DNA from: Paraburkholderia sp. BL23I1N1 | Lineage (GTDB): Bacteria > Pseudomonadota > Gammaproteobacteria > Burkholderiales > Burkholderiaceae | Direction: 5' to 3' | NCBI RefSeq assembly: GCF_003610295.1 | Contig: NZ_RAPV01000001.1 | Location: forward strand, 1,550,001 to 1,614,000 | DNA length: 64,000 bases | Shown here: piece by piece, positions 1-64,000 of the stretch | Layout of the letters: each line of letters starts with the position of its first letter | Numbering within the stretch: the first letter of the stretch is position 1 | Translations under genes and position numbers: made by a program | Notes under the pieces: model-generated | Databases searched by the model: none | What the model saw: only the letters and a program-made list of their open reading frames with translations | Told to the model about the DNA's origin: nothing

Positions 1-567
<567 letters not shown>

Positions 568-667
568 ACTCTCGTTCACATAACGTGGGCTTTAACGCGA
601 GCCCAGGCCGCCGCATAGTGCGCGCGCTGGCCGGTTCGCACCGTTTTGAAGGTTCGGAGGTTTAAAA

Positions 668-1228
668 ATGTCTGTGGCTGATATCAGGAAGGGCGCTGAA
701 CAAAAGATGCAGCGTTCCATCGACGCGTTCAAGAACGACCTGTCGAAGATCCGCACGGGCCGTGCACACACGGGCCTGCTCGATCACATCCAGTGCGATT
801 ACTACGGTTCGCCGGTGCCGATTTCGCAGGTCGCGAACCTGACGCTGATCGACGCACGCACGATCGGCGTGCAGCCGTGGGAAAAGAAGATGGTCCAGGT
901 CGTCGAAAAGGCGATTCGCGAGTCGGACCTCGGTCTGAACCCGGCCACGCAAGGCGACGTGATCCGCGTGCCGATGCCTGCGCTGACCGAAGAACGCCGC
1001 CGCGAACTGACCAAAGTGGTCAAGAGCGAAGCGGAAACGGCCAAGGTCGCTGTTCGTAACCTGCGCCGTGATGCAAACGAGCAACTGAAAAAGCTCGTGA
1101 AAGACAAAGAAATTTCGGAAGACGACGAGCGCCGTGCAGGTGACGACGTTCAGAAACTGACGGACAAGTTCGTCACGGAAATCGACAAACTGGTAGTGAC
1201 CAAAGAAGCCGAGATCATGACGGTCTGA
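668..1228 (+). CDS. frr: Ribosome recycling factor
   Basis: Full-length 186-residue ribosome recycling factor, which with EF-G splits post-termination 70S ribosomes. The protein keeps the family layout: an N-terminal helix with the [20 protein letters not shown] segment, a central beta domain, then long C-terminal helices ending in ISEDDERR and the TDKFV segment. A GGAGG Shine-Dalgarno sequence lies 8 bases before the ATG. It sits between pyrH and uppS, as expected. Confidence 0.97.
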
Positions 1229-1293
1229 CGCCGCGACCGGCTCAGCACCTTCAAGGTTTCTACTTCTTTTTTGCAGTCACTGTCCCGACGGCC

Positions 1294-2076
1294 ATGACCT
1301 ATACCAGCTCAACCGTGCGCGTGCCTGATGTCGCCGCGGTGCCGCGACATATCGCGATCATCATGGACGGCAACGGCCGCTGGGCGACCCAGCGCCGTCT
1401 GCCGCGCGTGGCCGGTCATACGCGCGGCGTCGACGCAGTGCGTGCGGCCGTCGAAGCCTGCGCCCGGCAGGGCGTCGAATACCTGACGCTGTTTGCCTTC
1501 AGTTCGGAAAACTGGCGCCGCCCGAACGACGAAGTGTCGTTCCTGATGCGCCTGTTCGTCACCGCGCTGGAGCGCGAAATCGGCAAGCTGCACGCGAACG
1601 GCATCCGTCTGCGTGTGGTCGGCGATCTGTCCCGATTCGATACGCGGATTCGCGATCTGATCAAGCGCGCGGAAACCAAAACCGCGCGCAACACCCGTCT
1701 CACGCTGACCATCGCCGCCAACTATGGCGGGCGGTGGGACATCATGCAGGCCACCCGCAAGCTCGCCGAGCAATCGGCGCTGGCGGGCAAGGCGGTCGAG
1801 GTGAACGAGGACTCGTTCGCCGAACACCTGTCGATGGCTTATGCGCCGGAGCCGGACCTCTTTATCCGCACCGGTGGCGAGCGCCGTGTCAGCAACTTCC
1901 TGCTGTGGCAACTTGCCTACACCGAGTTCTACTTCACCGACACGTTCTGGCCGGATTTCGACGCCGACGCGCTCGGCCACGCCATCGCATCCTACGCGGA
2001 GCGTGAGCGCCGCTTCGGCCGCACCAGTGCTCAACTCGAGCCGCAATCGCAGAACGTCGATTCGCTTCCATGCTAA
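1294..2076 (+). CDS. uppS: Undecaprenyl diphosphate synthase (cis-prenyltransferase)
   Basis: Extends farnesyl diphosphate with isopentenyl diphosphate to undecaprenyl diphosphate, the lipid carrier for peptidoglycan and O-antigen. The catalytic Asp lies in [10 protein letters not shown] (residues 23-32) and the C-terminal family signature [15 protein letters not shown] is present. Length 260 residues is normal. The stop codon overlaps the ATG of cdsA (ATGCTAA), indicating translational coupling. Confidence 0.96.
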
Positions 2077-2891
2077 AAACCCGTGTCATCACGGCGATCA
2101 TCCTGCTGGCGATCTTCCTGCCGGTCACGCTGTTCGCGCCGGTGGGCGCGTTCGGCGCGCTGATCGCCTTCGTCGTCGTGTTCGCAGCGTGGGAATGGGC
2201 GCGCCTGCTGAAGCTGGGCGGCGCGGGCCCGGTCATTTATGCACTGGTGGCCGCCGTCGCGCTGGTTGCGAGTACACGTCTCGGCACCGGCGTCGAGGAG
2301 CCCCGACCGCTGTTTCAGGCGGCCGCTATTTTCTGGGTGATCGCGGGTCCGTATGTGCTTCTGCGTAAGCCGGCCCTCGCGCAAGGCGCCTGGCGCGCTT
2401 TTCTATTCCCGGCCGGCATTGTGGTATTCGTCGCGTGCTGGCATGCTCTCGTCGCCGCGCGCATGAAGGGCGTGCCATTTGTGCTGTCGCTGCTGCTCCT
2501 GGTATGGCTGGCCGATATCGGCGCATACTTCTCTGGAAAGGCTTTCGGCAAGCACAAGCTGGCGCCCGCCGTCAGTCCGGGCAAGACCTGGGAGGGCGCG
2601 ATCGGCGGCTGGCTGGCCGTGATGATCGTCGCCGCTGCTGCGGTTTTTTTACATGCGTTCGAGCCGACCCTGTATTCTGCGCTGCTGGCGCAATTAGGCG
2701 CCGTACGTACGCTGCTCGCTTTGACCCTGCTGGTGGCATTCAGCGTGGTGGGCGACCTGTTCGAATCGATGATGAAACGCCAGGCCGGAGTGAAGGATTC
2801 AAGCGGCCTGTTGCCTGGGCACGGTGGCGTACTCGACCGCATCGACGCATTGTTGCCGGTGCTGCCGCTTGCCATGCTGCTGCTAGGCTAG
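2070..2891 (+). CDS. cdsA: Phosphatidate cytidylyltransferase
   Basis: Inner-membrane enzyme that makes CDP-diacylglycerol from phosphatidic acid and CTP, the branch point of phospholipid synthesis. It has about eight hydrophobic segments and the CDP-diglyceride synthetase signature near the C-terminus ([20 protein letters not shown], roughly residues 233-252). 273 residues is normal. It starts inside the uppS stop codon, so the two are probably translated together; dxr follows after 10 bases. Confidence 0.96.
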
Positions 2892-2901
2892 AGAAAGAGA
2901 T

Positions 2902-4107
2902 ATGCAAAAACGTCTGACATTGCTCGGTTCCACGGGCTCGATTGGAGACAGCACGCTCGACGTCGTCGCGCGTCATCCCGAGCGCTTTTCGGTTTTCGCG
3001 CTCACGGCGCATCGCAACGGCGACAAGCTCGTCGAGCAATGCCTGCGCTTTCGGCCTGAAGCCGCGGTGGTCGGCGACGCCGATACCGCCGCGAGCGTCG
3101 CGGCAAAGCTGCGCGAAGCGGGCTGCAAGACCGAAGTCACCTACGGGCAGCCATCGCTCGTCGACGTGTCGAAGAGCGATGGCTGCGATACGGTGGTGGC
3201 GGCAATTGTTGGCGCGGCAGGCCTTGCGCCGAGCCTGGCTGCCGCGCGCGCCGGCAAGCGCATTCTGCTGGCCAACAAGGAAGCGCTGGTGATGTCCGGC
3301 GCGATCTTCATGGACGCGGTACGTGACAACAACGCCGTGCTGCTGCCGGTCGACAGCGAACACAACGCAATATTCCAATGCCTGCCGCGCGAAGCCGAAC
3401 TGCACGGTGGCGTCTCGAAGATCATCCTGACCGCATCGGGCGGGCCGTTCCGCACGCGCGAACCGGCCACCCTGGTCGACGTCACGCCTGACGAAGCCTG
3501 CAAGCATCCAAACTGGGTAATGGGCCGTAAGATTTCGGTCGACTCGGCCACGATGATGAACAAAGGCCTTGAAGTGATCGAGGCGCACTGGCTGTTCAAT
3601 CTCCCGGGCGAGCGCATTGAAGTGCTGATTCACCCGCAAAGCGTGATTCATTCGATGGTGTCGTACGTCGACGGCTCGGTACTCGCGCAATTGGGGAACC
3701 CCGACATGCGCACGCCGATCGCGCACGCACTGGCGTTTCCGGATCGCGTCGATTCGGGCGTGGCGCAACTCGATCTGCTGCAGGTCGCGTCGCTTTCGTT
3801 CGAAAAGCCGGATTACACACGCTTCCCGTGTCTCGCGCTCGCGGTGAAGGCGTTGGCCGAGGGTGGGTTGGCGAGCGCGGCACTGAATGCGGCGAACGAA
3901 ATCGCTGTTGAAGCATTCCTGTCGCGCCAGATCGGTTTTATGGCGATCGCTCAGGTCGTCGATGCCGTACTCAACGCGTTGCCGAACCGCAGCGCGCACG
4001 CGCTCGAAGACGTGATCGAGGCCGACGCCGCTGCACGCCGCGCCGCTGCCGGCTTCATCGCGCGTCTGCCGGACGGCGCCCGTCGCACGGAACGCGCCGT
4101 CCAGTGA
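2902..4107 (+). CDS. dxr: 1-deoxy-D-xylulose 5-phosphate reductoisomerase
   Basis: Second enzyme of the MEP isoprenoid pathway: converts deoxyxylulose 5-phosphate to 2-C-methylerythritol 4-phosphate with NADPH and a divalent metal. The N-terminal NADPH loop LLGSTGSIG, the NKEALVMSG motif, the metal ligands in [10 protein letters not shown], the TASGGPFR loop and [18 protein letters not shown] are all in order. 401 residues matches the family. It supplies isoprenoid units to neighbouring uppS. Confidence 0.97.
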
Positions 4108-4114
4108 GGCGCCT

Positions 4115-5500
4115 ATGAACCTGCTGATCGAACTGCTTGCCTTCGCGGTCGCGATTGGCGTACTCGTGGTCGTCCACGAGTACGGACATTACAGCGTGGC
4201 GCGTTTGTGCGGCGTCAAGGTGTTGCGCTTTTCAATCGGCTTCGGCAAGCCGCTGTTCCAATGGGTGAGCGCGAAGACGGGCACCGAATGGACGATTGCC
4301 GCGCTGCCGCTGGGCGGCTACGTGAAGATGCTCGACGAGCGCGAAACAGGCGGCGCGCCGATTCCCGTTGAAGCCTTGCCGCATGCGTTCAACCGGCAGT
4401 CGGTGTGGCGCCGTATCGCGATTGTCGCGGCCGGTCCGATCGCGAACTTCCTGCTCGCCATCGTGCTGTTTGCCCTCGTGTTCGCCACCGGCGTGACGGA
4501 GCCGGCGGCTGTGGTTGCTGCGCCTGCTCCAAATACGCCGGCGGCGTCGGCCGGTTTCGACGGCGGTGAAACCATCGTTGCTGTGCGTGCCGAGAACGCT
4601 GGTGAATCCGAGCGCGTGCGCTCCTGGTCGGACCTGCGCTGGAAACTGCTCGGCGCGGCATTCGATCACAAGCGTGTCGTGCTGAGCGCAAAAGATGCCC
4701 ACGGCACGTCGGATTTCCAGTTGGACCTGCGCGGTATCACCGAGAAAGACGTCGACGACGACTTTATGTCGCATCTCGGCTTCGAGCCGGGTGGCGGCAA
4801 GCTGACGGTCGCGGGCGTGCAGCCGGATAGCGCGGCGCAAAAGGCAGGGCTTGCCGTGGGTGACCGTCTGCGGGCGGTGGACGGTGTTCCTACCGACAAT
4901 GCCACGGCCTTCATCGCTTATGTAAAATCGCACGCCGGTAAGCCCGTGACGCTGCAGGTCGAGCGTGGTGGGCAGGCGGCGGGCAAGCTGGAAGACGTTC
5001 GTATCGTCCCGCAGTCGCAGCGTGATGACGCAACGGGTCAGCAGATCGGCCGGATCGGTGCGGAACTCGCCACCCAGGTGCCGTCGATCGACGTGCGCTA
5101 CGGGCCGATCGAAAGTCTGCAACTGGGCGCACGCCGTACCTGGGATCTCGCTGTCTATTCGGTGCGCATGTTCGGGCGAATGATTGTTGGCGAGGCTTCG
5201 CTGAAGAATCTTTCCGGTCCCGTCACGATCGCCGATTACGCAGGAAAGAGCGCACGTCTAGGTCCTTCTGCATTCCTGTCGTTCCTGGCCCTTGTCAGTA
5301 TTAGCCTCGGCGTACTGAACCTGTTACCAATTCCGGTATTGGACGGTGGGCATCTGTTATATTATTTGGTTGAAGCTGTAACCGGCAAAGTTGTCTCTGA
5401 TCGCTGGCAACTCGTTTTTCAGAGGGCGGGTCTCGCCTGCATCGTCGCTTTGTCGGCGATTGCGCTGTTCAACGATCTGGCTCGTTTAATCCATTTTTAA
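4115..5500 (+). CDS. rseP: Site-2 protease RseP (sigma-E pathway, M50 family)
   Basis: Inner-membrane zinc metalloprotease that cleaves anti-sigma factor RseA within the membrane during envelope stress. The HEYGH zinc motif lies at residues 21-25 in the first transmembrane segment. A PDZ-containing periplasmic region follows (GVQPDSAAQKAGLAVGD is the clearest PDZ stretch), and the second active-site motif NLLPIPVLDGGH is near residue 400. 461 residues is typical. It lies 7 bases after dxr and ahead of bamA, a conserved envelope-biogenesis order. Confidence 0.96.
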   Translation: MNLLIELLAFAVAIGVLVVVHEYGHYSVARLCGVKVLRFSIGFGKPLFQWVSAKTGTEWTIAALPLGGYVKMLDERETGGAPIPVEALPHAFNRQSVWRRIAIVAAGPIANFLLAIVLFALVFATGVTEPAAVVAAPAPNTPAASAGFDGGETIVAVRAENAGESERVRSWSDLRWKLLGAAFDHKRVVLSAKDAHGTSDFQLDLRGITEKDVDDDFMSHLGFEPGGGKLTVAGVQPDSAAQKAGLAVGDRLRAVDGVPTDNATAFIAYVKSHAGKPVTLQVERGGQAAGKLEDVRIVPQSQRDDATGQQIGRIGAELATQVPSIDVRYGPIESLQLGARRTWDLAVYSVRMFGRMIVGEASLKNLSGPVTIADYAGKSARLGPSAFLSFLALVSISLGVLNLLPIPVLDGGHLLYYLVEAVTGKVVSDRWQLVFQRAGLACIVALSAIALFNDLARLIHF

Positions 5501-5567
5501 AGTGTCTGGCGGCGTTCACGATGGCGACCGTCCGACCTGATGCAGCTATACACACTGGGGAAGCACG

Positions 5568-7871
5568 TTGTTTAAACCTCATCGCTTTGTTCCAAAGACG
5601 GTTATAGCCGCGGCATTCGCCGCGCATGGGCTGGTTGCTCACGCAACGACGCCCTTCGTGGTGCAAGACATCCGGATCGAGGGGTTGCAACGCGTCGAAC
5701 CCGGTACCGTGTTCGCGTACCTGCCCATCAAGCAAGGCGACACCTTTAGCGACGACAAGGCTTCTGAAGCCATTCGCGCGCTGTACGCCACGGGCTTCTT
5801 CAACGACGTCAAGATCGCGACCGAAGGCAATGTCGTCATCGTGCAGGTGCTGGAGCGTCCGGCCATCGGCACGATCGACTTCGCCGGCATTCACGAGTTC
5901 GACAAGGAAAACCTGACCAAGGCGCTGCGCGCGGTCGGTTTGTCGCAAGGCCGTTACTACGACAAGGCACTCGTCGACAAGGCCGAGCAGGAACTGAAGC
6001 GCCAATACCTGACGCGTGGCTACTATGCCGCCGAAGTCACCACCACGATCACGCCGATCGACCGCAACCGCGTGTCGGTGCTGTTCTCGGTGGCTGAAGG
6101 TCCGAGCGCGAAGATCCGCCAGATCAACTTCATCGGCAACAAGGCGTTCAGCACGGGTACGCTGCGCGACGAAATGCAGCTGTCCACGCCGAACTGGTTC
6201 TCGTGGTACACGAAGAACGACCTGTACGCGAAAGACAAGCTCACCGGCGACCTCGAAAATGTCCGCTCGTATTACCTGAATCGCGGCTACCTCGAGTTCA
6301 ACATCGAGTCGACCCAGGTGTCGATCACGCCGGACAAGAAGGACATGTATCTGACGGTCACGCTGCACGAAGGCGAGCCGTATACGATCAACAGCATCAA
6401 GCTGGCCGGTAACCTGCTCGATCGCGAGCCGGAGTTGAACAAGCTCATCAAGATCAAACCGGGTGACCGCTTCTCGGCTGAAAAGCTGCAAGCTACCACC
6501 AAGGCGATTGTCGACAAGCTGGGCGAATATGGCTACGCGTTCGCCACCGTCAATGCACAGCCGCAGATCGATCAGGAACACCACAAGGTCGACCTGACGC
6601 TGCAAGTGGATCCGAGCCGCCGCGTGTACGTGCGCCGCATCAACGTGGTCGGCAACACGCGCACCCGTGATGAAGTGGTGCGCCGCGAAATGCGCCAGCT
6701 CGAAAGCTCGTGGTTCGATTCGAACCGCCTCGCGCTGTCGAAAGACCGGATCAACCGTCTCGGCTACTTTACCGATGTCGACGTGACCACGGTGCCGGTC
6801 GAAGGCACGCCGGACCAGGTCGATGTGGACGTCAAGGTGGCCGAAAAGCCGACCGGCGCGATCACGCTGGGCGCGGGCTTCTCGTCGACCGACAAGGTGG
6901 TGCTCTCCGCCGGTGTGTCGCAGGACAACGTGTTCGGTTCGGGTACGAGTCTCTCGGTGAACGTGAATACCGCCAAGACGTACCGTACCTTGACGGTCAC
7001 GCAGGTTGACCCGTATTTCACGGTCGACGGCATCAAGCGGATTACCGACGTGTACTACCGTACGTACCAGCCGCTGTACTACTCGACGGATTCGAGCTTC
7101 AAGATCGTCACGATCGGTGGCGACCTGAAGTTCGGTATTCCGTTCTCCGAAGTTGACACGGTGTACTTCGGCGCCGGCCTCGAGCAGAACCAGCTGGACA
7201 TCGACGCGAACACGCCGCAAAGCTATATCGACTACGTGCATGAGTTCGGCCGTGTGTCGAACAACGTGCCGATCACGGTGGGCTGGTCACGCGACGCGCG
7301 TGACAGCGCACTGGTGCCGAGCCGCGGTTACTTCACGCAGGCGAACGCCGAATACGGCACGCCGATCGGCGGCACGCAGTACTACAAGGCCGACATCAAC
7401 GCGCAGTACTATTATTCGTTCTCGCGTGGTTTCGTGCTGGGCTTCAACTTCCAGGGTGGTTACGGTAACGGCCTTGGCGGCAAGCCATACCCGATTTTCA
7501 AGAACTACTACGCGGGCGGTATCGGTTCGGTGCGAGGCTATGAGCCGAGCTCGCTGGGTCCGCGTGACGCGAAGACCAACGACCCGATCGGCGGCTCGAA
7601 GCTCCTGGTGGGTAACATCGAATTGACGTTCCCGCTGCCGGGCACGGGCTACGACCGTACGTTGCGTGTCTTCACGTTCCTCGACGGCGGTAACGTCTGG
7701 GGCACGGAGGGCAACAGCATTGGCGCGAACGGCCTGCGTTACGGCTATGGTGTCGGTCTTGCGTGGATCTCGCCGATCGGTCCGCTCAAGCTCAGCTTGG
7801 GCTTCCCGCTCACGAAGCACACCGGCGACCAGTATCAGAAGTTCCAGTTCCAGATCGGGACGGCATTCTGA
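5568..7871 (+). CDS. bamA: Outer-membrane protein assembly factor BamA
   Basis: Core of the BAM complex that folds beta-barrel proteins into the outer membrane. A signal peptide (cut after residue 26, LVAHA) is followed by five POTRA domains (about residues 27-430) and a C-terminal 16-strand barrel with the conserved GSVRGYE motif (lid loop, VRGF-type). It ends in a C-terminal Phe, as barrel proteins do. 767 residues is normal. The start appears to be TTG, preceded by GGGGAAG with good spacing; no in-frame ATG lies close by. Confidence 0.95.
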   Translation: MFKPHRFVPKTVIAAAFAAHGLVAHATTPFVVQDIRIEGLQRVEPGTVFAYLPIKQGDTFSDDKASEAIRALYATGFFNDVKIATEGNVVIVQVLERPAIGTIDFAGIHEFDKENLTKALRAVGLSQGRYYDKALVDKAEQELKRQYLTRGYYAAEVTTTITPIDRNRVSVLFSVAEGPSAKIRQINFIGNKAFSTGTLRDEMQLSTPNWFSWYTKNDLYAKDKLTGDLENVRSYYLNRGYLEFNIESTQVSITPDKKDMYLTVTLHEGEPYTINSIKLAGNLLDREPELNKLIKIKPGDRFSAEKLQATTKAIVDKLGEYGYAFATVNAQPQIDQEHHKVDLTLQVDPSRRVYVRRINVVGNTRTRDEVVRREMRQLESSWFDSNRLALSKDRINRLGYFTDVDVTTVPVEGTPDQVDVDVKVAEKPTGAITLGAGFSSTDKVVLSAGVSQDNVFGSGTSLSVNVNTAKTYRTLTVTQVDPYFTVDGIKRITDVYYRTYQPLYYSTDSSFKIVTIGGDLKFGIPFSEVDTVYFGAGLEQNQLDIDANTPQSYIDYVHEFGRVSNNVPITVGWSRDARDSALVPSRGYFTQANAEYGTPIGGTQYYKADINAQYYYSFSRGFVLGFNFQGGYGNGLGGKPYPIFKNYYAGGIGSVRGYEPSSLGPRDAKTNDPIGGSKLLVGNIELTFPLPGTGYDRTLRVFTFLDGGNVWGTEGNSIGANGLRYGYGVGLAWISPIGPLKLSLGFPLTKHTGDQYQKFQFQIGTAF

Positions 7872-7941
7872 TCCGGCGGCCGGCGATCCGGCCGCGAGTG
7901 GCTTCAGGCGGCGGGCCCGGCCAAACTACAGTATCGAGAGG

Positions 7942-8478
7942 ATGACTTTGCTAACCGGTATGTTTTCGAAACGTGTGGCGTGTGCGTTTGCGCTGGCAAT
8001 GACGCTGGGTGTTGGCGTGGCGGGGGTAGCGCACGCGCAGGAAGCCAGGATCGCTGCGGTGAATTCGGACCGTATCCTGCGTGAATCGGCTGCCGCGAAG
8101 GCTGCACAGGTCAAGCTCGAGGCGGAGTTCGCCAAGCGCGACAAGGATCTGGCCGATATGGCGCAGAAGCTGAAGTCGATGTCCGACTCGCTCGACAAGA
8201 ACGGCGCGTCGATGTCGGCCGCCGATCGCGCGCAGAAGCAGCGCGATCTGTCGCAGCTGGATACGGACTTTCAGCGCAAGCAACGCGAGTTTCGCGAGGA
8301 CCTGAACCAGCGCCGTAACGAAGAGCTGGCCGCGGTGCTCGACCGGGCCAACAAGGTGATCAAGCAGATCGCCGAGCAACAGCACTACGACCTGATCGTT
8401 CAGGAAGCGGTGTACGTGAGCCCGCGCATCGACATTACAGATCAGGTGCTCAAGGCACTCGCGGCCTCGGGTAACTGA
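7942..8478 (+). CDS. skp: Periplasmic chaperone Skp/OmpH
   Basis: Trimeric periplasmic holdase that escorts unfolded outer-membrane proteins to BamA. It has a signal peptide ending VAHA at about residue 33, then the OmpH domain beginning [13 protein letters not shown] and a long charged helical hairpin (about residues 60-140) rich in Lys, Asp and Gln. 178 residues. Placed between bamA and lpxD as in most proteobacteria. The exact start is uncertain: ATG 7942 has GAGAGG almost touching it, and ATG 7960 is an alternative. Confidence 0.93.
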
Positions 8479-8624
8479 ACGCGCGCGCTGGGTTGCCGGC
8501 TGGCGGATCGCAGCGCGGCGCCGTAGAACTGACAAGTTGGACTGAGTTTGCAGCAACCATCTTGCATGGGATCGGAGTAAGGGCTGAAGCGCTAACTCTG
8601 GTCGACACAGGAGACAGGATAGGC

Positions 8625-9758
8625 ATGGCATTTACGCTCGAGGACATCGTCCAACAGTTCGGCGGTGAAGTAGTCGGAGATGGTTCGCGGCGCGTCAGCA
8701 GTCTGGCGCCGCTCGACCAGGCAGGTCCGGACCAGCTGGCATTCCTCGCCAATCCGAAGTATCTGTCACAAGTCGAGACAACCCGTGCGGGCGCGGTATT
8801 GATCAACGCCGACGATCTCGCGAAACTCGCCCTCGGCGAGAATCATTTGCAGGCCGCGCATTTGCATGCCGCGCGCAACTTCATCGTCACGCCGAATCCG
8901 TACGCTTACTTCGCGCGCGTCGCGCAAACCTTCATCGACATGGCCGCACCGAAGGCGGTGCCCGGCGTACATCCGAGTGCAACCATCGACCCGTCCGCGC
9001 AAATTGCCGCGAGCGCTGTGATCGGTCCGCACGTCACGGTGGAAGCGGGCGCGGTGATCGGCGAAAACGTGCGCCTGGATGCCAACGTGGTGATCGGCCG
9101 CGGCACACGGATCGGTGCAGGCTCGCATCTGTATCCGAATGTCGCGGTGTATTACGGCTGCAAGCTCGGCGAGCGCGTGATCGTGCACGCGGGCGCGGTG
9201 ATCGGTTCGGACGGTTTTGGCTTCGCGCCGGATTTTGTGGGCGAAGGCGATGCGCGTACCGGCAGCTGGGTGAAGATTCCGCAGGTCGGCGGTGTGTCGA
9301 TCGCGGCAGACGTCGAAATCGGCGCGAACACGACGATCGACCGTGGCGCCATGGCCGATACGATCATCGAAGAGTGCGTGAAGATCGACAATCTCGTGCA
9401 GATCGGTCACAACTGCAAGGTCGGCGCTTACACGGTGATCGCCGGCTGCGCGGGCATCGCGGGCAGCACGACAATTGGCCGTCACTGCATGATCGGCGGC
9501 GCGGTCGGGATTGCCGGTCATGTGACGCTGGCAGACTATGTGATCGTCACGGCGAAGTCAGGCGTGTCTAAGTCGTTGTTGAAGCCCGGCATGTACACCA
9601 GCGCGTTCCCGGCAGTGAATCATCTGGACTGGAACAAGAGCGCCGCCTTGCTGCGTAACATCGACAAACTCCGTGACCGGATCAAGGCGCTCGAAAATGC
9701 CGCGTCGGCAGGCAAGCCAGCCGGCACAGCAAGCCATTCCGCAAGCGACAAAACCTGA
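8625..9758 (+). CDS. lpxD: UDP-3-O-(3-hydroxyacyl)glucosamine N-acyltransferase
   Basis: Third step of lipid A synthesis: adds the N-linked hydroxyacyl chain from acyl-ACP. An N-terminal uridine-binding domain (about residues 1-105, [15 protein letters not shown]) is followed by a left-handed beta-helix of hexapeptide repeats. The catalytic His lies in [10 protein letters not shown], and there is a C-terminal helix. 377 residues. The start is chosen at ATG 8625, before the family N-terminus. lpxD-fabZ-lpxA-lpxB run in the standard lipid A order. Confidence 0.96.
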
Positions 9759-9953
9759 GATATTGGGCCAATCCGTAGGGCAACCTGCCGGCACCGCGTA
9801 AAATGGCGGGCAAGCATCAGGAAGCAAAGTCGGTTGCCGTGACCGGGTGGCGTGGCCGCCGGTCTCGGCAAGCGCCGGCAGCGCGCGTTACCAACCCACC
9901 TGCACCAGCATCCGCAGTCATCATCGCGCAGACAATGCGTGAGTAGAAACACC

Positions 9954-10418
9954 ATGAGCACCGAAAAAATCAATCTCGACATTCACAAGATTCTCGCGCT
10001 GCTGCCGCATCGTTACCCGATCCTGCTGGTTGACCGGGTGCTCGAACTTGAGCCGCATAAGCGCATCAAAGCGTTGAAGAACGTGTCGATCAATGAGCCG
10101 TATTTTCAGGGTCACTTCCCGACCCGTCCGGTGATGCCCGGCGTGCTGATCCTCGAAGCGCTCGCGCAAACGGCGGCCCTGCTGACGTTTTCGGAAGAGC
10201 CGAGCGATCCGTCGAACACGCTGTATCTGTTCGTGGGCATCGACAATGCGCGTTTCAAGCGCGTGGTGGAACCGGGCGATCAGCTGATCCTGAACTGCAC
10301 GTTCGAGCGTCACATGCGCGGCATCTGGAAGTTCAAGGCGCGCGCCGAAGTGGATGGTGTCGTGGCGGCGGAAGCCGACCTGATGTGCGCCGTGCGGCAC
10401 ACGGATAAAGACGCTTAA
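9954..10418 (+). CDS. fabZ: 3-hydroxyacyl-ACP dehydratase
   Basis: Hot-dog-fold dehydratase of fatty-acid elongation. It competes with LpxA and LpxD for 3-hydroxyacyl-ACP, which explains its place in the lpx cluster. [14 protein letters not shown] and the active-site stretch [20 protein letters not shown] (catalytic His, and Glu further on) are present. With the start at ATG 9954 the protein is 154 residues, normal for the family; an upstream in-frame extension has no similarity to FabZ. Confidence 0.96.
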
Positions 10419-10513
10419 AGATCGGAGTCCGGGCAGTCAGCGGCTTCCCTTGAGCGCTGCAAGCTCCACCTAGGCCCATCCAGACAACGCAACAGAATCA
10501 GAAGCGAGGACGC

Positions 10514-11302
10514 ATGAGCAGGATTCATCCCACTGCGATCGTCGAACCGGGCGCACAAGTCGACGAATCCGTCGAAATCGGACCATATGCCGTCATCGGC
10601 GCCCATGTGACGATCGGCGCACGGACCACGGTCGGTTCGCACAGCGTGATCGAAGGTCACACCACGATCGGCGAAGACAACCGGATCGGCCACTACGCAT
10701 CGGTCGGCGGCCGTCCGCAGGACATGAAGTATCGGGACGAGCCGACCCGGCTCGTGATCGGCAACCGCAACACGATCCGTGAATTCACCACGATCCACAC
10801 CGGTACGGTGCAGGACGCGGGCGTCACCACGCTGGGTGACGACAACTGGATCATGGCCTACGTGCACATCGGTCACGACTGTCACGTCGGCAGTAACGTC
10901 ATTCTGTCGAGCAATGCGCAGATGGCCGGCCACGTGACCATCGGCGACCACGCGATCGTCGGCGGCATGTCGGGCGTGCATCAGTTCGTGCGCATCGGCG
11001 AGCATTCGATGCTGGGCGGCGCGTCGGCGCTCGTGCAGGATATTCCGCCGTTCGTGATTGCCGCCGGCAACAAGGCGGAACCGCACGGTATCAACGTCGA
11101 AGGTCTGCGCCGCCGCGGTTTCTCCGCGGACGCGATCTCGGCGCTGCGCTCGGCGTACCGCCTGCTGTACAAGAACGGCCTGTCGCTGGAAGAAGCGAAG
11201 GTGCAGTTGCGCGAACTCGCGTCCGCGGGTGGCGATGGCGATGCACCGGTACAAACGCTGCTCGCGTTTGTCGATGCATCGCAACGCGGCATCATCCGCT
11301 AA
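10514..11302 (+). CDS. lpxA: UDP-N-acetylglucosamine O-acyltransferase
   Basis: First step of lipid A synthesis: 3-O-acylates UDP-GlcNAc. The 262-residue protein begins with hexapeptide repeats ([20 protein letters not shown]) forming the left-handed beta-helix. It contains the catalytic-His region [11 protein letters not shown] near residue 120 and the conserved [14 protein letters not shown], then a C-terminal helical domain starting near [12 protein letters not shown]. It lies three bases before lpxB, so both are almost certainly co-transcribed. Confidence 0.97.
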
Positions 11303-11305
11303 ACG

Positions 11306-12475
11306 ATGGCCCTGAACCCAAGTCCGCTACGCGTGGCGATGGTCGCTGGCGAGCCGTCCGGCGACCTGCTGGCGGCATCGCTGCTCGATGGCCTCGCGAG
11401 CCATCTGCCTGCCACCACTCAGTACTATGGGATCGGCGGCCCACGCATGATCGCCACGGGCTTCGACGCCCACTGGTCAATGGAAAAGCTGACGGTGCGC
11501 GGCTATGTCGAAGTACTACGGCATATTCCCGGGATCCTCGGCATTCGCAACGAACTGAAACGCCAACTGCTGGCTGAACCGCCGTCGGTGTTCGTCGGCG
11601 TGGATGCACCCGATTTCAACTTCGGCCTTGAGCATCCGTTGCGCGAGGCGGGCATTCCGACCGTTCACTTCGTGTGTCCGTCCATCTGGGCATGGCGGGG
11701 CGGGCGCATCAAGAAGATCGCCAAAGCGGTCGACCACATGATGTGCGTGTTCCCGTTCGAAACGGCGCTGCTGGAAAAGGCGGGCGTCGCGGCGTCCTAC
11801 GTGGGCCATCCGCTCGCTGACGAGATACCGATCGAACCCGATACGCTTGGCGCGCGCCGCACGCTCGGCCTCGCTGAAAGCGGTCCGATTATCGCGGTGC
11901 TCCCGGGCAGCCGGCGCTCGGAGATCGATCTGATCGGTCCGACGTTCTTTGCCGCGATGGAGATGATGCAGCACCAGGAGCCGGGCTTGCGCTTCGTCAT
12001 GCCGGCGGCCACGCCCGCATTGCGCGAAATGCTGCGGCCGCTGGTCGATTCGCATCCCGGTCTCGCGTTGACCATCACCGACGGTCAGTCGCAAATCGCG
12101 ATGACGGCGGCCGACGCGATCCTCGTCAAGAGCGGCACGGTGACGCTGGAAGCCGCACTGCTGAAAAAGCCGATGGTGATCTCGTACAAGGTGCCCTGGC
12201 TGACCGGCCAGATCATGCGCCGGCAAGGCTATCTGCCGTACGTCGGCTTGCCGAACATTCTGGCGGGGCGTTTCGTCGTGCCGGAAATTCTGCAGCACTT
12301 CGCAACGCCTCAGGCGCTTGCCGAGGCCACGCTGAAACAGTTGCGCGACGAGGCCAACCGGCGCACGCTGACGGAAATCTTCACGGAGATGCATCACGTG
12401 CTGAAGCAGAACACCGCGCAGCGTGCGGCGGAAGTCGTGGCGAGCGTCATCGAAAAGCGGAAGGCGCGGCCGTGA
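11306..12475 (+). CDS. lpxB: Lipid A disaccharide synthase
   Basis: GT19 glycosyltransferase joining UDP-2,3-diacylglucosamine and lipid X to give the lipid A disaccharide at the inner membrane. [19 protein letters not shown] at the N-terminus, [16 protein letters not shown], and the nucleotide-sugar region [10 protein letters not shown] followed by [12 protein letters not shown] are all family hallmarks. 389 residues. Its stop codon overlaps the GTG start of rnhB by 4 bases. Confidence 0.97.
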
Positions 12476-13236
12476 GCACTGCACGCGCGCCACGCCGCAA
12501 AGCTGCGACCGCTGGAGGCGCGGCGGCGCGGCAGGTCGGTCTGGACTTCGAGACGCCGGACGACATCGTCTGCGGTGTCGACGAAGCCGGGCGCGGGCCG
12601 CTGGCGGGCCCGGTGGTCGCGGCGGCAGTGATTTTTGACCCGTCGAAGCCAATGATTCGCGGCCTCGACGATTCGAAAGCGCTCACCGCCAAAAAGCGTG
12701 ACGAACTGTACGACAAGATCGTCGACCGGGCGCTGGCTTGCTGCATCGCGTCGGCTACCGTCGAAGAAATCGATACGCTGAACATCCTGCACGCCACCAT
12801 GCTGGCGATGAAGCGGGCAGTCGAAGGCCTCTCAGTCGTGCCGACACTCGTGAAAATCGACGGCAATCGCTGCCCGACGCTAAGCATTCGCAGCGAGGCG
12901 ATAATCGGCGGCGATGCACTGGTCAAAAGCATTTCGGCAGCCTCGATTCTCGCCAAGGTTACGCGCGACCGGATGCTGCTGGAGTTGCATCAAACCTATC
13001 CGGTCTACGGTTTTGACGCGCATGCGGGCTACGGCACGCCACAGCATCTCGCGGCGCTGCGCGAACATGGACCTTGCGAGCATCATCGGCGCTCGTTCGC
13101 GCCGGTGCGCGAAGCGCATCAGCGTTTCGGCACGGCTGCGAAGCAACTGCCGGCGGGCGCGGTGATCGTCGTGTCCGGAACGCTCACCCGCGCCATGCTC
13201 GACGACGACGCCTTCGGCGAACGCAGCGGCGCCTGA
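12472..13236 (+). CDS. rnhB: Ribonuclease HII
   Basis: Cleaves RNA in RNA-DNA hybrids and at single misincorporated ribonucleotides. The catalytic motif [20 protein letters not shown] (DEAGRG holds two carboxylates) and [14 protein letters not shown] are present, with a further conserved region [16 protein letters not shown] at the C-terminal half. The 254-residue protein has a basic N-terminal extension of about 30 residues before the core. The start GTG overlaps the lpxB stop (GTGA), a classic coupled junction. Confidence 0.95.
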
Positions 13237-13297
13237 GCGCCATGTGTGGCTTGGTGCGTCGTCCACTCTTTCCTTATTCTCACTGTCTTCGCTGCCT

Positions 13298-14080
13298 GTG
13301 AAAGCCATCACCTCGCGGGACAATCCGCTCTATAAGCGCCTCAAGGCGCTGGCCGGCTCGACGCATCAGCAGCGCCGCAGCGGCCACGCGCTGCTCGAAG
13401 GGTTCCATCTCGCAAGCGCGTATCTCGACGTCGCCGGGCAGCCGGAAATGTGCATCGTTACCGAGGGCGCGCTGCGTCACGACGAAGCGCAGGCCATCGT
13501 GTCGCGTATCGACGAGCACCGTATCGTCACGCTGCCCGACGCGTTGTTCGGGCAGGTGTCGAACGTCGTACACGGTGTTGGAATTCTGCTGCTGGTCGAA
13601 AAGCTCGACACGCCGCTGCCGGAGAAGGTCGCGCAAACGTGTCTCGTGCTCGATGGCGTGCAGGACGCCGGCAACGTCGGTTCGATTCTGCGCAGCGCGG
13701 CGGCCGCCGGTATTCAGCAGGTGTTTTGCGCGCCGGGCACCGCTTACGCGTGGTCGTCGAAGGTGCTGCGTTCGGGTATGGGCGCGCATTTTCTGCTGCA
13801 AATCCACGAGGACGTCGAAGCGCAGGTCTTGATCGAGCGCCTCGCGGTGCCTATCGTCATTACGGATTCGCACGGCGCCGAGGCGATCTACGACTGCGAT
13901 CTGAGCGGACCACTCGCATGGGTGTTCGGCAACGAAGGGGCGGGCGTATCGCAGATCTGGCGCGACGCGGTTTCGTTGCGGGTGACGATTCCTCAGCCGG
14001 GGGGCATGGAATCTTTGAACGTGGCGGCCGCGGCGGCTGTCTGCGTGTTCGAACAATGCCGCCAGCAGCGCCGCGCGTGA
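13298..14080 (+). CDS. SpoU/TrmH-family RNA 2'-O-methyltransferase
   Basis: SPOUT-superfamily methyltransferase that probably methylates a 2'-hydroxyl in rRNA or tRNA. An N-terminal substrate-binding domain is followed by the three SpoU motifs: LDGVQDAGNVGSILRSAAAA, WVFGNEGAGVS and IPQPGGMESLNVAAA, which form the knotted SAM site. The GTG at 13298 (MKAITSRDNPLYKRLK) fits the family N-terminus better than the ATG at 13244. The precise target nucleotide cannot be told from the sequence; an RlmB-like or 23S rRNA role is most likely. Confidence 0.85.
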   Translation: MKAITSRDNPLYKRLKALAGSTHQQRRSGHALLEGFHLASAYLDVAGQPEMCIVTEGALRHDEAQAIVSRIDEHRIVTLPDALFGQVSNVVHGVGILLLVEKLDTPLPEKVAQTCLVLDGVQDAGNVGSILRSAAAAGIQQVFCAPGTAYAWSSKVLRSGMGAHFLLQIHEDVEAQVLIERLAVPIVITDSHGAEAIYDCDLSGPLAWVFGNEGAGVSQIWRDAVSLRVTIPQPGGMESLNVAAAAAVCVFEQCRQQRRA

Positions 14081-14152
14081 CGTTGCGCTGATTCAGGCCT
14101 GAGGCGGCCTCCACGGTCACCTCAGTGCCACCAGCGCACGTAAAACTCACGC

Positions 14153-14968
14153 TCAATAAGACGGCCGGTCCAGCTTGATTTCCTGCAGGATCGTCGTCGC
14201 GATCTCTTCGATCGACTTATGCGTCGACGACAGCCACTTGACCCCTTCGCGCCGCATCATGGCTTCGGCTTCATTGATTTCGTAGCGGCAATTTTCCGGC
14301 GCGGCGTACTTGCTGCCCGGCCGGCGCTCGTTGCGGATCTCCGACAGCCGCTGCGGATCGATCGACAAACCAAACATCTTCTGCCGATGCGCCAATAGCG
14401 GCGTAGGCAGCTTGCCACGCTCGAAGTCTTCCGGAATCAGCGGATAGTTCGCTGCTTTCACACCGTACTGCATCGCCAGATACAGGCTCGTCGGCGTCTT
14501 GCCGCTGCGCGATACGCCGACCAGAATCACGTCGGCATCGGCCAGATTGCGGTTCGATTGACCGTCGTCGTGGGCGAGCGAGAAGTTGATCGCCTCGATC
14601 CGGTTCTTGTATTCCTCGGTGTCGGCGTTCTGGTGGCCGCGGCCCATCGCGTGGCTCGACTTGAGCTCCAGTTCCTGTTCAAGCGGCTCGACGAAGGTCT
14701 GGAACATATCCAGCACAAGCGCATTCGAACCTTTGACGATCTGATTCGAGGCGCTGTCCACCAGCGTCGTGAAGACGATCGGACGGCGGCCGTCCTGCTG
14801 GGTCGCTTCGTTGATCTTTTCTAGCGTGGCATAGGCTTTGTCCGTCGAATCGACGAAGGGCACGCGAACCAGGCGGAATTTCTGGTCGAACTGGGAGAGG
14901 ATCGAATGCGCGAAGGTTTCGGCAGTGATCCCGGTACCGTCGGAGACGATGAATACGGTGGGCGGCAT
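14153..14968 (-). CDS. ppsR: PEP synthase regulatory protein (bifunctional kinase/pyrophosphorylase)
   Basis: DUF299 family: ADP-dependent kinase and phosphate-dependent pyrophosphorylase that inactivates or reactivates phosphoenolpyruvate synthase by phosphorylating a Thr next to the catalytic His. The N-terminus FIVSDGTGITAETF and the P-loop GVSRSGKTPTSLYLA (about residues 150-164) are clear. The start at 14968 (MPPTVFIVSDG) gives 271 residues, matching the family. It is divergent from its target gene ppsA. Confidence 0.94.
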   Translation of the reverse strand: MPPTVFIVSDGTGITAETFAHSILSQFDQKFRLVRVPFVDSTDKAYATLEKINEATQQDGRRPIVFTTLVDSASNQIVKGSNALVLDMFQTFVEPLEQELELKSSHAMGRGHQNADTEEYKNRIEAINFSLAHDDGQSNRNLADADVILVGVSRSGKTPTSLYLAMQYGVKAANYPLIPEDFERGKLPTPLLAHRQKMFGLSIDPQRLSEIRNERRPGSKYAAPENCRYEINEAEAMMRREGVKWLSSTHKSIEEIATTILQEIKLDRPSY

Positions 14969-15508
14969 CAGTGGGGCTGGGGAACGTGAGCAGGAAAAAG
15001 CGCTCGAAACAAACATCGCTGCGTTGACGTCGCTGCACGGTGGCTAACCGTAGATTGCAGCGGCGTCGTTGCAGCGCGCCGTGGGCACCGCAACCGCGCC
15101 CGGATGGCGGCAGGCCTCGCGAGAGCCTCGCAAGAGCCCGTCAGCCGGTCCGGGGCGCGATTCGAGGCGCAATTCTCGTCCGACTGTCACATTTTGAGAG
15201 TCGGCACGGTAGAATAGCGGCAACCTGTTGGATAAGCAATTGCAGGCGATTGGCGTCTAACTCACCGCGAACAGTCGGTTAACGCCACGCTTTCAGCCGG
15301 TAACTTGCGGTGAATGGGGTGGATCGATCGGCAATTTCGTCCAACCGCATTCTACGTCGCGCATCTGGCGCTTTGTCGCGTTTCCGGCCCTTTGCAGCGA
15401 TTGCTTCTCCAACAGGTTGTGCAAGACGCGAGCTCACGCTTCCAATGGGCGTCTCGCGTTCAAGCCCACTTGCACAGCCGTGAATTTCTTTCACACTTAG
15501 GGGCTTGT
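14969..15508. promoter_or_regulatory. Divergent ppsR/ppsA intergenic region
   Basis: About 540 bases separate the divergent ppsR and ppsA starts and contain no convincing gene. Open stretches here do not look coding. It must carry promoters for both genes, but I could not pick confident -35/-10 pairs or operators by eye. Confidence 0.5.
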
Positions 15509-17914
15509 ATGACTAACGCAGTTACCGTCGCAAAGGAAGAGGCGTATGTAGTTCCGTTCGAGCAGTTGCGGATGACCGATGTGGAGATTGTCGGCGGCAA
15601 GAACGCGTCGCTTGGCGAGATGATCAGTCAGCTCGCCGAAGCCGGCGTGCGTGTGCCGACTGGCTTCGCCACCACAGCGCTGGCTTTCCGTGACTTCTTG
15701 CATCACAACAACCTGACTGAACGCATCGCCAAACGTCTCGAAACGCTCGACGTCGACGACGTGAAGGCGCTCGCCGAAGCGGGCAAAGAGATCCGTCAAT
15801 GGATCGTCGACGCACCGATGCAGGCGCGTCTCGAAGCGGATATCCGCGCAGGCTTCGACATCCTGCAAAAAAGCTCGCCTGAAGAGTTGTCGTTTGCCGT
15901 GCGTTCGTCGGCAACGGCCGAAGACCTGCCGGACGCATCGTTCGCGGGTCAGCAGGAAAGCTATCTCAACGTGGTCGGCATCGACGAGGTGCTCGATCGC
16001 ATGAAGCACGTGTTCGCGTCGCTGTATAACGACCGTGCCATCTCCTATCGCGTCCACAAGGGCTTCACCCACGCTGAAGTCGCGTTGTCGGCGGGCGTGC
16101 AGCGCATGGTGCGCTCGGACGTCGGCGCGGCGGGTGTGATGTTCACGCTGGATACGGAGTCGGGCTTCAAGGACGCCGTCTTCATCACGTCGAGCTACGG
16201 TCTGGGCGAAACGGTCGTGCAGGGCGCCGTGAATCCGGACGAGTTCTACGTCTTCAAGACCACGCTCGCACAGGGCAAGTACCCGATCATCCGCCGCTCG
16301 ATCGGCTCGAAGCTGATCAAGATGGAATTCACCAAGGCTGGCGAGCAAGGCCGCGTGAAGACCGTCGACGTCGCGCACGAACAGCGCAACCGCTTCTCGA
16401 TCACCGACGAAGATGTGATCGAGCTCGCGAAATACGCCGTCATCATCGAAAAGCACTACGAGCGTCCGATGGACATCGAGTGGGGCAAGGACGGCCGCGA
16501 CGGCAAGATCTTCATTCTGCAGGCACGTCCGGAAACGGTGAAGAGCCAGGCCGCGGGCAAAGCCGAGCAACGCTTCAAGCTGAAGGGCCAATCGAACGTG
16601 CTGGCTACCGGCCGTGCAATCGGGCAGAAGATCGGCGCGGGTCCGGTGCGCGTGATCCACGATCCGTCGGAGATGGACCGTGTGCAGCCAGGCGACGTGC
16701 TGGTGGCCGACATGACCGACCCGAACTGGGAGCCGGTGATGAAGCGCGCGTCCGCCATCGTCACGAACCGTGGCGGCCGGACCTGCCACGCGGCAATTAT
16801 CGCGCGTGAGCTGGGCGTACCGGCCGTGGTCGGCTGCGGCGACGCGACCGACGTGCTGAAGGAAGGCGCGCTGGTGACCGTGTCGTGCGCCGAAGGCGAC
16901 GAAGGCAAGATTTACGATGGTCTGCTAGAAACCGAAATCACCGAAGTGCAGCGCGGCGAACTGCCGCCGATTCCGGTGAAGATCATGATGAACGTCGGCA
17001 ACCCGCAACTCGCATTCGACTTCTCGCAACTGCCGAACGGCGGCGTGGGTCTGGCGCGGCTCGAGTTCATCATCAACAACAACATCGGCGTTCACCCGAA
17101 GGCGATTCTCGAGTACCCGAACATCGATCAGGACCTGAAGAAGGCTGTGGAGAGCGTGGCACGCGGCCATGCATCGCCGCGCGCGTTCTACGTCGACAAG
17201 CTGACCGAAGGTATCGCGACGATCGCGGCGGCGTTCTATCCGAAGCCCGTGATCGTGCGTCTGTCGGACTTCAAGTCGAACGAGTACAAGAAGCTGATCG
17301 GCGGTTCGCGTTACGAGCCGGACGAAGAAAACCCGATGCTGGGCTTCCGTGGCGCATCGCGTTACATCGCCGACGACTTCGCCGAAGCGTTCCAGATGGA
17401 ATGCGTCGCGCTGAAGAAGGTTCGTGAAGAGATGGGCCTCGACAACGTCGAGATCATGGTGCCGTTCGTGCGTACGCTGAAGCAGGCGGAGCGCGTGGTT
17501 GGGCTGCTGGAGAAGTTCGGCCTGAAGCGCGGCGAGAAGGGCTTGCGCCTGATCATGATGTGCGAAGTGCCGTCGAACGCGATTCTCGCCGAAGAATTCC
17601 TGCAATTCTTCGACGGTTTCTCGATCGGTTCGAACGACCTGACGCAGCTCACGCTCGGCCTCGACCGCGATTCCGGCATGGAACTGCTGGCAGTCGATTT
17701 CGACGAACGCGACCCGGCGGTGAAGTTCATGCTCAAGCGCGCGATTGAAACCTGCTTGCGTTTGAACAAGTACGTCGGTATCTGCGGCCAGGGTCCTTCG
17801 GATCACCCGGACTTCGCGCAATGGCTGACCGATGAAGGTATCGAGTCGATCTCGCTGAACCCGGATTCGATCATCGAGACGTGGCAGCAACTGGCTAAAT
17901 CGCTGGCGAAGTAA
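15509..17914 (+). CDS. ppsA: Phosphoenolpyruvate synthase
   Basis: Makes PEP from pyruvate, ATP and water for gluconeogenesis. In order: an N-terminal ATP-grasp domain ([11 protein letters not shown] near residue 30; [20 protein letters not shown] near 130); the swivelling phosphohistidine domain with [20 protein letters not shown] (catalytic His about 425, regulatory Thr beside it); and the PEP/pyruvate barrel with [17 protein letters not shown] and the C-terminal [11 protein letters not shown]. 801 residues with start at ATG 15509. A longer in-frame upstream stretch is non-homologous. Confidence 0.96.
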
Positions 17915-18044
17915 TCGAAAAATTAGCGAAGAAATAAGCGCCAGGAAAGTGCCTGATAAGCGGTTTGCATAACAAGCGGTGCAGTTTGTCAAAAGCATGT
18001 AAAAGCTGCTGCACCGCGCGGTAAATGCACCCGCTTCGTGCTAT

Positions 18045-18072
18045 AAACACCCCGGTAGATCCGGGGTGTTTT
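18045..18072 (+). terminator. Rho-independent terminator after ppsA
   Basis: Stem AAACACCCCGG, loop TAGAT, complementary arm CCGGGGTGTTTT ending in a T run. It lies about 130 bases after the ppsA stop and just before the nfeD Shine-Dalgarno sequence, so it separates the two transcription units. Confidence 0.9.
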
Positions 18073-18089
18073 GCTTTGTGGAGGTCGAC

Positions 18090-18545
18090 GTGGCGCCAGG
18101 TGGATTGTTCTGGTGGATCGGGGCGGGTGTGCTGGTCGTGCTGGAGTTGATCAGCGGCACCTTCTATTTGCTAATGATCGCGCTGGGCTGCGTGGCGGCG
18201 GCCATCGCGCACCTGGCGGGCGTCAACGCCGACCTGCAGTTTGCGATTGCGGCAGTGGTGGCGCTGGCGGCAGTCCTGTTGCTGAGACGCTCGCGCTTCG
18301 GCCGCAGAACGCGCAAGGAGGCGTCGAAAAACCCGGACGTCAATCTGGACATCGGCCAGACGTTGAGTGTGCCGGTGTGGCACGAGCGCCGGGCGCGGGC
18401 CAATTACCGCGGGGCTGCATGGGACGTCGAATTGGCCGCTGGCGAGCCCGAAGATGCGCCGCTTTATGAAATCGCCGAGATGCGCGGCAGTTGTCTTGTC
18501 GTGGTGGCCAGCCGGCAGGCGAAAACCAGTGTAACCGCAGACTGA
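18090..18545 (+). CDS. NfeD-family membrane protein
   Basis: Small membrane protein with two to three hydrophobic segments (about residues 1-75) and a C-terminal OB-like soluble domain (WHERRARANYRGAAWDVELA). NfeD proteins are normally encoded next to an SPFH/stomatin gene, as here, and are thought to act together in membrane microdomains or quality control. GTG 18090 is chosen because GGAGG sits 5 bases upstream; an ATG at 18066 lies inside the terminator arm. 151 residues. Confidence 0.85.
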   Translation: MAPGGLFWWIGAGVLVVLELISGTFYLLMIALGCVAAAIAHLAGVNADLQFAIAAVVALAAVLLLRRSRFGRRTRKEASKNPDVNLDIGQTLSVPVWHERRARANYRGAAWDVELAAGEPEDAPLYEIAEMRGSCLVVVASRQAKTSVTAD

Positions 18546-18608
18546 ACGCGCACCAACGCGTGTGCAGAACTACGCACAACTATTCGAACTACGGACCGGA
18601 GGTCAGTC

Positions 18609-19541
18609 ATGGATTCAACCATCGTCGGGGCGGTGTTTCTGCTTATCGTGATCGTGCTGGCAGCACAGACGCTCAAGATCGTGCCGCAGCAGCATGCGTG
18701 GGTGCTGGAGCGGCTTGGCCGCTATCACCGTACGCTGACGCCGGGATTGAGCTTCGCGTTTCCGTTCGTCGACCGGATCGCGTACAAGCACATCCTCAAG
18801 GAAATCCCGCTCGAAGTGCCGAGCCAGGTGTGTATTACGCGCGACAACACGCAACTGCAGGTGGATGGCGTGCTGTATTTCCAGGTCACCGATCCCATGA
18901 AGGCGTCGTACGGCTCGAGCAACTTCGTGTTCGCAATTACGCAGTTGTCGCAGACCACGCTGCGCTCGGTGATCGGCAAACTCGAACTCGACAAGACGTT
19001 CGAAGAGCGCGACTTCATCAATCACAGCATCGTCTCATCGCTCGATGAAGCGGCGTCGAACTGGGGCGTTAAGGTGCTGCGCTACGAGATCAAGGACCTC
19101 ACGCCGCCCAAAGAAATTCTCCACGCGATGCAGGCGCAGATTACCGCCGAGCGCGAGAAGCGCGCGCTGATCGCGGCATCCGAAGGGCGTAAGCAGGAGC
19201 AGATCAATATCGCGTCGGGTGGTCGCGAGGCGGCGATTCAGAAGTCCGAAGGCGAGCGGCAGGCGGCGATCAATCAGGCGCAGGGGCAGGCTTCGGCGAT
19301 TCTGGCCGTGGCTGAGGCCAACTCGCAGGCAATTCAGAAGATTGCTGCGGCAATCCAGTCGAACGGCGGGATGGAGGCCGTGAACCTGAAAGTGGCCGAG
19401 CAGTATGTGAACGCGTTCGGCAACCTGGCGAAGCAGGGCACCACATTGATCGTGCCGGGTAACCTGGCGGATATGAGTTCGATGATCGCCTCGGCGCTGA
19501 CCATCGTGAACAAGGGGAAGGGCGCGAGCGAGGCGCGCTGA
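18609..19541 (+). CDS. SPFH/band-7 domain protein (stomatin-like, QmcA type)
   Basis: 310-residue membrane-anchored SPFH protein: an N-terminal transmembrane segment (residues 5-22), then the band-7 domain starting KIVPQQHAWVLERLGRYHR and a coiled Ala/Glu-rich region (AQITAEREKRALIAASEGRK). The C-terminal part is conserved among stomatin-like/paraslipin proteins. GGAGG precedes the ATG. Paired with nfeD 64 bases upstream. Probably scaffolds membrane protein complexes; the specific client is unknown. Confidence 0.9.
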   Translation: MDSTIVGAVFLLIVIVLAAQTLKIVPQQHAWVLERLGRYHRTLTPGLSFAFPFVDRIAYKHILKEIPLEVPSQVCITRDNTQLQVDGVLYFQVTDPMKASYGSSNFVFAITQLSQTTLRSVIGKLELDKTFEERDFINHSIVSSLDEAASNWGVKVLRYEIKDLTPPKEILHAMQAQITAEREKRALIAASEGRKQEQINIASGGREAAIQKSEGERQAAINQAQGQASAILAVAEANSQAIQKIAAAIQSNGGMEAVNLKVAEQYVNAFGNLAKQGTTLIVPGNLADMSSMIASALTIVNKGKGASEAR

Positions 19542-19620
19542 AGTTGGCGGCAAGACGGGCTGGCGTGGCCTGAGCTGAACTTGTTTTGCCTGAACCGACC
19601 CTCCGCTGCCTGGAACTGCC

Positions 19621-19657
19621 AAAAAAAATGGCCCGCGATTTGTGCGGGCTTTTTTTT
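19621..19657. terminator. Bidirectional terminator between SPFH gene and smpB
   Basis: An A8 tract, stem GCCCGC, 7-base loop, GCGGGC and a T8 tract form a symmetric hairpin that can end transcription from both sides. It lies between convergent genes (SPFH on plus, smpB on minus). Confidence 0.9.
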
Positions 19658-19752
19658 ATTCGGCGATGCTTGCGGTAACGCCGAGCGCAGCAAATCCGCG
19701 CATGACTCGACGCCGACGCCGCCGACGCCCGTCAGCGCCGACGCCCGTCAGA

Positions 19753-20199
19753 TCACGACGGCGAACGCATCAAACGCGCCTTTTCGCGTTCCCAATCACG
19801 CTTCTTTTCAGTCTCGCGCTTGTCGTGCTGCTTCTTACCCTTGGCCAGCCCGATCTCGCATTTGACGCGACCGCCCTTGTAATGGAAGTTCAACGGCACG
19901 AGCGTATAGCCGCGCTGCTCGACTTTGCCGATCAGCTTGCTGATTTCTTCGGCGTGCAGCAGCAGCTTGCGCGTGCGCACCGGGTCCGGATGGATATGGG
20001 TCGAGGCTTCGGGCAGCGGGCTGATGTGCGTGCCGATCAGGAACAGTTCGTTGTTCTTGATGACCACGTAGCCTTCCTTGATCTGGCCACGGCCGGCGCG
20101 CAGGGCTTTGACCTCCCATCCTTCGAGCACGAGCCCCGCTTCATAGCGTTCTTCGACCGAGTAGTCGTAGAAGGCTTTTCTGTTGTCAATGATGCTCAT
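19753..20199 (-). CDS. smpB: SsrA-binding protein SmpB
   Basis: Binds tmRNA and carries it to stalled ribosomes for trans-translation. 148 residues with the family blocks [39 protein letters not shown] and the basic C-terminal tail [20 protein letters not shown]. It is divergent from ratA, which is the usual neighbour in proteobacteria. No ssrA gene is visible in this window. Confidence 0.97.
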
Positions 20200-20299
20200 G
20201 AATGGAAAGTGCCCAACTCGTTTAAAATCACGATTTTAGCAAAGCGGGGCGAGGAAAGCCCGCGGCGCTTGTCCACCCTTGCCACGCGCTGTTCAATTT

Positions 20300-20737
20300 A
20301 TGGCAGATGTCCAGAAAACCGTGTTGATCCGCCATTCGGCGGAACAGATGTTCGACCTCGTCACCGACGTCGCCGATTACCCCAACTTCCTGCCTTGGTG
20401 CGGGGGTGTCGAAATCCGCCGCCAGGACGAAACCGGCATGGAGGCGAAGATCGATATCAACTTCAAGGGCATCAAGCAGCACTTTGCTACGCATAACACC
20501 ATGGAGCGGCCCACGCGCATCGATATGGAATTCGCGGACGGGCCCTTTCGCAAATTCACCGGTTTCTGGCGCTTCACGCCGCTGCGGGCCGATGCCTGCA
20601 AGATCGAATTCGCGCTGCACTACGAATTCACCAACATCATTCTCGAGAAGATCATTGGGCCGGTGTTCAGCCACATCGCCAACACCTTCGTCGAATCGTT
20701 CGTGAAGCGCGCCGATCAGCGCTACGGTAAGGCATGA
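20300..20737 (+). CDS. ratA: START-like (RatA/Coq10-type) protein
   Basis: 145-residue START-fold protein (polyketide cyclase/dehydrase family) starting MADVQKTVLIRHSAEQMFDL and containing the conserved LVTDVADYPNFLPWCGG block. In E. coli the homologue is called toxin RatA, proposed to hinder 50S association; Coq10-like lipid binding is the alternative reading, and the sequence does not decide between them. It overlaps rnfH by 4 bases (ATGA). Confidence 0.88.
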   Translation: MADVQKTVLIRHSAEQMFDLVTDVADYPNFLPWCGGVEIRRQDETGMEAKIDINFKGIKQHFATHNTMERPTRIDMEFADGPFRKFTGFWRFTPLRADACKIEFALHYEFTNIILEKIIGPVFSHIANTFVESFVKRADQRYGKA

Positions 20738-21066
20738 GCGCGCGCTTGTCGATTGAAGTCTGCTACGCGCTCGCCAACGAGCAGACGCTGATCGCCGTGG
20801 AATTGCCGGCAGGCGCCACGCTGCAGCAGGCGATCGAGGCGAGCGGCATCCTGCAGCGTTATCCGCAGATCGATCTGGGCACGCAGAAGGTCGGTGTGTT
20901 CGGCAAGCTCAAGCCGCTCGATACGCTGCTCGCCGACCACGATCGCGTCGAGATTTATCGACCGCTGCTGGTGGATCCGAAGCTGTCCCGGCAACGGCGT
21001 GTCGAGAAAACCCGCAAGGCGGGTTCGATTGAAGGGCGCCGCTGGCAGAACAAGGATTCGCGCTAG
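20734..21066 (+). CDS. rnfH: RnfH-family ubiquitin-fold protein
   Basis: 110-residue small protein of the RnfH/UPF0125 group with a beta-grasp fold (IEVCYALANEQTLIAVELPA, then VGVFGKLKPLDTLLADHDRV and EIYRPLLVDPK). Always paired with ratA; the pair resembles a toxin-antitoxin arrangement but has not been proven to be one here. The start codon overlaps the ratA stop. Confidence 0.9.
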   Translation: MSARLSIEVCYALANEQTLIAVELPAGATLQQAIEASGILQRYPQIDLGTQKVGVFGKLKPLDTLLADHDRVEIYRPLLVDPKLSRQRRVEKTRKAGSIEGRRWQNKDSR

Positions 21067-21111
21067 GCTCGTCTTGTGGCTGTGGCGGGCTAGCGTGACG
21101 GGTGCCTCGTC

Positions 21112-22104
21112 TCAATGCACCGAAGGCTGGGCCTTTTCCTCATTCGAGGCCGCACAGGACGTATCGTCGTCCGCATGCTGGCGCACCGACCAGCACACGC
21201 CCGCCACCAGCAGCAGGATCGCCGCCGTTTCCAGCGGACGCGGCAGGCGCTGGTCGTAAATGAACGCGTAGAGCAGCGCGAATAGCGTCTCGAACACGAT
21301 CATCTGGCCGGACAGGGTGAGCGGCAGCCGCTTCGACGCCGCGTTCCACAGCCCGTTGCCGAGCCACGACGCGCCGACTGCGAGGCCCAGATTCAGCATC
21401 CAGAAGGTGTGCCAGCGCTCGTCGCCGAGCGTCCCCTGCAGGCTGCCAGAGGGCATGACGGCGACCACCAGCCACAAGGCCGCGCCGAGGGCGCCGGTAA
21501 TCACACCCCACAGCACCGACCACTCATTGCCGCTGAAATGCGTCTGGCGCTGCAGGTGGCGGGCGTTTTCGACCGCGAACCAGGTCCAGCAGGCGAGCGC
21601 GCCGACCGCACAGGCGAGGCCGAGGAGTTTCGTCGCGAAACTGACGGGCGTGCTTTCCGCCACCGTGAAGACGTCGATATTGATGCAGGCGATACCGGCT
21701 ACCACCAACGCAAGCGGCCACGCGAGGCGGGCGAGCGGCACAGCGCCGTGATCGCGCCGGCCGAGCAGCGTCACCGTGACCGGCAGGACGCCCACGATCA
21801 ACGATGCCGGCGCGATGCCGATCATATGGACCGCCGCGGTTAGCAACAGGTAGTACAGCAGGTTGCCGGCCAACGCCAGTTTGACGAGCGCGCCGAAATC
21901 CTCGCGGGTCAGGCGTTTGACGAGCGAGCGCGCCATCGGCAGCGCGGCGGCCAGCGAGACGATGCCGTACATCGTGTAACGGCCGGCACTCAGCAGCAGC
22001 GGGGAAAAATCGGGCAGCACGCGCGGCACCAGAAACACCATGCCCCATAAGGCCCCGGCCATTACTCCATATGCCACACCGCGCTGCATCGACTGCCCCT
22101 GCAA
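21112..22104 (-). CDS. EamA/DMT-family transporter
   Basis: 330-residue inner-membrane protein with about ten hydrophobic helices forming two EamA repeats (first around GVMAGALWGMVFLVPRVL, second around WGVITGALGAALWLVVAVMP). Drug/metabolite transporters of this kind export amino acids or other metabolites; the substrate cannot be read from the sequence. It is convergent with rnfH and divergent from guaB. Confidence 0.85.
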   Translation of the reverse strand: MQGQSMQRGVAYGVMAGALWGMVFLVPRVLPDFSPLLLSAGRYTMYGIVSLAAALPMARSLVKRLTREDFGALVKLALAGNLLYYLLLTAAVHMIGIAPASLIVGVLPVTVTLLGRRDHGAVPLARLAWPLALVVAGIACINIDVFTVAESTPVSFATKLLGLACAVGALACWTWFAVENARHLQRQTHFSGNEWSVLWGVITGALGAALWLVVAVMPSGSLQGTLGDERWHTFWMLNLGLAVGASWLGNGLWNAASKRLPLTLSGQMIVFETLFALLYAFIYDQRLPRPLETAAILLLVAGVCWSVRQHADDDTSCAASNEEKAQPSVH

Positions 22105-22405
22105 GAAAAACTGGAATGGTCGGCAGAATAGCCGTTCGGCGGGCAGGGCGTCTTGTTTGATTCTGCATTCCAGCGGTTTTATGCGACGTTTTCAGGCGCC
22201 TTTAAACATTCGCGCAGTTTCCGCCCGGTGGCCCGGCGGCGTGGAATCCCCCCCGAATTGCCCGCGCACGAACCCGGCGGCGCCTTCATGCGCCCGAACG
22301 CGCAAACGAAACCGGATCGAACCCGAGGCGAACGTGGAAGCGAAATCGAAGCGGGTAAAGTCGTGAAAAAAATCCCCGGAAATTCGCTAAGCTGCTGTTA
22401 GTGCA

Positions 22406-22434
22406 GTGAAAACCGGGGAGGTATCGCGTATAAT
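22406..22434 (+). promoter_or_regulatory. Probable sigma-70 promoter of guaB
   Basis: A perfect TATAAT -10 hexamer at 22429-22434 lies 17 bases after GTGAAA, a weak -35. This is 26 bases before the guaB ATG. The rest of the 356-base gap between the EamA gene and guaB shows no gene. Confidence 0.6.
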
Positions 22435-22460
22435 TCGCTTTTGCGCCTATAGGATTTGCC

Positions 22461-23921
22461 ATGCGTCTGATCCAAACAGCACTCACGTTCGATGACGTGC
22501 TCCTCGTCCCGGCTTTCTCCGATGTTCTGCCGCGCGACACCAGCCTCAAGACCCGGCTGACCCGCAACATCTCCCTGAATATGCCGCTCGTGTCCGCCGC
22601 CATGGACACCGTCACCGAAGCTCGCCTCGCCATCGCGATGGCGCAAATGGGTGGTGTGGGCATCATCCACAAGAATCTCACGCCGGCCGAGCAGGCGCGT
22701 GAAGTTGCCAAGGTCAAGCGCTTCGAATCGGGCGTCGTGCGCGATCCGATCACCGTGCCGCCGCAAATGAAGGTGCGCGACGTCATCGCGCTGTCACGCC
22801 AGCATGGCATTTCGGGCTTCCCGGTCGTTGAAGGCGCGCAGTTGGTCGGTATCGTCACGAACCGCGACTTGCGCTTCGAAGAGCGTCTGGACGAGCCGGT
22901 GCGCAATATCATGACGCCGCGCGAGCGCCTCGTTACCGTCAAGGAAGGCACGCCGCTCGCCGAAGCCAAGGCGCTGATGCATAGCCACCGCCTCGAGCGC
23001 GTGCTGGTCATCAACGACGCATTCGAACTGCGCGGCCTGATGACCGTCAAGGACATCACCAAGCAAACCGAACACCCGGACGCGTGTAAAGACGAACATG
23101 GCAAGCTGCGCGCAGGCGCTGCGGTCGGCGTGGGCGAAGACAACGAAGAGCGCGTCGAGCTGCTGGTGCAGGCGGGTGTGGACGTGATCGTTGTCGACAC
23201 GGCACACGGCCACAGCAAGGGCGTGCTCGAGCGCGTCAAGTGGGTCAAACAGAAATTCCCGCACGTCGAAGTGATCGGCGGCAACATCGCCACCGCTGCA
23301 GCGGCCAAGGCGCTCGTCGAATATGGCGCAGACGGCGTCAAGGTCGGTATCGGCCCGGGCTCGATCTGTACCACGCGTATCGTCGCGGGCGTCGGCGTGC
23401 CGCAAGTCACGGCAATCGCCAACGTGTCGGAAGCGCTGAAAGGCACGGGCGTGCCGGTCATCGCCGACGGTGGCGTGCGGTTCTCGGGCGACGTCAGCAA
23501 GGCGCTGGCTGCGGGTGCGAATTCCGTGATGATGGGCAGCATGTTCGCCGGCACCGAAGAAGCGCCGGGCGACGTGTTCCTGTTCCAGGGCCGCCAGTAC
23601 AAGTCGTACCGTGGCATGGGCTCGGTCGGCGCGATGAAAGACGGTGCCGCGGACCGCTACTTCCAGGACAACTCCGCGAACATCGACAAGCTGGTGCCGG
23701 AAGGTATCGAAGGCCGCGTCGCCTACAAGGGCTCGGTCAACGCGATCCTGTTCCAGCTGATCGGCGGCGTGCGCGCCAGCATGGGCTACTGCGGTTGCCG
23801 CACGATCGCGGAGATGAACGACAAGGCCGAGTTCGTGCAGATCACGGGCGCGGGCTTGCGCGAGTCGCATGTGCATGACGTGCAGATCACCAAGGAAGCG
23901 CCCAACTACCACGTGGACTAA
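22461..23921 (+). CDS. guaB: Inosine 5'-monophosphate dehydrogenase
   Basis: Oxidises IMP to XMP with NAD+, the committed step to GMP. The 486-residue protein contains the barrel N-terminal part ([19 protein letters not shown]), two CBS domains (about residues 95-210) and the catalytic-Cys loop [18 protein letters not shown]. The IMP-binding [17 protein letters not shown] and the flap region RYFQDN are also present. guaA lies about 1 kb downstream, so both GMP steps are linked. Confidence 0.97.
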
Positions 23922-23927
23922 TCGCCA

Positions 23928-24665
23928 ATGAAGCCATTGCTGCGCGCTGTACTCATCCTCGATGCGTTGTTGCTGCTTGCGTTCGGCCTGCTGTTTCTGC
24001 TGACGCCCTGGACTTCGTTGTACAACGCGCTGCTGTTGGTGCAAACCCAGCCGGCTCTGGTCGGCCAGGGGTTTGGCGTGGCGCTGATCGGGCTCGCGTG
24101 GCTTGCTTTGCACGCGTCGATCGACGGGGCGCTCACGTCGACGGTCGCCAAGGTCGTTGGCCATGTGAACTGGCTGACGGGCGTGCTGATGCTGGTCTGG
24201 CTGCTCGGGCTGCATACGCCGGCGCTGACTGGCTTCGGTCAGATCACCGCGGTGATCACCGGTGTGGTGCTGCTGGTGGTCGGCCTGGGCGGTGTGCGCC
24301 TGTCGGGCGCGGTGCGGCGGCGCGAAAAGGTGCGCCTGGTTGAGGCCGTAGCCGCTGAGCGCGCCGAAAAGCAGGCCGCGAAAGACGCCGCCAAAGATGC
24401 TGCCAACAAGCGCGACGCCGGTCGTGTGACTGGGGGCTTTCCGGCCTATCGGGCCGAGCCGGTAGTTAGTCCGGTAGTCGAACCTCTGGTCGAACCTGTC
24501 ATGCCGGTCACACGGCCTGTGAATCCTGTTCCGGCGCTCGACGAACCGGGTCTAACGGCGTCTGAACGCGCCGCGCGGGCTGATGAAGTTGCAGCCGCGC
24601 GCGAGGATGCCCGCAACGCCGCCGCCGATGCGCCCGGTGCGCCCCGGCCGCCGTTTCATGGCTGA
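23928..24665 (+). CDS. Hypothetical membrane protein between guaB and guaA
   Basis: 245 residues. The first half (about 1-130) has four hydrophobic helices; the second half is an Ala/Glu/Lys-rich helical stretch (about 140-165) followed by a Pro/Val-rich repeat-like tail (PVVSPVVEPLVEPVMPVTRP). It begins 6 bases after guaB and is probably co-transcribed. I recognise no family. Similar proteins sit between guaB and guaA in other Burkholderiaceae as far as I recall. Confidence 0.75.
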   Translation: MKPLLRAVLILDALLLLAFGLLFLLTPWTSLYNALLLVQTQPALVGQGFGVALIGLAWLALHASIDGALTSTVAKVVGHVNWLTGVLMLVWLLGLHTPALTGFGQITAVITGVVLLVVGLGGVRLSGAVRRREKVRLVEAVAAERAEKQAAKDAAKDAANKRDAGRVTGGFPAYRAEPVVSPVVEPLVEPVMPVTRPVNPVPALDEPGLTASERAARADEVAAAREDARNAAADAPGAPRPPFHG

Positions 24666-24899
24666 ATCTTCATGGCTGACTCATGACTGACGCCTCGAGC
24701 GCCAGAACGCCTGCCGAAGCTACCGGATTCCGTTCGCGCGCGCCGCAGGCAAGTGCCTGTGGTGCTGAACGGTCCAGCGCGCTTCATCGTTACGCTTCAG
24801 CTTCATGCTCGATCGTCCCCACGTGGACCGCTTTGAATTCAACGCCGCGCTTCGTGCGCGGCATCCCGTATCCGTTCACTTATGACTCCGTCCGCTGCC

Positions 24900-26483
24900 A
24901 TGCATGACAAGATCCTGATCCTCGACTTCGGTTCGCAAGTCACCCAACTGATTGCACGTCGCGTTCGCGAAGCCAACGTGTATTCGGAAATTCATCCGTA
25001 CGACGTCGATGCGTCGTTTATTCGCGATTTCGCACCGAAGGGCGTGATCCTTTCCGGCGGTCCGAGCTCGGTCACCGAATCGGACACGCCGCGCGTGCCG
25101 CAAGCGGTGTTCGAACTCGGCGTACCCGTGCTGGGCATTTGCTACGGCATGCAGGCGATGGCCGAGCAGCTCGGCGGCAAGGTCGATATCGGCCACCTGC
25201 GTGAGTTCGGCTACGCCGAAGTGCGCGCGCGCAATCATACGAGCCTGCTTGAAGGCATCAGCGACTTCACCACGCCGGAAGGTCACGGCATGCTGAAGGT
25301 GTGGATGAGCCACGGCGACAAGGTGCTGGAAATGCCGGCGGGCTTCCAGCTGATGGCCTCGACGGAATCGTGCCCGATCGCGGCGATGGCCGACGAAACG
25401 CGCCATTTCTACGGTCTGCAATGGCACCCGGAGGTGACGCACACCGTGCAGGGCCGCGCGATGCTCGAACGTTTCGTGCTGCAGATTTGCGGCGCGAATC
25501 CCGACTGGGAAATGGGTCACTACATCGACGAAGCCGTCGCGAAGATTCGCGAGCAGGTGGGTAACGAGCACGTGATTCTGGGCTTGTCGGGCGGCGTGGA
25601 TTCGTCGGTGGCGGCGGCGCTGTTGCATCGCGCGATCGGCGATCAGCTGACCTGCGTGTTCGTCGATCACGGCCTCCTGCGTTTGAACGAAGCGGAGCAG
25701 GTGATGGCGACTTTCGCCGATCACCTTGGCGTGAAGGTGATCCACGTCGACGCGAGCGAAGTGTTCCTGTCTAAGCTGGCCGGCGTGACCGACCCGGAAG
25801 CGAAGCGCAAGATCATCGGCGCGGAATTCGTCGAGGTGTTCCAGACCGAAGCCAACAAGCTGACCGACGCGAAGTGGCTGGCACAAGGCACGATCTATCC
25901 GGACGTGATCGAATCGGCCGGCAAGGGCAAGAAGGCGACGCAGACCATCAAGAGCCACCACAACGTGGGCGGCCTACCGGAGACGTTGAATCTGAAGCTG
26001 CTCGAACCGCTGCGCGAACTGTTCAAGGACGAAGTGCGCGAACTCGGCGTGAAGCTCGGTTTGCCGCCGGCCATGGTGTATCGCCACCCGTTCCCGGGCC
26101 CGGGTCTGGGCGTGCGGATTCTCGGCGAAGTGCGCCGCGATTTCGCCGATCTGCTGCGTCGCGCAGACGCGATTTTCATCGAGACGCTGCGTACCTTCAT
26201 CGACAAGGAAACCGGCAAGTCCTGGTACGACCTGACGAGCCAGGCATTCGCCGTGTTCCTGCCGGTGAAGAGCGTGGGCGTGATGGGCGACGGGCGGACT
26301 TACGAGTACGTCGTTGCGCTGCGCGCCGTGCAGACGCTGGACTTCATGACCGCGCATTGGGCGCATCTGCCGCACGACTTGCTGGGGCATGTGTCGAACC
26401 GCATCATTAATGAAGTGCGCGGGATTAACCGGGTGGTGTACGACATCTCGGGTAAGCCGCCGGCAACGATTGAGTGGGAGTAA
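24900..26483 (+). CDS. guaA: GMP synthase (glutamine-hydrolysing)
   Basis: Amidates XMP to GMP. N-terminal class I glutamine amidotransferase domain with the nucleophile in [20 protein letters not shown] (Cys near residue 82) and His in [11 protein letters not shown]. Then comes the ATP-pyrophosphatase P-loop [20 protein letters not shown] and the C-terminal dimerisation domain ending KPPATIEWE. 527 residues with start at ATG 24900. Its 3' end is a well-known integration point for genomic islands, and an integrase gene follows at once. Confidence 0.97.
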
Positions 26484-26599
26484 TTCAGGATGCTCTGCAG
26501 CAGTCTGCAGACATCCGGCCTCTCCCGCTTTTCCTCACAGAATCAAGGGTTTATTGCCTGGTGCAGTCTAATGGGGGCTGATAACAGCTGGGCACTACC

Positions 26600-26688
26600 G
26601 ACGGTATGGTTGACGGTATAGCATCTTGCTCTGCGGACGATCCAACGCGATACCGTCACGACGCGTGACGGTATCAGGTGACGGTATC
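26600..26688. repeat. TGACGGTAT iterons upstream of the integrase
   Basis: Five copies of GACGGTAT occur in 89 bases: direct at 26600-26607, 26611-26619, 26666-26675 and 26679-26688, and inverted (GATACCGTCAC) at 26649-26659. They lie between guaA and the integrase start. Such clusters are typical arm-type integrase or excisionase sites, or an autorepression operator. No protein-coding gene fits in the 222-base gap. Confidence 0.65.
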
Positions 26689-26705
26689 AGTTCACGGAGT
26701 ATTGC

Positions 26706-28010
26706 ATGCTTACCGATCTGGAATTGCGGGCGCTCAAGCCAGCCGGCAGGATCTACAAGGTGGCCGACCAGCGCGGCCTGTACGTCGCGGTTACGGTCTC
26801 CGGTGTCGTCAGCTTCCGGTTTGACTACCGGCTCAACGGGCGGAGGGAGACGCTGGTCATTGGTCGTTACGATCCCCGGCTACCCGCCAGGGGCGTGCGT
26901 GAGACGCACGAATTGAGCTTCGGGATGTCACTCAGCCTCGCGGAAGCGAGGCTGCTTATCGAACGGGCCCGCCGCGACGTCGAGCAAGGCATCAGCCCGT
27001 CGCGGGCCAAGGTCGAAAAGCGCGTGGAAGCGGCCGAGGCGCTAACGTTCGGCAAGTGGGCCGAGAAGTACTTTGCCGAAGCGAGCCTCGCGGAATCGAC
27101 CCGCACAATGCGGCGGTCCGTCTATGACCGGAACCTGGCGGCGGACTTCGGGCGGCTGAAGCTCGAGGAAATTACTCCGGTACGCCTCATGGCCAGGTGC
27201 GAAAAGATCAAGGAACGGGGGGCTGCCGCCCCCGCTGTTCAGGCGCGCGAAATCGTGCTGCAGGTATACCGTTTTGTGCAGGCGAGGGGGCTAAAAGTAG
27301 CCAATCCGGCAGAAGATATCCGGCCTTCCGCAATCGCCACCTTCAAACCGCGCGACCGGGCACTGACGCCAGCCGAAATTCATGTGTTTTTCAAGGCCCT
27401 TGAGCGCACGCCCACGCTGCCTACGCTGCGTCTGGCGGTCAGGTTCATGCTGCTGACAATGGTGCGCAAGTCGGAATTCATCCTAGCCACGTGGGATGAA
27501 GTGGATTTCAATGCGGCGGTCTGGACAATTCCAAAAGATCGTATGAAGGCCGGGCGCGCGCACAACGTTTATCTGAGCCAGCAAGCCCTCGATATTCTGG
27601 TCACCTTCAAGACGTGTTTCGGCGCAAGCTCATACCTGCATCCCGGTCGTTACGAAACGGAACTGCCGATAAGTGCCGCCACCCTGAATCGCGTGATCGA
27701 CGCTGCCGTCAAGATTGTCCGCGAGAGCGGGGCAGAGGACTTCGAATCCTTCTCGGTGCATGACCTGCGGAGAACGGCCAGCACGCAGTTACATGAAGCC
27801 GGGTTCAACAGCGACTGGATAGAAAAGTGTCTGGCGCACGAGCAGCGCGGGGTGCGAGCCGTCTACAACAAGGCTGAATATGCCGAGCAGAGGCGCTCAA
27901 TGTTGCAGGCGTGGGCGGATATGCTTGACGGCTGGATAGCAAAGGATCCCGCGACGCATAGCGCCGGTCCGGTACAGCCTGCCGAGCGCGGCTTGACTCT
28001 GACCGCATAG
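26706..28010 (+). CDS. P4-type tyrosine integrase (genomic-island integrase)
   Basis: 434-residue site-specific recombinase. The N-terminal DUF4102-like arm-binding domain (LTDLELRALKPAGRIYKVAD) is followed by a core-binding domain (about 110-200) and the catalytic domain with Arg in TMVRKSEF, the HDLRRTAST box and the Tyr in GVRAVYNKAEY. All catalytic residues are present, so the protein looks active. Its position 222 bases behind guaA and pointing away from it marks the left end of an integrated island. Confidence 0.93.
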   Translation: MLTDLELRALKPAGRIYKVADQRGLYVAVTVSGVVSFRFDYRLNGRRETLVIGRYDPRLPARGVRETHELSFGMSLSLAEARLLIERARRDVEQGISPSRAKVEKRVEAAEALTFGKWAEKYFAEASLAESTRTMRRSVYDRNLAADFGRLKLEEITPVRLMARCEKIKERGAAAPAVQAREIVLQVYRFVQARGLKVANPAEDIRPSAIATFKPRDRALTPAEIHVFFKALERTPTLPTLRLAVRFMLLTMVRKSEFILATWDEVDFNAAVWTIPKDRMKAGRAHNVYLSQQALDILVTFKTCFGASSYLHPGRYETELPISAATLNRVIDAAVKIVRESGAEDFESFSVHDLRRTASTQLHEAGFNSDWIEKCLAHEQRGVRAVYNKAEYAEQRRSMLQAWADMLDGWIAKDPATHSAGPVQPAERGLTLTA

Positions 28011-28375
28011 ACGCCACACAGTGTCGAGGCTTGGAGACGGTGTATCTGTCAGAACCGAGCAGAGAGAGTGTCGGTCGGCTAATGACAGGCAGGAGTGCAG
28101 GCGAGTACATTTCTCGAACTCGAACTTTCCATGTACTCGAAAACGTACTCGTCTGCACCTGGATTATTTCTTTCCAATAATGGACGGCAACGGACTAAAA
28201 GCGCTGCACGTCCAACTGCTCGATCAATTAATTTCGACTCCTCTATACCTCACTGAGCAGCAGTTCGGTGCTCAGGAGAGGACTCATGTTCGTCTTATAG
28301 CATATTGAGTTTAAAGGATTTTTTGTTGTTCTTCCTTCGTAGCGTACTCATTGATGTACTCATTTGCGGCGGGCT
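28011..28375. other. Junction sequence between integrase and IS3 remnant
   Basis: About 365 bases with no convincing gene; possible short frames lack recognisable features. TACTCG/TACTCAT-type short repeats occur (for example around 28125-28155 and 28340-28365) but form no clear array or tRNA. Confidence 0.4.
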
Positions 28376-29011
28376 TTAAATTCGTGCCATTTTTTGCGTA
28401 AATACAACGCTGGGGTTCGACGTTACAGTGATGGTTGTGGCTCCCACGTCCGAATGATGAATCAGGCCTTTCTCGGGGCGTTTGTTGCGCACAGCACGCC
28501 ACAGAGCTTGCGCCGTGAGTCCTTGCGTCATGCGCTCACTCATGGCGTATCCAACCAACTCACAGGTGAAGACGTCCTTAATGCCGGCGACGTAGAGCCA
28601 TCCCTCGTCGGTGGCACAATAGGTGATGTCTGTCACCCAGGCTTCGTTTGGCCGCGTTGGCGCGAACGTCTGGTTCAGCAGATTGTCGGCGACAGGCAAG
28701 TTGTGATTCGAATTCGTCGTCGCTTTGAATTTGCGCTTCTGCTTACACCGCAGATTGAGCTCTCGGCGCCGGCGAGCGATGCGGTCGCGGCCGGCTATAA
28801 AGCCTTGTGCCTCAAGCTCAGGCTGCACGCGTCGCGTGCCATAGGTCTCGCGGCTCTGCTTGTGCACAGCCTTGATGGCGACTTTCAGGCGTTCATCAAC
28901 CTGCGCACGTGGAGACAGCTTACCTTTAGACCAGGCATAGAAGCCGCTGCGCGAAACCTTAAAGGCACGGCACAGGACAGCAATCGGATAATCGAGTCGC
29001 ATCGTATTCAT
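28376..29011 (-). pseudogene. IS3-family transposase OrfB, 3'-truncated
   Basis: Minus-strand OrfB begins with MRLDYPIAVLCRAFKVSRSG and keeps the rve integrase-core part (PNEAWVTDITYCATDEGWLY, with the first catalytic Asp, and LIHHSD with the second). After HHSD, near base 28450, the sequence diverges, so the last third with the catalytic Glu is missing. It cannot be active. Confidence 0.85.
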
Positions 29012-29331
29012 GACCGCGTATTTGGCAGCGACTCCTGCGCAAAATACGCTGCCGCTTTTTTTACGATATCTCGCTCCATCTTGGTCTCCGCCAGTTCCCT
29101 ACGTAGTCTGGCTACCTCGGCTTCTAATTCGGCAACCGTACGACTGCCTGGCGCCGTCACGGCGCCATTGCCAAGCTTGGCTGCTTTGACCCACGTGGCC
29201 AAAGTCCCCATCGGAATGGCAATTCGCTTCGCCGCTTCATCCAGCGTCAGGCCCTGTGCAAGCACAAGCTTTACAGCTTCTTCACGAAGCTCTGGTGTGT
29301 ATGTTCTTGGTTTCGTCATCTGTGCTCCCAT
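29008..29331 (-). CDS. IS3-family transposase OrfA
   Basis: 107-residue helix-turn-helix protein (TPELREEAVKLVLAQGLTLD, then a leucine-zipper-like segment ELEAEVARLRRELAETKMER), the usual DNA-binding OrfA of IS3 elements. It overlaps OrfB by 4 bases in the -1 frame, the normal arrangement for programmed frameshifting to OrfAB. The partner OrfB is truncated. Confidence 0.88.
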   Translation of the reverse strand: MGAQMTKPRTYTPELREEAVKLVLAQGLTLDEAAKRIAIPMGTLATWVKAAKLGNGAVTAPGSRTVAELEAEVARLRRELAETKMERDIVKKAAAYFAQESLPNTRS

Positions 29332-29344
29332 TGATAAAGTTTAT

Positions 29345-29836
29345 CAAAAAGGAGTGTCTTAAAAAATCAGGCTACCTCATTGAGGACCGGTTGGCCGAAT
29401 ACGACCGCGCGATCAGGGAGATCGCGCGTGAGGGCGAACGCAGCAAGCGACTCATGCTACTGCGCGGCATCGGTCCGACCACCGCAAGCGCATTGCTTGC
29501 GAGCATCGGTGCCGGACATGATTTCAGGAACGGTCGCCAGGTGGCTGCATGGCTTGGCCTGACGCCCGGCCAGCACGCAGCGGCGGCAAGGCGCGGCTGG
29601 GCAGCATCACGAAGGCAGGCGACGCCTACCTGCGCAGCCTGCTGGTGCTCGGGGCGCGCGCCGTGATCGCCAGTCTCGGCGAGAAGCAGGACCGGTTCAG
29701 CCGCTGGGTACGCAGCCTGGTGGAACGCCGCGGCTACTGGCGTGCGGCAGTCGCGATTGCGGCCAAGGATGCGAGAACGGCTTGGGCAATGCTAAATTAC
29801 GGCGAGGATTTCAAGCACGAACCGGCCGCAGCGTGA
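29345..29836 (+). pseudogene. IS110/IS1111-family transposase, C-terminal remnant
   Basis: Contains the transposase_20 (helix-hairpin-helix) domain: LMLLRGIGPTTASALLASIG, then WLGLTPGQH, and after a one-base deletion near 29580 the other frame continues GGKARLGSITKAGDAYLRSL to the end. The N-terminal DEDD catalytic half is missing, cut at the IS3 border. The next 316 bases (29,837-30,152) look like non-coding IS110 tail and carry no gene. Confidence 0.85.
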
Positions 29837-30152
29837 AGTCGTCGCGCCTGACCAAACACCGACGACCAACGATAGTCATCATGAGCGGATAAACGATCAC
29901 TTTGCACTGCCAGCGGTGATGTGAAGCGGGTTGGACCCCGCGCAAGGCATACCTGTCAGAGAAACGGGGATTTCTATCCCGCCCAACGAATGAGGTCCTT
30001 GCGCGCGTCTTTCATCAGGGTCCGGGCCAGCGGCCCAACATGACCGGTTGTAGTACAGCAGTCCTTCACCCTCTCACGCGCGCCGACGTGGCATTGCAGC
30101 ATGTATTAACGCGAACCTCGATTGAGCTTGCGCTCAACGGGGAAGCCCTTGT

Positions 30153-30615
30153 GCCGTGCCGTCGACAAGACACGTAACACGGTGGATTTCCTGCTGCGCG
30201 CCCATCGGGACAAAACCGCGGCGCGCCGCTACTTCGAGAAGGCGATTGAACAGAACGGCGAGCCCGAGACAATCACCATGGACAGGAGCGGCGCCAATCT
30301 GGCTGCGCTTGAAGCACTCAATGCCGAGCGTTTAACACCAATCAAGGTTCGTCAAAACAAATACCTGAACAACGTCGTCGAGCAGGATCACCGTGCCATC
30401 AAACGCATCATCAAACCGATGCTGGGGTTCAAGGATTTCCGCTGTGCGCGCATCATCCTGTCTGGCATAGAGATCGCACACATGATCCGCAAGGGGCAGA
30501 TGCGTGTCGATGGCGTCACCTCGACTGCAGCCGAACAATTCTACTCGTTGGCAGCTTAAGCAGTACTACTGATATCACGCTTTTCTCAAGCCGTAATCGT
30601 TAGCGCGACAGAACC
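30153..30615 (+). mobile_element. IS6-family element, 5'-truncated copy
   Basis: From about 30153 the sequence is nearly identical to the full IS6 copy at 36215-37089 (in opposite orientation), starting inside the transposase at the Asp/Tyr region (RAVDKTRNTVDFLLRAHRD). It runs through the stop to the terminal inverted repeat ending GCGACAGAACC at 30615. The left 410 bases of the element are missing, so this copy depends on the other for transposase. Confidence 0.88.
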
Positions 30616-30966
30616 CGGAAACGCCTCCTTGATGTTGGCGGCCAGGCCCTTGCCGGTCACGCGGCCCAGACTGGCGCACCTCGCCTGGACGGCCGCCATT
30701 AACGGAAACGCGAACGGCATCGTCCACAGCATGCTCAGACCGAATTGCGCACCGGCCTGCGAATATGTGGCGATGCCGCCTGGATCGTCGTCGGCGACGC
30801 CCGTGATGAGGCCGAGGCCGATGCGCGCGAGCGAGTGTTCCTTGAGTCGTGCGAGTAGCGCGCCCGGGCGTTTTCGCTGTGTTGCCTCGAGTTCCACGGC
30901 GCTCTCCTGAACATGCGCGTGCCGCACGGCGTGTGAGGGCGGCCGCACACGGCGCAAAACCAGCAT
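30616..30966 (-). pseudogene. Nramp-type metal transporter, N-terminal fragment
   Basis: The minus-strand frame starts at 30966 and shows the Nramp N-terminal signature with the metal-binding Asp/Pro/Gly loop (GVADDDPGGIATYSQAGAQF, first helix) and a second helix. It then runs into the IS6 end at 30615, so only about 115 of some 420 residues remain. In the intact family it would import Mn2+ or Fe2+ with protons. It is inactive here. Confidence 0.8.
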
Positions 30967-31000
30967 TGCCGGTTAGTGCCTGTGCAACGCGGAGGCCGCG

Positions 31001-32593
31001 CTATACACCACGCGCGGATCGTGCTGGCCTTTGTACACTGCCGGAGCGGTTCTGCAGCGTGTACACAGCTGTCTGCGCCGAGCGAACCGAATATTCGACG
31101 GTGAACACGACGTCGTTCGGCAACTCGCAAAACTGTCCGACGAACGCGAGGTTTGCCCAGCCTTCGGGCATCACTTGCGGCCGGTCGCCGCGCTTGCGCC
31201 GCAGGAACGGGCTGGTGATGAAGGGCATCAGGCACGGAATGCAGATCGCGTCGTCGAGAATATTCGGGGCTTCCGCCTGAACGTTCAGATGACCGAGAAG
31301 TTCCGTCATGATTTCGCGGCCCGTGCATCCGGCCATCGGCTTGGCGATGAAATTGCCCGGCCGGTCGACGAAAAGCCCGCAACCCCAGAACACCTCGACA
31401 CCTTTCGGCTGCCCCAGGAAATGCGGCTGGTGCGGCAGCACGATCGAGACGAGCCAGTTCGATTGGGGAAAGGTAATCAGGCCACCTTCGCCGGGCACGT
31501 TGCCCGTCAGATCACGGATCAGGCGGAACAGCGTCGGATCATGCAACGTCGCTGTAAAAGACAGCCATTTGGATTCTTCGACATGGTCGGCGAAAACGGA
31601 TGGATGGCCGAATTCGGCTCGTCCTGCTGCGATGGTTTTCCAGAGCGCCCACGCGCCGCTGCTGTCGTTATGATTGAACACGGCAGGGCGGTTCGTGCCG
31701 CCGAGGCTCGACCCTGCCGTCATTGACCCGAGCGTGACGATGACCTTGTCCGCCGCACCGACTGGAATCTCGACGCGACGGCTTTCATGTTCGCAGACGA
31801 TGCCTGCCACCCGATTCAGTTCACCGCTTTCGTCATAGCGCAGATCGATGACCCGCGTGTTGGTGCGAAATCTCACCCCGTGGTCATCGAGCCATTTGCG
31901 CAGCGGCCGCACCATCGAATCATACTGATTGTAGACCGTGCGCATGATGCCGTGCAACTGGTTGAAGCCCGACGTCATATGCGCGAAACGCAGCAGATAA
32001 CGCCGGAATTCGGCGGCGCTATGCCAAGGCTGGAAGGCGAACGTCGTGCACCACATATACCAGAAATTGGTTTCGAAAAAGTCCGGCTCGAAGTGGTCGG
32101 AAATCCGGCTGCCGCCGAGCTGGGCTTCCGGTTCGAGCGAAAGACGGCCGAGTGTGAGCAGGTGCGTTTCGGCGAGCCAGTAAGGGGGCGCGTCTTCGCG
32201 CTGGCCGTTGCGTATGAGCCGAGCCTTCGAGCAAGTGCGGCTCGTCTCGTTCCAGTCGAAGATTTCCTTCGTGACGCTGATGCGGCCGTCAAGCGTGGGA
32301 ATTGAATCGAACAGATCGTAGGTGCACAGATACTTGCTCTCGAGCATGCGGCCGCCGCGCACGACGTAGCCTCCCTGTGGCGTGCCGGCGCCGTCGAGGC
32401 TGCCGCCCGGTTTGTCGAGCGCTTCGAGGATCATGATGCGGCAGCCGGGTACGTCGGCGTCGCGAATCAAAAACGCCGCGGCCGCCAGCGAAGCGATACC
32501 GCCGCCGACGAGATAGAAATGGCCGGATGCGATCGCTTTATCGCGGCCCTGACCCGCGACAGGATGCATGCCAGAGTATTCGGAATTATTCAT
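31001..32593 (-). CDS. Oleate hydratase (FAD-dependent)
   Basis: Adds water to the cis-9 double bond of oleic acid to give 10-hydroxystearate; often linked to fatty-acid detoxification and stress tolerance. The dinucleotide-binding stretch YLVGGGIASLAAAAFL lies at residues 27-42, followed by GGSLDGAGTPQGGYVVRGGR and the conserved MWCTTFAFQPWHSAAEFRRY block. ATG 32593 has GGGGAG 7 bases upstream; a longer upstream extension is not homologous. 530 residues is at the short end of the family (about 530-650). An FNR/ANR-like box lies about 70 bases upstream. Confidence 0.9.
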   Translation of the reverse strand: MNNSEYSGMHPVAGQGRDKAIASGHFYLVGGGIASLAAAAFLIRDADVPGCRIMILEALDKPGGSLDGAGTPQGGYVVRGGRMLESKYLCTYDLFDSIPTLDGRISVTKEIFDWNETSRTCSKARLIRNGQREDAPPYWLAETHLLTLGRLSLEPEAQLGGSRISDHFEPDFFETNFWYMWCTTFAFQPWHSAAEFRRYLLRFAHMTSGFNQLHGIMRTVYNQYDSMVRPLRKWLDDHGVRFRTNTRVIDLRYDESGELNRVAGIVCEHESRRVEIPVGAADKVIVTLGSMTAGSSLGGTNRPAVFNHNDSSGAWALWKTIAAGRAEFGHPSVFADHVEESKWLSFTATLHDPTLFRLIRDLTGNVPGEGGLITFPQSNWLVSIVLPHQPHFLGQPKGVEVFWGCGLFVDRPGNFIAKPMAGCTGREIMTELLGHLNVQAEAPNILDDAICIPCLMPFITSPFLRRKRGDRPQVMPEGWANLAFVGQFCELPNDVVFTVEYSVRSAQTAVYTLQNRSGSVQRPARSARGV

Positions 32594-32663
32594 GTCGTGC
32601 TCCCCGTAGGGTGATGGCCTTGGATGTATTGCTTGGACCATACCCGCGCAGCGGGAAGGCTCG

Positions 32664-32677
32664 TTGAGTTGGATCAA
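32664..32677 (-). promoter_or_regulatory. FNR/ANR-like box upstream of oleate hydratase
   Basis: TTGAGTTGGATCAA matches the TTGAT-N4-ATCAA consensus with one mismatch. It is 71 bases upstream of the oleate hydratase ATG, a plausible site for anaerobic activation. Confidence 0.5.
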
Positions 32678-33877
32678 CAGAGCGCGACGGGGCTCGCCAA
32701 TGCAGTGCAAGTGATCCACACGCATGCCTGGCAAAAAAGGGGTATTGCCTTTATACGACCCACCACGCGAGCGCGGCTGTTATCAGCACGACCGCCCACG
32801 ACGGCACTCGCCACCAGCCGAGCAGGACCAGGGCCGCGACGACCAGCGCGAAATCGCGCCCGGTATGCACTGCGCTGGTCCACACGGGGTCGTACAGCGC
32901 GGCGAGTAGAATGCCGACCACAGCGGCGTTGATGCCTGCCATGGCGCCGCGCATTGGCGCGAACGCGCGCAACTCGCCCCATAGAGGCAGCGCCGCGCCG
33001 ACCAGCAGGAATGAAGGCAGAAAGATCGCCACGGTAGCGATCAGTGAGCCGGCCGTACCCTGCACGGCTGACCCGTGCTGGCGGCGCCGAGAAACACGGC
33101 GACAAAAAAAGCGGACCCGGGACCGTCTGCGCCGCGCCGTAGCCTGCCATGAAGGTGTTCGCGGGAACCCAACCGCGCGGCACGACGACCGCTTCCAGCA
33201 GCGGCAACACAGCGTGGCCGCCGCCAAACACAAGAGATCCGACCCGGTAGAACGCCGAAAACAGATCGAGCGGATAACTGTGGAGATAGGCCGCTACCGT
33301 GGGCAGTCCGAACAGCAGCAGTGCGAAGGCCGCGAGACAAGCGAGCGCGCCGGCTTTGGACCCGGGCATGCCGAGCGGCGCGCGCGGCACTTCGGTCGAC
33401 GACTTCAGAAATGCGGCGCCGGCAATCCCCGCGGCGACGATCGACGCAGTCTGACCGTAGGCCGCACCGAGCAGGATTACTGTGATGGCCGAGGCCGCCG
33501 CGATCGTCGCGCGTGCGCGGTCAGGGCAGAGCATGCGTCCCATCGACCAGACTGCCTGGACGACCACCGCGACCGCCGCGATCTTCAGCCCCCGCAGCAG
33601 ATGAAGCGAAGTTGTATCCGACAGATGCGTGAAGCCGTATGCAAAAGCCACGAGTAACAACACCGACGGCAGCGTAAAGTCGAGCCACGCAGTTACCGCA
33701 CCGGCAGCGCCGCCACGCAGACGCCCGATTGCGATGCCGACCTGGCTGCTGCCGGGCACTGGCAGAATCTGGCACAGCGCAACCATATCGCTGTACGTGT
33801 GTTCATCGCGCCAGCGGCGGCGTCTGACGAATTCGTCGCGAAAGTAGCCAAGGTGAGCCGCCGGACCGCCGAACTAA

Positions 33878-35073
33878 GGCAATGCTGATCAAGCCGTGTA
33901 AACGCGGCTGATTGAGATGGCACATGCGTAAACTTTCCGAATCACGAATGAAGATGGTCATTCCGGTTCGTTTTGTCGCGCCGCAGGCGCTTTGCGCGGG
34001 CTTTTCGCCCGTGTGTCGCCCATTACGGGCGCACCTGTGCCGTAAATCGACCTCGCGACAGGTAGAGGTTCGCCAGCGCGAGCGAAACGAAGGCGCGATT
34101 GGCATTCTTCGCCAGACCGCGATAGCGTACCTTCGTGAAGCCCCACAACCGTTTGACCACGGCGAACACATGTTCGACACGGGCGCGAATCTTCGACTTG
34201 TTGCGGTTCTTGCGACGCGCCACTTCATCGACGCTGTCCTTGCGGCGCGTGCGCTGATTCGTGAAGTCGCGAGCCTTCGGGGCCTTGCCATGGATCAGCG
34301 CTTTCTGGCTCGCATACGCGCTGTCGCCATAGACCCGCTGTTCCTCCCCATGCAGAAGCTGTGGCAGCGGATGCTTGTCGTGCACGTTGGCCGCCGTGAC
34401 GACCGCGCTATGCGCCAGCCCGCTCTGGCTATCCACGCCGATATGCAACTTCATGCCGAAATACCACTGCTGTCCTTTGCGCGTCTGGTGCATTTCGGGG
34501 TCCCGCGCTTTCTCCCTGTTCTTGGTCGAAGAGGGGGTGCCGATCAGCGTAGCGTCCACGATCGTGCCGCTCTTGAGCTTTGCCCCGCGCGCCTGCAAAA
34601 CGCGACCCACCTCGGCGAAGATTCGCTCGCCCAGCTTGTGCTCTTCAAGCAGGTGCCGGAACTTGAGCAGCGTCGTCGCGTCTGGAACGGTTTCGCTGCC
34701 CAGGTCAATGCCCACAAAACGACGCAGGCTGAGGCTGTCGTACAGCGCCTCTTCGCACGCAAGGTCGGCGAGATTGAACCAGTGCTGCACAAAATGAATC
34801 CGCAACATGCGCTCCAGTGCGATAGGCGGGCGACCGTTGCCGCGTTTCGGGTAATACGGCTCGACGACCCCGCACAGTTCCGCCCACGGCACGAGCCGGT
34901 TCATTTCATCGAGAAACACCTCGCGTCGCGTAGGTTTGCGCTGTGCTCCGAATCCCGAGCATTGATCGACGGCCATCGCCAGTGTCAGTTGCTTCATTGT
35001 TTTTGCTTTTACCGTTGCATGTCCACGCTATAACGCATGACAGTCATGAATGGTGGACTTGATCAGCATTGCC
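33878..35073 (-). mobile_element. IS5-family insertion sequence, intact, inside chrA
   Basis: 1196-base element with perfect 16-base terminal inverted repeats GGCAATGCTGATCAAG / CTTGATCAGCATTGCC, flanked by 4-base CTAA target duplications at 33874-33877 and 35074-35077. It carries one uninterrupted transposase gene. Confidence 0.93.
34023..34997 (-). CDS. IS5-family transposase, full length
   Basis: 324-residue DDE transposase. N-terminal DUF772-type domain (RMLRIHFVQHWFNLADLACE), first catalytic Asp in TIVDATLIGTPSSTKN, second in YGDSAYASQKALI, and the Glu-containing C-terminal block RARVEHVFAVVKRLWGFTK. A related but different IS5 transposase, broken by a one-base insertion, occurs at 39638-40622. 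Confidence 0.92.
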   Translation of the reverse strand: MKQLTLAMAVDQCSGFGAQRKPTRREVFLDEMNRLVPWAELCGVVEPYYPKRGNGRPPIALERMLRIHFVQHWFNLADLACEEALYDSLSLRRFVGIDLGSETVPDATTLLKFRHLLEEHKLGERIFAEVGRVLQARGAKLKSGTIVDATLIGTPSSTKNREKARDPEMHQTRKGQQWYFGMKLHIGVDSQSGLAHSAVVTAANVHDKHPLPQLLHGEEQRVYGDSAYASQKALIHGKAPKARDFTNQRTRRKDSVDEVARRKNRNKSKIRARVEHVFAVVKRLWGFTKVRYRGLAKNANRAFVSLALANLYLSRGRFTAQVRP

Positions 35074-35289
35074 CTAAGTCAGGCCGACCCTCAGAAAGAT
35101 GCAAAAGAGCGTCCACGGCGAGCTATGTGCGGGGAGGGCGAGGGGCGTCTCTATATCCGCGTTGCGCATGGGGAAGGTTGTGTCGGCACGGGCTCCGAAA
35201 AATAGCACACGCCGGTTCGCTCGGGTGCCATGTCCCGCGCCCGCGCTCAATCAACCTGCCAGCGCAGGCTGCGCAGCACTGCCACGCCA

Positions 35290-35303
35290 TTGATGCAAGT
35301 CAA
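35290..35303 (+). promoter_or_regulatory. FNR/ANR-like box upstream of HPF-like and stress genes
   Basis: TTGATGCAAGTCAA matches the TTGAT-N4-ATCAA consensus at all but one position. It lies about 120 bases before the HPF-like gene and could drive it together with the downstream universal stress gene under low oxygen. The surrounding 35,171-35,421 has no other gene. Confidence 0.55.
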
Positions 35304-35421
35304 TCGGAAGCCACGAATAGCGCCGATGATTTCTTCATCGGCTCGCTGACGTACGCGGCTTTGGCCGCCGGAACGGCCGATGGGTAGAACAGCACGCGCG
35401 GAGGCAGTATGGGGAATCGAT

Positions 35422-35763
35422 ATGCAGATCGTCTACCTCGGATTTACAGGATCCGCGCAAATCGAATCTGACGCAGCAGCACAACTGGTGCGCCTCGAGC
35501 GGTTCGGCAAATCCATTTCTGGTTGCCATCTTGCGATCGAGGCCATTCGCGGGCATGCGCCGAATGACGCAACCGACATACGGCACGCTGTGCCGGACGC
35601 GACGGTGAACCACCTCATGTTCGATGCACGTCTCGATCTGGTCCTGCGCACGGGTGAACTGGTCCCGCTCGAGCACCGGCAGAGTCCTGATCCCGATGTC
35701 GCGGTGAAGGCGCCCTTCGATGCGGCCGAACGGCTGCTCGAGCGCGGCGCCACGCGCGTCTGA
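35422..35763 (+). CDS. HPF/RaiA-like ribosome-associated protein (putative)
   Basis: 113 residues. The pattern LVRLERFGKSISGCHLAIEA, then FDARLDLVLRTGELV and PDVAVKAPFDAAERLLE resembles the beta-alpha fold of hibernation-promoting factors, which inactivate ribosomes in stasis. ATG 35422 is preferred to the upstream ATG because the fold starts at MQIVYLGF. A universal stress gene follows 40 bases later. The family assignment is by pattern only; it could be an unrelated short protein. Confidence 0.55.
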   Translation: MQIVYLGFTGSAQIESDAAAQLVRLERFGKSISGCHLAIEAIRGHAPNDATDIRHAVPDATVNHLMFDARLDLVLRTGELVPLEHRQSPDPDVAVKAPFDAAERLLERGATRV

Positions 35764-35802
35764 TTTCCGACGGTTGTTTCAAAGTTTCAACAGGAGGCAG
35801 TC

Positions 35803-36255
35803 ATGTACGCAAACATCGTGGTGGCCGTGGACGGCAGCGAAGCCTCGAAATGTGCGCTTTCCGAAGCGATCCAGCTCGCAAAGCTCTCGCGCGGCAAGTT
35901 GACCGCGGTTTACGTGCTGGATCAATCGGCGGCTTTCACATACGCGGGCGCGTGCGATCCGCATCTACTGACGGACGCTGCGCGTCAAGTCGGCGTGAGC
36001 TTGCTACATGGCGCGCTCGCCCAGATGCGCGAGCTCAATGTCGCGGGCGACACGGAGATCGTAGAGACGCAAGGCATCGCCGAGAACATCGCCAGCGCGT
36101 TGATGCGCTGCGTGCAGCGCCGTGACGCGGACCTGGTCGTGATGGGCACGCACGGACGCCGCGGTCTGCGACGCATGGTGATCGGTGTGGCCGAGCGGTT
36201 CGTCCGCTATGCGAGGTTCTGTCGCGCTAACGATTACAGCTTGAGAAAAGCGTGA
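35803..36255 (+). pseudogene. Universal stress protein (UspA), 3'-truncated by IS6
   Basis: Begins MYANIVVAVDGSEASKCALS, a clear UspA N-terminus, and contains the ATP-binding loop MGTHGRRGLRRMVIGVAERF. The normal ending (VRYA plus about ten residues) is cut at base 36214, where IS6 starts, and the frame runs 13 codons into the element. Good Shine-Dalgarno (AGGAGG) upstream. About 137 native residues remain, so partial function is conceivable. Confidence 0.85.
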
Positions 36256-37089
36256 TATCAGTAGTACTGCTTAAGCTGCCAACGAGTAGAATTGTTCGGC
36301 TGCAGTCGAGGTGACGCCATCGACACGCATCTGCCCCTTGCGGATCATGTGTGCGATCTCTATGCCAGACAGGATGATGCGCGCACAGCGGAAATCCTTG
36401 AACCCCAGCATCGGTTTGATGATGCGTTTGATGGCACGGTGATCCTGCTCGACGACGTTGTTCAGGTATTTGTTTTGACGAACCTTGATTGGTGTTAAAC
36501 GCTCGGCATTGAGTGCTTCAAGCGCAGCCAGATTGGCGCCGCTCCTGTCCATGGTGATTGTCTCGGGCTCGCCGTTCTGTTCAATCGCCTTCTCGAAGTA
36601 GCGGCGCGCCGCGGTTTTGTCCCGATGGGCGCGCAGCAGGAAATCCACCGTGTTACGTGTCTTGTCGACGGCACGGTACAAGTATTTCCATTGGCCTTTG
36701 ACCTTGACGTAGGTCTCATCGACGCACCAGCTCTTGCCCACGGGCCGTTTGCGTTTGCGGAATGCTTTTTCAAGCACCGGCAGCAGCTTGATGACCCACC
36801 GGTGCACGCTCGAATGATCCACCTCGATACCCCGCTCGGCCATCATTTCCTCGAGGTTACGTAGGCTCAGTGAGTACGCCACGTACCAGCGCACGCACAG
36901 CAGGATCACGTCCAACGGGTAGTGCAGCCGCTTCAGTACCTTGCCAATGCCAGTGGGCAGCGTCTTGCGCCGCGTCTTCGTCTTTGCCATCATGCCTGTC
37001 ATGCGTTGCGGTCGACGGATTTTACTTGACCGCGTTGATGCGATAAAACCAGCCGGATTCTACCGCCTGTCTCTTACTGCGACACAACC
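36215..37089 (-). mobile_element. IS6-family insertion sequence, full copy
   Basis: 875 bases with imperfect terminal repeats (GGTTCTGTCGC at 36215 and the inverted GCGACACAACC at 37089). The flanking 8-mers CTATGCGA and TGTAACCC differ, so there is no target duplication, as expected after IS6-type cointegrate or deletion events. Faces the truncated copy at 30153-30615. Confidence 0.9.
36271..37002 (-). CDS. IS6-family transposase
   Basis: 243-residue DDE transposase. It contains the HTH region SLRNLEEMMAERGIEVDHSS, the first catalytic Asp in SWCVDETYVKVKGQWKYLYR, the second in ITMDRSGANLAA and the Glu in NNVVEQDHRAIKRI. Appears intact and could act on both IS6 copies in the window. Confidence 0.93.
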   Translation of the reverse strand: MTGMMAKTKTRRKTLPTGIGKVLKRLHYPLDVILLCVRWYVAYSLSLRNLEEMMAERGIEVDHSSVHRWVIKLLPVLEKAFRKRKRPVGKSWCVDETYVKVKGQWKYLYRAVDKTRNTVDFLLRAHRDKTAARRYFEKAIEQNGEPETITMDRSGANLAALEALNAERLTPIKVRQNKYLNNVVEQDHRAIKRIIKPMLGFKDFRCARIILSGIEIAHMIRKGQMRVDGVTSTAAEQFYSLAA

Positions 37090-37105
37090 TGTAACCCAGA
37101 TTGCG

Positions 37106-37480
37106 TTAGGAGTCGCCACCGGTAGCGAACAGTCCGTGTTCCGGCTGCGCCCGTTCGTTGTCGATACACTGCACACGCCAATGGCCGGACATCAGAGCGA
37201 GGTCGCCTTCCGTGCACCACTGCACGCGTCCGGCTTCACCTTGGAAGAGTCCGTAGCAACAGTCTAGATTCAGTCCTTCTAGAACATATACTGGTGTCCT
37301 GTCGTTGGGCTCGCACACTAGCGTATTGCCGCAATCCACGTGCAGCGAGCCCCATTTAGGCAGTTCAAGTCCAAAATGACCTTCGCGCGACCATTGCCGC
37401 TTTTCCTTGTCGATCCAGAGGATTGCAAATGCCATCGGATGGGCCCGATTGAACATGTCGAGCTGGACAGTAAGACGCAT
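37106..37480 (-). CDS. Hypothetical protein
   Basis: 124 residues, possibly translated from ATG 37480. It has no membrane segment or signal peptide and contains four Cys (in CGNTLVCEP and LNLDCCYGLFQ) and many Trp. I recognise no family. It lies between the IS6 end and the peroxidase gene on the same strand as the latter. The 250 bases to the peroxidase stop contain nothing else I can identify. Confidence 0.5.
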   Translation of the reverse strand: MRLTVQLDMFNRAHPMAFAILWIDKEKRQWSREGHFGLELPKWGSLHVDCGNTLVCEPNDRTPVYVLEGLNLDCCYGLFQGEAGRVQWCTEGDLALMSGHWRVQCIDNERAQPEHGLFATGGDS

Positions 37481-37730
37481 GAAGATTCTCCGAACATATA
37501 TTCCGCCAAGCTGAGACGTACCGAGAAAATCGCGGCGCTTGCCACGGAATCACTGACCGAGTGCTCATTGCATCAGCGCATGCGCGTCGTACGTCTATGT
37601 CGGGCCACCCGACCGGCCCGTAGGGGTATCGCCATCTCTCCCCAATGCGCCTTGCGGGGAGGATCAGCGCGTGCGCGCGGCCGTTGCAAGGTGCTTTTGT
37701 CGCGCCCTAATGTCAGCCGCGGTGGTTGGA

Positions 37731-39119
37731 TCAATGGGTCGCGACGGGTTGGTGCGTACCCGTTAGCGTCCTCAGGAACGCGACGATTGCGTCAACGTCC
37801 GATTCGGCCAATTGTTTACCGACCTGATATGTCGCCATGTCACGTACAGCTTCGCGCAGATCGATGCGGCTACCGTCGTGGAAATAGGGCGCGGTCAACT
37901 CAACATTGCGCAGCGTCGGCGTCTTGAACGCATGACGATCGAGCGGATCTTTCGTAAAGTTGGCGCGGCCGTTGTCTGCGTCGGTGCGTTCGTAGCCCCG
38001 CGCGGCGAAGTAGTCAGCCGCAAGGCCCATCCGTTCGAACGACTGTCCGCCCAGATTCTTGCCAACGTGGCAGGTCGCGCAATGGTTTGCTTTGAATAAC
38101 TGGTAGCCGCGCAGTTCCTCGCCATTCAGCACATCCATGTCGCCGCGCAGGTAAGCATCGAAGCGACTCGGCGTTAGCAGTGTCGTCTCATATTCGGCGA
38201 TCGCGTCTGTGATGTTCTCGCCTGACCAACCGTCCGGGTATACCCGCAAGAACTGTTGCGTCAGCGATGAGTCCTGTTTCAGCTTATCGATGATCTCACT
38301 CCATGACGTGGACGCCATTTCGACCGGATTCAGCGGTGGGCCGCCGGCCTGCTCCTGCAGCGTGGCGGCGCGACCGTCCCAGAACTGCTTGCGGTTGAGT
38401 GCCGAGTTGAACACTGTCGGTGCGTTGATTGCACCCAACTGGCCGCCCACGCCGGACGAAACCTTGTTTCCATCTACGCCACCGATCGCTAGCGTGTGGC
38501 AGCTCGCACACGATATCGTGTTGTCCGCCGATAGTCTGACATCGTTGAAAAGCTGCTTCCCGAGCGCGACCTTGCCCGCGTCAGTCGGCAAGGAATGAGG
38601 CAAAGGTTGTACCGGCTCGTTAGCGAACTCTGGTGCAACGCCGGGCGTCGCATATGCGCTGCGTCGCTGGGACGCGATCCAGTCGAGAAGCGCACGTTGA
38701 TCGTAGGCGCTCAAGCCGGTGGTCCAGTGTACGAAGCGAAACAGATTTGGTGGCATTGTGCGTTCGTTCACAACGGTTTCCAGCTTTGCAAGATCGGCTT
38801 CGGGGGCCGGTGCGCCACTCTCGAGCGCCGCGTACAGGCTGTCGATGCGGAAGTAGGCGAGGCCCGTCTGTATGTCGTGCTCGGCTAGCTGACGAATGCC
38901 TGGTAGCGCGGCATAGTTGGGCAGGATGGTTTTCGTCGAGTGGCAGTAATAGCACGCGTTTCGATCTAACACTTCACGGATGCCGTACGCTTGTGGGGAC
39001 GCGGCCAGTCTCACGGCCGCTCTTTCCGCATAGTCCTTGTCGTGGATGTACGCGATACCGCTGATGCATAGATAGCCTATCAGCACGACGGCGATCGATA
39101 CGATCAGAAGTTTCTTCAC
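37731..39119 (-). CDS. Tri-haem cytochrome c peroxidase (YhjA/Ccp type)
   Basis: Reduces hydrogen peroxide with electrons from the quinone pool on the periplasmic side; in E. coli this type supports anaerobic respiration on peroxide. An N-terminal membrane anchor (residues 4-24) precedes an extra haem domain with CYYCH (56-60). The di-haem peroxidase core has CASCH (204-208) and CATCH (347-351). 462 residues, the size of YhjA rather than the shorter di-haem enzymes. No neighbour clearly belongs to it. Confidence 0.9.
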   Translation of the reverse strand: MKKLLIVSIAVVLIGYLCISGIAYIHDKDYAERAAVRLAASPQAYGIREVLDRNACYYCHSTKTILPNYAALPGIRQLAEHDIQTGLAYFRIDSLYAALESGAPAPEADLAKLETVVNERTMPPNLFRFVHWTTGLSAYDQRALLDWIASQRRSAYATPGVAPEFANEPVQPLPHSLPTDAGKVALGKQLFNDVRLSADNTISCASCHTLAIGGVDGNKVSSGVGGQLGAINAPTVFNSALNRKQFWDGRAATLQEQAGGPPLNPVEMASTSWSEIIDKLKQDSSLTQQFLRVYPDGWSGENITDAIAEYETTLLTPSRFDAYLRGDMDVLNGEELRGYQLFKANHCATCHVGKNLGGQSFERMGLAADYFAARGYERTDADNGRANFTKDPLDRHAFKTPTLRNVELTAPYFHDGSRIDLREAVRDMATYQVGKQLAESDVDAIVAFLRTLTGTHQPVATH

Positions 39120-39484
39120 TTGCTCTCCTGCTTCGACTTTGGTCGGAATTCCATACCGTTTACATCAGGTAGGTCTTGATGTTGATATCGGCTTCAGAGC
39201 GATGACGCGTTGATCGTACAGAACGCACAGCAATCGACTATTGCGGTAAATCAATTGCCGAACCGAACGCAGAATGTACTGAGGTTCTCACGTTGAGGGT
39301 TCCGAGACACGCGCGAAGGGGGGGGCTGTCTATATAACGGACGGATCCTGGGCGAAATCAGTGACGTAGTGCCATGCCGAAAAGCGTTCGTCGAGTTGTT
39401 TGCGGTAGGGGCGGCGCAGTGGATGTCTTCGCTCGGCCTACGCTTGTGCATCTCGCACCGACTATCCGTAGTACTTGGCATTCT
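39120..39484. other. Gap between peroxidase and aminotransferase 3' end
   Basis: 365 bases upstream of the peroxidase with no gene or clear regulatory motif. A TTGATGTTGATAT stretch near 39176 recalls half of an FNR box only. Confidence 0.4.
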
Positions 39485-39592
39485 CTAGCCACGCAGCTTA
39501 AAGCGCGTCGATGTCAGAAGGCTCGCATGCGCATCGTCTATCTGAGCCAAGCCGCGCTCGATCAAACGCGGCTGGAGATAACTGAAGCTTAA

Positions 39593-40758
39593 GGCTACGC
39601 TGAAAAAGGTCAACGGCATTGGTCGTTCAATCGTTAGATGTGGATGAAACAACAGACCCTTGCGATGGCGGCCGATCAAGGCGCCGGATTTGAACAGTAC
39701 CGTCGGCCAACCAAACGCGATGTGTTCCTTGAGACGATGGAGCAGATCGTGCCGTGGGCGCAGCTGTGCGAGGTTGTCGAGCCGTACTATCCGAAGGGTC
39801 AAGGCGGTCGCCCGCCAGTGGGTCTGGAGCGCATGCTGCGTATGCACTTTGTGCAGCACTGGTTCAACCTGGCCGACGAAGCCTGCGAAGAAGCGCTGCT
39901 GGATAGCACCGCATTGCGGCGATTCGTCGGGATTGATCTGGGGCGCGAGCGCGTTCCTGATGGTACGACGCTGTTGAAGTTCCGGCGGCTGCTGGAGCGC
40001 AACAAGCTCGGCGAGCAATTGTTCGCGAGGGTCGGCGATGTACTGCAAGGGCGCGGACTGAAGGTAGGCACCGGCACCATCGTGGATGCCACCATCATCG
40101 GTGCGCCGAGTTCCACAAAGAATGCGGACAAGGCGCGAGATCCCGAAATGCATCAGATGAGGAAGGGCCAGCAGTGGTACTTCGGCATGAAGCTGCACAT
40201 CGGTGTGGATAGCCAGACGGGGCTGACACACAGCGCGGTAGTGACGGCGGCGAACGTGCACGACAAGCATCCGCTGCCGACCCTGCTGCATGGCGCCGAG
40301 CGGCGTGTGTACGGTGACAGTGCCTATGCAAGCCAGAAGGAACTCATCGCCAGCAAGGCACCGAAAGCGAAGGACTTCACCAACCAGCGTGTGCGCAATC
40401 GCAGTGGTGAAGTCGATGAAACCAGGCGCTCGAAAAACCGCAAACAAGTCGAAGATTCGCGCCCGGGTCGAACACGTCTTTGCGGTGGTCAAGCGGCTGT
40501 GGGGCTTCGTCAAGGTGCGCTATCGCGGCCTCGCGAAGAACGCCACGCGCGCCTTTACTGCACTCGCGCTGGCCAACATCTACATGAGCCGCACGCGGCT
40601 GATGGCACAGGTGCGTCCATGAGTAGTCAAAGTGGGTCGAGAGACCCCCTTGCAAGGCCCTTCAGGGCCAGGAAATCGAACCAGTCGGGTCGCTGATCTC
40701 GCATTCCGAAATTCAGCGACAAGCTTTTGGCGAAAACGGTGGCTTCTTCAGCGTAGCC
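39593..40758 (+). mobile_element. IS5-family insertion sequence inside the aminotransferase gene
   Basis: 1166-base element with ends GGCTACGCTGAA and (inverted) TTCAGCGTAGCC, flanked by 4-base TTAA target duplications at 39589-39592 and 40759-40762. Different from, but related to, the IS5 copy in chrA. Confidence 0.92.
39638..40622 (+). pseudogene. IS5-family transposase, one-base frameshift
   Basis: Reads MWMKQQTLAMAADQGAGFEQ through catalytic-Asp regions TIVDATIIGAPSSTKN and YGDSAYASQKELIA. It then shifts frame near 40440, where an extra A in CGCAAACAAG moves RNKSKIRARVEHVFAVVKRL into the next frame, ending at 40622. The Glu-containing block is therefore lost from the main frame. Confidence 0.9.
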
Positions 40759-41145
40759 TTAAGCGTACACGGGCTGCACCGCACGGTCCATGGTGCTTTC
40801 CTTCGACGAGTTTCACATTGTGCTTCCGGCGCACCTCGCGGACCAATTCGGCGGAATCGATGCCTTCGGCAAGCGAGACCCAGAACGAAAATCCACCACT
40901 CGGAATCTCGTAATCCGGTTTGCAGAATCGGCAGGCCTGTAACAGCCTATGCATTGCGTCACGCTTGCTCCGGTAGTGCGTCCTTAGGTGTTCGACGTGA
41001 GCGTCCAAAGACGACGACTGCAATAAGGCGAGCGCCATATTGCTGACGTAAGCATCTGATTTGTACCGTTCCCCGCCTCGCGTAGAAGATGCAATCATCG
41101 TCTGCGACGGACACGAGTGACCGACTCTGTCCACAAACAGCGGGA

Positions 41146-41553
41146 ATGGACACAGTGCCTCAGACAGTCGAGTTACCTGCCAAGCGCCAGAACCGACGGT
41201 ATCCATTGGAATGGAAACAATCGGTCGTCGAGCAGACGTTTGAACCCGGCGCCTCGGTCGCAAGGGTCGCCCGCGACAACAACATCAACGCCAATCAGGT
41301 GTGGGCCTGGCGCAAACTGTACGCTCAGGGTCTGTTGATCGAAGATGCGCGGGCGGAGACCATGTTGCCTGTCGTTGTCGATGTACAGTCCGATCGACCG
41401 GCGGCCCGTGCTCCGGAGGCGACGAACGCGCCGGCACCTCGGGAGGCTGCAAAGGGCAGCATTCAGCTTCAACACGGCAATACTTCGGTCCGGATAGAAG
41501 GCGTGCCCGATGCCACGGTATTGCGCCTGGTCCTCGAGCGGATTCTGCGATGA
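41146..41553 (+). CDS. IS66 accessory protein TnpA
   Basis: 135-residue HTH protein (NRRYPLEWKQSVVEQTFEPG, then VARVARDNNINANQVWAWRK), the small DNA-binding protein of IS66 elements. Start at ATG 41146. Overlaps tnpB by 4 bases (ATGA). Confidence 0.85.
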   Translation: MDTVPQTVELPAKRQNRRYPLEWKQSVVEQTFEPGASVARVARDNNINANQVWAWRKLYAQGLLIEDARAETMLPVVVDVQSDRPAARAPEATNAPAPREAAKGSIQLQHGNTSVRIEGVPDATVLRLVLERILR

Positions 41554-41897
41554 TCGGGCCGCCTGCAAACACACGGATCTGGATCGCTGCCGGCGTCACT
41601 GACATGCGCTCCGGCTTCAATTCGCTTGCGGCAAAGGTACAGATGGTGCTTGAGAAGGATCCATACGGCGGCCATGTTTTTATCTTCAGGGGGCGTCGTG
41701 GTGATCTTCTAAAGGCGTTGTACTGGAGCGATGGCGGCCTATGTTTATTTGCGAAGCGTCTTGAGAAGGGGCGCTTTGCATGGCCTCGCGCCGACGCGGG
41801 CGTCGTGGCGTTGACCACCGCTCAACTCTCGCTCCTGCTCGAAGGGTTTGACTGGCGACAACCGGTCGACGCGGCACGACCGCGCAGTGCTTTGTAA
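41550..41897 (+). CDS. IS66 accessory protein TnpB
   Basis: 115 residues with the TnpB (IS66 Orf2) signature WIAAGVTDMRSGFNSLAAKV and GHVFIFRGRRGDLLKALYWS. Needed with TnpA and TnpC for IS66 transposition. Intact. Confidence 0.9.
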   Translation: MIGPPANTRIWIAAGVTDMRSGFNSLAAKVQMVLEKDPYGGHVFIFRGRRGDLLKALYWSDGGLCLFAKRLEKGRFAWPRADAGVVALTTAQLSLLLEGFDWRQPVDAARPRSAL

Positions 41898-41948
41898 ACG
41901 TCTGTTACCCGATGATCCGCGTGCAGCAGATAGTCGTAAACTGTCGTC

Positions 41949-43535
41949 ATGGATCTGACCGATGCCGACCTGCCCGACGACGTTGATGCGCTGAAGGCGC
42001 TAGTGCGCGCGCATGCGGCGTCGGCTCATGCAAACGCGAAGCGGGTCGTTGAATTGCAGGACCAGCTCAGCTCCCGCGTGATCGAGATCGAACATCTGAA
42101 GCTGATGCTCGCCAAACTGCGCCGCATGCAGTTCGGTCGCAAGTCAGAGAAACTCGATCGTCAGATCGAACAGCTTGAGCTGCGACTTGAGGACCTGCAG
42201 GCCGATGAAGGTGCGGCCGCCCAGGCTGATTCGAAGAAGGCGCAACAACGCCGCGAGAGGGGCTGTCGCAAACCGCTGCCCGATCACCTCGAACGCAAAG
42301 AGTATGTGCATCGACCCATCGAGGAAAACTGCCCGGAATGCGGTGGCACACTCAACCCGCTGGGCGAAGACGTATCCGAACAGCTCGAATACGTGCGCGC
42401 ACACTTCCGCGTCATCCGTCATCGTCGCCCCAAATTCGCCTGTTCGTGCTGCGACTGTATCGTGCAGGCCGCAGCGCCGAGCCGGCCGATCGATCGTGGC
42501 CTGCCGGGTCCGGCTTTGCTCGCACACATCACGACATCGAAGTTCGCGTACCACATCCCGTTCTATCGCCAGTCCGTCATGTACGCGCGCGACGGCGTCG
42601 AGATCGAAGCGGGCACCATGGGCCACTGGCTGGGCAGTCTGAGATGGCTGCTCAACCCTCTGGTCGACGCGGTGCGCCGCCACGCGCTTGGTGGCGCCAA
42701 GATTCACGCCGACGACACCCCGCTGCCGGTGCTTGCGCCGGGCAATGGCAGGACGAAGACCGGCCGGCTCTGGGTGTACGTGCGCGATGATCGGCCCAGT
42801 GGTTCGGACGAAGCGCCAGCCGTCTGGTTTGCCTATACGCCAGATCGTCGCGGCGAACATCCACAACGTCACCTTGCCAACTTCACCGGCGTACTGCAGG
42901 CAGATGCGTTCGCCGGTTATGCAGATCTTTACCTCGGCGGTCAGATTCGCGAAGCAGCGTGCATGGCGCATGCACGTCGAAAGCTACATGATCTGCACGC
43001 TGTTCGGGCATCACCGATCACCAGTGAGGCACTCGAGCGCATCGGCGCACTCTATCGCATCGAAGAGCACATTCGTGGCAAGCCGCCTGAAGAACGACAG
43101 CGCGTTCGCCAGGAGAAGGCTGTGCACTACTCGATGACATGAAACGGTGGTTCCAGACGACGCTTCTCACACTCTCCGCGAATCGGACACCACCAAAGCG
43201 ATCCAGTATTCGTTGAATCGCTGGCCTGCGCTGGTCTATTACTGCAGTGATGGTCAGGCCGAGATTGACATCTGATTGCCGAGCGCGCATTGCGCGGCGT
43301 GGCAATCGGAAGACGGAACTTTTTATTTGCCGGTGCGGACTCAGGCGGAGAACGTGCAGCCGCGATGTACAGCCTGATCGGATCTGCCCGCATGAACGGC
43401 GTTGATCCCGAAGCCTACCTGCATTACGTCATCGAGCGCATCGCCGATCACCCAGTGAATCGCATCGACGAACTGTTACCCTGGAACGTCGCTCCTTTGC
43501 TGCCCGCCGCCTCACACATCGATCCCGTTCGCTAG
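41949..43535 (+). pseudogene. IS66 transposase TnpC, frameshifted
   Basis: The main frame (to 43142) has the N-terminal coiled coil with LAKLRRMQFGRKSEKLDRQI, the zinc-finger region ENCPECGGTLNPLG, and the DDE start KIHADDTPLPVLAPGNG. The frame is lost near 43118, and pieces of the expected C-terminus continue in other frames (DDMKRWF near 43135, then [20 protein letters not shown] from about 43270 to 43535). At least two frameshifts, so the element cannot move by itself. Confidence 0.88.
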
Positions 43536-44382
43536 CAGCCGATCCTCTCGCGCGTCAACAAAATCCGCGACGGTGTAGGTCCAATGCTTACTTGCTGACA
43601 ATGGGACTCACACCTCCATCGCATTTCAGGTGGGCCAGGCGGTCGACAATTTCCGGCTCGGCCAGCACCCAGCCTAGGCGAAGCCCGGGGCCTGAGATTT
43701 TGGAGAAGCTATGCACATTGATGATGTTGCCACCCGCCTGCAGAACCTCGGGTGACGCGCCATCGTAGGGCAACTCGCTATAAACCAGGTCCTGCACCAG
43801 CCGCACGCCGTTGCGGGACAGTAGAGCCTCCACCTCGACCATATGCCGGTGTGCAAAGTATCGTCCAGTCGGATTGTGGAACGCCGGAGTGGTGTAGTAC
43901 AACTTGGCTCGCCCCTTTGCGTGCAGCAATGCTTGTTCGAGCAGATCGAGGTCGACACCCAAGGAATCCGCACCTACTTGAACCACCGTCGCGCCCGCAA
44001 TAGAGAAAATGCGCAACGCGCCGAGATAGGACGGGTCTTCGGTCAGCACGACGTCTCCTGGGTCGATAAAAGCATCGGCGAGCAGTTGCAGGGCTTGTGA
44101 AGCGCCGTTCGTCAGAATGACATTGCCACGCGCCATCCGGTACCTTTGGCCAAGCTGTCCGCGCAGTTCGGGAAGGCCATGGGCGTCGGTGTACTGCGGT
44201 AGGTCGGAGATGCTGACGCCCGTCTCGACGGTAAGCGGGTCCGGCCATTGCAGGCGGGCGAACGTCAAAGGATCGGGAAGCCCATAGGCGAAGTTGACTG
44301 TGTCCTTGCCTGAGGTGTGGTCGAATACCCCATAACTGAGCGAAGTGCGACTGCGCATCGACATGACTGGCTCCATCGTTGG

Positions 44383-45966
44383 TTACGCGGCATCGACAGC
44401 GCGCTGGAAGCGCGATTGATATTGGCGGATGAACGAGTCGGCAATTGGCATTCCGAACGGCGGAAATTCGGCCGTTGCTCTGGGAGGCGTAGCCGATAGC
44501 GTGGCGTTTGCGCCGAGTGCCGGTGTCCAATTCTCGCCAAAGAACACGTTTCCATAGCGTTCGGCCAGCACTGGCATCACGGGATGGAGCATGCTCAGAA
44601 AGACGGATACGTGCACCGGCCGCCACGTTTCCGGGCTCGTGCCGAAGCCCGTCGCGACGAAGTATTCGTCAATCAGATCGAGGGCGTTCCAGAAGCGTAC
44701 CTGGTCCATCGCGGTGATATAACGTTGGACTATGTCGTCGTGCGCCGGCGTAAGACCGCTTCCATCGACATTCGCCGAGTGCAGTGAATCGCGGCGGAGG
44801 GCGCTTTCCCACGCAAGGATGTGCGAAGCCGACCGGATCAGTTCGCCGATCTGGAAATCGTTATTGTTGGTGCCGAACGGCTTGGCAATCCGAGCGAGCG
44901 CATAGCGCAACACACTCGGGTCGACCTGCCGGGATACTTCATCTGCCCAGAGTGCATGGTCGCGGCTAGTCGAGAATTTCTGGCCCTCCAATTTATAGAA
45001 GTCCTGGATCGAATGATTTGCCGGAAGCGGATAGCCACGCGCAAGCAGGCTGCCAGCCACGCCGATGGTGTAGTAGAAGCGGTTATCTTGGCCCATGAAA
45101 AACAGGAGGCGTGTATCGGGGTCGCGCATCACGGTGTCGTAGTTGACCTCGTCGCGCGCGCACTGCAAGCGGATCCCCGTCTCGAAACACCAAAGCCCTT
45201 CGAACCACGTCATCAATGTTTGCCCCGCAATTTTCGCGGGTGCTTCAAGTGTCACACCCCGGTCGAAAATGCGCGACATAGGCAGTGGCCGCAATTCGTC
45301 ACGCAACCATGCACGCGCTTTACGCTGGATCGTTTGATCCCATTCACTCCCCTTGATCGCATCGTCAAGCATGGCTGCCATGCGAGGAATGTCGAAAACA
45401 GCCTGTTCGATGGGGCGAAGCGATAGCGGTTTGCCGCACGACGTGTGGACTGGCGTTCGCAACTTCGAGTGCTGTTGCGCCAAACCGCAGTTTTCGCACA
45501 AGTTGCTGTCGGTGGACGCATCGCACGCGGGGCAGAGGCCGACGGCAAGCGAATCGGCCACGAACTCGTCACAGTTTTCGCAGTAGAGTTGATGGCCATT
45601 ACGCACATCAATGTAGCCTGCAGCTTCCAGCTCGCGAAAGATCTTCAGACTGTTCTGCTTATGCGTAGCGTCCGTTGTTCTGATGAAGACATCGGGCTCG
45701 ATGTGCATTGCCCGCAAGCAATCCGTTATCTCGTCAATATGCAACTGCGCGACTTGGTCAATCGGGCGACCGAGCTTGCGCGCCTTCACTACTGTGTAGG
45801 TGCCATGCTCGTCCGCACCTGTGACGTGGTAGGCGCGGTGACCTCTCATGCGTTGAAAGCGAACGAAAAGATCGGTGAGCAGATAGACCCCGCCAATATG
45901 GCCGAGATGCAGTTTTCCGTTCGGGCAGGGCGGTGCGGGGCAAACGAAAAAAGTGCGTGTGTTCAC
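44383..45966 (-). CDS. MetRS-like hydrazine synthetase subunit (class I aaRS fold)
   Basis: 527 residues built like methionyl-tRNA synthetase: HIGH-type HLGH at 20-23, TGADEHG at 49-55, paired zinc-knuckle cysteines (C129/C132, C145/C148, C157/C160), KMSKS-type KFSTS at 330-334 and a C-terminal helical domain. Start is GTG, one base after the cupin stop (TAA-C-GTG), so the two are co-translated. In characterised hydrazine synthetases a cupin and a MetRS-like domain are fused; the MetRS-like part activates an amino acid that is joined to an N-hydroxylated lysine. A housekeeping or resistance metG paralogue is the alternative, but the operon partners argue against it. Confidence 0.82.
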   Translation of the reverse strand: MNTRTFFVCPAPPCPNGKLHLGHIGGVYLLTDLFVRFQRMRGHRAYHVTGADEHGTYTVVKARKLGRPIDQVAQLHIDEITDCLRAMHIEPDVFIRTTDATHKQNSLKIFRELEAAGYIDVRNGHQLYCENCDEFVADSLAVGLCPACDASTDSNLCENCGLAQQHSKLRTPVHTSCGKPLSLRPIEQAVFDIPRMAAMLDDAIKGSEWDQTIQRKARAWLRDELRPLPMSRIFDRGVTLEAPAKIAGQTLMTWFEGLWCFETGIRLQCARDEVNYDTVMRDPDTRLLFFMGQDNRFYYTIGVAGSLLARGYPLPANHSIQDFYKLEGQKFSTSRDHALWADEVSRQVDPSVLRYALARIAKPFGTNNNDFQIGELIRSASHILAWESALRRDSLHSANVDGSGLTPAHDDIVQRYITAMDQVRFWNALDLIDEYFVATGFGTSPETWRPVHVSVFLSMLHPVMPVLAERYGNVFFGENWTPALGANATLSATPPRATAEFPPFGMPIADSFIRQYQSRFQRAVDAA

Positions 45967-45967
45967 G

Positions 45968-46297
45968 TTAGTCCCACCATATCGATAGAAATTTCAGGCT
46001 CGCCGCCGGATCGGCATTGCGAATCGCGTGCTCCTGGTTCGGCTCGATATAGAGCAGTGTTGAATCTGCGACTGGCCGCGCCTGACCATTCACCTCGAAG
46101 ACTCCCTTGCCTGAAATGAGTATCCACAGTTCATGCTCGGAATGGGAGTGCAGATCGACAGCGCCCGCCGGCACGACCTCAACAATCGACGTGCCGAACG
46201 CTGTTGTCAGGCCAGCCGGCAGATGTTCGAGCAGCCGGCAAACAAGAACGCCGTTTTCCGGCCGCATCGTGGATTGGTCAATCTGCTTTGTGTACAC
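45968..46297 (-). CDS. Zinc-type cupin, hydrazine synthetase subunit
   Basis: 109-residue single cupin. Motif 1 is intact (H50, H52, E56 in DLHSHSEHELWILISGKG) and motif 2 supplies H90 (PNQEHAIRN), a complete 3-His/1-Glu metal site. It ends SIWWD. In the Spb40/PyrN type of enzyme the zinc cupin carries out the N-N bond-forming rearrangement of an ester between N-hydroxylysine and an amino acid. GTG 46297 is chosen because GGAGG lies 6 bases upstream; ATG 46303 touches the GGAGG, and an earlier ATG overlaps the dioxygenase gene. Alone, a small cupin could do many things; the neighbours decide the call. Confidence 0.82.
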   Translation of the reverse strand: MYTKQIDQSTMRPENGVLVCRLLEHLPAGLTTAFGTSIVEVVPAGAVDLHSHSEHELWILISGKGVFEVNGQARPVADSTLLYIEPNQEHAIRNADPAASLKFLSIWWD

Positions 46298-46319
46298 GCA
46301 CATCCTCCGGTGAATTACA

Positions 46320-47099
46320 TCAGGTACGATAGAAAATGCCATTTGGCGGCTTCAGATCCTGGATATCCGATTCCTTGTCTTCGGGTGGGTTGTAGGCACG
46401 CTTCAGTTTGTTGTATTCCGTACGCGTGGGGCCACCAGTTGAGGCGCGCTGGAACACCAGATAGAGCGTACGGCGCGAACGATTGCTTTTGTTGGGCTGC
46501 GAATAGTGCGGCGCGTAGTCGTCGAAGACGAAGATGTCGCCGGCCTTCCAGGGCACGGGTTCCCACTTGAACGTCTCGGCCACCTCCGGATGAATCACGC
46601 CGCCGGCGTCCATCGGAAACACACCTTTCTGATGGTTGCCCGGACTGAAGAACAGGCCGCCGTTGTCCGGATCGGAATCGTCGATGCCGATGGCGACCAC
46701 GGCATGCACCATGCGTTGAGGAATATTGTGCGGGATGTGATAGATGTCCTGATGCGGACGATAGCCGCCGCTGTCCGGGTACTTGAAGATGAGCAGTTCC
46801 TTGAGCATGCGGGTATCTTCATCGAGAAGCGATTCGACGGCAGTCTGGATGCGCTTGTCGGCCAGCAACAGGTCGCGCAGTTCGTTGTTGAAATCCAAAA
46901 AGTTCTCTATCTTTGAAACGATCCTGCGGTCATCCTCGGTCTTCTCGAACCACATCATCCATTTGTTTTCGCTGATTTCCCAGCGCGAGACATCGTTGAC
47001 CAGAGCAGAAATCTTTTCGCGGGTGACCGGATCGAAAAAGCCCTCCACTTTTAGATATCCATCTTCGTGCCACTTGGATTTTTGCGTTTCATTCAGCAT
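46320..47099 (-). CDS. Phytanoyl-CoA dioxygenase (PhyH)-family Fe(II)/2OG oxygenase
   Basis: 259 residues. The iron ligands are visible: HxD in GYRPHQDIY (H116, D118) and distal His in DYAPHYSQ (H198), with R209/R210 in RSRRTLYLVF for 2-oxoglutarate. Such enzymes hydroxylate amino acids and other small substrates. ATG 47099 has GAGGTGG 5 bases upstream and is preferred to a TTG at 47132. It lies 40 bases after the MFS gene and 22 bases before the cupin start. Probably tailors the lysine-derived or hydrazine product; the exact substrate is unknown. Confidence 0.85.
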   Translation of the reverse strand: MLNETQKSKWHEDGYLKVEGFFDPVTREKISALVNDVSRWEISENKWMMWFEKTEDDRRIVSKIENFLDFNNELRDLLLADKRIQTAVESLLDEDTRMLKELLIFKYPDSGGYRPHQDIYHIPHNIPQRMVHAVVAIGIDDSDPDNGGLFFSPGNHQKGVFPMDAGGVIHPEVAETFKWEPVPWKAGDIFVFDDYAPHYSQPNKSNRSRRTLYLVFQRASTGGPTRTEYNKLKRAYNPPEDKESDIQDLKPPNGIFYRT

Positions 47100-47139
47100 A
47101 CGAACCACCTCGTTAAAGAACGGAGTTTTCAAGGAGAAG

Positions 47140-48381
47140 TCAGGCGGCGAAATGCACCTTCATGCGCATGACGCCGAGTAGCACCACATTAGCGAGTACG
47201 GCGCCTAGCAGGACGACGAGCATTGCATCGGCGCCGAAAACGTGAATCAGGGCGCCACATAGGAAAGGGCATCCGAACAGACCGATGAAATAGGCAAGCG
47301 TAAAGATTTGCGAAGTCACGGGCACCGAAACGCCGTGGTCTCCGGCGAGGTTCGCGGCCATGCCGTTCAGGGTCGAGTAGCTCAGTCCGTAGCCCGTGGC
47401 GAACAGCGCGGTAGCGACGATATAAAGCGTCGTGCTGCCGTGGTTCAACAGGAACAGTACGAGCGAGGCGCCGGTCAGCAAAAACAATACGAGCGCCAGT
47501 CGGTCGGGCTTGATACGTCCCATGGTTCTCGCGAGCGACAAGCGCAGTGCCACGCTGGTTGTCGTGAACGTCAGGAAGAACAGGTCTGGCCTGAGGTTAC
47601 GCGAGACGGCATAGGGTGTCTGGTAAGTCGCCAGCCCGGCGAAGACACAGGCTGCCAGTGCGATCATTGCGATCGGCACTGCTGTTCGTGCCGTGAGCAG
47701 GGCCAACGTGTCGGTCGCGGTAATGGCCACGCGCGTCATCGGCAAACAGGACCCATCCCTCATCGCCTCGCTGGCGATCTTGACGCAGACTGCCGCCACC
47801 GCGCATGCCGCAGCGAACAGAAGGTAGGCCAGCGCGATCGAGCCGGTATGTTGGGCGATCAGGCGGCTCAAAGGCGCCGCCATGCCTAGTCCGGCCATTT
47901 GCGTGCCGGAGACGAAGGTCAGGTACTGGATACGTGCGTCGGGGCACAGATGATGGATGATTTGCAGCGGCGCGAGTATGAAGAACACGGACCACCCAGC
48001 GCCCAACAGCAAACCGCCTGCATAGACGGCACGAATGTTTATTGGCGCAGCGGCTAAGCAGAGCATGCTGCCTGCCATGACGAGCGAGGCCAGGGCGATG
48101 GTCGGCATGACACCGATACGCTGGGCTATGCGCCCGGCTACGCAGCAGCAGATCATGGTCGAGACCATGCCGCTCGAAATCACGGCGCCGGCGACATCGC
48201 TCTTCATGCCTAGGGATTGCAGGTACTCGGGCAGGAGAAAACTCGTCCCGTACGAAGCGGCGATCACCAGTGACGCGATCAGAAACGGAATGAACGCCCG
48301 TAATTGCAGGGATGCCGGCAAGTGCTCGGGGTGCGAGATCGCACGCTTGCCAGTCGATAGATAAATGGAGGAGTCAGTCAT
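47140..48381 (-). CDS. MFS-family exporter
   Basis: 413-residue transporter with about 12 hydrophobic helices and a central loop near residue 190. The GRIAQRIGVMPTIALASL segment between helices 2 and 3 is the MFS motif A region. Start ATG 48381 lies 4 bases after the monooxygenase stop, so it belongs to the same operon. It most likely exports the cluster product or gives self-resistance. The longer upstream frame is antisense-free but non-homologous to MFS. Confidence 0.85.
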   Translation of the reverse strand: MTDSSIYLSTGKRAISHPEHLPASLQLRAFIPFLIASLVIAASYGTSFLLPEYLQSLGMKSDVAGAVISSGMVSTMICCCVAGRIAQRIGVMPTIALASLVMAGSMLCLAAAPINIRAVYAGGLLLGAGWSVFFILAPLQIIHHLCPDARIQYLTFVSGTQMAGLGMAAPLSRLIAQHTGSIALAYLLFAAACAVAAVCVKIASEAMRDGSCLPMTRVAITATDTLALLTARTAVPIAMIALAACVFAGLATYQTPYAVSRNLRPDLFFLTFTTTSVALRLSLARTMGRIKPDRLALVLFLLTGASLVLFLLNHGSTTLYIVATALFATGYGLSYSTLNGMAANLAGDHGVSVPVTSQIFTLAYFIGLFGCPFLCGALIHVFGADAMLVVLLGAVLANVVLLGVMRMKVHFAA

Positions 48382-48385
48382 CCGC

Positions 48386-49708
48386 TTACGCCACTGCCGG
48401 CCGGCGCGAGGCCTGAGCCGCGTCGCACAGTATTGATCCTGCTTCAGTCTCCTGATCCTCAAGGCTGTCGAGCAGTTGCCGGTCCGGAACATCCGGATAG
48501 AAGGCAAGACCCAGCAGACTGTTGATGATGCGACTGTTCCTGTACGCGACCAGCGAAAGATTGACGCTTTGCAGGCCATGCTGCACGCGGCTTTGGTTTT
48601 GCAGATACACGGGACCGGGCATTGGCGCATCGAAGCGCACGGCGTAATCGGGATCGAGCGTTGGCAGACCGTCTTCAAGGCTTGCGCCGTCGAGCAGCTT
48701 CTGAACGAATGGTAAATGGCGCGGCTGAAAACCGGTTGCCAGGATGATTCTGTCCGCGCTTATGCCGTTGCGCTGCGACGTGACCCGCGAGGTCAACCCG
48801 ATGTGCCAGCGACCGCTGCGGCGGGTGATCTCGTCCATTGTCACCGAAGGCAACAGACGAAAGCAGTCGGCTAGCGTGCCATGGACGCTGCGTTCGTACA
48901 ACGCTTCATAGAGCCGGTTGCACAGGCTGGCGGAGATGCCGTCGCTGGTGAGCTTTTCGCTTTCGACAATGGCCCTGCGCTGCTGGATCGGCAGCGTGTG
49001 AAAGCTTTGGCTATAACTGGGCATGTATGCTTCATTGACAAATGCGTTGTCGTCCATCGCAAACAGATTGGCGCGCGACGTCGCCCAAGTGATCTTGTCG
49101 GGACCTGACTCGGTCAGCATGTGCTCGACGACTTCCGCGCCGCTCTGCCCGCCGCCCACCACCAGCACATGTTCGTCTTCGCTGAAAGGTTTCCGGTTAA
49201 GGTAGTCGTCTACGTGATAGACCGTCTCGCCAACCACCTGCCGCGCACATGCCGGCACCTTGGGTTCGACGCCGACCCCGACCACTACCGCGCGCGCATG
49301 ATATGTGCGCGCGGTAGTGGTCACGCAATAGCCCTTATTGCAAGGCCTGATATCGATCACCTCCTCGCCAAATCGAAGCGTGTCCAGGCATTGCGCGACC
49401 CATTGGTAATAGTGGGTGAACTCACTTCGCGATGTGCTGTTTCCACTTTTATTCACGAAGCTGTACAGGCGTCGATGTACAGAGAGATAGTTGAGAAAGG
49501 AATATGGGCTTGTGGGATTTACCAAGGTCACACAATCCTTGAGCGGCGACACCTGGAGTTGACTTTGGGTCAGCATGAGCCCGGGATGCCAGGAGAATTC
49601 TATGCGCTTCTCAAAGAAGAGCGCTCGCAAACCGGTGGGCTGAATGAGCGCCGCGAGGCTTAAATTGAAGGGTCCAATACCAATACCGATGACGTCTAGC
49701 ATGTCCAT
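48386..49708 (-). CDS. L-lysine N6-/L-ornithine N5-monooxygenase
   Basis: 440-residue flavin N-hydroxylase of the IucD/SidA/PvdA family, first gene of the operon. FAD site GIGIGPFNLSLAAL (residues 8-21), NADPH site VVGGGQSGAE (183-192), the substrate region DDNAFVNEAYMPSY (219-232) and ATGFQPRHLP near 342 are all present. In siderophore clusters it makes hydroxamate precursors, but here there is no siderophore synthetase or acyltransferase; a cupin and a MetRS-like partner instead point to hydrazine formation. ATG 49708 or 49702 are both possible starts. Confidence 0.9.
   Translation of the reverse strand: MDMLDVIGIGIGPFNLSLAALIQPTGLRALFFEKRIEFSWHPGLMLTQSQLQVSPLKDCVTLVNPTSPYSFLNYLSVHRRLYSFVNKSGNSTSRSEFTHYYQWVAQCLDTLRFGEEVIDIRPCNKGYCVTTTARTYHARAVVVGVGVEPKVPACARQVVGETVYHVDDYLNRKPFSEDEHVLVVGGGQSGAEVVEHMLTESGPDKITWATSRANLFAMDDNAFVNEAYMPSYSQSFHTLPIQQRRAIVESEKLTSDGISASLCNRLYEALYERSVHGTLADCFRLLPSVTMDEITRRSGRWHIGLTSRVTSQRNGISADRIILATGFQPRHLPFVQKLLDGASLEDGLPTLDPDYAVRFDAPMPGPVYLQNQSRVQHGLQSVNLSLVAYRNSRIINSLLGLAFYPDVPDRQLLDSLEDQETEAGSILCDAAQASRRPAVA
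49281..49321. repeat. Near-perfect 41-base palindrome inside the N-hydroxylase gene
   Basis: Arms ACCACTACCGCGCGC (49281-49295) and GCGCGCGGTAGTGGT (49307-49321) are perfectly complementary, and the 11-base spacer pairs further except at its centre and one G-T pair. It encodes the stretch around TTTARTYHARAVVVG. Confidence 0.85.
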
Positions 49709-50160
49709 AGGAAGGTTGTTCCGCCGTTAGAGGGAAATGGGCCAGCCGATATAGTGCAGCGCAATTCCCGTGGACTAAGATTGAGGCGGTCGTACCGGCG
49801 TACTGCGTAGCCGATGCCCGCTGCAGGAAAACGAAAACCGTAGATGACGATCGCTTTTCTTCCCAATGGCATTCTGACCAGCACTATGCTTGGTTTGACA
49901 TTACCTCGGGCCGCCTGAGTGAATCATACGAGGAATTGAGAAGCTGAACACTTTGAATATACGCAAACCTTGCGGTGCGTCAATTGTCCACGCGGCGTTG
50001 TCGGATTCAGACGCCGGATCACCCGCAGTCCAAAGAGAGAGTTGTCACGCTGCTCAGTGGTTCGGATAACATCCGGGACTCAGAACATCGAATCTGTCTA
50101 TCGTGGTCATCGCTTGCGGCGATCGTCATCAATCGCGTCGTGCGATGGTGAGGTTGGCTG
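49709..50160. promoter_or_regulatory. Upstream region of the hydrazine-type operon
   Basis: About 450 bases of lower GC content without a gene. It should hold the operon promoter. I searched for a nod box (NodD site) and found none, and no reliable -35/-10 pair. Confidence 0.4.
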
Positions 50161-50195
50161 AAAAAGTGGACGCCAACATTCCGTAAAATTGAGGA

Positions 50196-50513
50196 ATGGA
50201 GGTATTGATGAACCGAATCCCCAAGGCTGTGTACACGAAGGAATTTCGTGAAGAGGCAGTAAAGCTGGTAATAGCCGATTGCCTCGGCGTCTTCGAAGCC
50301 GCGTATCGATTGTCAATTTCGATGAAGACATTAGCAAACTGGGTTCGTGCTGCAAAGGATGGCAAGCTGGAGAATGTTGGGCAGCATCAGAGACCACTGA
50401 CGGAGGTCGAGGCCGAGCCGGGGCGGGGCGGGTCAAGCGGGAATTGGCCGAAGTAAAAATGGAGCGCGATTTATTGAAAAAAGTTCGTAACGTGTGTGCT
50501 ATGAAAGCTGTTT
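50196..50513 (+). pseudogene. IS3-family OrfA remnant
   Basis: HTH protein start (RIPKAVYTKEFREEAVKLVI, then SISMKTLANWVRAAKDGKLE), followed by a frameshift near 50423 and the zipper end LAEVKMERDLLKK in another frame. The upstream TGGACGCCAACATTCC stretch looks like the element end. No OrfB follows; the group II intron region starts instead. Confidence 0.8.
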
Positions 50514-52329
50514 GATCGATGAGGGCAGGCCCCTCGATGTCGTCTTTCAGGAGAAGGCATCAAACCACTTCAAGCTGCTGTGGTAAAGAGCCATGGTGGT
50601 GAGCGTTGAAGAAAAGGCGCAGTGAATGCGTCAGGTACGGAATAACGAGACGAGCGCAAGCGAACCGTCGATGAGGTGTCGATAGCTTTTCCCACCCGTC
50701 GTCAAAACCAAGGTCCACGTTGCATCCCGGGATAAACCAAGCGGGAGCCTGATGACTGGCTTGGTGGCGACCGGCATATAGACGGCGTGACGTTACTCCA
50801 GGCGATTGAACGGAACATAGGAACCTGTCATTCCGGTGCGAAGGGAGAAGCTTGATTTGAAAGACTCGAAGAAGGCGAGAGTACCGATGCGGGATACAGG
50901 GGCGGAGCATTTCGTAGTAGCGATGAAGCCTCGTAACGGGGGTGGAGCGAAGGGAATGCGTCATCCGGCAAGACTTGTGGGCCAACCAGAGAATGGGATG
51001 AGCCGATGAGTCGAGTCAGGCCGTTTGCAATAACGAAGCAGTCTGTGTGGACAGCATGGCTTCAGGTGAAAGCGAACCATGGCGCGCATGGTGTGGACGG
51101 GCAAACCATCGAGGCATTTGAACAGCGGCTTGGAGGCAATCTGTACAAGCTGTGGAGCCGGATGTCTTCAGGGAGCTACTTTCCCCCGCCGGTGCGTGGC
51201 GTGGAAATTCCGAAGGGCAATGACAAGCACCGCAAGCGCTTGTTGGGAATTCCCACAGTGGCAGACCGAGTTGCCCAAGCGGTTGTACGCAATTATCTTG
51301 AAGCGCAGGTAGAGCCCTGTTTCCATCCGGATTCCTATGCTTACCGTCCTTCCAGATCGGCGCTGGATGCGATTGCTGCTGTCCGGAGTCGTTGCTGGAA
51401 ATACGACTGGGTACTGGAATTCGACATCAAAGGTGCGTTTGACCACGTCGATCACGAGCTCATGATGAAAGCGGTGCGGCAGCATGCCCGTTGCACATGG
51501 GTGGAGCTGTACGTCGAACGTTGGTTGACGGCACCAATGATGAGGGGGCAGGAAATGGTGTCGCGGACGCAGGGCACGCCGCAGGGTGGTGTCGTCAGCC
51601 CGGTACTGTTTAATCTCTACATGCATTATGCCTTTGATACCTGGATGGCGAGGCACTTTCCGGACACGTCCTTCGTGCGGTACGCCGACGATGGATTGGT
51701 CCACTGTAAAAGTGACGCCGAAGCCAGACGGTTGCAGGAGGCAATCGGTGGGCGTCTCAAGGCCTGTGGCCTGGAACTGCATCCTGAGAAGACGAGGATC
51801 GTGTACTGCCGGGATGGGAATCGCAAGCAGGACTATCCCTCCACGAGCTTCGACTTTCTGGGATACACCTTCCGTGGCCGGCTGGCCAAGAGCAAGCGCG
51901 GCATCTACTTCAACAGCTTCAGTCCCGCGCTCAGCAGCAAAGCCGCGAAACGCATTCGCGAGAAAATGCGGATGTGGGACATCGGCCGCTGGACGGATGC
52001 TGGGATTGAAGACATTGCCGAGCGGGTCAATCCAGCCCTGCGCGGATGGTGGAACTATTACGCGGCGTTCTATATGAGCGTATTCAAACGTGTGATCGGC
52101 CACTTCAACGACATTCTGGCGAAATGGGCGGCGCGCAAGTACCGTCGATTCAAACGAAGTCGTGCCAAGGCTCGGACGTGGCTCAGGCAGTTGGCGGCGC
52201 GCGCACCGGATCTGCTGTATCACTGGTGGGGGTATTGCCTCCGGCTGGATGACAAGAGCCGTATGAATCGAGAGGTTCACGTACGGATCTGTGAGGGCCT
52301 GGCGGGGAAGTTCCTCCGGGCTACTCGAC
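50494..52329 (+). mobile_element. Group II intron (retroelement)
   Basis: About 500 bases of structured non-coding RNA precede the maturase gene, and domains V and VI close the 3' end. A plausible 5' boundary is GTGTGC at about 50494; the 3' boundary is probably ...CTACTCGAC at 52329, ending in AC as introns do. The 5' boundary is uncertain by tens of bases. It interrupts the IS3 remnant region. Confidence 0.7.
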
Positions 52330-52352
52330 ACTTCGCGAAGGAGTCGCGGTGA
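51006..52352 (+). CDS. ltrA: Group II intron reverse transcriptase/maturase
   Basis: 448-residue intron-encoded protein. It contains reverse-transcriptase blocks (SYRPSRSALDA-like YAYRPSRSALDAI, the DIKGAFDHVDHELM block, GTPQGGVVSPVLFNLYM), the YADD active site in FVRYADDGLVH, the LGYTF block and the GIIM maturase domain (NPALRGWWNYYAAFYMSVFK). It lacks an obvious endonuclease domain. The reading frame runs through domain V to stop at 52352, so the last 30 residues are RNA-domain sequence. Confidence 0.92.
   Translation: MSRVRPFAITKQSVWTAWLQVKANHGAHGVDGQTIEAFEQRLGGNLYKLWSRMSSGSYFPPPVRGVEIPKGNDKHRKRLLGIPTVADRVAQAVVRNYLEAQVEPCFHPDSYAYRPSRSALDAIAAVRSRCWKYDWVLEFDIKGAFDHVDHELMMKAVRQHARCTWVELYVERWLTAPMMRGQEMVSRTQGTPQGGVVSPVLFNLYMHYAFDTWMARHFPDTSFVRYADDGLVHCKSDAEARRLQEAIGGRLKACGLELHPEKTRIVYCRDGNRKQDYPSTSFDFLGYTFRGRLAKSKRGIYFNSFSPALSSKAAKRIREKMRMWDIGRWTDAGIEDIAERVNPALRGWWNYYAAFYMSVFKRVIGHFNDILAKWAARKYRRFKRSRAKARTWLRQLAARAPDLLYHWWGYCLRLDDKSRMNREVHVRICEGLAGKFLRATRHFAKESR
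52256..52289 (+). ncRNA. Group II intron domain V
   Basis: A 34-base hairpin from GAGCCGTATG to GTACGGATC with the AGC catalytic triad at 52257-52259, a GAGA tetraloop and a 2-base bulge on the 3' arm. This is the catalytic heart of the ribozyme and shows the orientation and 3' end of the intron. Confidence 0.85.
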
Positions 52353-52415
52353 AGTACGGCGTCTCATCAATGCGTCCAGCCGCTCCCAGTTGATCAGGTC
52401 AGCCTGAAACATCCG

Positions 52416-52673
52416 TTGGTGCGGTTGGTGCGACTGATCAACCCGGTGCTGCGAGGCTGGGTGAATTACTTCGCTGTTGGACAGTCCAGCGAGTGCTTCA
52501 ACTTCATCAAGGACTGGGGGGAGAAGACGATTCGACGCCACATGGGTCGATCCCGGAATCGTCGGGGCTTCGGCTGGAAGAGGTGGAGTAGGCGCTGGCT
52601 ATATGACGAATTGAAGCTGTTCAACGGCTACCGGGTTCGTCGTGCTGCCGCACTGAAAGCGTCCCCGGCATGA
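52416..52673 (+). pseudogene. Second group II maturase, C-terminal remnant
   Basis: 85 residues of a different maturase: LVRLINPVLRGWVNYFAVGQ and RRHMGRSRNRRGFGWKRWSR are the GIIM domain. The reverse-transcriptase part is missing. About 40 bases after its stop, GCGAGTGCGGGAAAGCCGCA could be a domain V of that intron, which supports a second, decayed intron here. Confidence 0.8.
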
Positions 52674-52859
52674 TAGGTCCCATAAACCTTGACGTGAAGC
52701 AGGCAGGAAAGCGAGTGCGGGAAAGCCGCATGCTGCGTTTGACGTGGCGGGAGCTGGAAACGTGACCATGGCAACCGGATTGAGGCCCACCGCGAAAGCG
52801 AGGGAGAAGCCACCGGGGCCTACCGTGCGCGCGCCAGTTCTCGACCCTACCTTAGAAGG

Positions 52860-53762
52860 GGGCGGCGGCGCAGCAATGCGCTGCTGCTACCTGACGAGAA
52901 GGCGATTGCCCATCCAACCGATTCACGCCTGCTCGAGCGATGTCGCGAACATCTGGTGAAGGCGGCGGCACGGCACGGCCTGAAGCTGAGGCAGAACTAC
53001 AACCGCGAGGCGCCGTATCTGGGGCTGCAGATTGGTCGCTACGCTCACGCGAAGCAGTACAAGCGCATGAGGAAAGCACTGCGCACGCTGCGTTCACGCG
53101 TCGGACGGGTGATGCGCGATGTGGAGCGACAGGTCGCCCAGGTGGCAGACCCAGAACGCGCTGCATTGGTGGAGCTGATTGGCCGCACGAAGCGCATCCT
53201 GTTGCAGAAGCTGAAGGACAAGAACAAGCTCTATGCGCTGCACGCGCCGGAAGTGGAGTGTCTGGCCAAAGGCAAGGCGCGCAAGCCGTACGAATTCGGC
53301 GTGAAAGTGTCGATCACGACGACTCACAAGGAAGGACTGGTAGTTGGGATGCGCTCGATGCCGGGCAATCCGTACGACGGTCATACGCTGGCTGAAGCGC
53401 TGGAGCAGGCGACAATCCTGTGCGACATCACGCCGGAAGTCGCGATCGTCGACCGTGGATACAAGGGTGTCGCTGTCGACGGCGTGAAGATCTACCACCC
53501 GGGCTTGCGGCGCGGCATCACACGCGGACTACGCGCGATGATCAGGCGACGCAGCGCAATCGAGCCAGCCATCGGTCACATGAAGGCTGACGGGAAGCTC
53601 GGCAGAAACTGGCTCAAAGGCGCGCTGGGTGATGCAATGCACGCGGTGTTGTGCGGCGCCGGCCACAACTTGAGGATGATCCTGAGGAAGCTACGGCTTC
53701 TTTGTGTCTTTATTCTGGCTGCCTTGCTTGAGCGCCGCACTGCTGCGGTCCCATCGCCGTAA
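52860..53762 (+). pseudogene. IS5-type transposase, 5'-truncated
   Basis: The frame HPTDSRLLERCREHLVKAAA continues into the 268-residue stretch starting at GTG 52956. It has KFRYAHA-like GLQIGRYAHAKQYKRMRKAL, catalytic-Asp region AIVDRGYKGVAVDGV and the Glu block RRSAIEPAIGHMKADGKLGR. The N-terminal domain and first catalytic Asp are missing, replaced by intron sequence. Inactive. Confidence 0.8.
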
Positions 53763-53826
53763 CGCCGGTGGTCGCAAAGCGAATTGTTCAGGACGGGCTA
53801 ATTAGCCACCGATTTTCAACTTTAAT

Positions 53827-54927
53827 CTAGAAGGTCGTTCGCATTCCGAATCTAAGCACGCGTGCCGTGGTGTTGGGGTATGCCGGTTCCCCGTAATATA
53901 GGGCTTGCCCCAACGTGTAAGTGGACCCATTTTTATTTTTTGTTTGTGCGTACCCGATATATATACTGGTTTGTTTAAAAATAGAATAAAAAACACCTAA
54001 TCCAACAATGTACGAGTTTTTTGACTGAGTAATTCCATTCGAGGTGTCAATCAATTTTATAACTTGTGCCATTAAAACGGTCGAACGTGTAATTTGGTAG
54101 CTCACTCCCAGATTGACAATTGCATACCGCCACGAATTATTAAACGATGCTGCGTCAGTTATGATTGAATAGTCATCTTTAGTGTACCCGAGATACACTC
54201 TTACCGGCCCAATCCCATAGTTACCGCCGACACCCCGTGCTTTGTAATATCCCCGATCCAATGCGTCCCTCTGATAGACATATCCGGCATGAAACGTTGC
54301 GGGGCCATTGGTGTAGTTGATTGCCCCGCTAAAAGTTGTTCCACCACTTGTAGATTTCGCAACACCGCCGAGACCGTACATCAACCCGACCGAGAATCCA
54401 TAAATTTTCGGAGATGAGTAAAGAACGGAATTATTAACGCGGCACGTAATGACCTCGGTAAGGAGCGTAGCTTGGACGGTACCATTAGGCAAAGTGCGAT
54501 CAACGTCCCAGACGCTCCCTCCTAAGCCTCCTAAAAAAACGTCGTTGTCACTCATAGCAAGAAACTCTGGCGAGTATTGGCGACCAAAAGTCAAAGTCCC
54601 TTCAGAACCTTCGAAGCCAACATACGCTTGCCGGCCGAAAAGTGCGCCGCCCTGCTGTATGGTGCCGGTATTAGGCGCGAAACCACTCTCAAGTCTGAAA
54701 ATAGCTTTGTATCCGTCGCCGAAGGCTTGGCTACCCATAAGGCCAAGCCGCGATCCGAACGTGCCGCCATTCGACATTTTAGTTAAGGTTCCTCTGCCCT
54801 GATTTGAGATATCAGTGAGAACGTCTAATGCTCCATATAGCGTGACGCTACTCTGCGCACGGTTTGAATCGCAGCACGCTAATCCAAAAAACACTCCCAT
54901 CACCACTGCGCATACTGATTTTATCAT
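53827..54927 (-). CDS. Gram-negative general porin, low GC
   Basis: 366-residue trimeric-porin homologue: mature part begins SSVTLYGALDVLTDISNQGR, has FGRQAYVGFEGSEGTLTFGR and ends in Phe (VLRFGMRTTF). The signal region (residues 1-29) has Cys-rich GLACCDSNRAQ instead of the usual clean AHA site, but cleavage after the Gln/Ala is plausible. Base composition is visibly poorer in GC than neighbouring genes, so it was probably acquired separately. Confidence 0.9.
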   Translation of the reverse strand: MIKSVCAVVMGVFFGLACCDSNRAQSSVTLYGALDVLTDISNQGRGTLTKMSNGGTFGSRLGLMGSQAFGDGYKAIFRLESGFAPNTGTIQQGGALFGRQAYVGFEGSEGTLTFGRQYSPEFLAMSDNDVFLGGLGGSVWDVDRTLPNGTVQATLLTEVITCRVNNSVLYSSPKIYGFSVGLMYGLGGVAKSTSGGTTFSGAINYTNGPATFHAGYVYQRDALDRGYYKARGVGGNYGIGPVRVYLGYTKDDYSIITDAASFNNSWRYAIVNLGVSYQITRSTVLMAQVIKLIDTSNGITQSKNSYIVGLGVFYSIFKQTSIYIGYAQTKNKNGSTYTLGQALYYGEPAYPNTTARVLRFGMRTTF

Positions 54928-55289
54928 TTGGAAGCCAAATCTCTTTTTGCTTCTGATGAGCCAATATCGTGGTCATTGAACAAATCCGACAGAAAGTGGA
55001 GTTGCATGAAGTAACAGCCAAATCTATGCCATGCGCACTCCGTTATTTTCTTCACGCCTCGATAATTGAGAATTGGGAATCTAGGCCCGGCATGATTTTC
55101 CAAGTTGCAGTTGTGAGCCGGGGGCACCGGGCTTGGTGGGGCAGGTGATCGCTAATAGGAGTTCAGCCGGAACATCGGTAGGCCATCCGGTACGTGAATG
55201 CGGAGACCTGCCGCCGATGTTGCAGACCGAACCGTGCAACGTCCGAAGCCCTCGATGCATGAAAAGCCAACAACGTCGCTTAGTCGATC
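54928..55289. other. Gap between porin and IS110 remnant
   Basis: About 360 bases upstream of the porin without a recognisable gene; short open stretches on both strands look accidental. It should contain the porin promoter, which I could not locate. Confidence 0.4.
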
Positions 55290-55840
55290 CATTCATGAGC
55301 GTTGACGTAGGCAAAGGCCACCATCACCCCGTAGCCCTCGGCCGAAACCGAAAGCGTTGGTACAACAAAGCGCCGGCCCGACGATGAGACCAAGCTGTGC
55401 ACTCATCTCCGAACTGAAGACGTTCGGTGAACTTTTTTTCGTCGTAGATCACGCTCACCATCGAAGCATTGTCCGTGGCAGTTGCTGTTGACCTTGGTGT
55501 CCTAGTCGCATCCTTACCAGCCTCACTATGCGCCGCATTGCCGACCTGCTCGATGGCAATGCCTAGATTGACGCGCGCGATGCCGCTGTCATTGCTATAG
55601 CCGCGCGCTCAATGCCGCTTACACTGCACTGCCTCCGACTGGCTAACGTACTGCTCGCCGAAATCGCCATGCTGTGCGGCCGCCACAACCCACGCTGCAT
55701 GCAGAGGTGCGCAAAGAGGACGCTCGGTTCATCGTCAAGCCCGAGCTCATATTCGGCTTCACGCCGGGACCCGTACGTAGCCGCCTGGTAACTTCCGCAG
55801 TGAAGGCGGAGCCTCAAGGGTTCACTCCAACTACAGACTC
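55290..55840 (+). pseudogene. IS110-family transposase, degenerate
   Basis: Scattered pieces in several frames match the IS110 N-terminal half: FMSVDVGKGHHHPVALGRNR at 55292 (DEDD start), then TMRRIADLLDGNA near 55525 and IDARDAAVIAIAARSMPLTL near 55567, ending LLAEIAMLCG. Stops and frameshifts separate them. Only the order of the pieces identifies the gene. Confidence 0.75.
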
Positions 55841-55847
55841 CGGTGGG

Positions 55848-57146
55848 TCAACGCGGATGCACCACGCAACGAACTGTAAGATGCTTTGGGCCGCTCACGA
55901 AGCTGGACGCAACGAATTCGATTTCGCCCGCCGGCTCGATAAGCCGCAACCTCGGGACCAGTTCCTCAAACAAGATGCGCATTTCCATGTTCGCGAGATG
56001 CTGACCCAGGCACACGTGGGCGCCGGCGCCGAAAGCGAGATGCCTGTTCGGTTTGCGGTCGATATTGAATGCGAATGGCTCAGGGAAGACCTGCTCGTCA
56101 CGATTTGCCGAGCCATAGCAGAGCATCAGCCAATCGCCCTTGCGGATTGTCCGGCCCCGGACGTTGGTGTCGGCAGTCGCCGTACGCATGAAATGACGCA
56201 CCGGCGATGCGTAGCGAAGGGTTTCGTCGATAAACTGCGGAATCAGCGAACGATCCGCCTGTAGTCGCGGCAGTAGCTCAGGGAAGCGGCTCAACGCCCA
56301 CATTGCGACCGATATGGACGACGAAACCGTATCATGTCCTGCTGCGGCGATGATCACGTAATAGCCAAGACGGGTCGCTTCATCGATAGGCTGTCCGTTG
56401 ATCACCGCGTTGGCCAGCAAGCTTGCGATATCGTTACGTGGGTTCTTCCGGCGGTCTTCGGTCAGGCGGTCAAAATAATCCTTGAAGTCGGCCACAATGG
56501 ACAGCAGGGCCTTGCCCATCGCGCTGCTCGCATCGCCTTGGCGCTGCACTTCGCGCTTGTATTCGGCATCCTCGCTTCCGAACATCTCCTGAGTCAACGT
56601 CAACATGCGCAGGGAATCTTCCTGCGGAACGCCGAGAATATCCATGATCACGCTCAGTGGGAAATGCAATGCAAAGTCATTCGCAAAATCGATCACTTGC
56701 CCGTTGTGATGCAACAGCTTCGCGATCGTTATATTTGCCAGCGATCGAATGCGGTCGTCAAGCTCGAGAATGCTGGTAGGCATGAACCACGACTGCGTCA
56801 GCGCGCGTAGACTCTTGTGCTCGTCGCCGTCGACGTGCACGAGTGATCGGGCGATGTTTGGACTACCGGTGGTGGAAATGACATGCTCGATCGACGCTCT
56901 TGGCCTGCAGACGACAGAATAGTCGCCGTTGTGAAACAAGGCATTTTCTCTTGAAATCATGGAGACGTCGGCGTGTTTCGTGACCACCCAGAACGGGTCA
57001 TGTCCATCCGCCATGGCGCGCCCGACGGGGTTGTTTGCACGCGCCCAAGTATAGGTTTCATGGAGGCGATTGAGGTTGGTATAGAACTGCGGATCAACCA
57101 GATGGTTTGCTATGTCTTTCGGTAGGTCGTAATTTGGCATGCTCAT
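55848..57146 (-). CDS. Cytochrome P450
   Basis: 432 residues, intact: I-helix AAAGHDTVSSS (about 267-277), ExxR as ETLR (308-311) and haem ligand Cys 379 in FGAGAHVCLGQHLA. No signal or membrane anchor, so a soluble class I P450 needing separate ferredoxin and reductase, neither of which is in the window. Start placed at ATG 57146; 57140 is possible. P450s of this general kind occur in rhizobial symbiosis regions (for example the CYP127 type), but I cannot assign the family or substrate. It may belong to the nod region or the hydrazine-type pathway. Confidence 0.9.
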   Translation of the reverse strand: MSMPNYDLPKDIANHLVDPQFYTNLNRLHETYTWARANNPVGRAMADGHDPFWVVTKHADVSMISRENALFHNGDYSVVCRPRASIEHVISTTGSPNIARSLVHVDGDEHKSLRALTQSWFMPTSILELDDRIRSLANITIAKLLHHNGQVIDFANDFALHFPLSVIMDILGVPQEDSLRMLTLTQEMFGSEDAEYKREVQRQGDASSAMGKALLSIVADFKDYFDRLTEDRRKNPRNDIASLLANAVINGQPIDEATRLGYYVIIAAAGHDTVSSSISVAMWALSRFPELLPRLQADRSLIPQFIDETLRYASPVRHFMRTATADTNVRGRTIRKGDWLMLCYGSANRDEQVFPEPFAFNIDRKPNRHLAFGAGAHVCLGQHLANMEMRILFEELVPRLRLIEPAGEIEFVASSFVSGPKHLTVRCVVHPR

Positions 57147-57191
57147 GATATTGATAGTGCGGTTTGTTGGTGGGCGGCACGATCCAGGCAA

Positions 57192-57580
57192 GAGAAGGGC
57201 GCCTCTTCCTGCCCCATTCCGCTATTGGGCTCTCCGCGGACTCAATGACTGGTCTCAACTTTTGACGGTCGCTCGCTCGCGTGTACTGAGATCCTTCCCA
57301 CGGACTTTGAAGTAGCATTCATGTATAGAGCTTGCTGTCATCCGAGATCTACATATTGGTCCCCCGTTGACGCAGGCACTGCAGCGTTCGCATCGGTAAT
57401 GTTGTGGGTGAACTGGCGTGACGGACGTCGATATCCGCCCGTCGTATTGCTTCATACTATTCGCTGCCTCCCTGTGTACCCTTAATCTAGGTCAACTCTT
57501 CTTGGTTAAGTGTTCACTCAGGTGGTCCTTGAGGGCTACTGTTTGTCGGGCCGGTGCGCAACAATCCCCCGGCGTCATAG
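57192..57580. other. P450 upstream region
   Basis: About 390 bases of mixed composition between the P450 gene and an IS3 remnant, with no gene and no nod box that I could find. Confidence 0.4.
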
Positions 57581-57599
57581 TTGTCGCTTCTGAATTTCT

Positions 57600-59207
57600 T
57601 TATCAAGAAGAGTCAGAGGTGCAAGTTGAAGGCGAAACAGACGTATTCTGTCGGGTTCAGGGAGCAGGCGCTCTCGAAGGTCCTGCGGGGGCAACCGAAC
57701 GGTTGGAACTGTAGCGGACGAATTGAACGTGAATGTTTTGACATTGACGAAATGGATGGGAGGTGCAGCCGCCGCGAACCGGAGCTCGAGCTCGGGACAT
57801 GCAAAGCGTCCGGATGACTGTTCGCTGGAGGAACGGCTGATGGCCTTGCAGGAGAGCCACGGGTTGGTCGACGAATCGTTGAACGGCTGGTGTCGTGAGC
57901 GCGGCCTGTTTGCGCATCATCTCGCGCAGTGGCGAACGGACTTCTGCGCCGTTGGTGGAATCGGTGGTAGCCGGCGCGAGAGCGCACCAGGAGGTGCGGG
58001 ATCTGAAGCAGGCCAATCTCCAACTGCAGCGCAATTGAACCGCAAGGAGAAGGCGCTGGCTGAAGCTGCAGCGCTACTGGTGCTGCAAAAAAAGTACCGC
58101 GCGCTGTTCGAGGGCGAGGCCGAATGACGGGCCCTGAAGAGCGCAAGACATTGACCAGCCTGATCAGCGAGGCGACCCTGGCCGGGGCTCGCCAGGCACA
58201 CGCGTGCAACATGCTGGGGCTTAGTAGTGCCCGGACAGTTCAGCGCTGGCAACGCGGCAAACCTGACGCGGCGGACGGGCGCTCGTTACGGCACCACGAG
58301 GCATGTCACAAGCTTTCTGCCGACGAACGCGCCGAGTTGCAGGTGGTCGCGAACTCGGCCGAATTCGGTCATCTGCCGCCAGGCCAGATCGCGTCGCGAC
58401 TGGCAGACCAGCAACGCTATCTCGCCTCCGAATCGACGTTCTACCGGATACTGAAGGCCGAGAAACAACTCGCCCACCGGCGCAGCGAACGGCCGGCCAC
58501 GCTCGCAGCAAACCGCATTCCGTTCGCGCCGACGCGCCGAACCAGTTGTATTCCTGGGATATCGCGTATTTGCCGACGACGATCCGTCGGCAGTACTTTT
58601 ATCTATACCTGTTTCTGGATGTATTCAGTCACGCAAGATCGTCGGTTGACAGATCTATGCGGAGGAAAGCAGCGCGCTGGCCAGCGAGGTTCTCAGGGAC
58701 CTCTGCGCGCGTGAAGCGATACAGCCTGACTGGGTGATTCTGCATTCGGATAACGGCGGCCCGATGAAAGGCACGGCGATGCTCGCCACACTCCAGGCGC
58801 TGGGTGTCATGCCGTCGTTGAGTCGCCCGGGCGTGAGCAACGACAACCCCTTATTCCGAGTCGCTGTTCAAGCCCCTGAAGTACCGGCCCGCTTACCCGC
58901 TCAAGGCGTTCGATACCTGTTCGTCGCGCGCACCTGGGTGGGCGCACTGGTGCGCGGGTACAACGACGAACATCGTCACAGCGCGATCCTGTTCGTGACG
59001 CCGGCGCAGCGTCATGCCAACCTTGATCAGGACATTCTGGATCGGCGCATGGCGCTCTATGAGACTGCCCGGCAACGCAATCCGCTGCGATGGACAGGCC
59101 GCACGCGCAAGTGGCAGCGCATAAGTACTGTGCATCTGAACCCGGATCGAACTCACAACCTGCCAGGCACTCCGCAGCGCGATAAGCAGGAGCGAAAGAC
59201 CGTCTGA
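57600..59207 (+). pseudogene. IS3-family element, degenerate OrfA and OrfB
   Basis: OrfA pieces: KLKAKQTYSVGFREQALSKV, then after a frameshift near 57690 LNVNVLTLTKWMGGAAAANR, ending ALFEGEAE at 58127. OrfB from 58124 (TLTSLISEATLAGARQAHAC, RWQRGKPDAADGRS) changes frame at about 58540 (WDIAYLPTTIRRQYFYLYLF, first catalytic Asp) and again near 58660 and 58870. At least five lesions. Confidence 0.82.
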
Positions 59208-59409
59208 ACTCTAAACGTTGAGGCAACAACTACCTTGAAAATTTCCGAGGATGGCATCGAGCTTCCGTGGGTCGATGAGCAACCTCCGCCCGGGATAAGT
59301 GCTTGCGAAAATCGAGCCAGGGGCGGCCTGCTGATCGTCTTCGGACCTTAGCGATAAAGCGAGCTGCCGGGACAATTGACCGCATCGTACTGACCACTGA
59401 GCTGCAACG

Positions 59410-61132
59410 TCAGCAATCTTCGAACGGCGACGTAGCGAAAAGTGTTTCGTCGACTGACGGCGACAGACCAGTCCTGGTCAGTAACAAACCATCGCACCAC
59501 ACACGTTCGACGCGTCCCCACGCACAGGCTGAAGCAGCGTCCGGGAAGAAACCTCGTCCGTGATAGTTGGCGCTCGTGTTGCAGAGCAACGGAATACCCG
59601 TCAGCTTTTCGTATTCGACCAGAAGTTGCGCCACCGGATGCTCGGAAGTTCTTGAAATGGTCTGCAATCGGGCAGATCCGTCAAGATGCACGACGGCAGG
59701 GATTTTTTCTCGCCATTCCGCGCGCGTCTGATGATCGAACAACATATAGGAATCAGGGCTCCCCGGACTAAAAATGGTCGGCGCACGATCCTCAAGGCAA
59801 ATTGGCGCCACGGGACGGAAGTGCTCTCGAAACTTGATGTCGTTGAGATGATCCTTCATTGTGGGCAAAGTCGCGGCGGCCAGAATGCTTCTGCCCCCCA
59901 ATGCTCGTGGTCCGAGCTCGGCCCGGCCGGCAAGGAAAACGACGGGCTTGCTACTGGCGAGTATGCTGGCGAGTTCTGCAATGGAGCAAGTAGACGCCGT
60001 CCATCCGGGCGGTACTTGGCAACCTTTTAAGACCGGTCCGCTATATACCGACCACTCCAGCGGCACGAAGCCCTTCTCAGCTGCCAGCGCGCAACAAGCG
60101 GCGCCGATCGCCGACCCGCTATCGTTGGGAAACGGCGGTACCCAGATTGCGTCGAACAAACCGCTCGCGCGCAGGGCGCTGTTCCATTTGATATTGAGCC
60201 CGCATCCGCCAGCGATGCACAAATTTCTCGGCCCCGGAATCGAATGGCGCTGCAGCGCGATACCCATTTCATGAACGAGAAGACGTTCGAGGAATACATG
60301 GAACGAGGCGAGTACGTCTTCGGATGGCCTGGCTTCCAGTCGCAGCGCGCTAGCTTCGAAGAACTCTCCTACAGCCGCTAGTGACGCGTCCGCGCTGTGG
60401 ATGTTCTCGCGATAAGCTTGCGCACACTCCGCGTCGCCAGCAAAGCGTGCCTGATAAAGCCCGCGAAATACCTCAACGATATCTTCGTCAACGGAGCCCA
60501 GCGCGATGTAAGCCATCAGCTTGCCGGCCACACCCAGATCCCACCGGGCGCCGCCCGGCTTCTTATAAGGACCAAAGTGATGACCCGCCGCGGCGTAGAT
60601 GTGACCTATCATGGGGAACAGGCAGTCAACATGGCGGGCGTGGTGGCGTTCTACATGATAGAGCCGTGGGACGATGCCACCATCCCACACCAAACAGAAT
60701 GCAGGTTGCCCGCTTTGGGCAAAGGGACTGGTGCAGTACGCGGAGGCCACATGGCCTGACACGTGAGGATAGCTTTTATAAGGAAAGGAGTGGCCGCCGA
60801 CAAGCAGTCCGGAGCCGTCGAGCGAAGCGAGCAGATCATCGGCTCGGCGTTCGGCATAAGGGGCCCCTTTTAGGCTGACGGGAAGCGACCCACTGAGGAC
60901 CCGAAACTGCGACTCGACTACCCCGTCCCAGCCGTCGATGACAAACTGGTCGATATCGTGCGCACGGAAACCATGCTCGGACAATGCGATCGTGATCGCG
61001 TCGAGGTCGTCGATCGCCTGATACCGCGGATTGTTGTCTCGCTTTTCCTGCTCCACGCAAAAAAACGAGTTTTCCATCCTCGACAAGGGCGATCGCTCCG
61101 TCGTGTGTCAGTTTGATCCCACAGATGCGCAT
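59410..61132 (-). pseudogene. nodU: NodU carbamoyltransferase, one-base frameshift near the start
   Basis: 6-O-carbamoylates the non-reducing end of Nod factors. From ATG 61132 the first 24 residues (MRICGIKLTHDGAIALVEDG, then KLVF) are the NodU N-terminus. A T7 run (A7 at 61059-61065 on the plus strand) then shifts the frame. Six T would continue directly into CVEQEKRDNNPRYQAIDDLD and 550 further residues with YPHVSGHVASAY, CIAGGCGLNIKWNSAL and AELGPRALGGRSILAAAT. Everything else is intact, so it could be a sequencing artefact, a recent mutation or a slippage switch. It starts 13 bases after nodS. Confidence 0.9.
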
Positions 61133-61145
61133 AATATCTCCCTGC

Positions 61146-61784
61146 CTAACGCTGGTAAGTTGGTCCACACGAAGGAGAAGTCCCGTTGCGAAAGCAGGCG
61201 AGCAGACAGTCTTCATTCAACGACTGACCGACGCAGCTCAAACGATCGATCTCAACCAGCTCTTCTTCCAGGATGGCTATGACCGTCTCGGCTCCGGCAA
61301 CGTGGCCCCATCGCCGGCAATTGGCGTCACGTGCCGATCCGAAAACCAGCTGTCCACCGGGCGCAAGCATCCGTGCTAAATTGCGGACAGCGGCGCGCAC
61401 CTCGACGCTGCCGTCGAGGTAATAGAGAACCTCCGCCACCACGATCAGATCGAACTGTTGCTCAGTCGAAAAATGCTGGACATCGGAGACGATCCAATTG
61501 ATGTGTGGTGGGTCCATCATCCGTTCGCGTGTCCTAGCAATTGCGCGTGGCACAATATCGATCACGGTGAGCCGTTGGCAGTGCGGTGCCAATTTTTCCG
61601 TAAAGGCTCCGCCGGCGCATCCGACTTCGAGCGCATTTGTGACAGATCCCTGCGAAAGTGCCATCCGAAGCATTTGCCTGTGGCGCTCGTGCTCAAACGG
61701 ATTGTTGTCGAGCCGCCATGGATCGTCTGTGTCCAATTCCCGGCGCAGCAATTCGAAGTTCGTTTGATGTGTCAATTCCGCCAT
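61146..61784 (-). CDS. nodS: NodS-type SAM-dependent N-methyltransferase
   Basis: Methylates the amino group of the deacetylated non-reducing glucosamine of Nod factors, before NodA acylation. 212 residues beginning with FELLRRELDTDDPWRLDNNP, SAM motif I ALEVGCAGGAFTEKLAPHCQ (51-70), then FDLIVVAEVLYYLDG and VFGSARDANCRRWGHVAGAE, close to NodS proteins I remember from rhizobia. Lies between nolO and nodU on the same strand, as nodS-nodU usually do. Confidence 0.92.
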   Translation of the reverse strand: MAELTHQTNFELLRRELDTDDPWRLDNNPFEHERHRQMLRMALSQGSVTNALEVGCAGGAFTEKLAPHCQRLTVIDIVPRAIARTRERMMDPPHINWIVSDVQHFSTEQQFDLIVVAEVLYYLDGSVEVRAAVRNLARMLAPGGQLVFGSARDANCRRWGHVAGAETVIAILEEELVEIDRLSCVGQSLNEDCLLACFRNGTSPSCGPTYQR

Positions 61785-61968
61785 ACCTTTATGGTTCGCC
61801 GCTGCAAGTATCCGGACCTTGGGCCGGGACTGGTGCTCCGTTGAAAACAGGCGTGTTGCTACGAGAACTGCACGGCGACCAAACGCTATTGTTTAACTTC
61901 CAGAAAAAATAGCTCGCGAGGGCTGTTACGCAGCTTCAGACCTTCAGCCACTCATTGGAAGGGCGTCG

Positions 61969-63981
61969 TTACCGTGACAACGCCCGTGAGGGATGCAGTC
62001 GAACCCGACGCTGTTCCCACAATCCGCGCAGTTCCTTGACGAGGGTTTCACGTCGCGTCTGCTCAAGCGTAATTGTATCGAGAAGATGTCCGAGCACGGC
62101 TTCGCCTTCGATCTGCATTAGCATATCGAACAACTCATGTGAAATGCGCACACTGTCACAGATGGAGCCGCCGGTGCGAATTTCGCATACCGTCTCCTGA
62201 CGATCCCGCGCTGTGTGAGCGCGGATTCGATAGAGCGATGCATAGGGCGGCAGTGAAACCGCGAGCGCAGTCCAATGTTCCTGCGTTGCGGGCCGTTTTT
62301 TGACGAGGAACGGCCCGACCACAAGTCCATCCAGCTCTGTCGTCAGATATGTGGCAATCGCGTCTGCAACCGAATCTACGATTGGCTCAGCGTTGTTATT
62401 AAAGGAAGTGTTGAGCAGAATTGGGATTCCTGTCCGCTTCTTGAACGCATTAATAACCTCCCAGTAGGCGGGATTGGTTTTCCGCGATACTGTTTGCAGC
62501 CGCGCTGTACCGTCAATGTGCGTGATGGCGCCGAGCAAGGCACGCTTGGAGTCGCGCACGCGAACTACAAAATTCATAAAAGGGAATTCGCGGGTACCCT
62601 CTGGGAGGTCAAAAAATTCGTGCGCATCATCCTCCAGCACTGATGGCGCGAACGGTCGGTAACCCTCGCGCTTCTTGACCATGGCGTTGATCCGGTCCTT
62701 GTTTGCGGTCGGCCTGGGATCGGCAAGAATGCTGCGGTTGCCAAGCGCGCGTGGCCCGAACTCCGAACGACCCTGCACCCAGCCGATCACGGCGCCATTT
62801 GCCATCCAGTCGGCTGCTCTGCCTGCCACGTCATCACTGCGTTCAACGTCGAGGTGTCCGGCCCACGCATTCAATTCTTGCTCCACGACTAGATCGCTCC
62901 CAAGATCGGGCCCCCAATAGACCTCCTGCAATCGCTCACGCGGCGCGGGCTGACCGAAGTCGTTTGACATCATAAGGGCGGCGCCTAATGCGCAACCGGC
63001 GTCGTGCGCTGCGGGCTGCACAAAGATGTCTTCGAAAAGTCCCGAATACAGCAGCTTACCGTTCATGGTGCAGTTATGAGCTACTCCTCCGGCTATACAC
63101 AGCCGCTTCATACCGGTGACCTCGCGATGATGGCGGAGAATGTGAAACACGATCCGCTCCAGCGCTTCCTGCAATGAAGCAGCCACATCTCGATGCTGCT
63201 GTGTGAATGGCATTCCCTTTCGCCGGACCTGGATGCTGCGGAGCAACGTCGGACCGATGCGGTCCAGGTAGACGCGGTACTCACCGTCGGCGGAGAGTTG
63301 ATAGAATTGCTCGAAGAGCCCGCGATAGGGAGCGGGGTCCCCATAAGGTGCAAGCCCCATGACCTTGTATTCGTCGAACAAGCCGTAACCGAGATACCGG
63401 ATTGTTTCGAGATAGAACAGCCCTAGAGAATTATGCTCTGCGAAAGTCGCGAGTTGCGTAATTTCTGTTCCGGACCCGAGCGCCAAAAGCCCCGAGAGGA
63501 AATCACCACCGCCATCGACCGCGAGGATCAGACTTTGCTCGAATCCAGACATCGCAAACGCGCTCACGGCATGCGCCAGATGGTGACTCACGAATGAGAC
63601 TCGCGAAGGATCGACTTCGGTACCGAACTCCTGCATTAGTAACTTACGCAGAAACAGCTTGGCATCCACCGGAATGGAGATGTTCGGCTGGGACAGGAAC
63701 AGGCGTTCGAGCATGACGTTGCAATAGGCCTCGGTAGCGTAAAACGCGATGCGGTCGATATCGCTGAGCTGAATCCCTGCGGATGCAAGGCAGTATTGAA
63801 TCGAACTGCTCGGGAACTTGTTAGAGTGCTTGATCCGGTTGAGGCGCTCCTCTTCGACGGCCGCTATTACGCGTCCGTCCCGGACAAGCACCGCAGCGCC
63901 ATCGTGCAGAAATGTGTTCGGCAGTTCGAGTGGATTTTCATGAACTTTGTCCAGCCCGCCGCTCACTCCTAAGCACAGCAT
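61969..63981 (-). CDS. nolO: NolO-type Nod-factor carbamoyltransferase
   Basis: 3-O- (or 4-O-) carbamoylates the non-reducing end of Nod factors using carbamoyl phosphate and ATP. 670 residues with an N-terminal ASKHA domain (HDGAAVLV at 26-33; metal-binding His in SFVSHHLAHAVSAF, H133/H134/H137; CIAGGVAHNCTMNGKLLYSG) and a YrdC-like domain (GRSEFGPRALGNRSILADPR). The length and the N-terminus MLCLGVSGGLDKVHENP fit NolO, not the shorter NodU. AAGGAG lies 8-9 bases before ATG 63981. 184 bases without a gene separate it from nodS. Confidence 0.92.
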   Translation of the reverse strand: MLCLGVSGGLDKVHENPLELPNTFLHDGAAVLVRDGRVIAAVEEERLNRIKHSNKFPSSSIQYCLASAGIQLSDIDRIAFYATEAYCNVMLERLFLSQPNISIPVDAKLFLRKLLMQEFGTEVDPSRVSFVSHHLAHAVSAFAMSGFEQSLILAVDGGGDFLSGLLALGSGTEITQLATFAEHNSLGLFYLETIRYLGYGLFDEYKVMGLAPYGDPAPYRGLFEQFYQLSADGEYRVYLDRIGPTLLRSIQVRRKGMPFTQQHRDVAASLQEALERIVFHILRHHREVTGMKRLCIAGGVAHNCTMNGKLLYSGLFEDIFVQPAAHDAGCALGAALMMSNDFGQPAPRERLQEVYWGPDLGSDLVVEQELNAWAGHLDVERSDDVAGRAADWMANGAVIGWVQGRSEFGPRALGNRSILADPRPTANKDRINAMVKKREGYRPFAPSVLEDDAHEFFDLPEGTREFPFMNFVVRVRDSKRALLGAITHIDGTARLQTVSRKTNPAYWEVINAFKKRTGIPILLNTSFNNNAEPIVDSVADAIATYLTTELDGLVVGPFLVKKRPATQEHWTALAVSLPPYASLYRIRAHTARDRQETVCEIRTGGSICDSVRISHELFDMLMQIEGEAVLGHLLDTITLEQTRRETLVKELRGLWEQRRVRLHPSRALSR

Positions 63982-64000
63982 GTCTCTCTCCTTGATTGTG

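Follow-up and report, generated by a model that had tools for sequence, protein, structure and literature searches.

The window, a stretch of 64,000 nucleotides from Paraburkholderia sp. BL23I1N1, a soil bacterium that nodulates legumes, contains a minus-strand operon of five genes (44383-49708). These encode a flavin N-hydroxylase of the SidA/IucD/PvdA family (48386-49708; PF13434, 1.4e-106), an MFS transporter (47140-48381; PF07690, 1.4e-17), a PhyH-type Fe/2-oxoglutarate oxygenase (46320-47099; PF05721, 1.4e-38), a stand-alone cupin with an H-H-E-H site (45968 to ~46303; PF07883, 4.4e-12) and a MetRS-like protein, the predicted amino-acid-activating half of a hydrazine synthetase (44383-45966; PF09334, 4e-67). 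The transporter reading frame is open to 48678, with the start at 48381 set by homology and the 413-aa form conserved among relatives; the oxygenase frame is open to 47132, and that of the cupin to 46342, its start being inferred. The original prediction had placed the hydroxylase, cupin and MetRS-like genes in one operon, with TAA-C-GTG joining the last two; both observations hold, and the 1-nt gap recurs in most relatives examined. The transporter and oxygenase genes, lying between those for the hydroxylase and the cupin, were absent from that account. Neither profile matches here nor conserved loci elsewhere revealed an acyltransferase or NRPS gene within the operon.

After the MetRS-like gene, a PLP aminotransferase gene lies on the minus strand in three pieces: an N-terminal piece of 262 aa (43588-44376; PF00155, 9.1e-28), a middle piece (40748-41050, within the open reading frame 40748-41263) and a C-terminal piece (39485-39592, the end of the open reading frame 39485-40513). 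The latter two were delimited by eye against intact copies, and the inner border of the middle piece and the border of the C-terminal piece are approximate. Between the pieces, on the plus strand, sit an IS66-type element (41089-43535), its TnpC frame itself broken, and a DDE transposase (DUF772/DDE_Tnp_1; 39638-40696). The aminotransferase is intact, at 389 aa, in four loci of other genomes (L012-L015), and the best PDB matches of the Mesorhizobium amorphae copy include alpha-aminoadipate aminotransferases. Outside the operon, the 59-64 kb region of the window holds two carbamoyltransferases and the nodulation methyltransferase NodS (61146-61784, minus strand; PF05401, 2.8e-76).

All six genes, each at 85% of query length or more, occur in one match at 20 of the 38 loci found elsewhere, and the operon is kept in Paraburkholderia, Ralstonia, Bradyrhizobium, Mesorhizobium and Pseudomonas loci. 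Across seven sequence pairs and the six genes, dN/dS was mostly 0.05-0.41, with a highest value of 0.64 and one value undefined. Taken with the multi-gene loci, these ratios indicate an association of the genes beyond chance.

The cupin carries the full 3-His/1-Glu metal site that had been predicted, H50-x-H52-x3-E56...H90 (A2 numbering), and these residue numbers are identical to those given for PyrN in the consulted portion of Zhao et al. 2021 (PMC8664883). The site follows the H/D-x-H-x3-E...H pattern of hydrazine-synthetase cupins, including their essential Glu. An HMM of the fused cupin domains scored the window cupin at 3.2e-15 vs 7.5e-8 for the best other cupin of the same genome; in the reverse search, all 12 fused domains were found at 8e-12 to 1e-8, the best other own-genome cupin reaching 0.019. 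The window cupin thus lies nearer to the fused domains than the 24 other own-genome loci compared (25 of 41 matches were examined, one being the window cupin itself). RHS1 (5uqp) ranks 8th by cupin profile, and by fold it is absent among the 50 cupin matches listed.

The MetRS-like protein displays the motifs attributed to it, a HIGH-type HLGH, KFSTS and Cys-rich zinc motifs. In a tree of 45 of the 76 protein matches plus the strain's own MetRS, with P0042, P0048 and ten unclassified rows left out, a 100/100 branch parts 16 split and 11 fused rows from 19 MetRS rows, the strain's own MetRS included; for split and fused enzymes to be placed together, the root has to lie on the MetRS side, as is assumed here. 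A Leptospira protein (P0027) from the ten unclassified rows stood beside the split clade in a preliminary tree. The split clade shares ~30% identity with the fused enzymes, across long branches. The idea that the gene specifies a duplicate or drug-resistant methionyl-tRNA synthetase beside unrelated genes draws on its MetRS fold and on its best PDB sequence match, Pyrococcus abyssi MetRS, which comes ahead of PyrN; by fold, the PyrN domain ranks 14-16, behind true MetRS. Against it, the protein occupies its own tree branch, its best score on curated MetRS models was 243.1 of 587 bits with all seven listed models below cut-off, and the positions of the methionine pocket, which we take from E. 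coli MetRS, are replaced. Moreover, the gene is tightly coupled to that of the cupin, and a housekeeping MetRS is encoded elsewhere in the genome. We therefore regard a duplicate synthetase as very improbable; the window protein would instead belong to a separate MetRS-like clade that has an amino-acid pocket of its own.

The N-hydroxylase belongs to the lysine/ornithine family and shares its cluster with the cupin and MetRS-like genes. Its best PDB matches are diamine hydroxylases, followed by PvdA, MbtG and KtzI. This overall similarity would favour a diamine substrate, which stays a candidate; we tentatively prefer an amino acid since Lys57 and the FVNE Asn are retained. The third substrate position in this comparison departs from PvdA.

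Several known systems resemble this layout. In Rhodococcus jostii RHA1, RHS1 and its stand-alone MetRS-like partner are likewise separate proteins accompanied by a lysine N-hydroxylase, and RHS1 has a four-residue metal site with an essential Glu, although the site reads D/H/E/H rather than H/H/E/H (PMC8664883); its cluster contains a saccharopine-dehydrogenase-like gene where the window has PhyH, MFS and aminotransferase genes near nodulation genes. Albofungin biosynthesis also relies on separate MetRS-like, cupin and lysine hydroxylase proteins (Afn8, Afn9 and Afn18), but within a Streptomyces polyketide pathway with a hydrazine transferase (PMC11705231). PyrN, Spb40 and Tri28 share the cupin and MetRS-like modules, a KFST-type motif and a clustered N-hydroxylase; unlike the window proteins they are fused, their pocket motifs differ, and the MetRS-like parts of those fused relatives that were compared are ~30% identical to the window protein. 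The fused clusters examined in Streptomyces, Sinorhizobium meliloti, Pantoea and Deinococcus encode an FAD-dependent oxidoreductase, and PhyH is absent from the stretches inspected. The split layout, originally thought undescribed, has in fact been reported: the parts of Aravind et al. 2010 (PMC2922099) consulted describe a MetRS paralog with stand-alone cupin neighbours, and the species they name include Burkholderia phytofirmans, Ralstonia solanacearum and Mesorhizobium loti as well as the two from which plu4264 and 4rd7 come; Zhao et al. 2021 (PMC8664883) demonstrated activity with natural stand-alone proteins; and a 2024 review (PMC11705231) has hyphenated pairs among its entries, along with one for Ralstonia solanacearum.

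Novelty of the layout aside, the cupin HMMs and the MetRS tree lend good support to the proposed chemistry, that of a hydrazine synthetase whose cupin and MetRS-like halves are separate proteins: the cupin did not cluster away from N-N-forming cupins, nor did the MetRS-like protein fall among true MetRS enzymes. We consider it probable, from sequence comparison, that the locus encodes a split hydrazine synthetase within a small biosynthetic operon which moves together with nodulation genes and provides a route to an N-N product. On the best reading, the product of this symbiosis-island pathway would be a lysine-derived hydrazine tailored by the PhyH oxygenase and the aminoadipate-type aminotransferase. 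The flavin enzyme would hydroxylate a basic amino acid, most probably lysine, at its side-chain nitrogen; the MetRS-like protein would adenylate a second amino acid with ATP and pass it, with no tRNA, to the hydroxylamine oxygen; and the cupin would rearrange the unstable ester to form the N-N bond. The latter two steps were demonstrated for other enzymes, PyrN and RHS1 (PMC8664883). The PhyH oxygenase may then oxidise the conjugate and perhaps break a C-N bond, a role that flavin oxidases play in other routes to hydrazines; the aminotransferase may act on the lysine-derived part, and the MFS protein may export the product.

The siderophore-type hydroxylase also accords with the proposal of Aravind et al. 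2010 (PMC2922099) that the MetRS paralog forms a peptide bond between an amino acid and a modified lysine, e.g. in a siderophore-like compound. Such a ligase appears unlikely here: PyrN and RHS1 gave an N-N bond, with the amide merely a shunt product (PMC8664883), the cupin Glu is conserved in intact relatives, and the operon itself includes neither an acyltransferase nor an NRPS gene. There is a substantial chance, though we lean against it, that the operon is a decaying relic in this strain and functions only in relatives. Decay is suggested by the fragmented aminotransferase, by Rhizobium copies in which the aminotransferase is missing and the MFS gene truncated, and by Rhizobium etli, which retains just a cupin fragment and the MetRS-like gene. 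Yet the remaining five genes have open frames in this strain and are conserved, and the aminotransferase may be dispensable, since Rhizobium phaseoli lacks it but keeps the genes for the hydroxylase, PhyH, cupin and MetRS-like protein. Given the broken aminotransferase, the hydrazine pathway in this strain may be cut short or lead to a different product.

The symbiosis setting, overlooked in the original prediction, is in our judgement the more interesting part. Among sampled genomes, NodA is encoded in 6/6 Paraburkholderia carriers (27/144 overall) and in 23/23 Bradyrhizobium carriers (full NodA in 131/242 overall); in Mesorhizobium, scanned with a PhyH query, it is found in 30/30 genomes with a PhyH partner (101/146 overall). 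Across 49 loci (1.45 Mb, both strands), 15 of 17 strict sigma-54 matches fall on the strand of the hydroxylase gene and upstream of it. A -24/-12 site lies upstream in 8/15 Bradyrhizobium and 7/9 Rhizobium loci, and copies in Bradyrhizobium, Rhizobium and Mesorhizobium frequently have NifA/sigma-54-type promoters. Upstream of the operon, no strict site for NifA or sigma-54 was detected in the window (best match no more than 8 of 12) or in other Paraburkholderia, Ralstonia or Pseudomonas loci. A nod box upstream of the window operon was dropped because its best score, 26 of 41, falls within the range of shuffled sequences (mean 21.9, maximum 27).

In M. loti R7A, msi280, annotated as a 'lysine 6-monooxygenase', is NifA-dependent and expressed in bacteroids (msi280::lacZ, 371.6 Miller units vs 7.3 without nifA2), and the mutant still fixes nitrogen (PMC3538637). 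Its promoter is the same as that of the hydroxylase gene in a fused-type cluster; a plasmid of a Lotus Mesorhizobium, which has these same promoters, groups the hydroxylase gene with those for PhyH and cupin-MetRS. The PhyH of this cluster is 76% identical to that of the window, whereas the synthetase is fused and the hydroxylase belongs to another subfamily (37% identity). Like the window operon, msi280 and Q8KGM6/CAD31310 of Mesorhizobium R7A (PMC11705231) lie in a symbiotic setting, on the symbiosis island, and, judging from colinearity, the gene for Q8KGM6 probably neighbours msi280. In nodules, NifA and sigma-54 probably activate the operon of several alpha-rhizobia.

The operon is not purely symbiotic, since four carriers, two Ralstonia-type and two Pseudomonas, have no NodA; in one Bradyrhizobium genome, operon and nodA are megabases apart. 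With the fully effective msi280 mutant (PMC3538637) and the window's missing NifA-type promoter, these observations would fit an antimetabolite or defence cluster that has a split hydrazine synthetase and merely rides on mobile islands and plasmids with nod genes, a reading we consider less likely than not. It is countered by the NifA/sigma-54-type sites in two genera and the Lotus-type cluster, by the proven NifA dependence of msi280 (PMC3538637) and by the occurrence, on symbiosis DNA, of one PhyH type together with both kinds of synthetase. We tentatively propose, at little short of an even chance, that alpha and beta legume symbionts carry a dedicated hydrazine pathway on nodulation islands and plasmids, its product made in or around nodules under a NifA/sigma-54 switch shared with nitrogenase in several lineages. 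Because split and fused synthetases pair with nearly the same PhyH, both would feed one N-N metabolite class, not needed for fixation, that may serve as a signal, a rhizopine-like private nutrient or a nodule antimicrobial.

The placement among symbiosis genes looks new. We found no N-N-bond pathway tied to root-nodule symbiosis in the open-licence PMC literature covered, nothing on this operon in the passages searched of two papers on symbiotic plasmids (PMC8479133 and PMC5011921), and no match for the terms sought in PMC3750425. If real, the pathway would predict a hydrazine-type metabolite in the nodules of many legumes, place the orphan 'lysine 6-monooxygenase' of M. loti, which NifA regulates, in a context, and offer a candidate Fe/2-oxoglutarate step in hydrazine release.

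The genes named in the original prediction, an N-hydroxylase, a stand-alone cupin and a MetRS-like protein, had been correctly seen, and their order and coordinates were borne out on the minus strand. The operon, carried entirely on that strand, opens with the N-hydroxylase (48386-49708), followed by an MFS transporter (ending at 47140), a PhyH oxygenase (46320-47099), the cupin (45968-46303) and the MetRS-like protein (44383-45966); a broken PLP aminotransferase gene, running from 44376, comes last. A single base separates the cupin stop from the MetRS-like start, as in most relatives. The aminotransferase (39485-44376) lies in three pieces, at 43588-44376, ~40748-41050 and ~39485-39592, of which the second and third were located by eye; one IS66-type and one DDE-type element lie between the pieces. 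An intact 389-aa copy is present in four other Paraburkholderia loci (L012-L015), and the hydrazine-type operon is probably impaired in the window strain. Upstream of the operon, on the opposite strand, is a group II intron reverse transcriptase (51006-52352).

That the split pair performs hydrazine-synthetase chemistry was a good guess, well supported by comparisons of both proteins. The MetRS-like protein scores below the cut-offs of all seven MetRS models listed, and in a 46-row tree it is set apart from true MetRS by a 100/100 branch, with 19 MetRS rows, the window strain's own MetRS among them, on one side and 16 split plus 11 fused rows on the other. The split and fused clades lie far from each other in this tree, and the split-clade motifs PPCPNGK, TWFEGLWCF and GQDNRFYY are unlike both MetRS and the fused enzymes. 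Met-pocket positions, which we take to be those of E. coli MetRS, are altered. Among PDB profile matches, P. abyssi MetRS (1.5e-69) precedes the fused hydrazine synthetase PyrN (4.9e-55), which precedes E. coli MetRS; the structural model (pLDDT 82) adopts the MetRS fold, with the PyrN domain at ranks 14-16.

The cupin possesses an H-H-E-H site spaced as in PyrN (spacing from Zhao 2021, PMC8664883). Its likeness to the fused cupins was upheld: with an HMM built from 12 fused cupin domains it scored 3.2e-15, versus 7.5e-8 for the next-best cupin of its own genome, among 25 loci fetched from 41 genome matches. The reverse search recovered 12/12 fused domains (8e-12 to 1e-8), the other own-genome cupins among the 25 fetched being no better than 0.019, and the profile-profile probability between the window cupin and the fused domains was 99.3. 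The cupin structural model (pLDDT 82) best matched plu4264 and the Salinispora cupin 4rd7. RHS1, a stand-alone cupin from Rhodococcus jostii RHA1, ranked 8th by profile, after DMSP lyases and TM1459, and was absent from the top 50 listed fold matches.

Through an alignment with PvdA, whose positions we presume equivalent to those of SidA, the hydroxylase retains Lys and Asn at SidA substrate-binding positions; by reading of the alignment, the Asn323-like position is Thr. The SidA positions derive from mutagenesis (PMC7347517). The best PDB matches of the aminotransferase include alpha-aminoadipate aminotransferases. Both the hydroxylase residues and these matches point to lysine as the putative substrate, and neither proves it.

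The layout, originally put forward as undescribed, is already known. Aravind 2010 (PMC2922099) reports a MetRS paralog that has a lysine monooxygenase and a cupin, fused or adjacent, as its partners; the species it names are Burkholderia phytofirmans, Ralstonia solanacearum, M. loti and S. meliloti. Zhao 2021 resolved the chemistry using PyrN plus a natural stand-alone pair (PMC8664883), and a 2024 review tabulates hyphenated pairs together with a Ralstonia entry and, from Mesorhizobium R7A, Q8KGM6 (PMC11705231). A beta-proteobacterial split synthetase therefore does not represent a new kind.

A pattern scan of one genome per species (84,980 species) yielded 38 loci in Paraburkholderia, Ralstonia-type, Mesorhizobium, Bradyrhizobium, Rhizobium and Pseudomonas fuscovaginae genomes. 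At 20/38 loci a single match covers at least 85% of the query for each of the six genes, a criterion compatible with inner stops, and some of the other 18 loci are cut by contig ends; the genome of locus L021 carries a TAG inside the MetRS-like frame. In a plasmid collection, 34 of the best 60 of 68 matching records showed at least 55% identity, all Rhizobium or Mesorhizobium, the next match among the records listed standing at about 30%. In R. phaseoli N261 the hydroxylase, PhyH, cupin and MetRS-like genes are placed between nodA and nodD2. The same interval in R. etli CFN 42 (L005 14844-16560) retains only part of the cupin gene, along with the MetRS-like gene at full length, possibly an orphan.

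Counted at E<=1e-60, the MetRS-like gene occurs in 6/144 Paraburkholderia genomes, with NodA in 27/144 and in 6/6 carriers (in carrier G095 as no more than a short 51-position piece). It occurs in 23/242 Bradyrhizobium genomes, two as partial matches, where full NodA (E below 1e-50) is found in 131/242, or 150 counting weak hits, and in 23/23 carriers. In Mesorhizobium the PhyH partner was found in 30/146 genomes (three as partial matches), and NodA in 101/146 and in 30/30 with the partner. The overlaps give p-values, all ignoring kinship and shared islands, of 2.7e-5 (Paraburkholderia, hypergeometric), 2.8e-7 (Bradyrhizobium) and 3.2e-6 (Mesorhizobium). P. bryophila has a close relative (protein match P0002, 84%). 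Among 20 locus genomes searched, NodA was found in 16, once as a short piece only, and was absent from two Ralstonia-type and two Pseudomonas genomes. Operon and nodA lie 30-361 kb apart in 13/14 Paraburkholderia and Bradyrhizobium genomes with both on one contig, and megabases apart in the remaining genome (G190). In the window's own genome the distance is 57.5 kb, with nifH ~41 kb beyond nodA. The window also carries a cytochrome P450 gene (55848-57191) near NodS and carbamoyltransferases, and a tyrosine-type integrase with an Arm-DNA-binding domain (26706-28010), which possibly marks an island border; ARAGORN detected no tRNA genes in the window.

In the Lotus symbiont Mesorhizobium sp. 131-3-5 (L080 5829-11001), the nif-specific fdxB adjoins a hydroxylase, PhyH and a fused cupin-MetRS; identity to the window proteins is 76% for PhyH and only 37% for the hydroxylase. 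The 12 best of the 30 PhyH loci in Mesorhizobium all possess a hydroxylase and a synthetase, fused in 10 and split in 2, and M. albiziae (L020 993-5787) is a hybrid in which a Lotus-type hydroxylase and PhyH accompany a split pair. On symbiosis DNA a single type of PhyH thus works with both kinds of synthetase. By contrast, an annotated FAD-dependent oxidoreductase is present in the clusters examined from Streptomyces, S. meliloti, Pantoea and Deinococcus, and we infer that PhyH would take over a cleavage role. Another predicted hydrazine-type cluster of rhizobia lies on a Sinorhizobium meliloti accessory plasmid (L081 4585-9271), where NRPS genes accompany a fused synthetase and an FAD-dependent oxidoreductase.

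Across 49 loci (1.45 Mb, searched on both strands), a strict -24/-12 pattern had 17 occurrences, of which 15 lay upstream of the hydroxylase gene on the same strand: at 8/15 Bradyrhizobium and 7/9 Rhizobium loci possessing that gene. As the loci are related, these 15 sites reflect within-lineage conservation and do not count as 15 separate events. Five of the Bradyrhizobium loci have a NifA UAS another 100 bp upstream, whereas the nearest UAS in the seven Rhizobium loci is 328 bp further upstream; in M. albiziae (L020) the pattern is matched at 11 of 12 positions, and a UAS lies 61 bp upstream of it. No such NifA- or sigma-54-type site was detected in the window, in L012 or L014, or in the Ralstonia, Pseudomonas or M. 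amorphae-type loci, and L015 offers a single 10-of-12 match at -670. Three sigma-54 sites of Mesorhizobium sp. 131-3-5 exactly match three listed for M. loti R7A, at msi280, msi276-274 and by msi281 (PMC3538637). There, msi280 is annotated as L-lysine 6-monooxygenase; in bacteroids msi280::lacZ gave 371.6 Miller units, falling to 268.9 when nifA1 was missing and to 7.3 when nifA2 was; the msi280 mutant was fully effective (PMC3538637). The operon is likely nodule-expressed in some alpha-rhizobia, and a conserved, predicted hydrazine-type operon on nodulation DNA is a stronger finding than the split layout.
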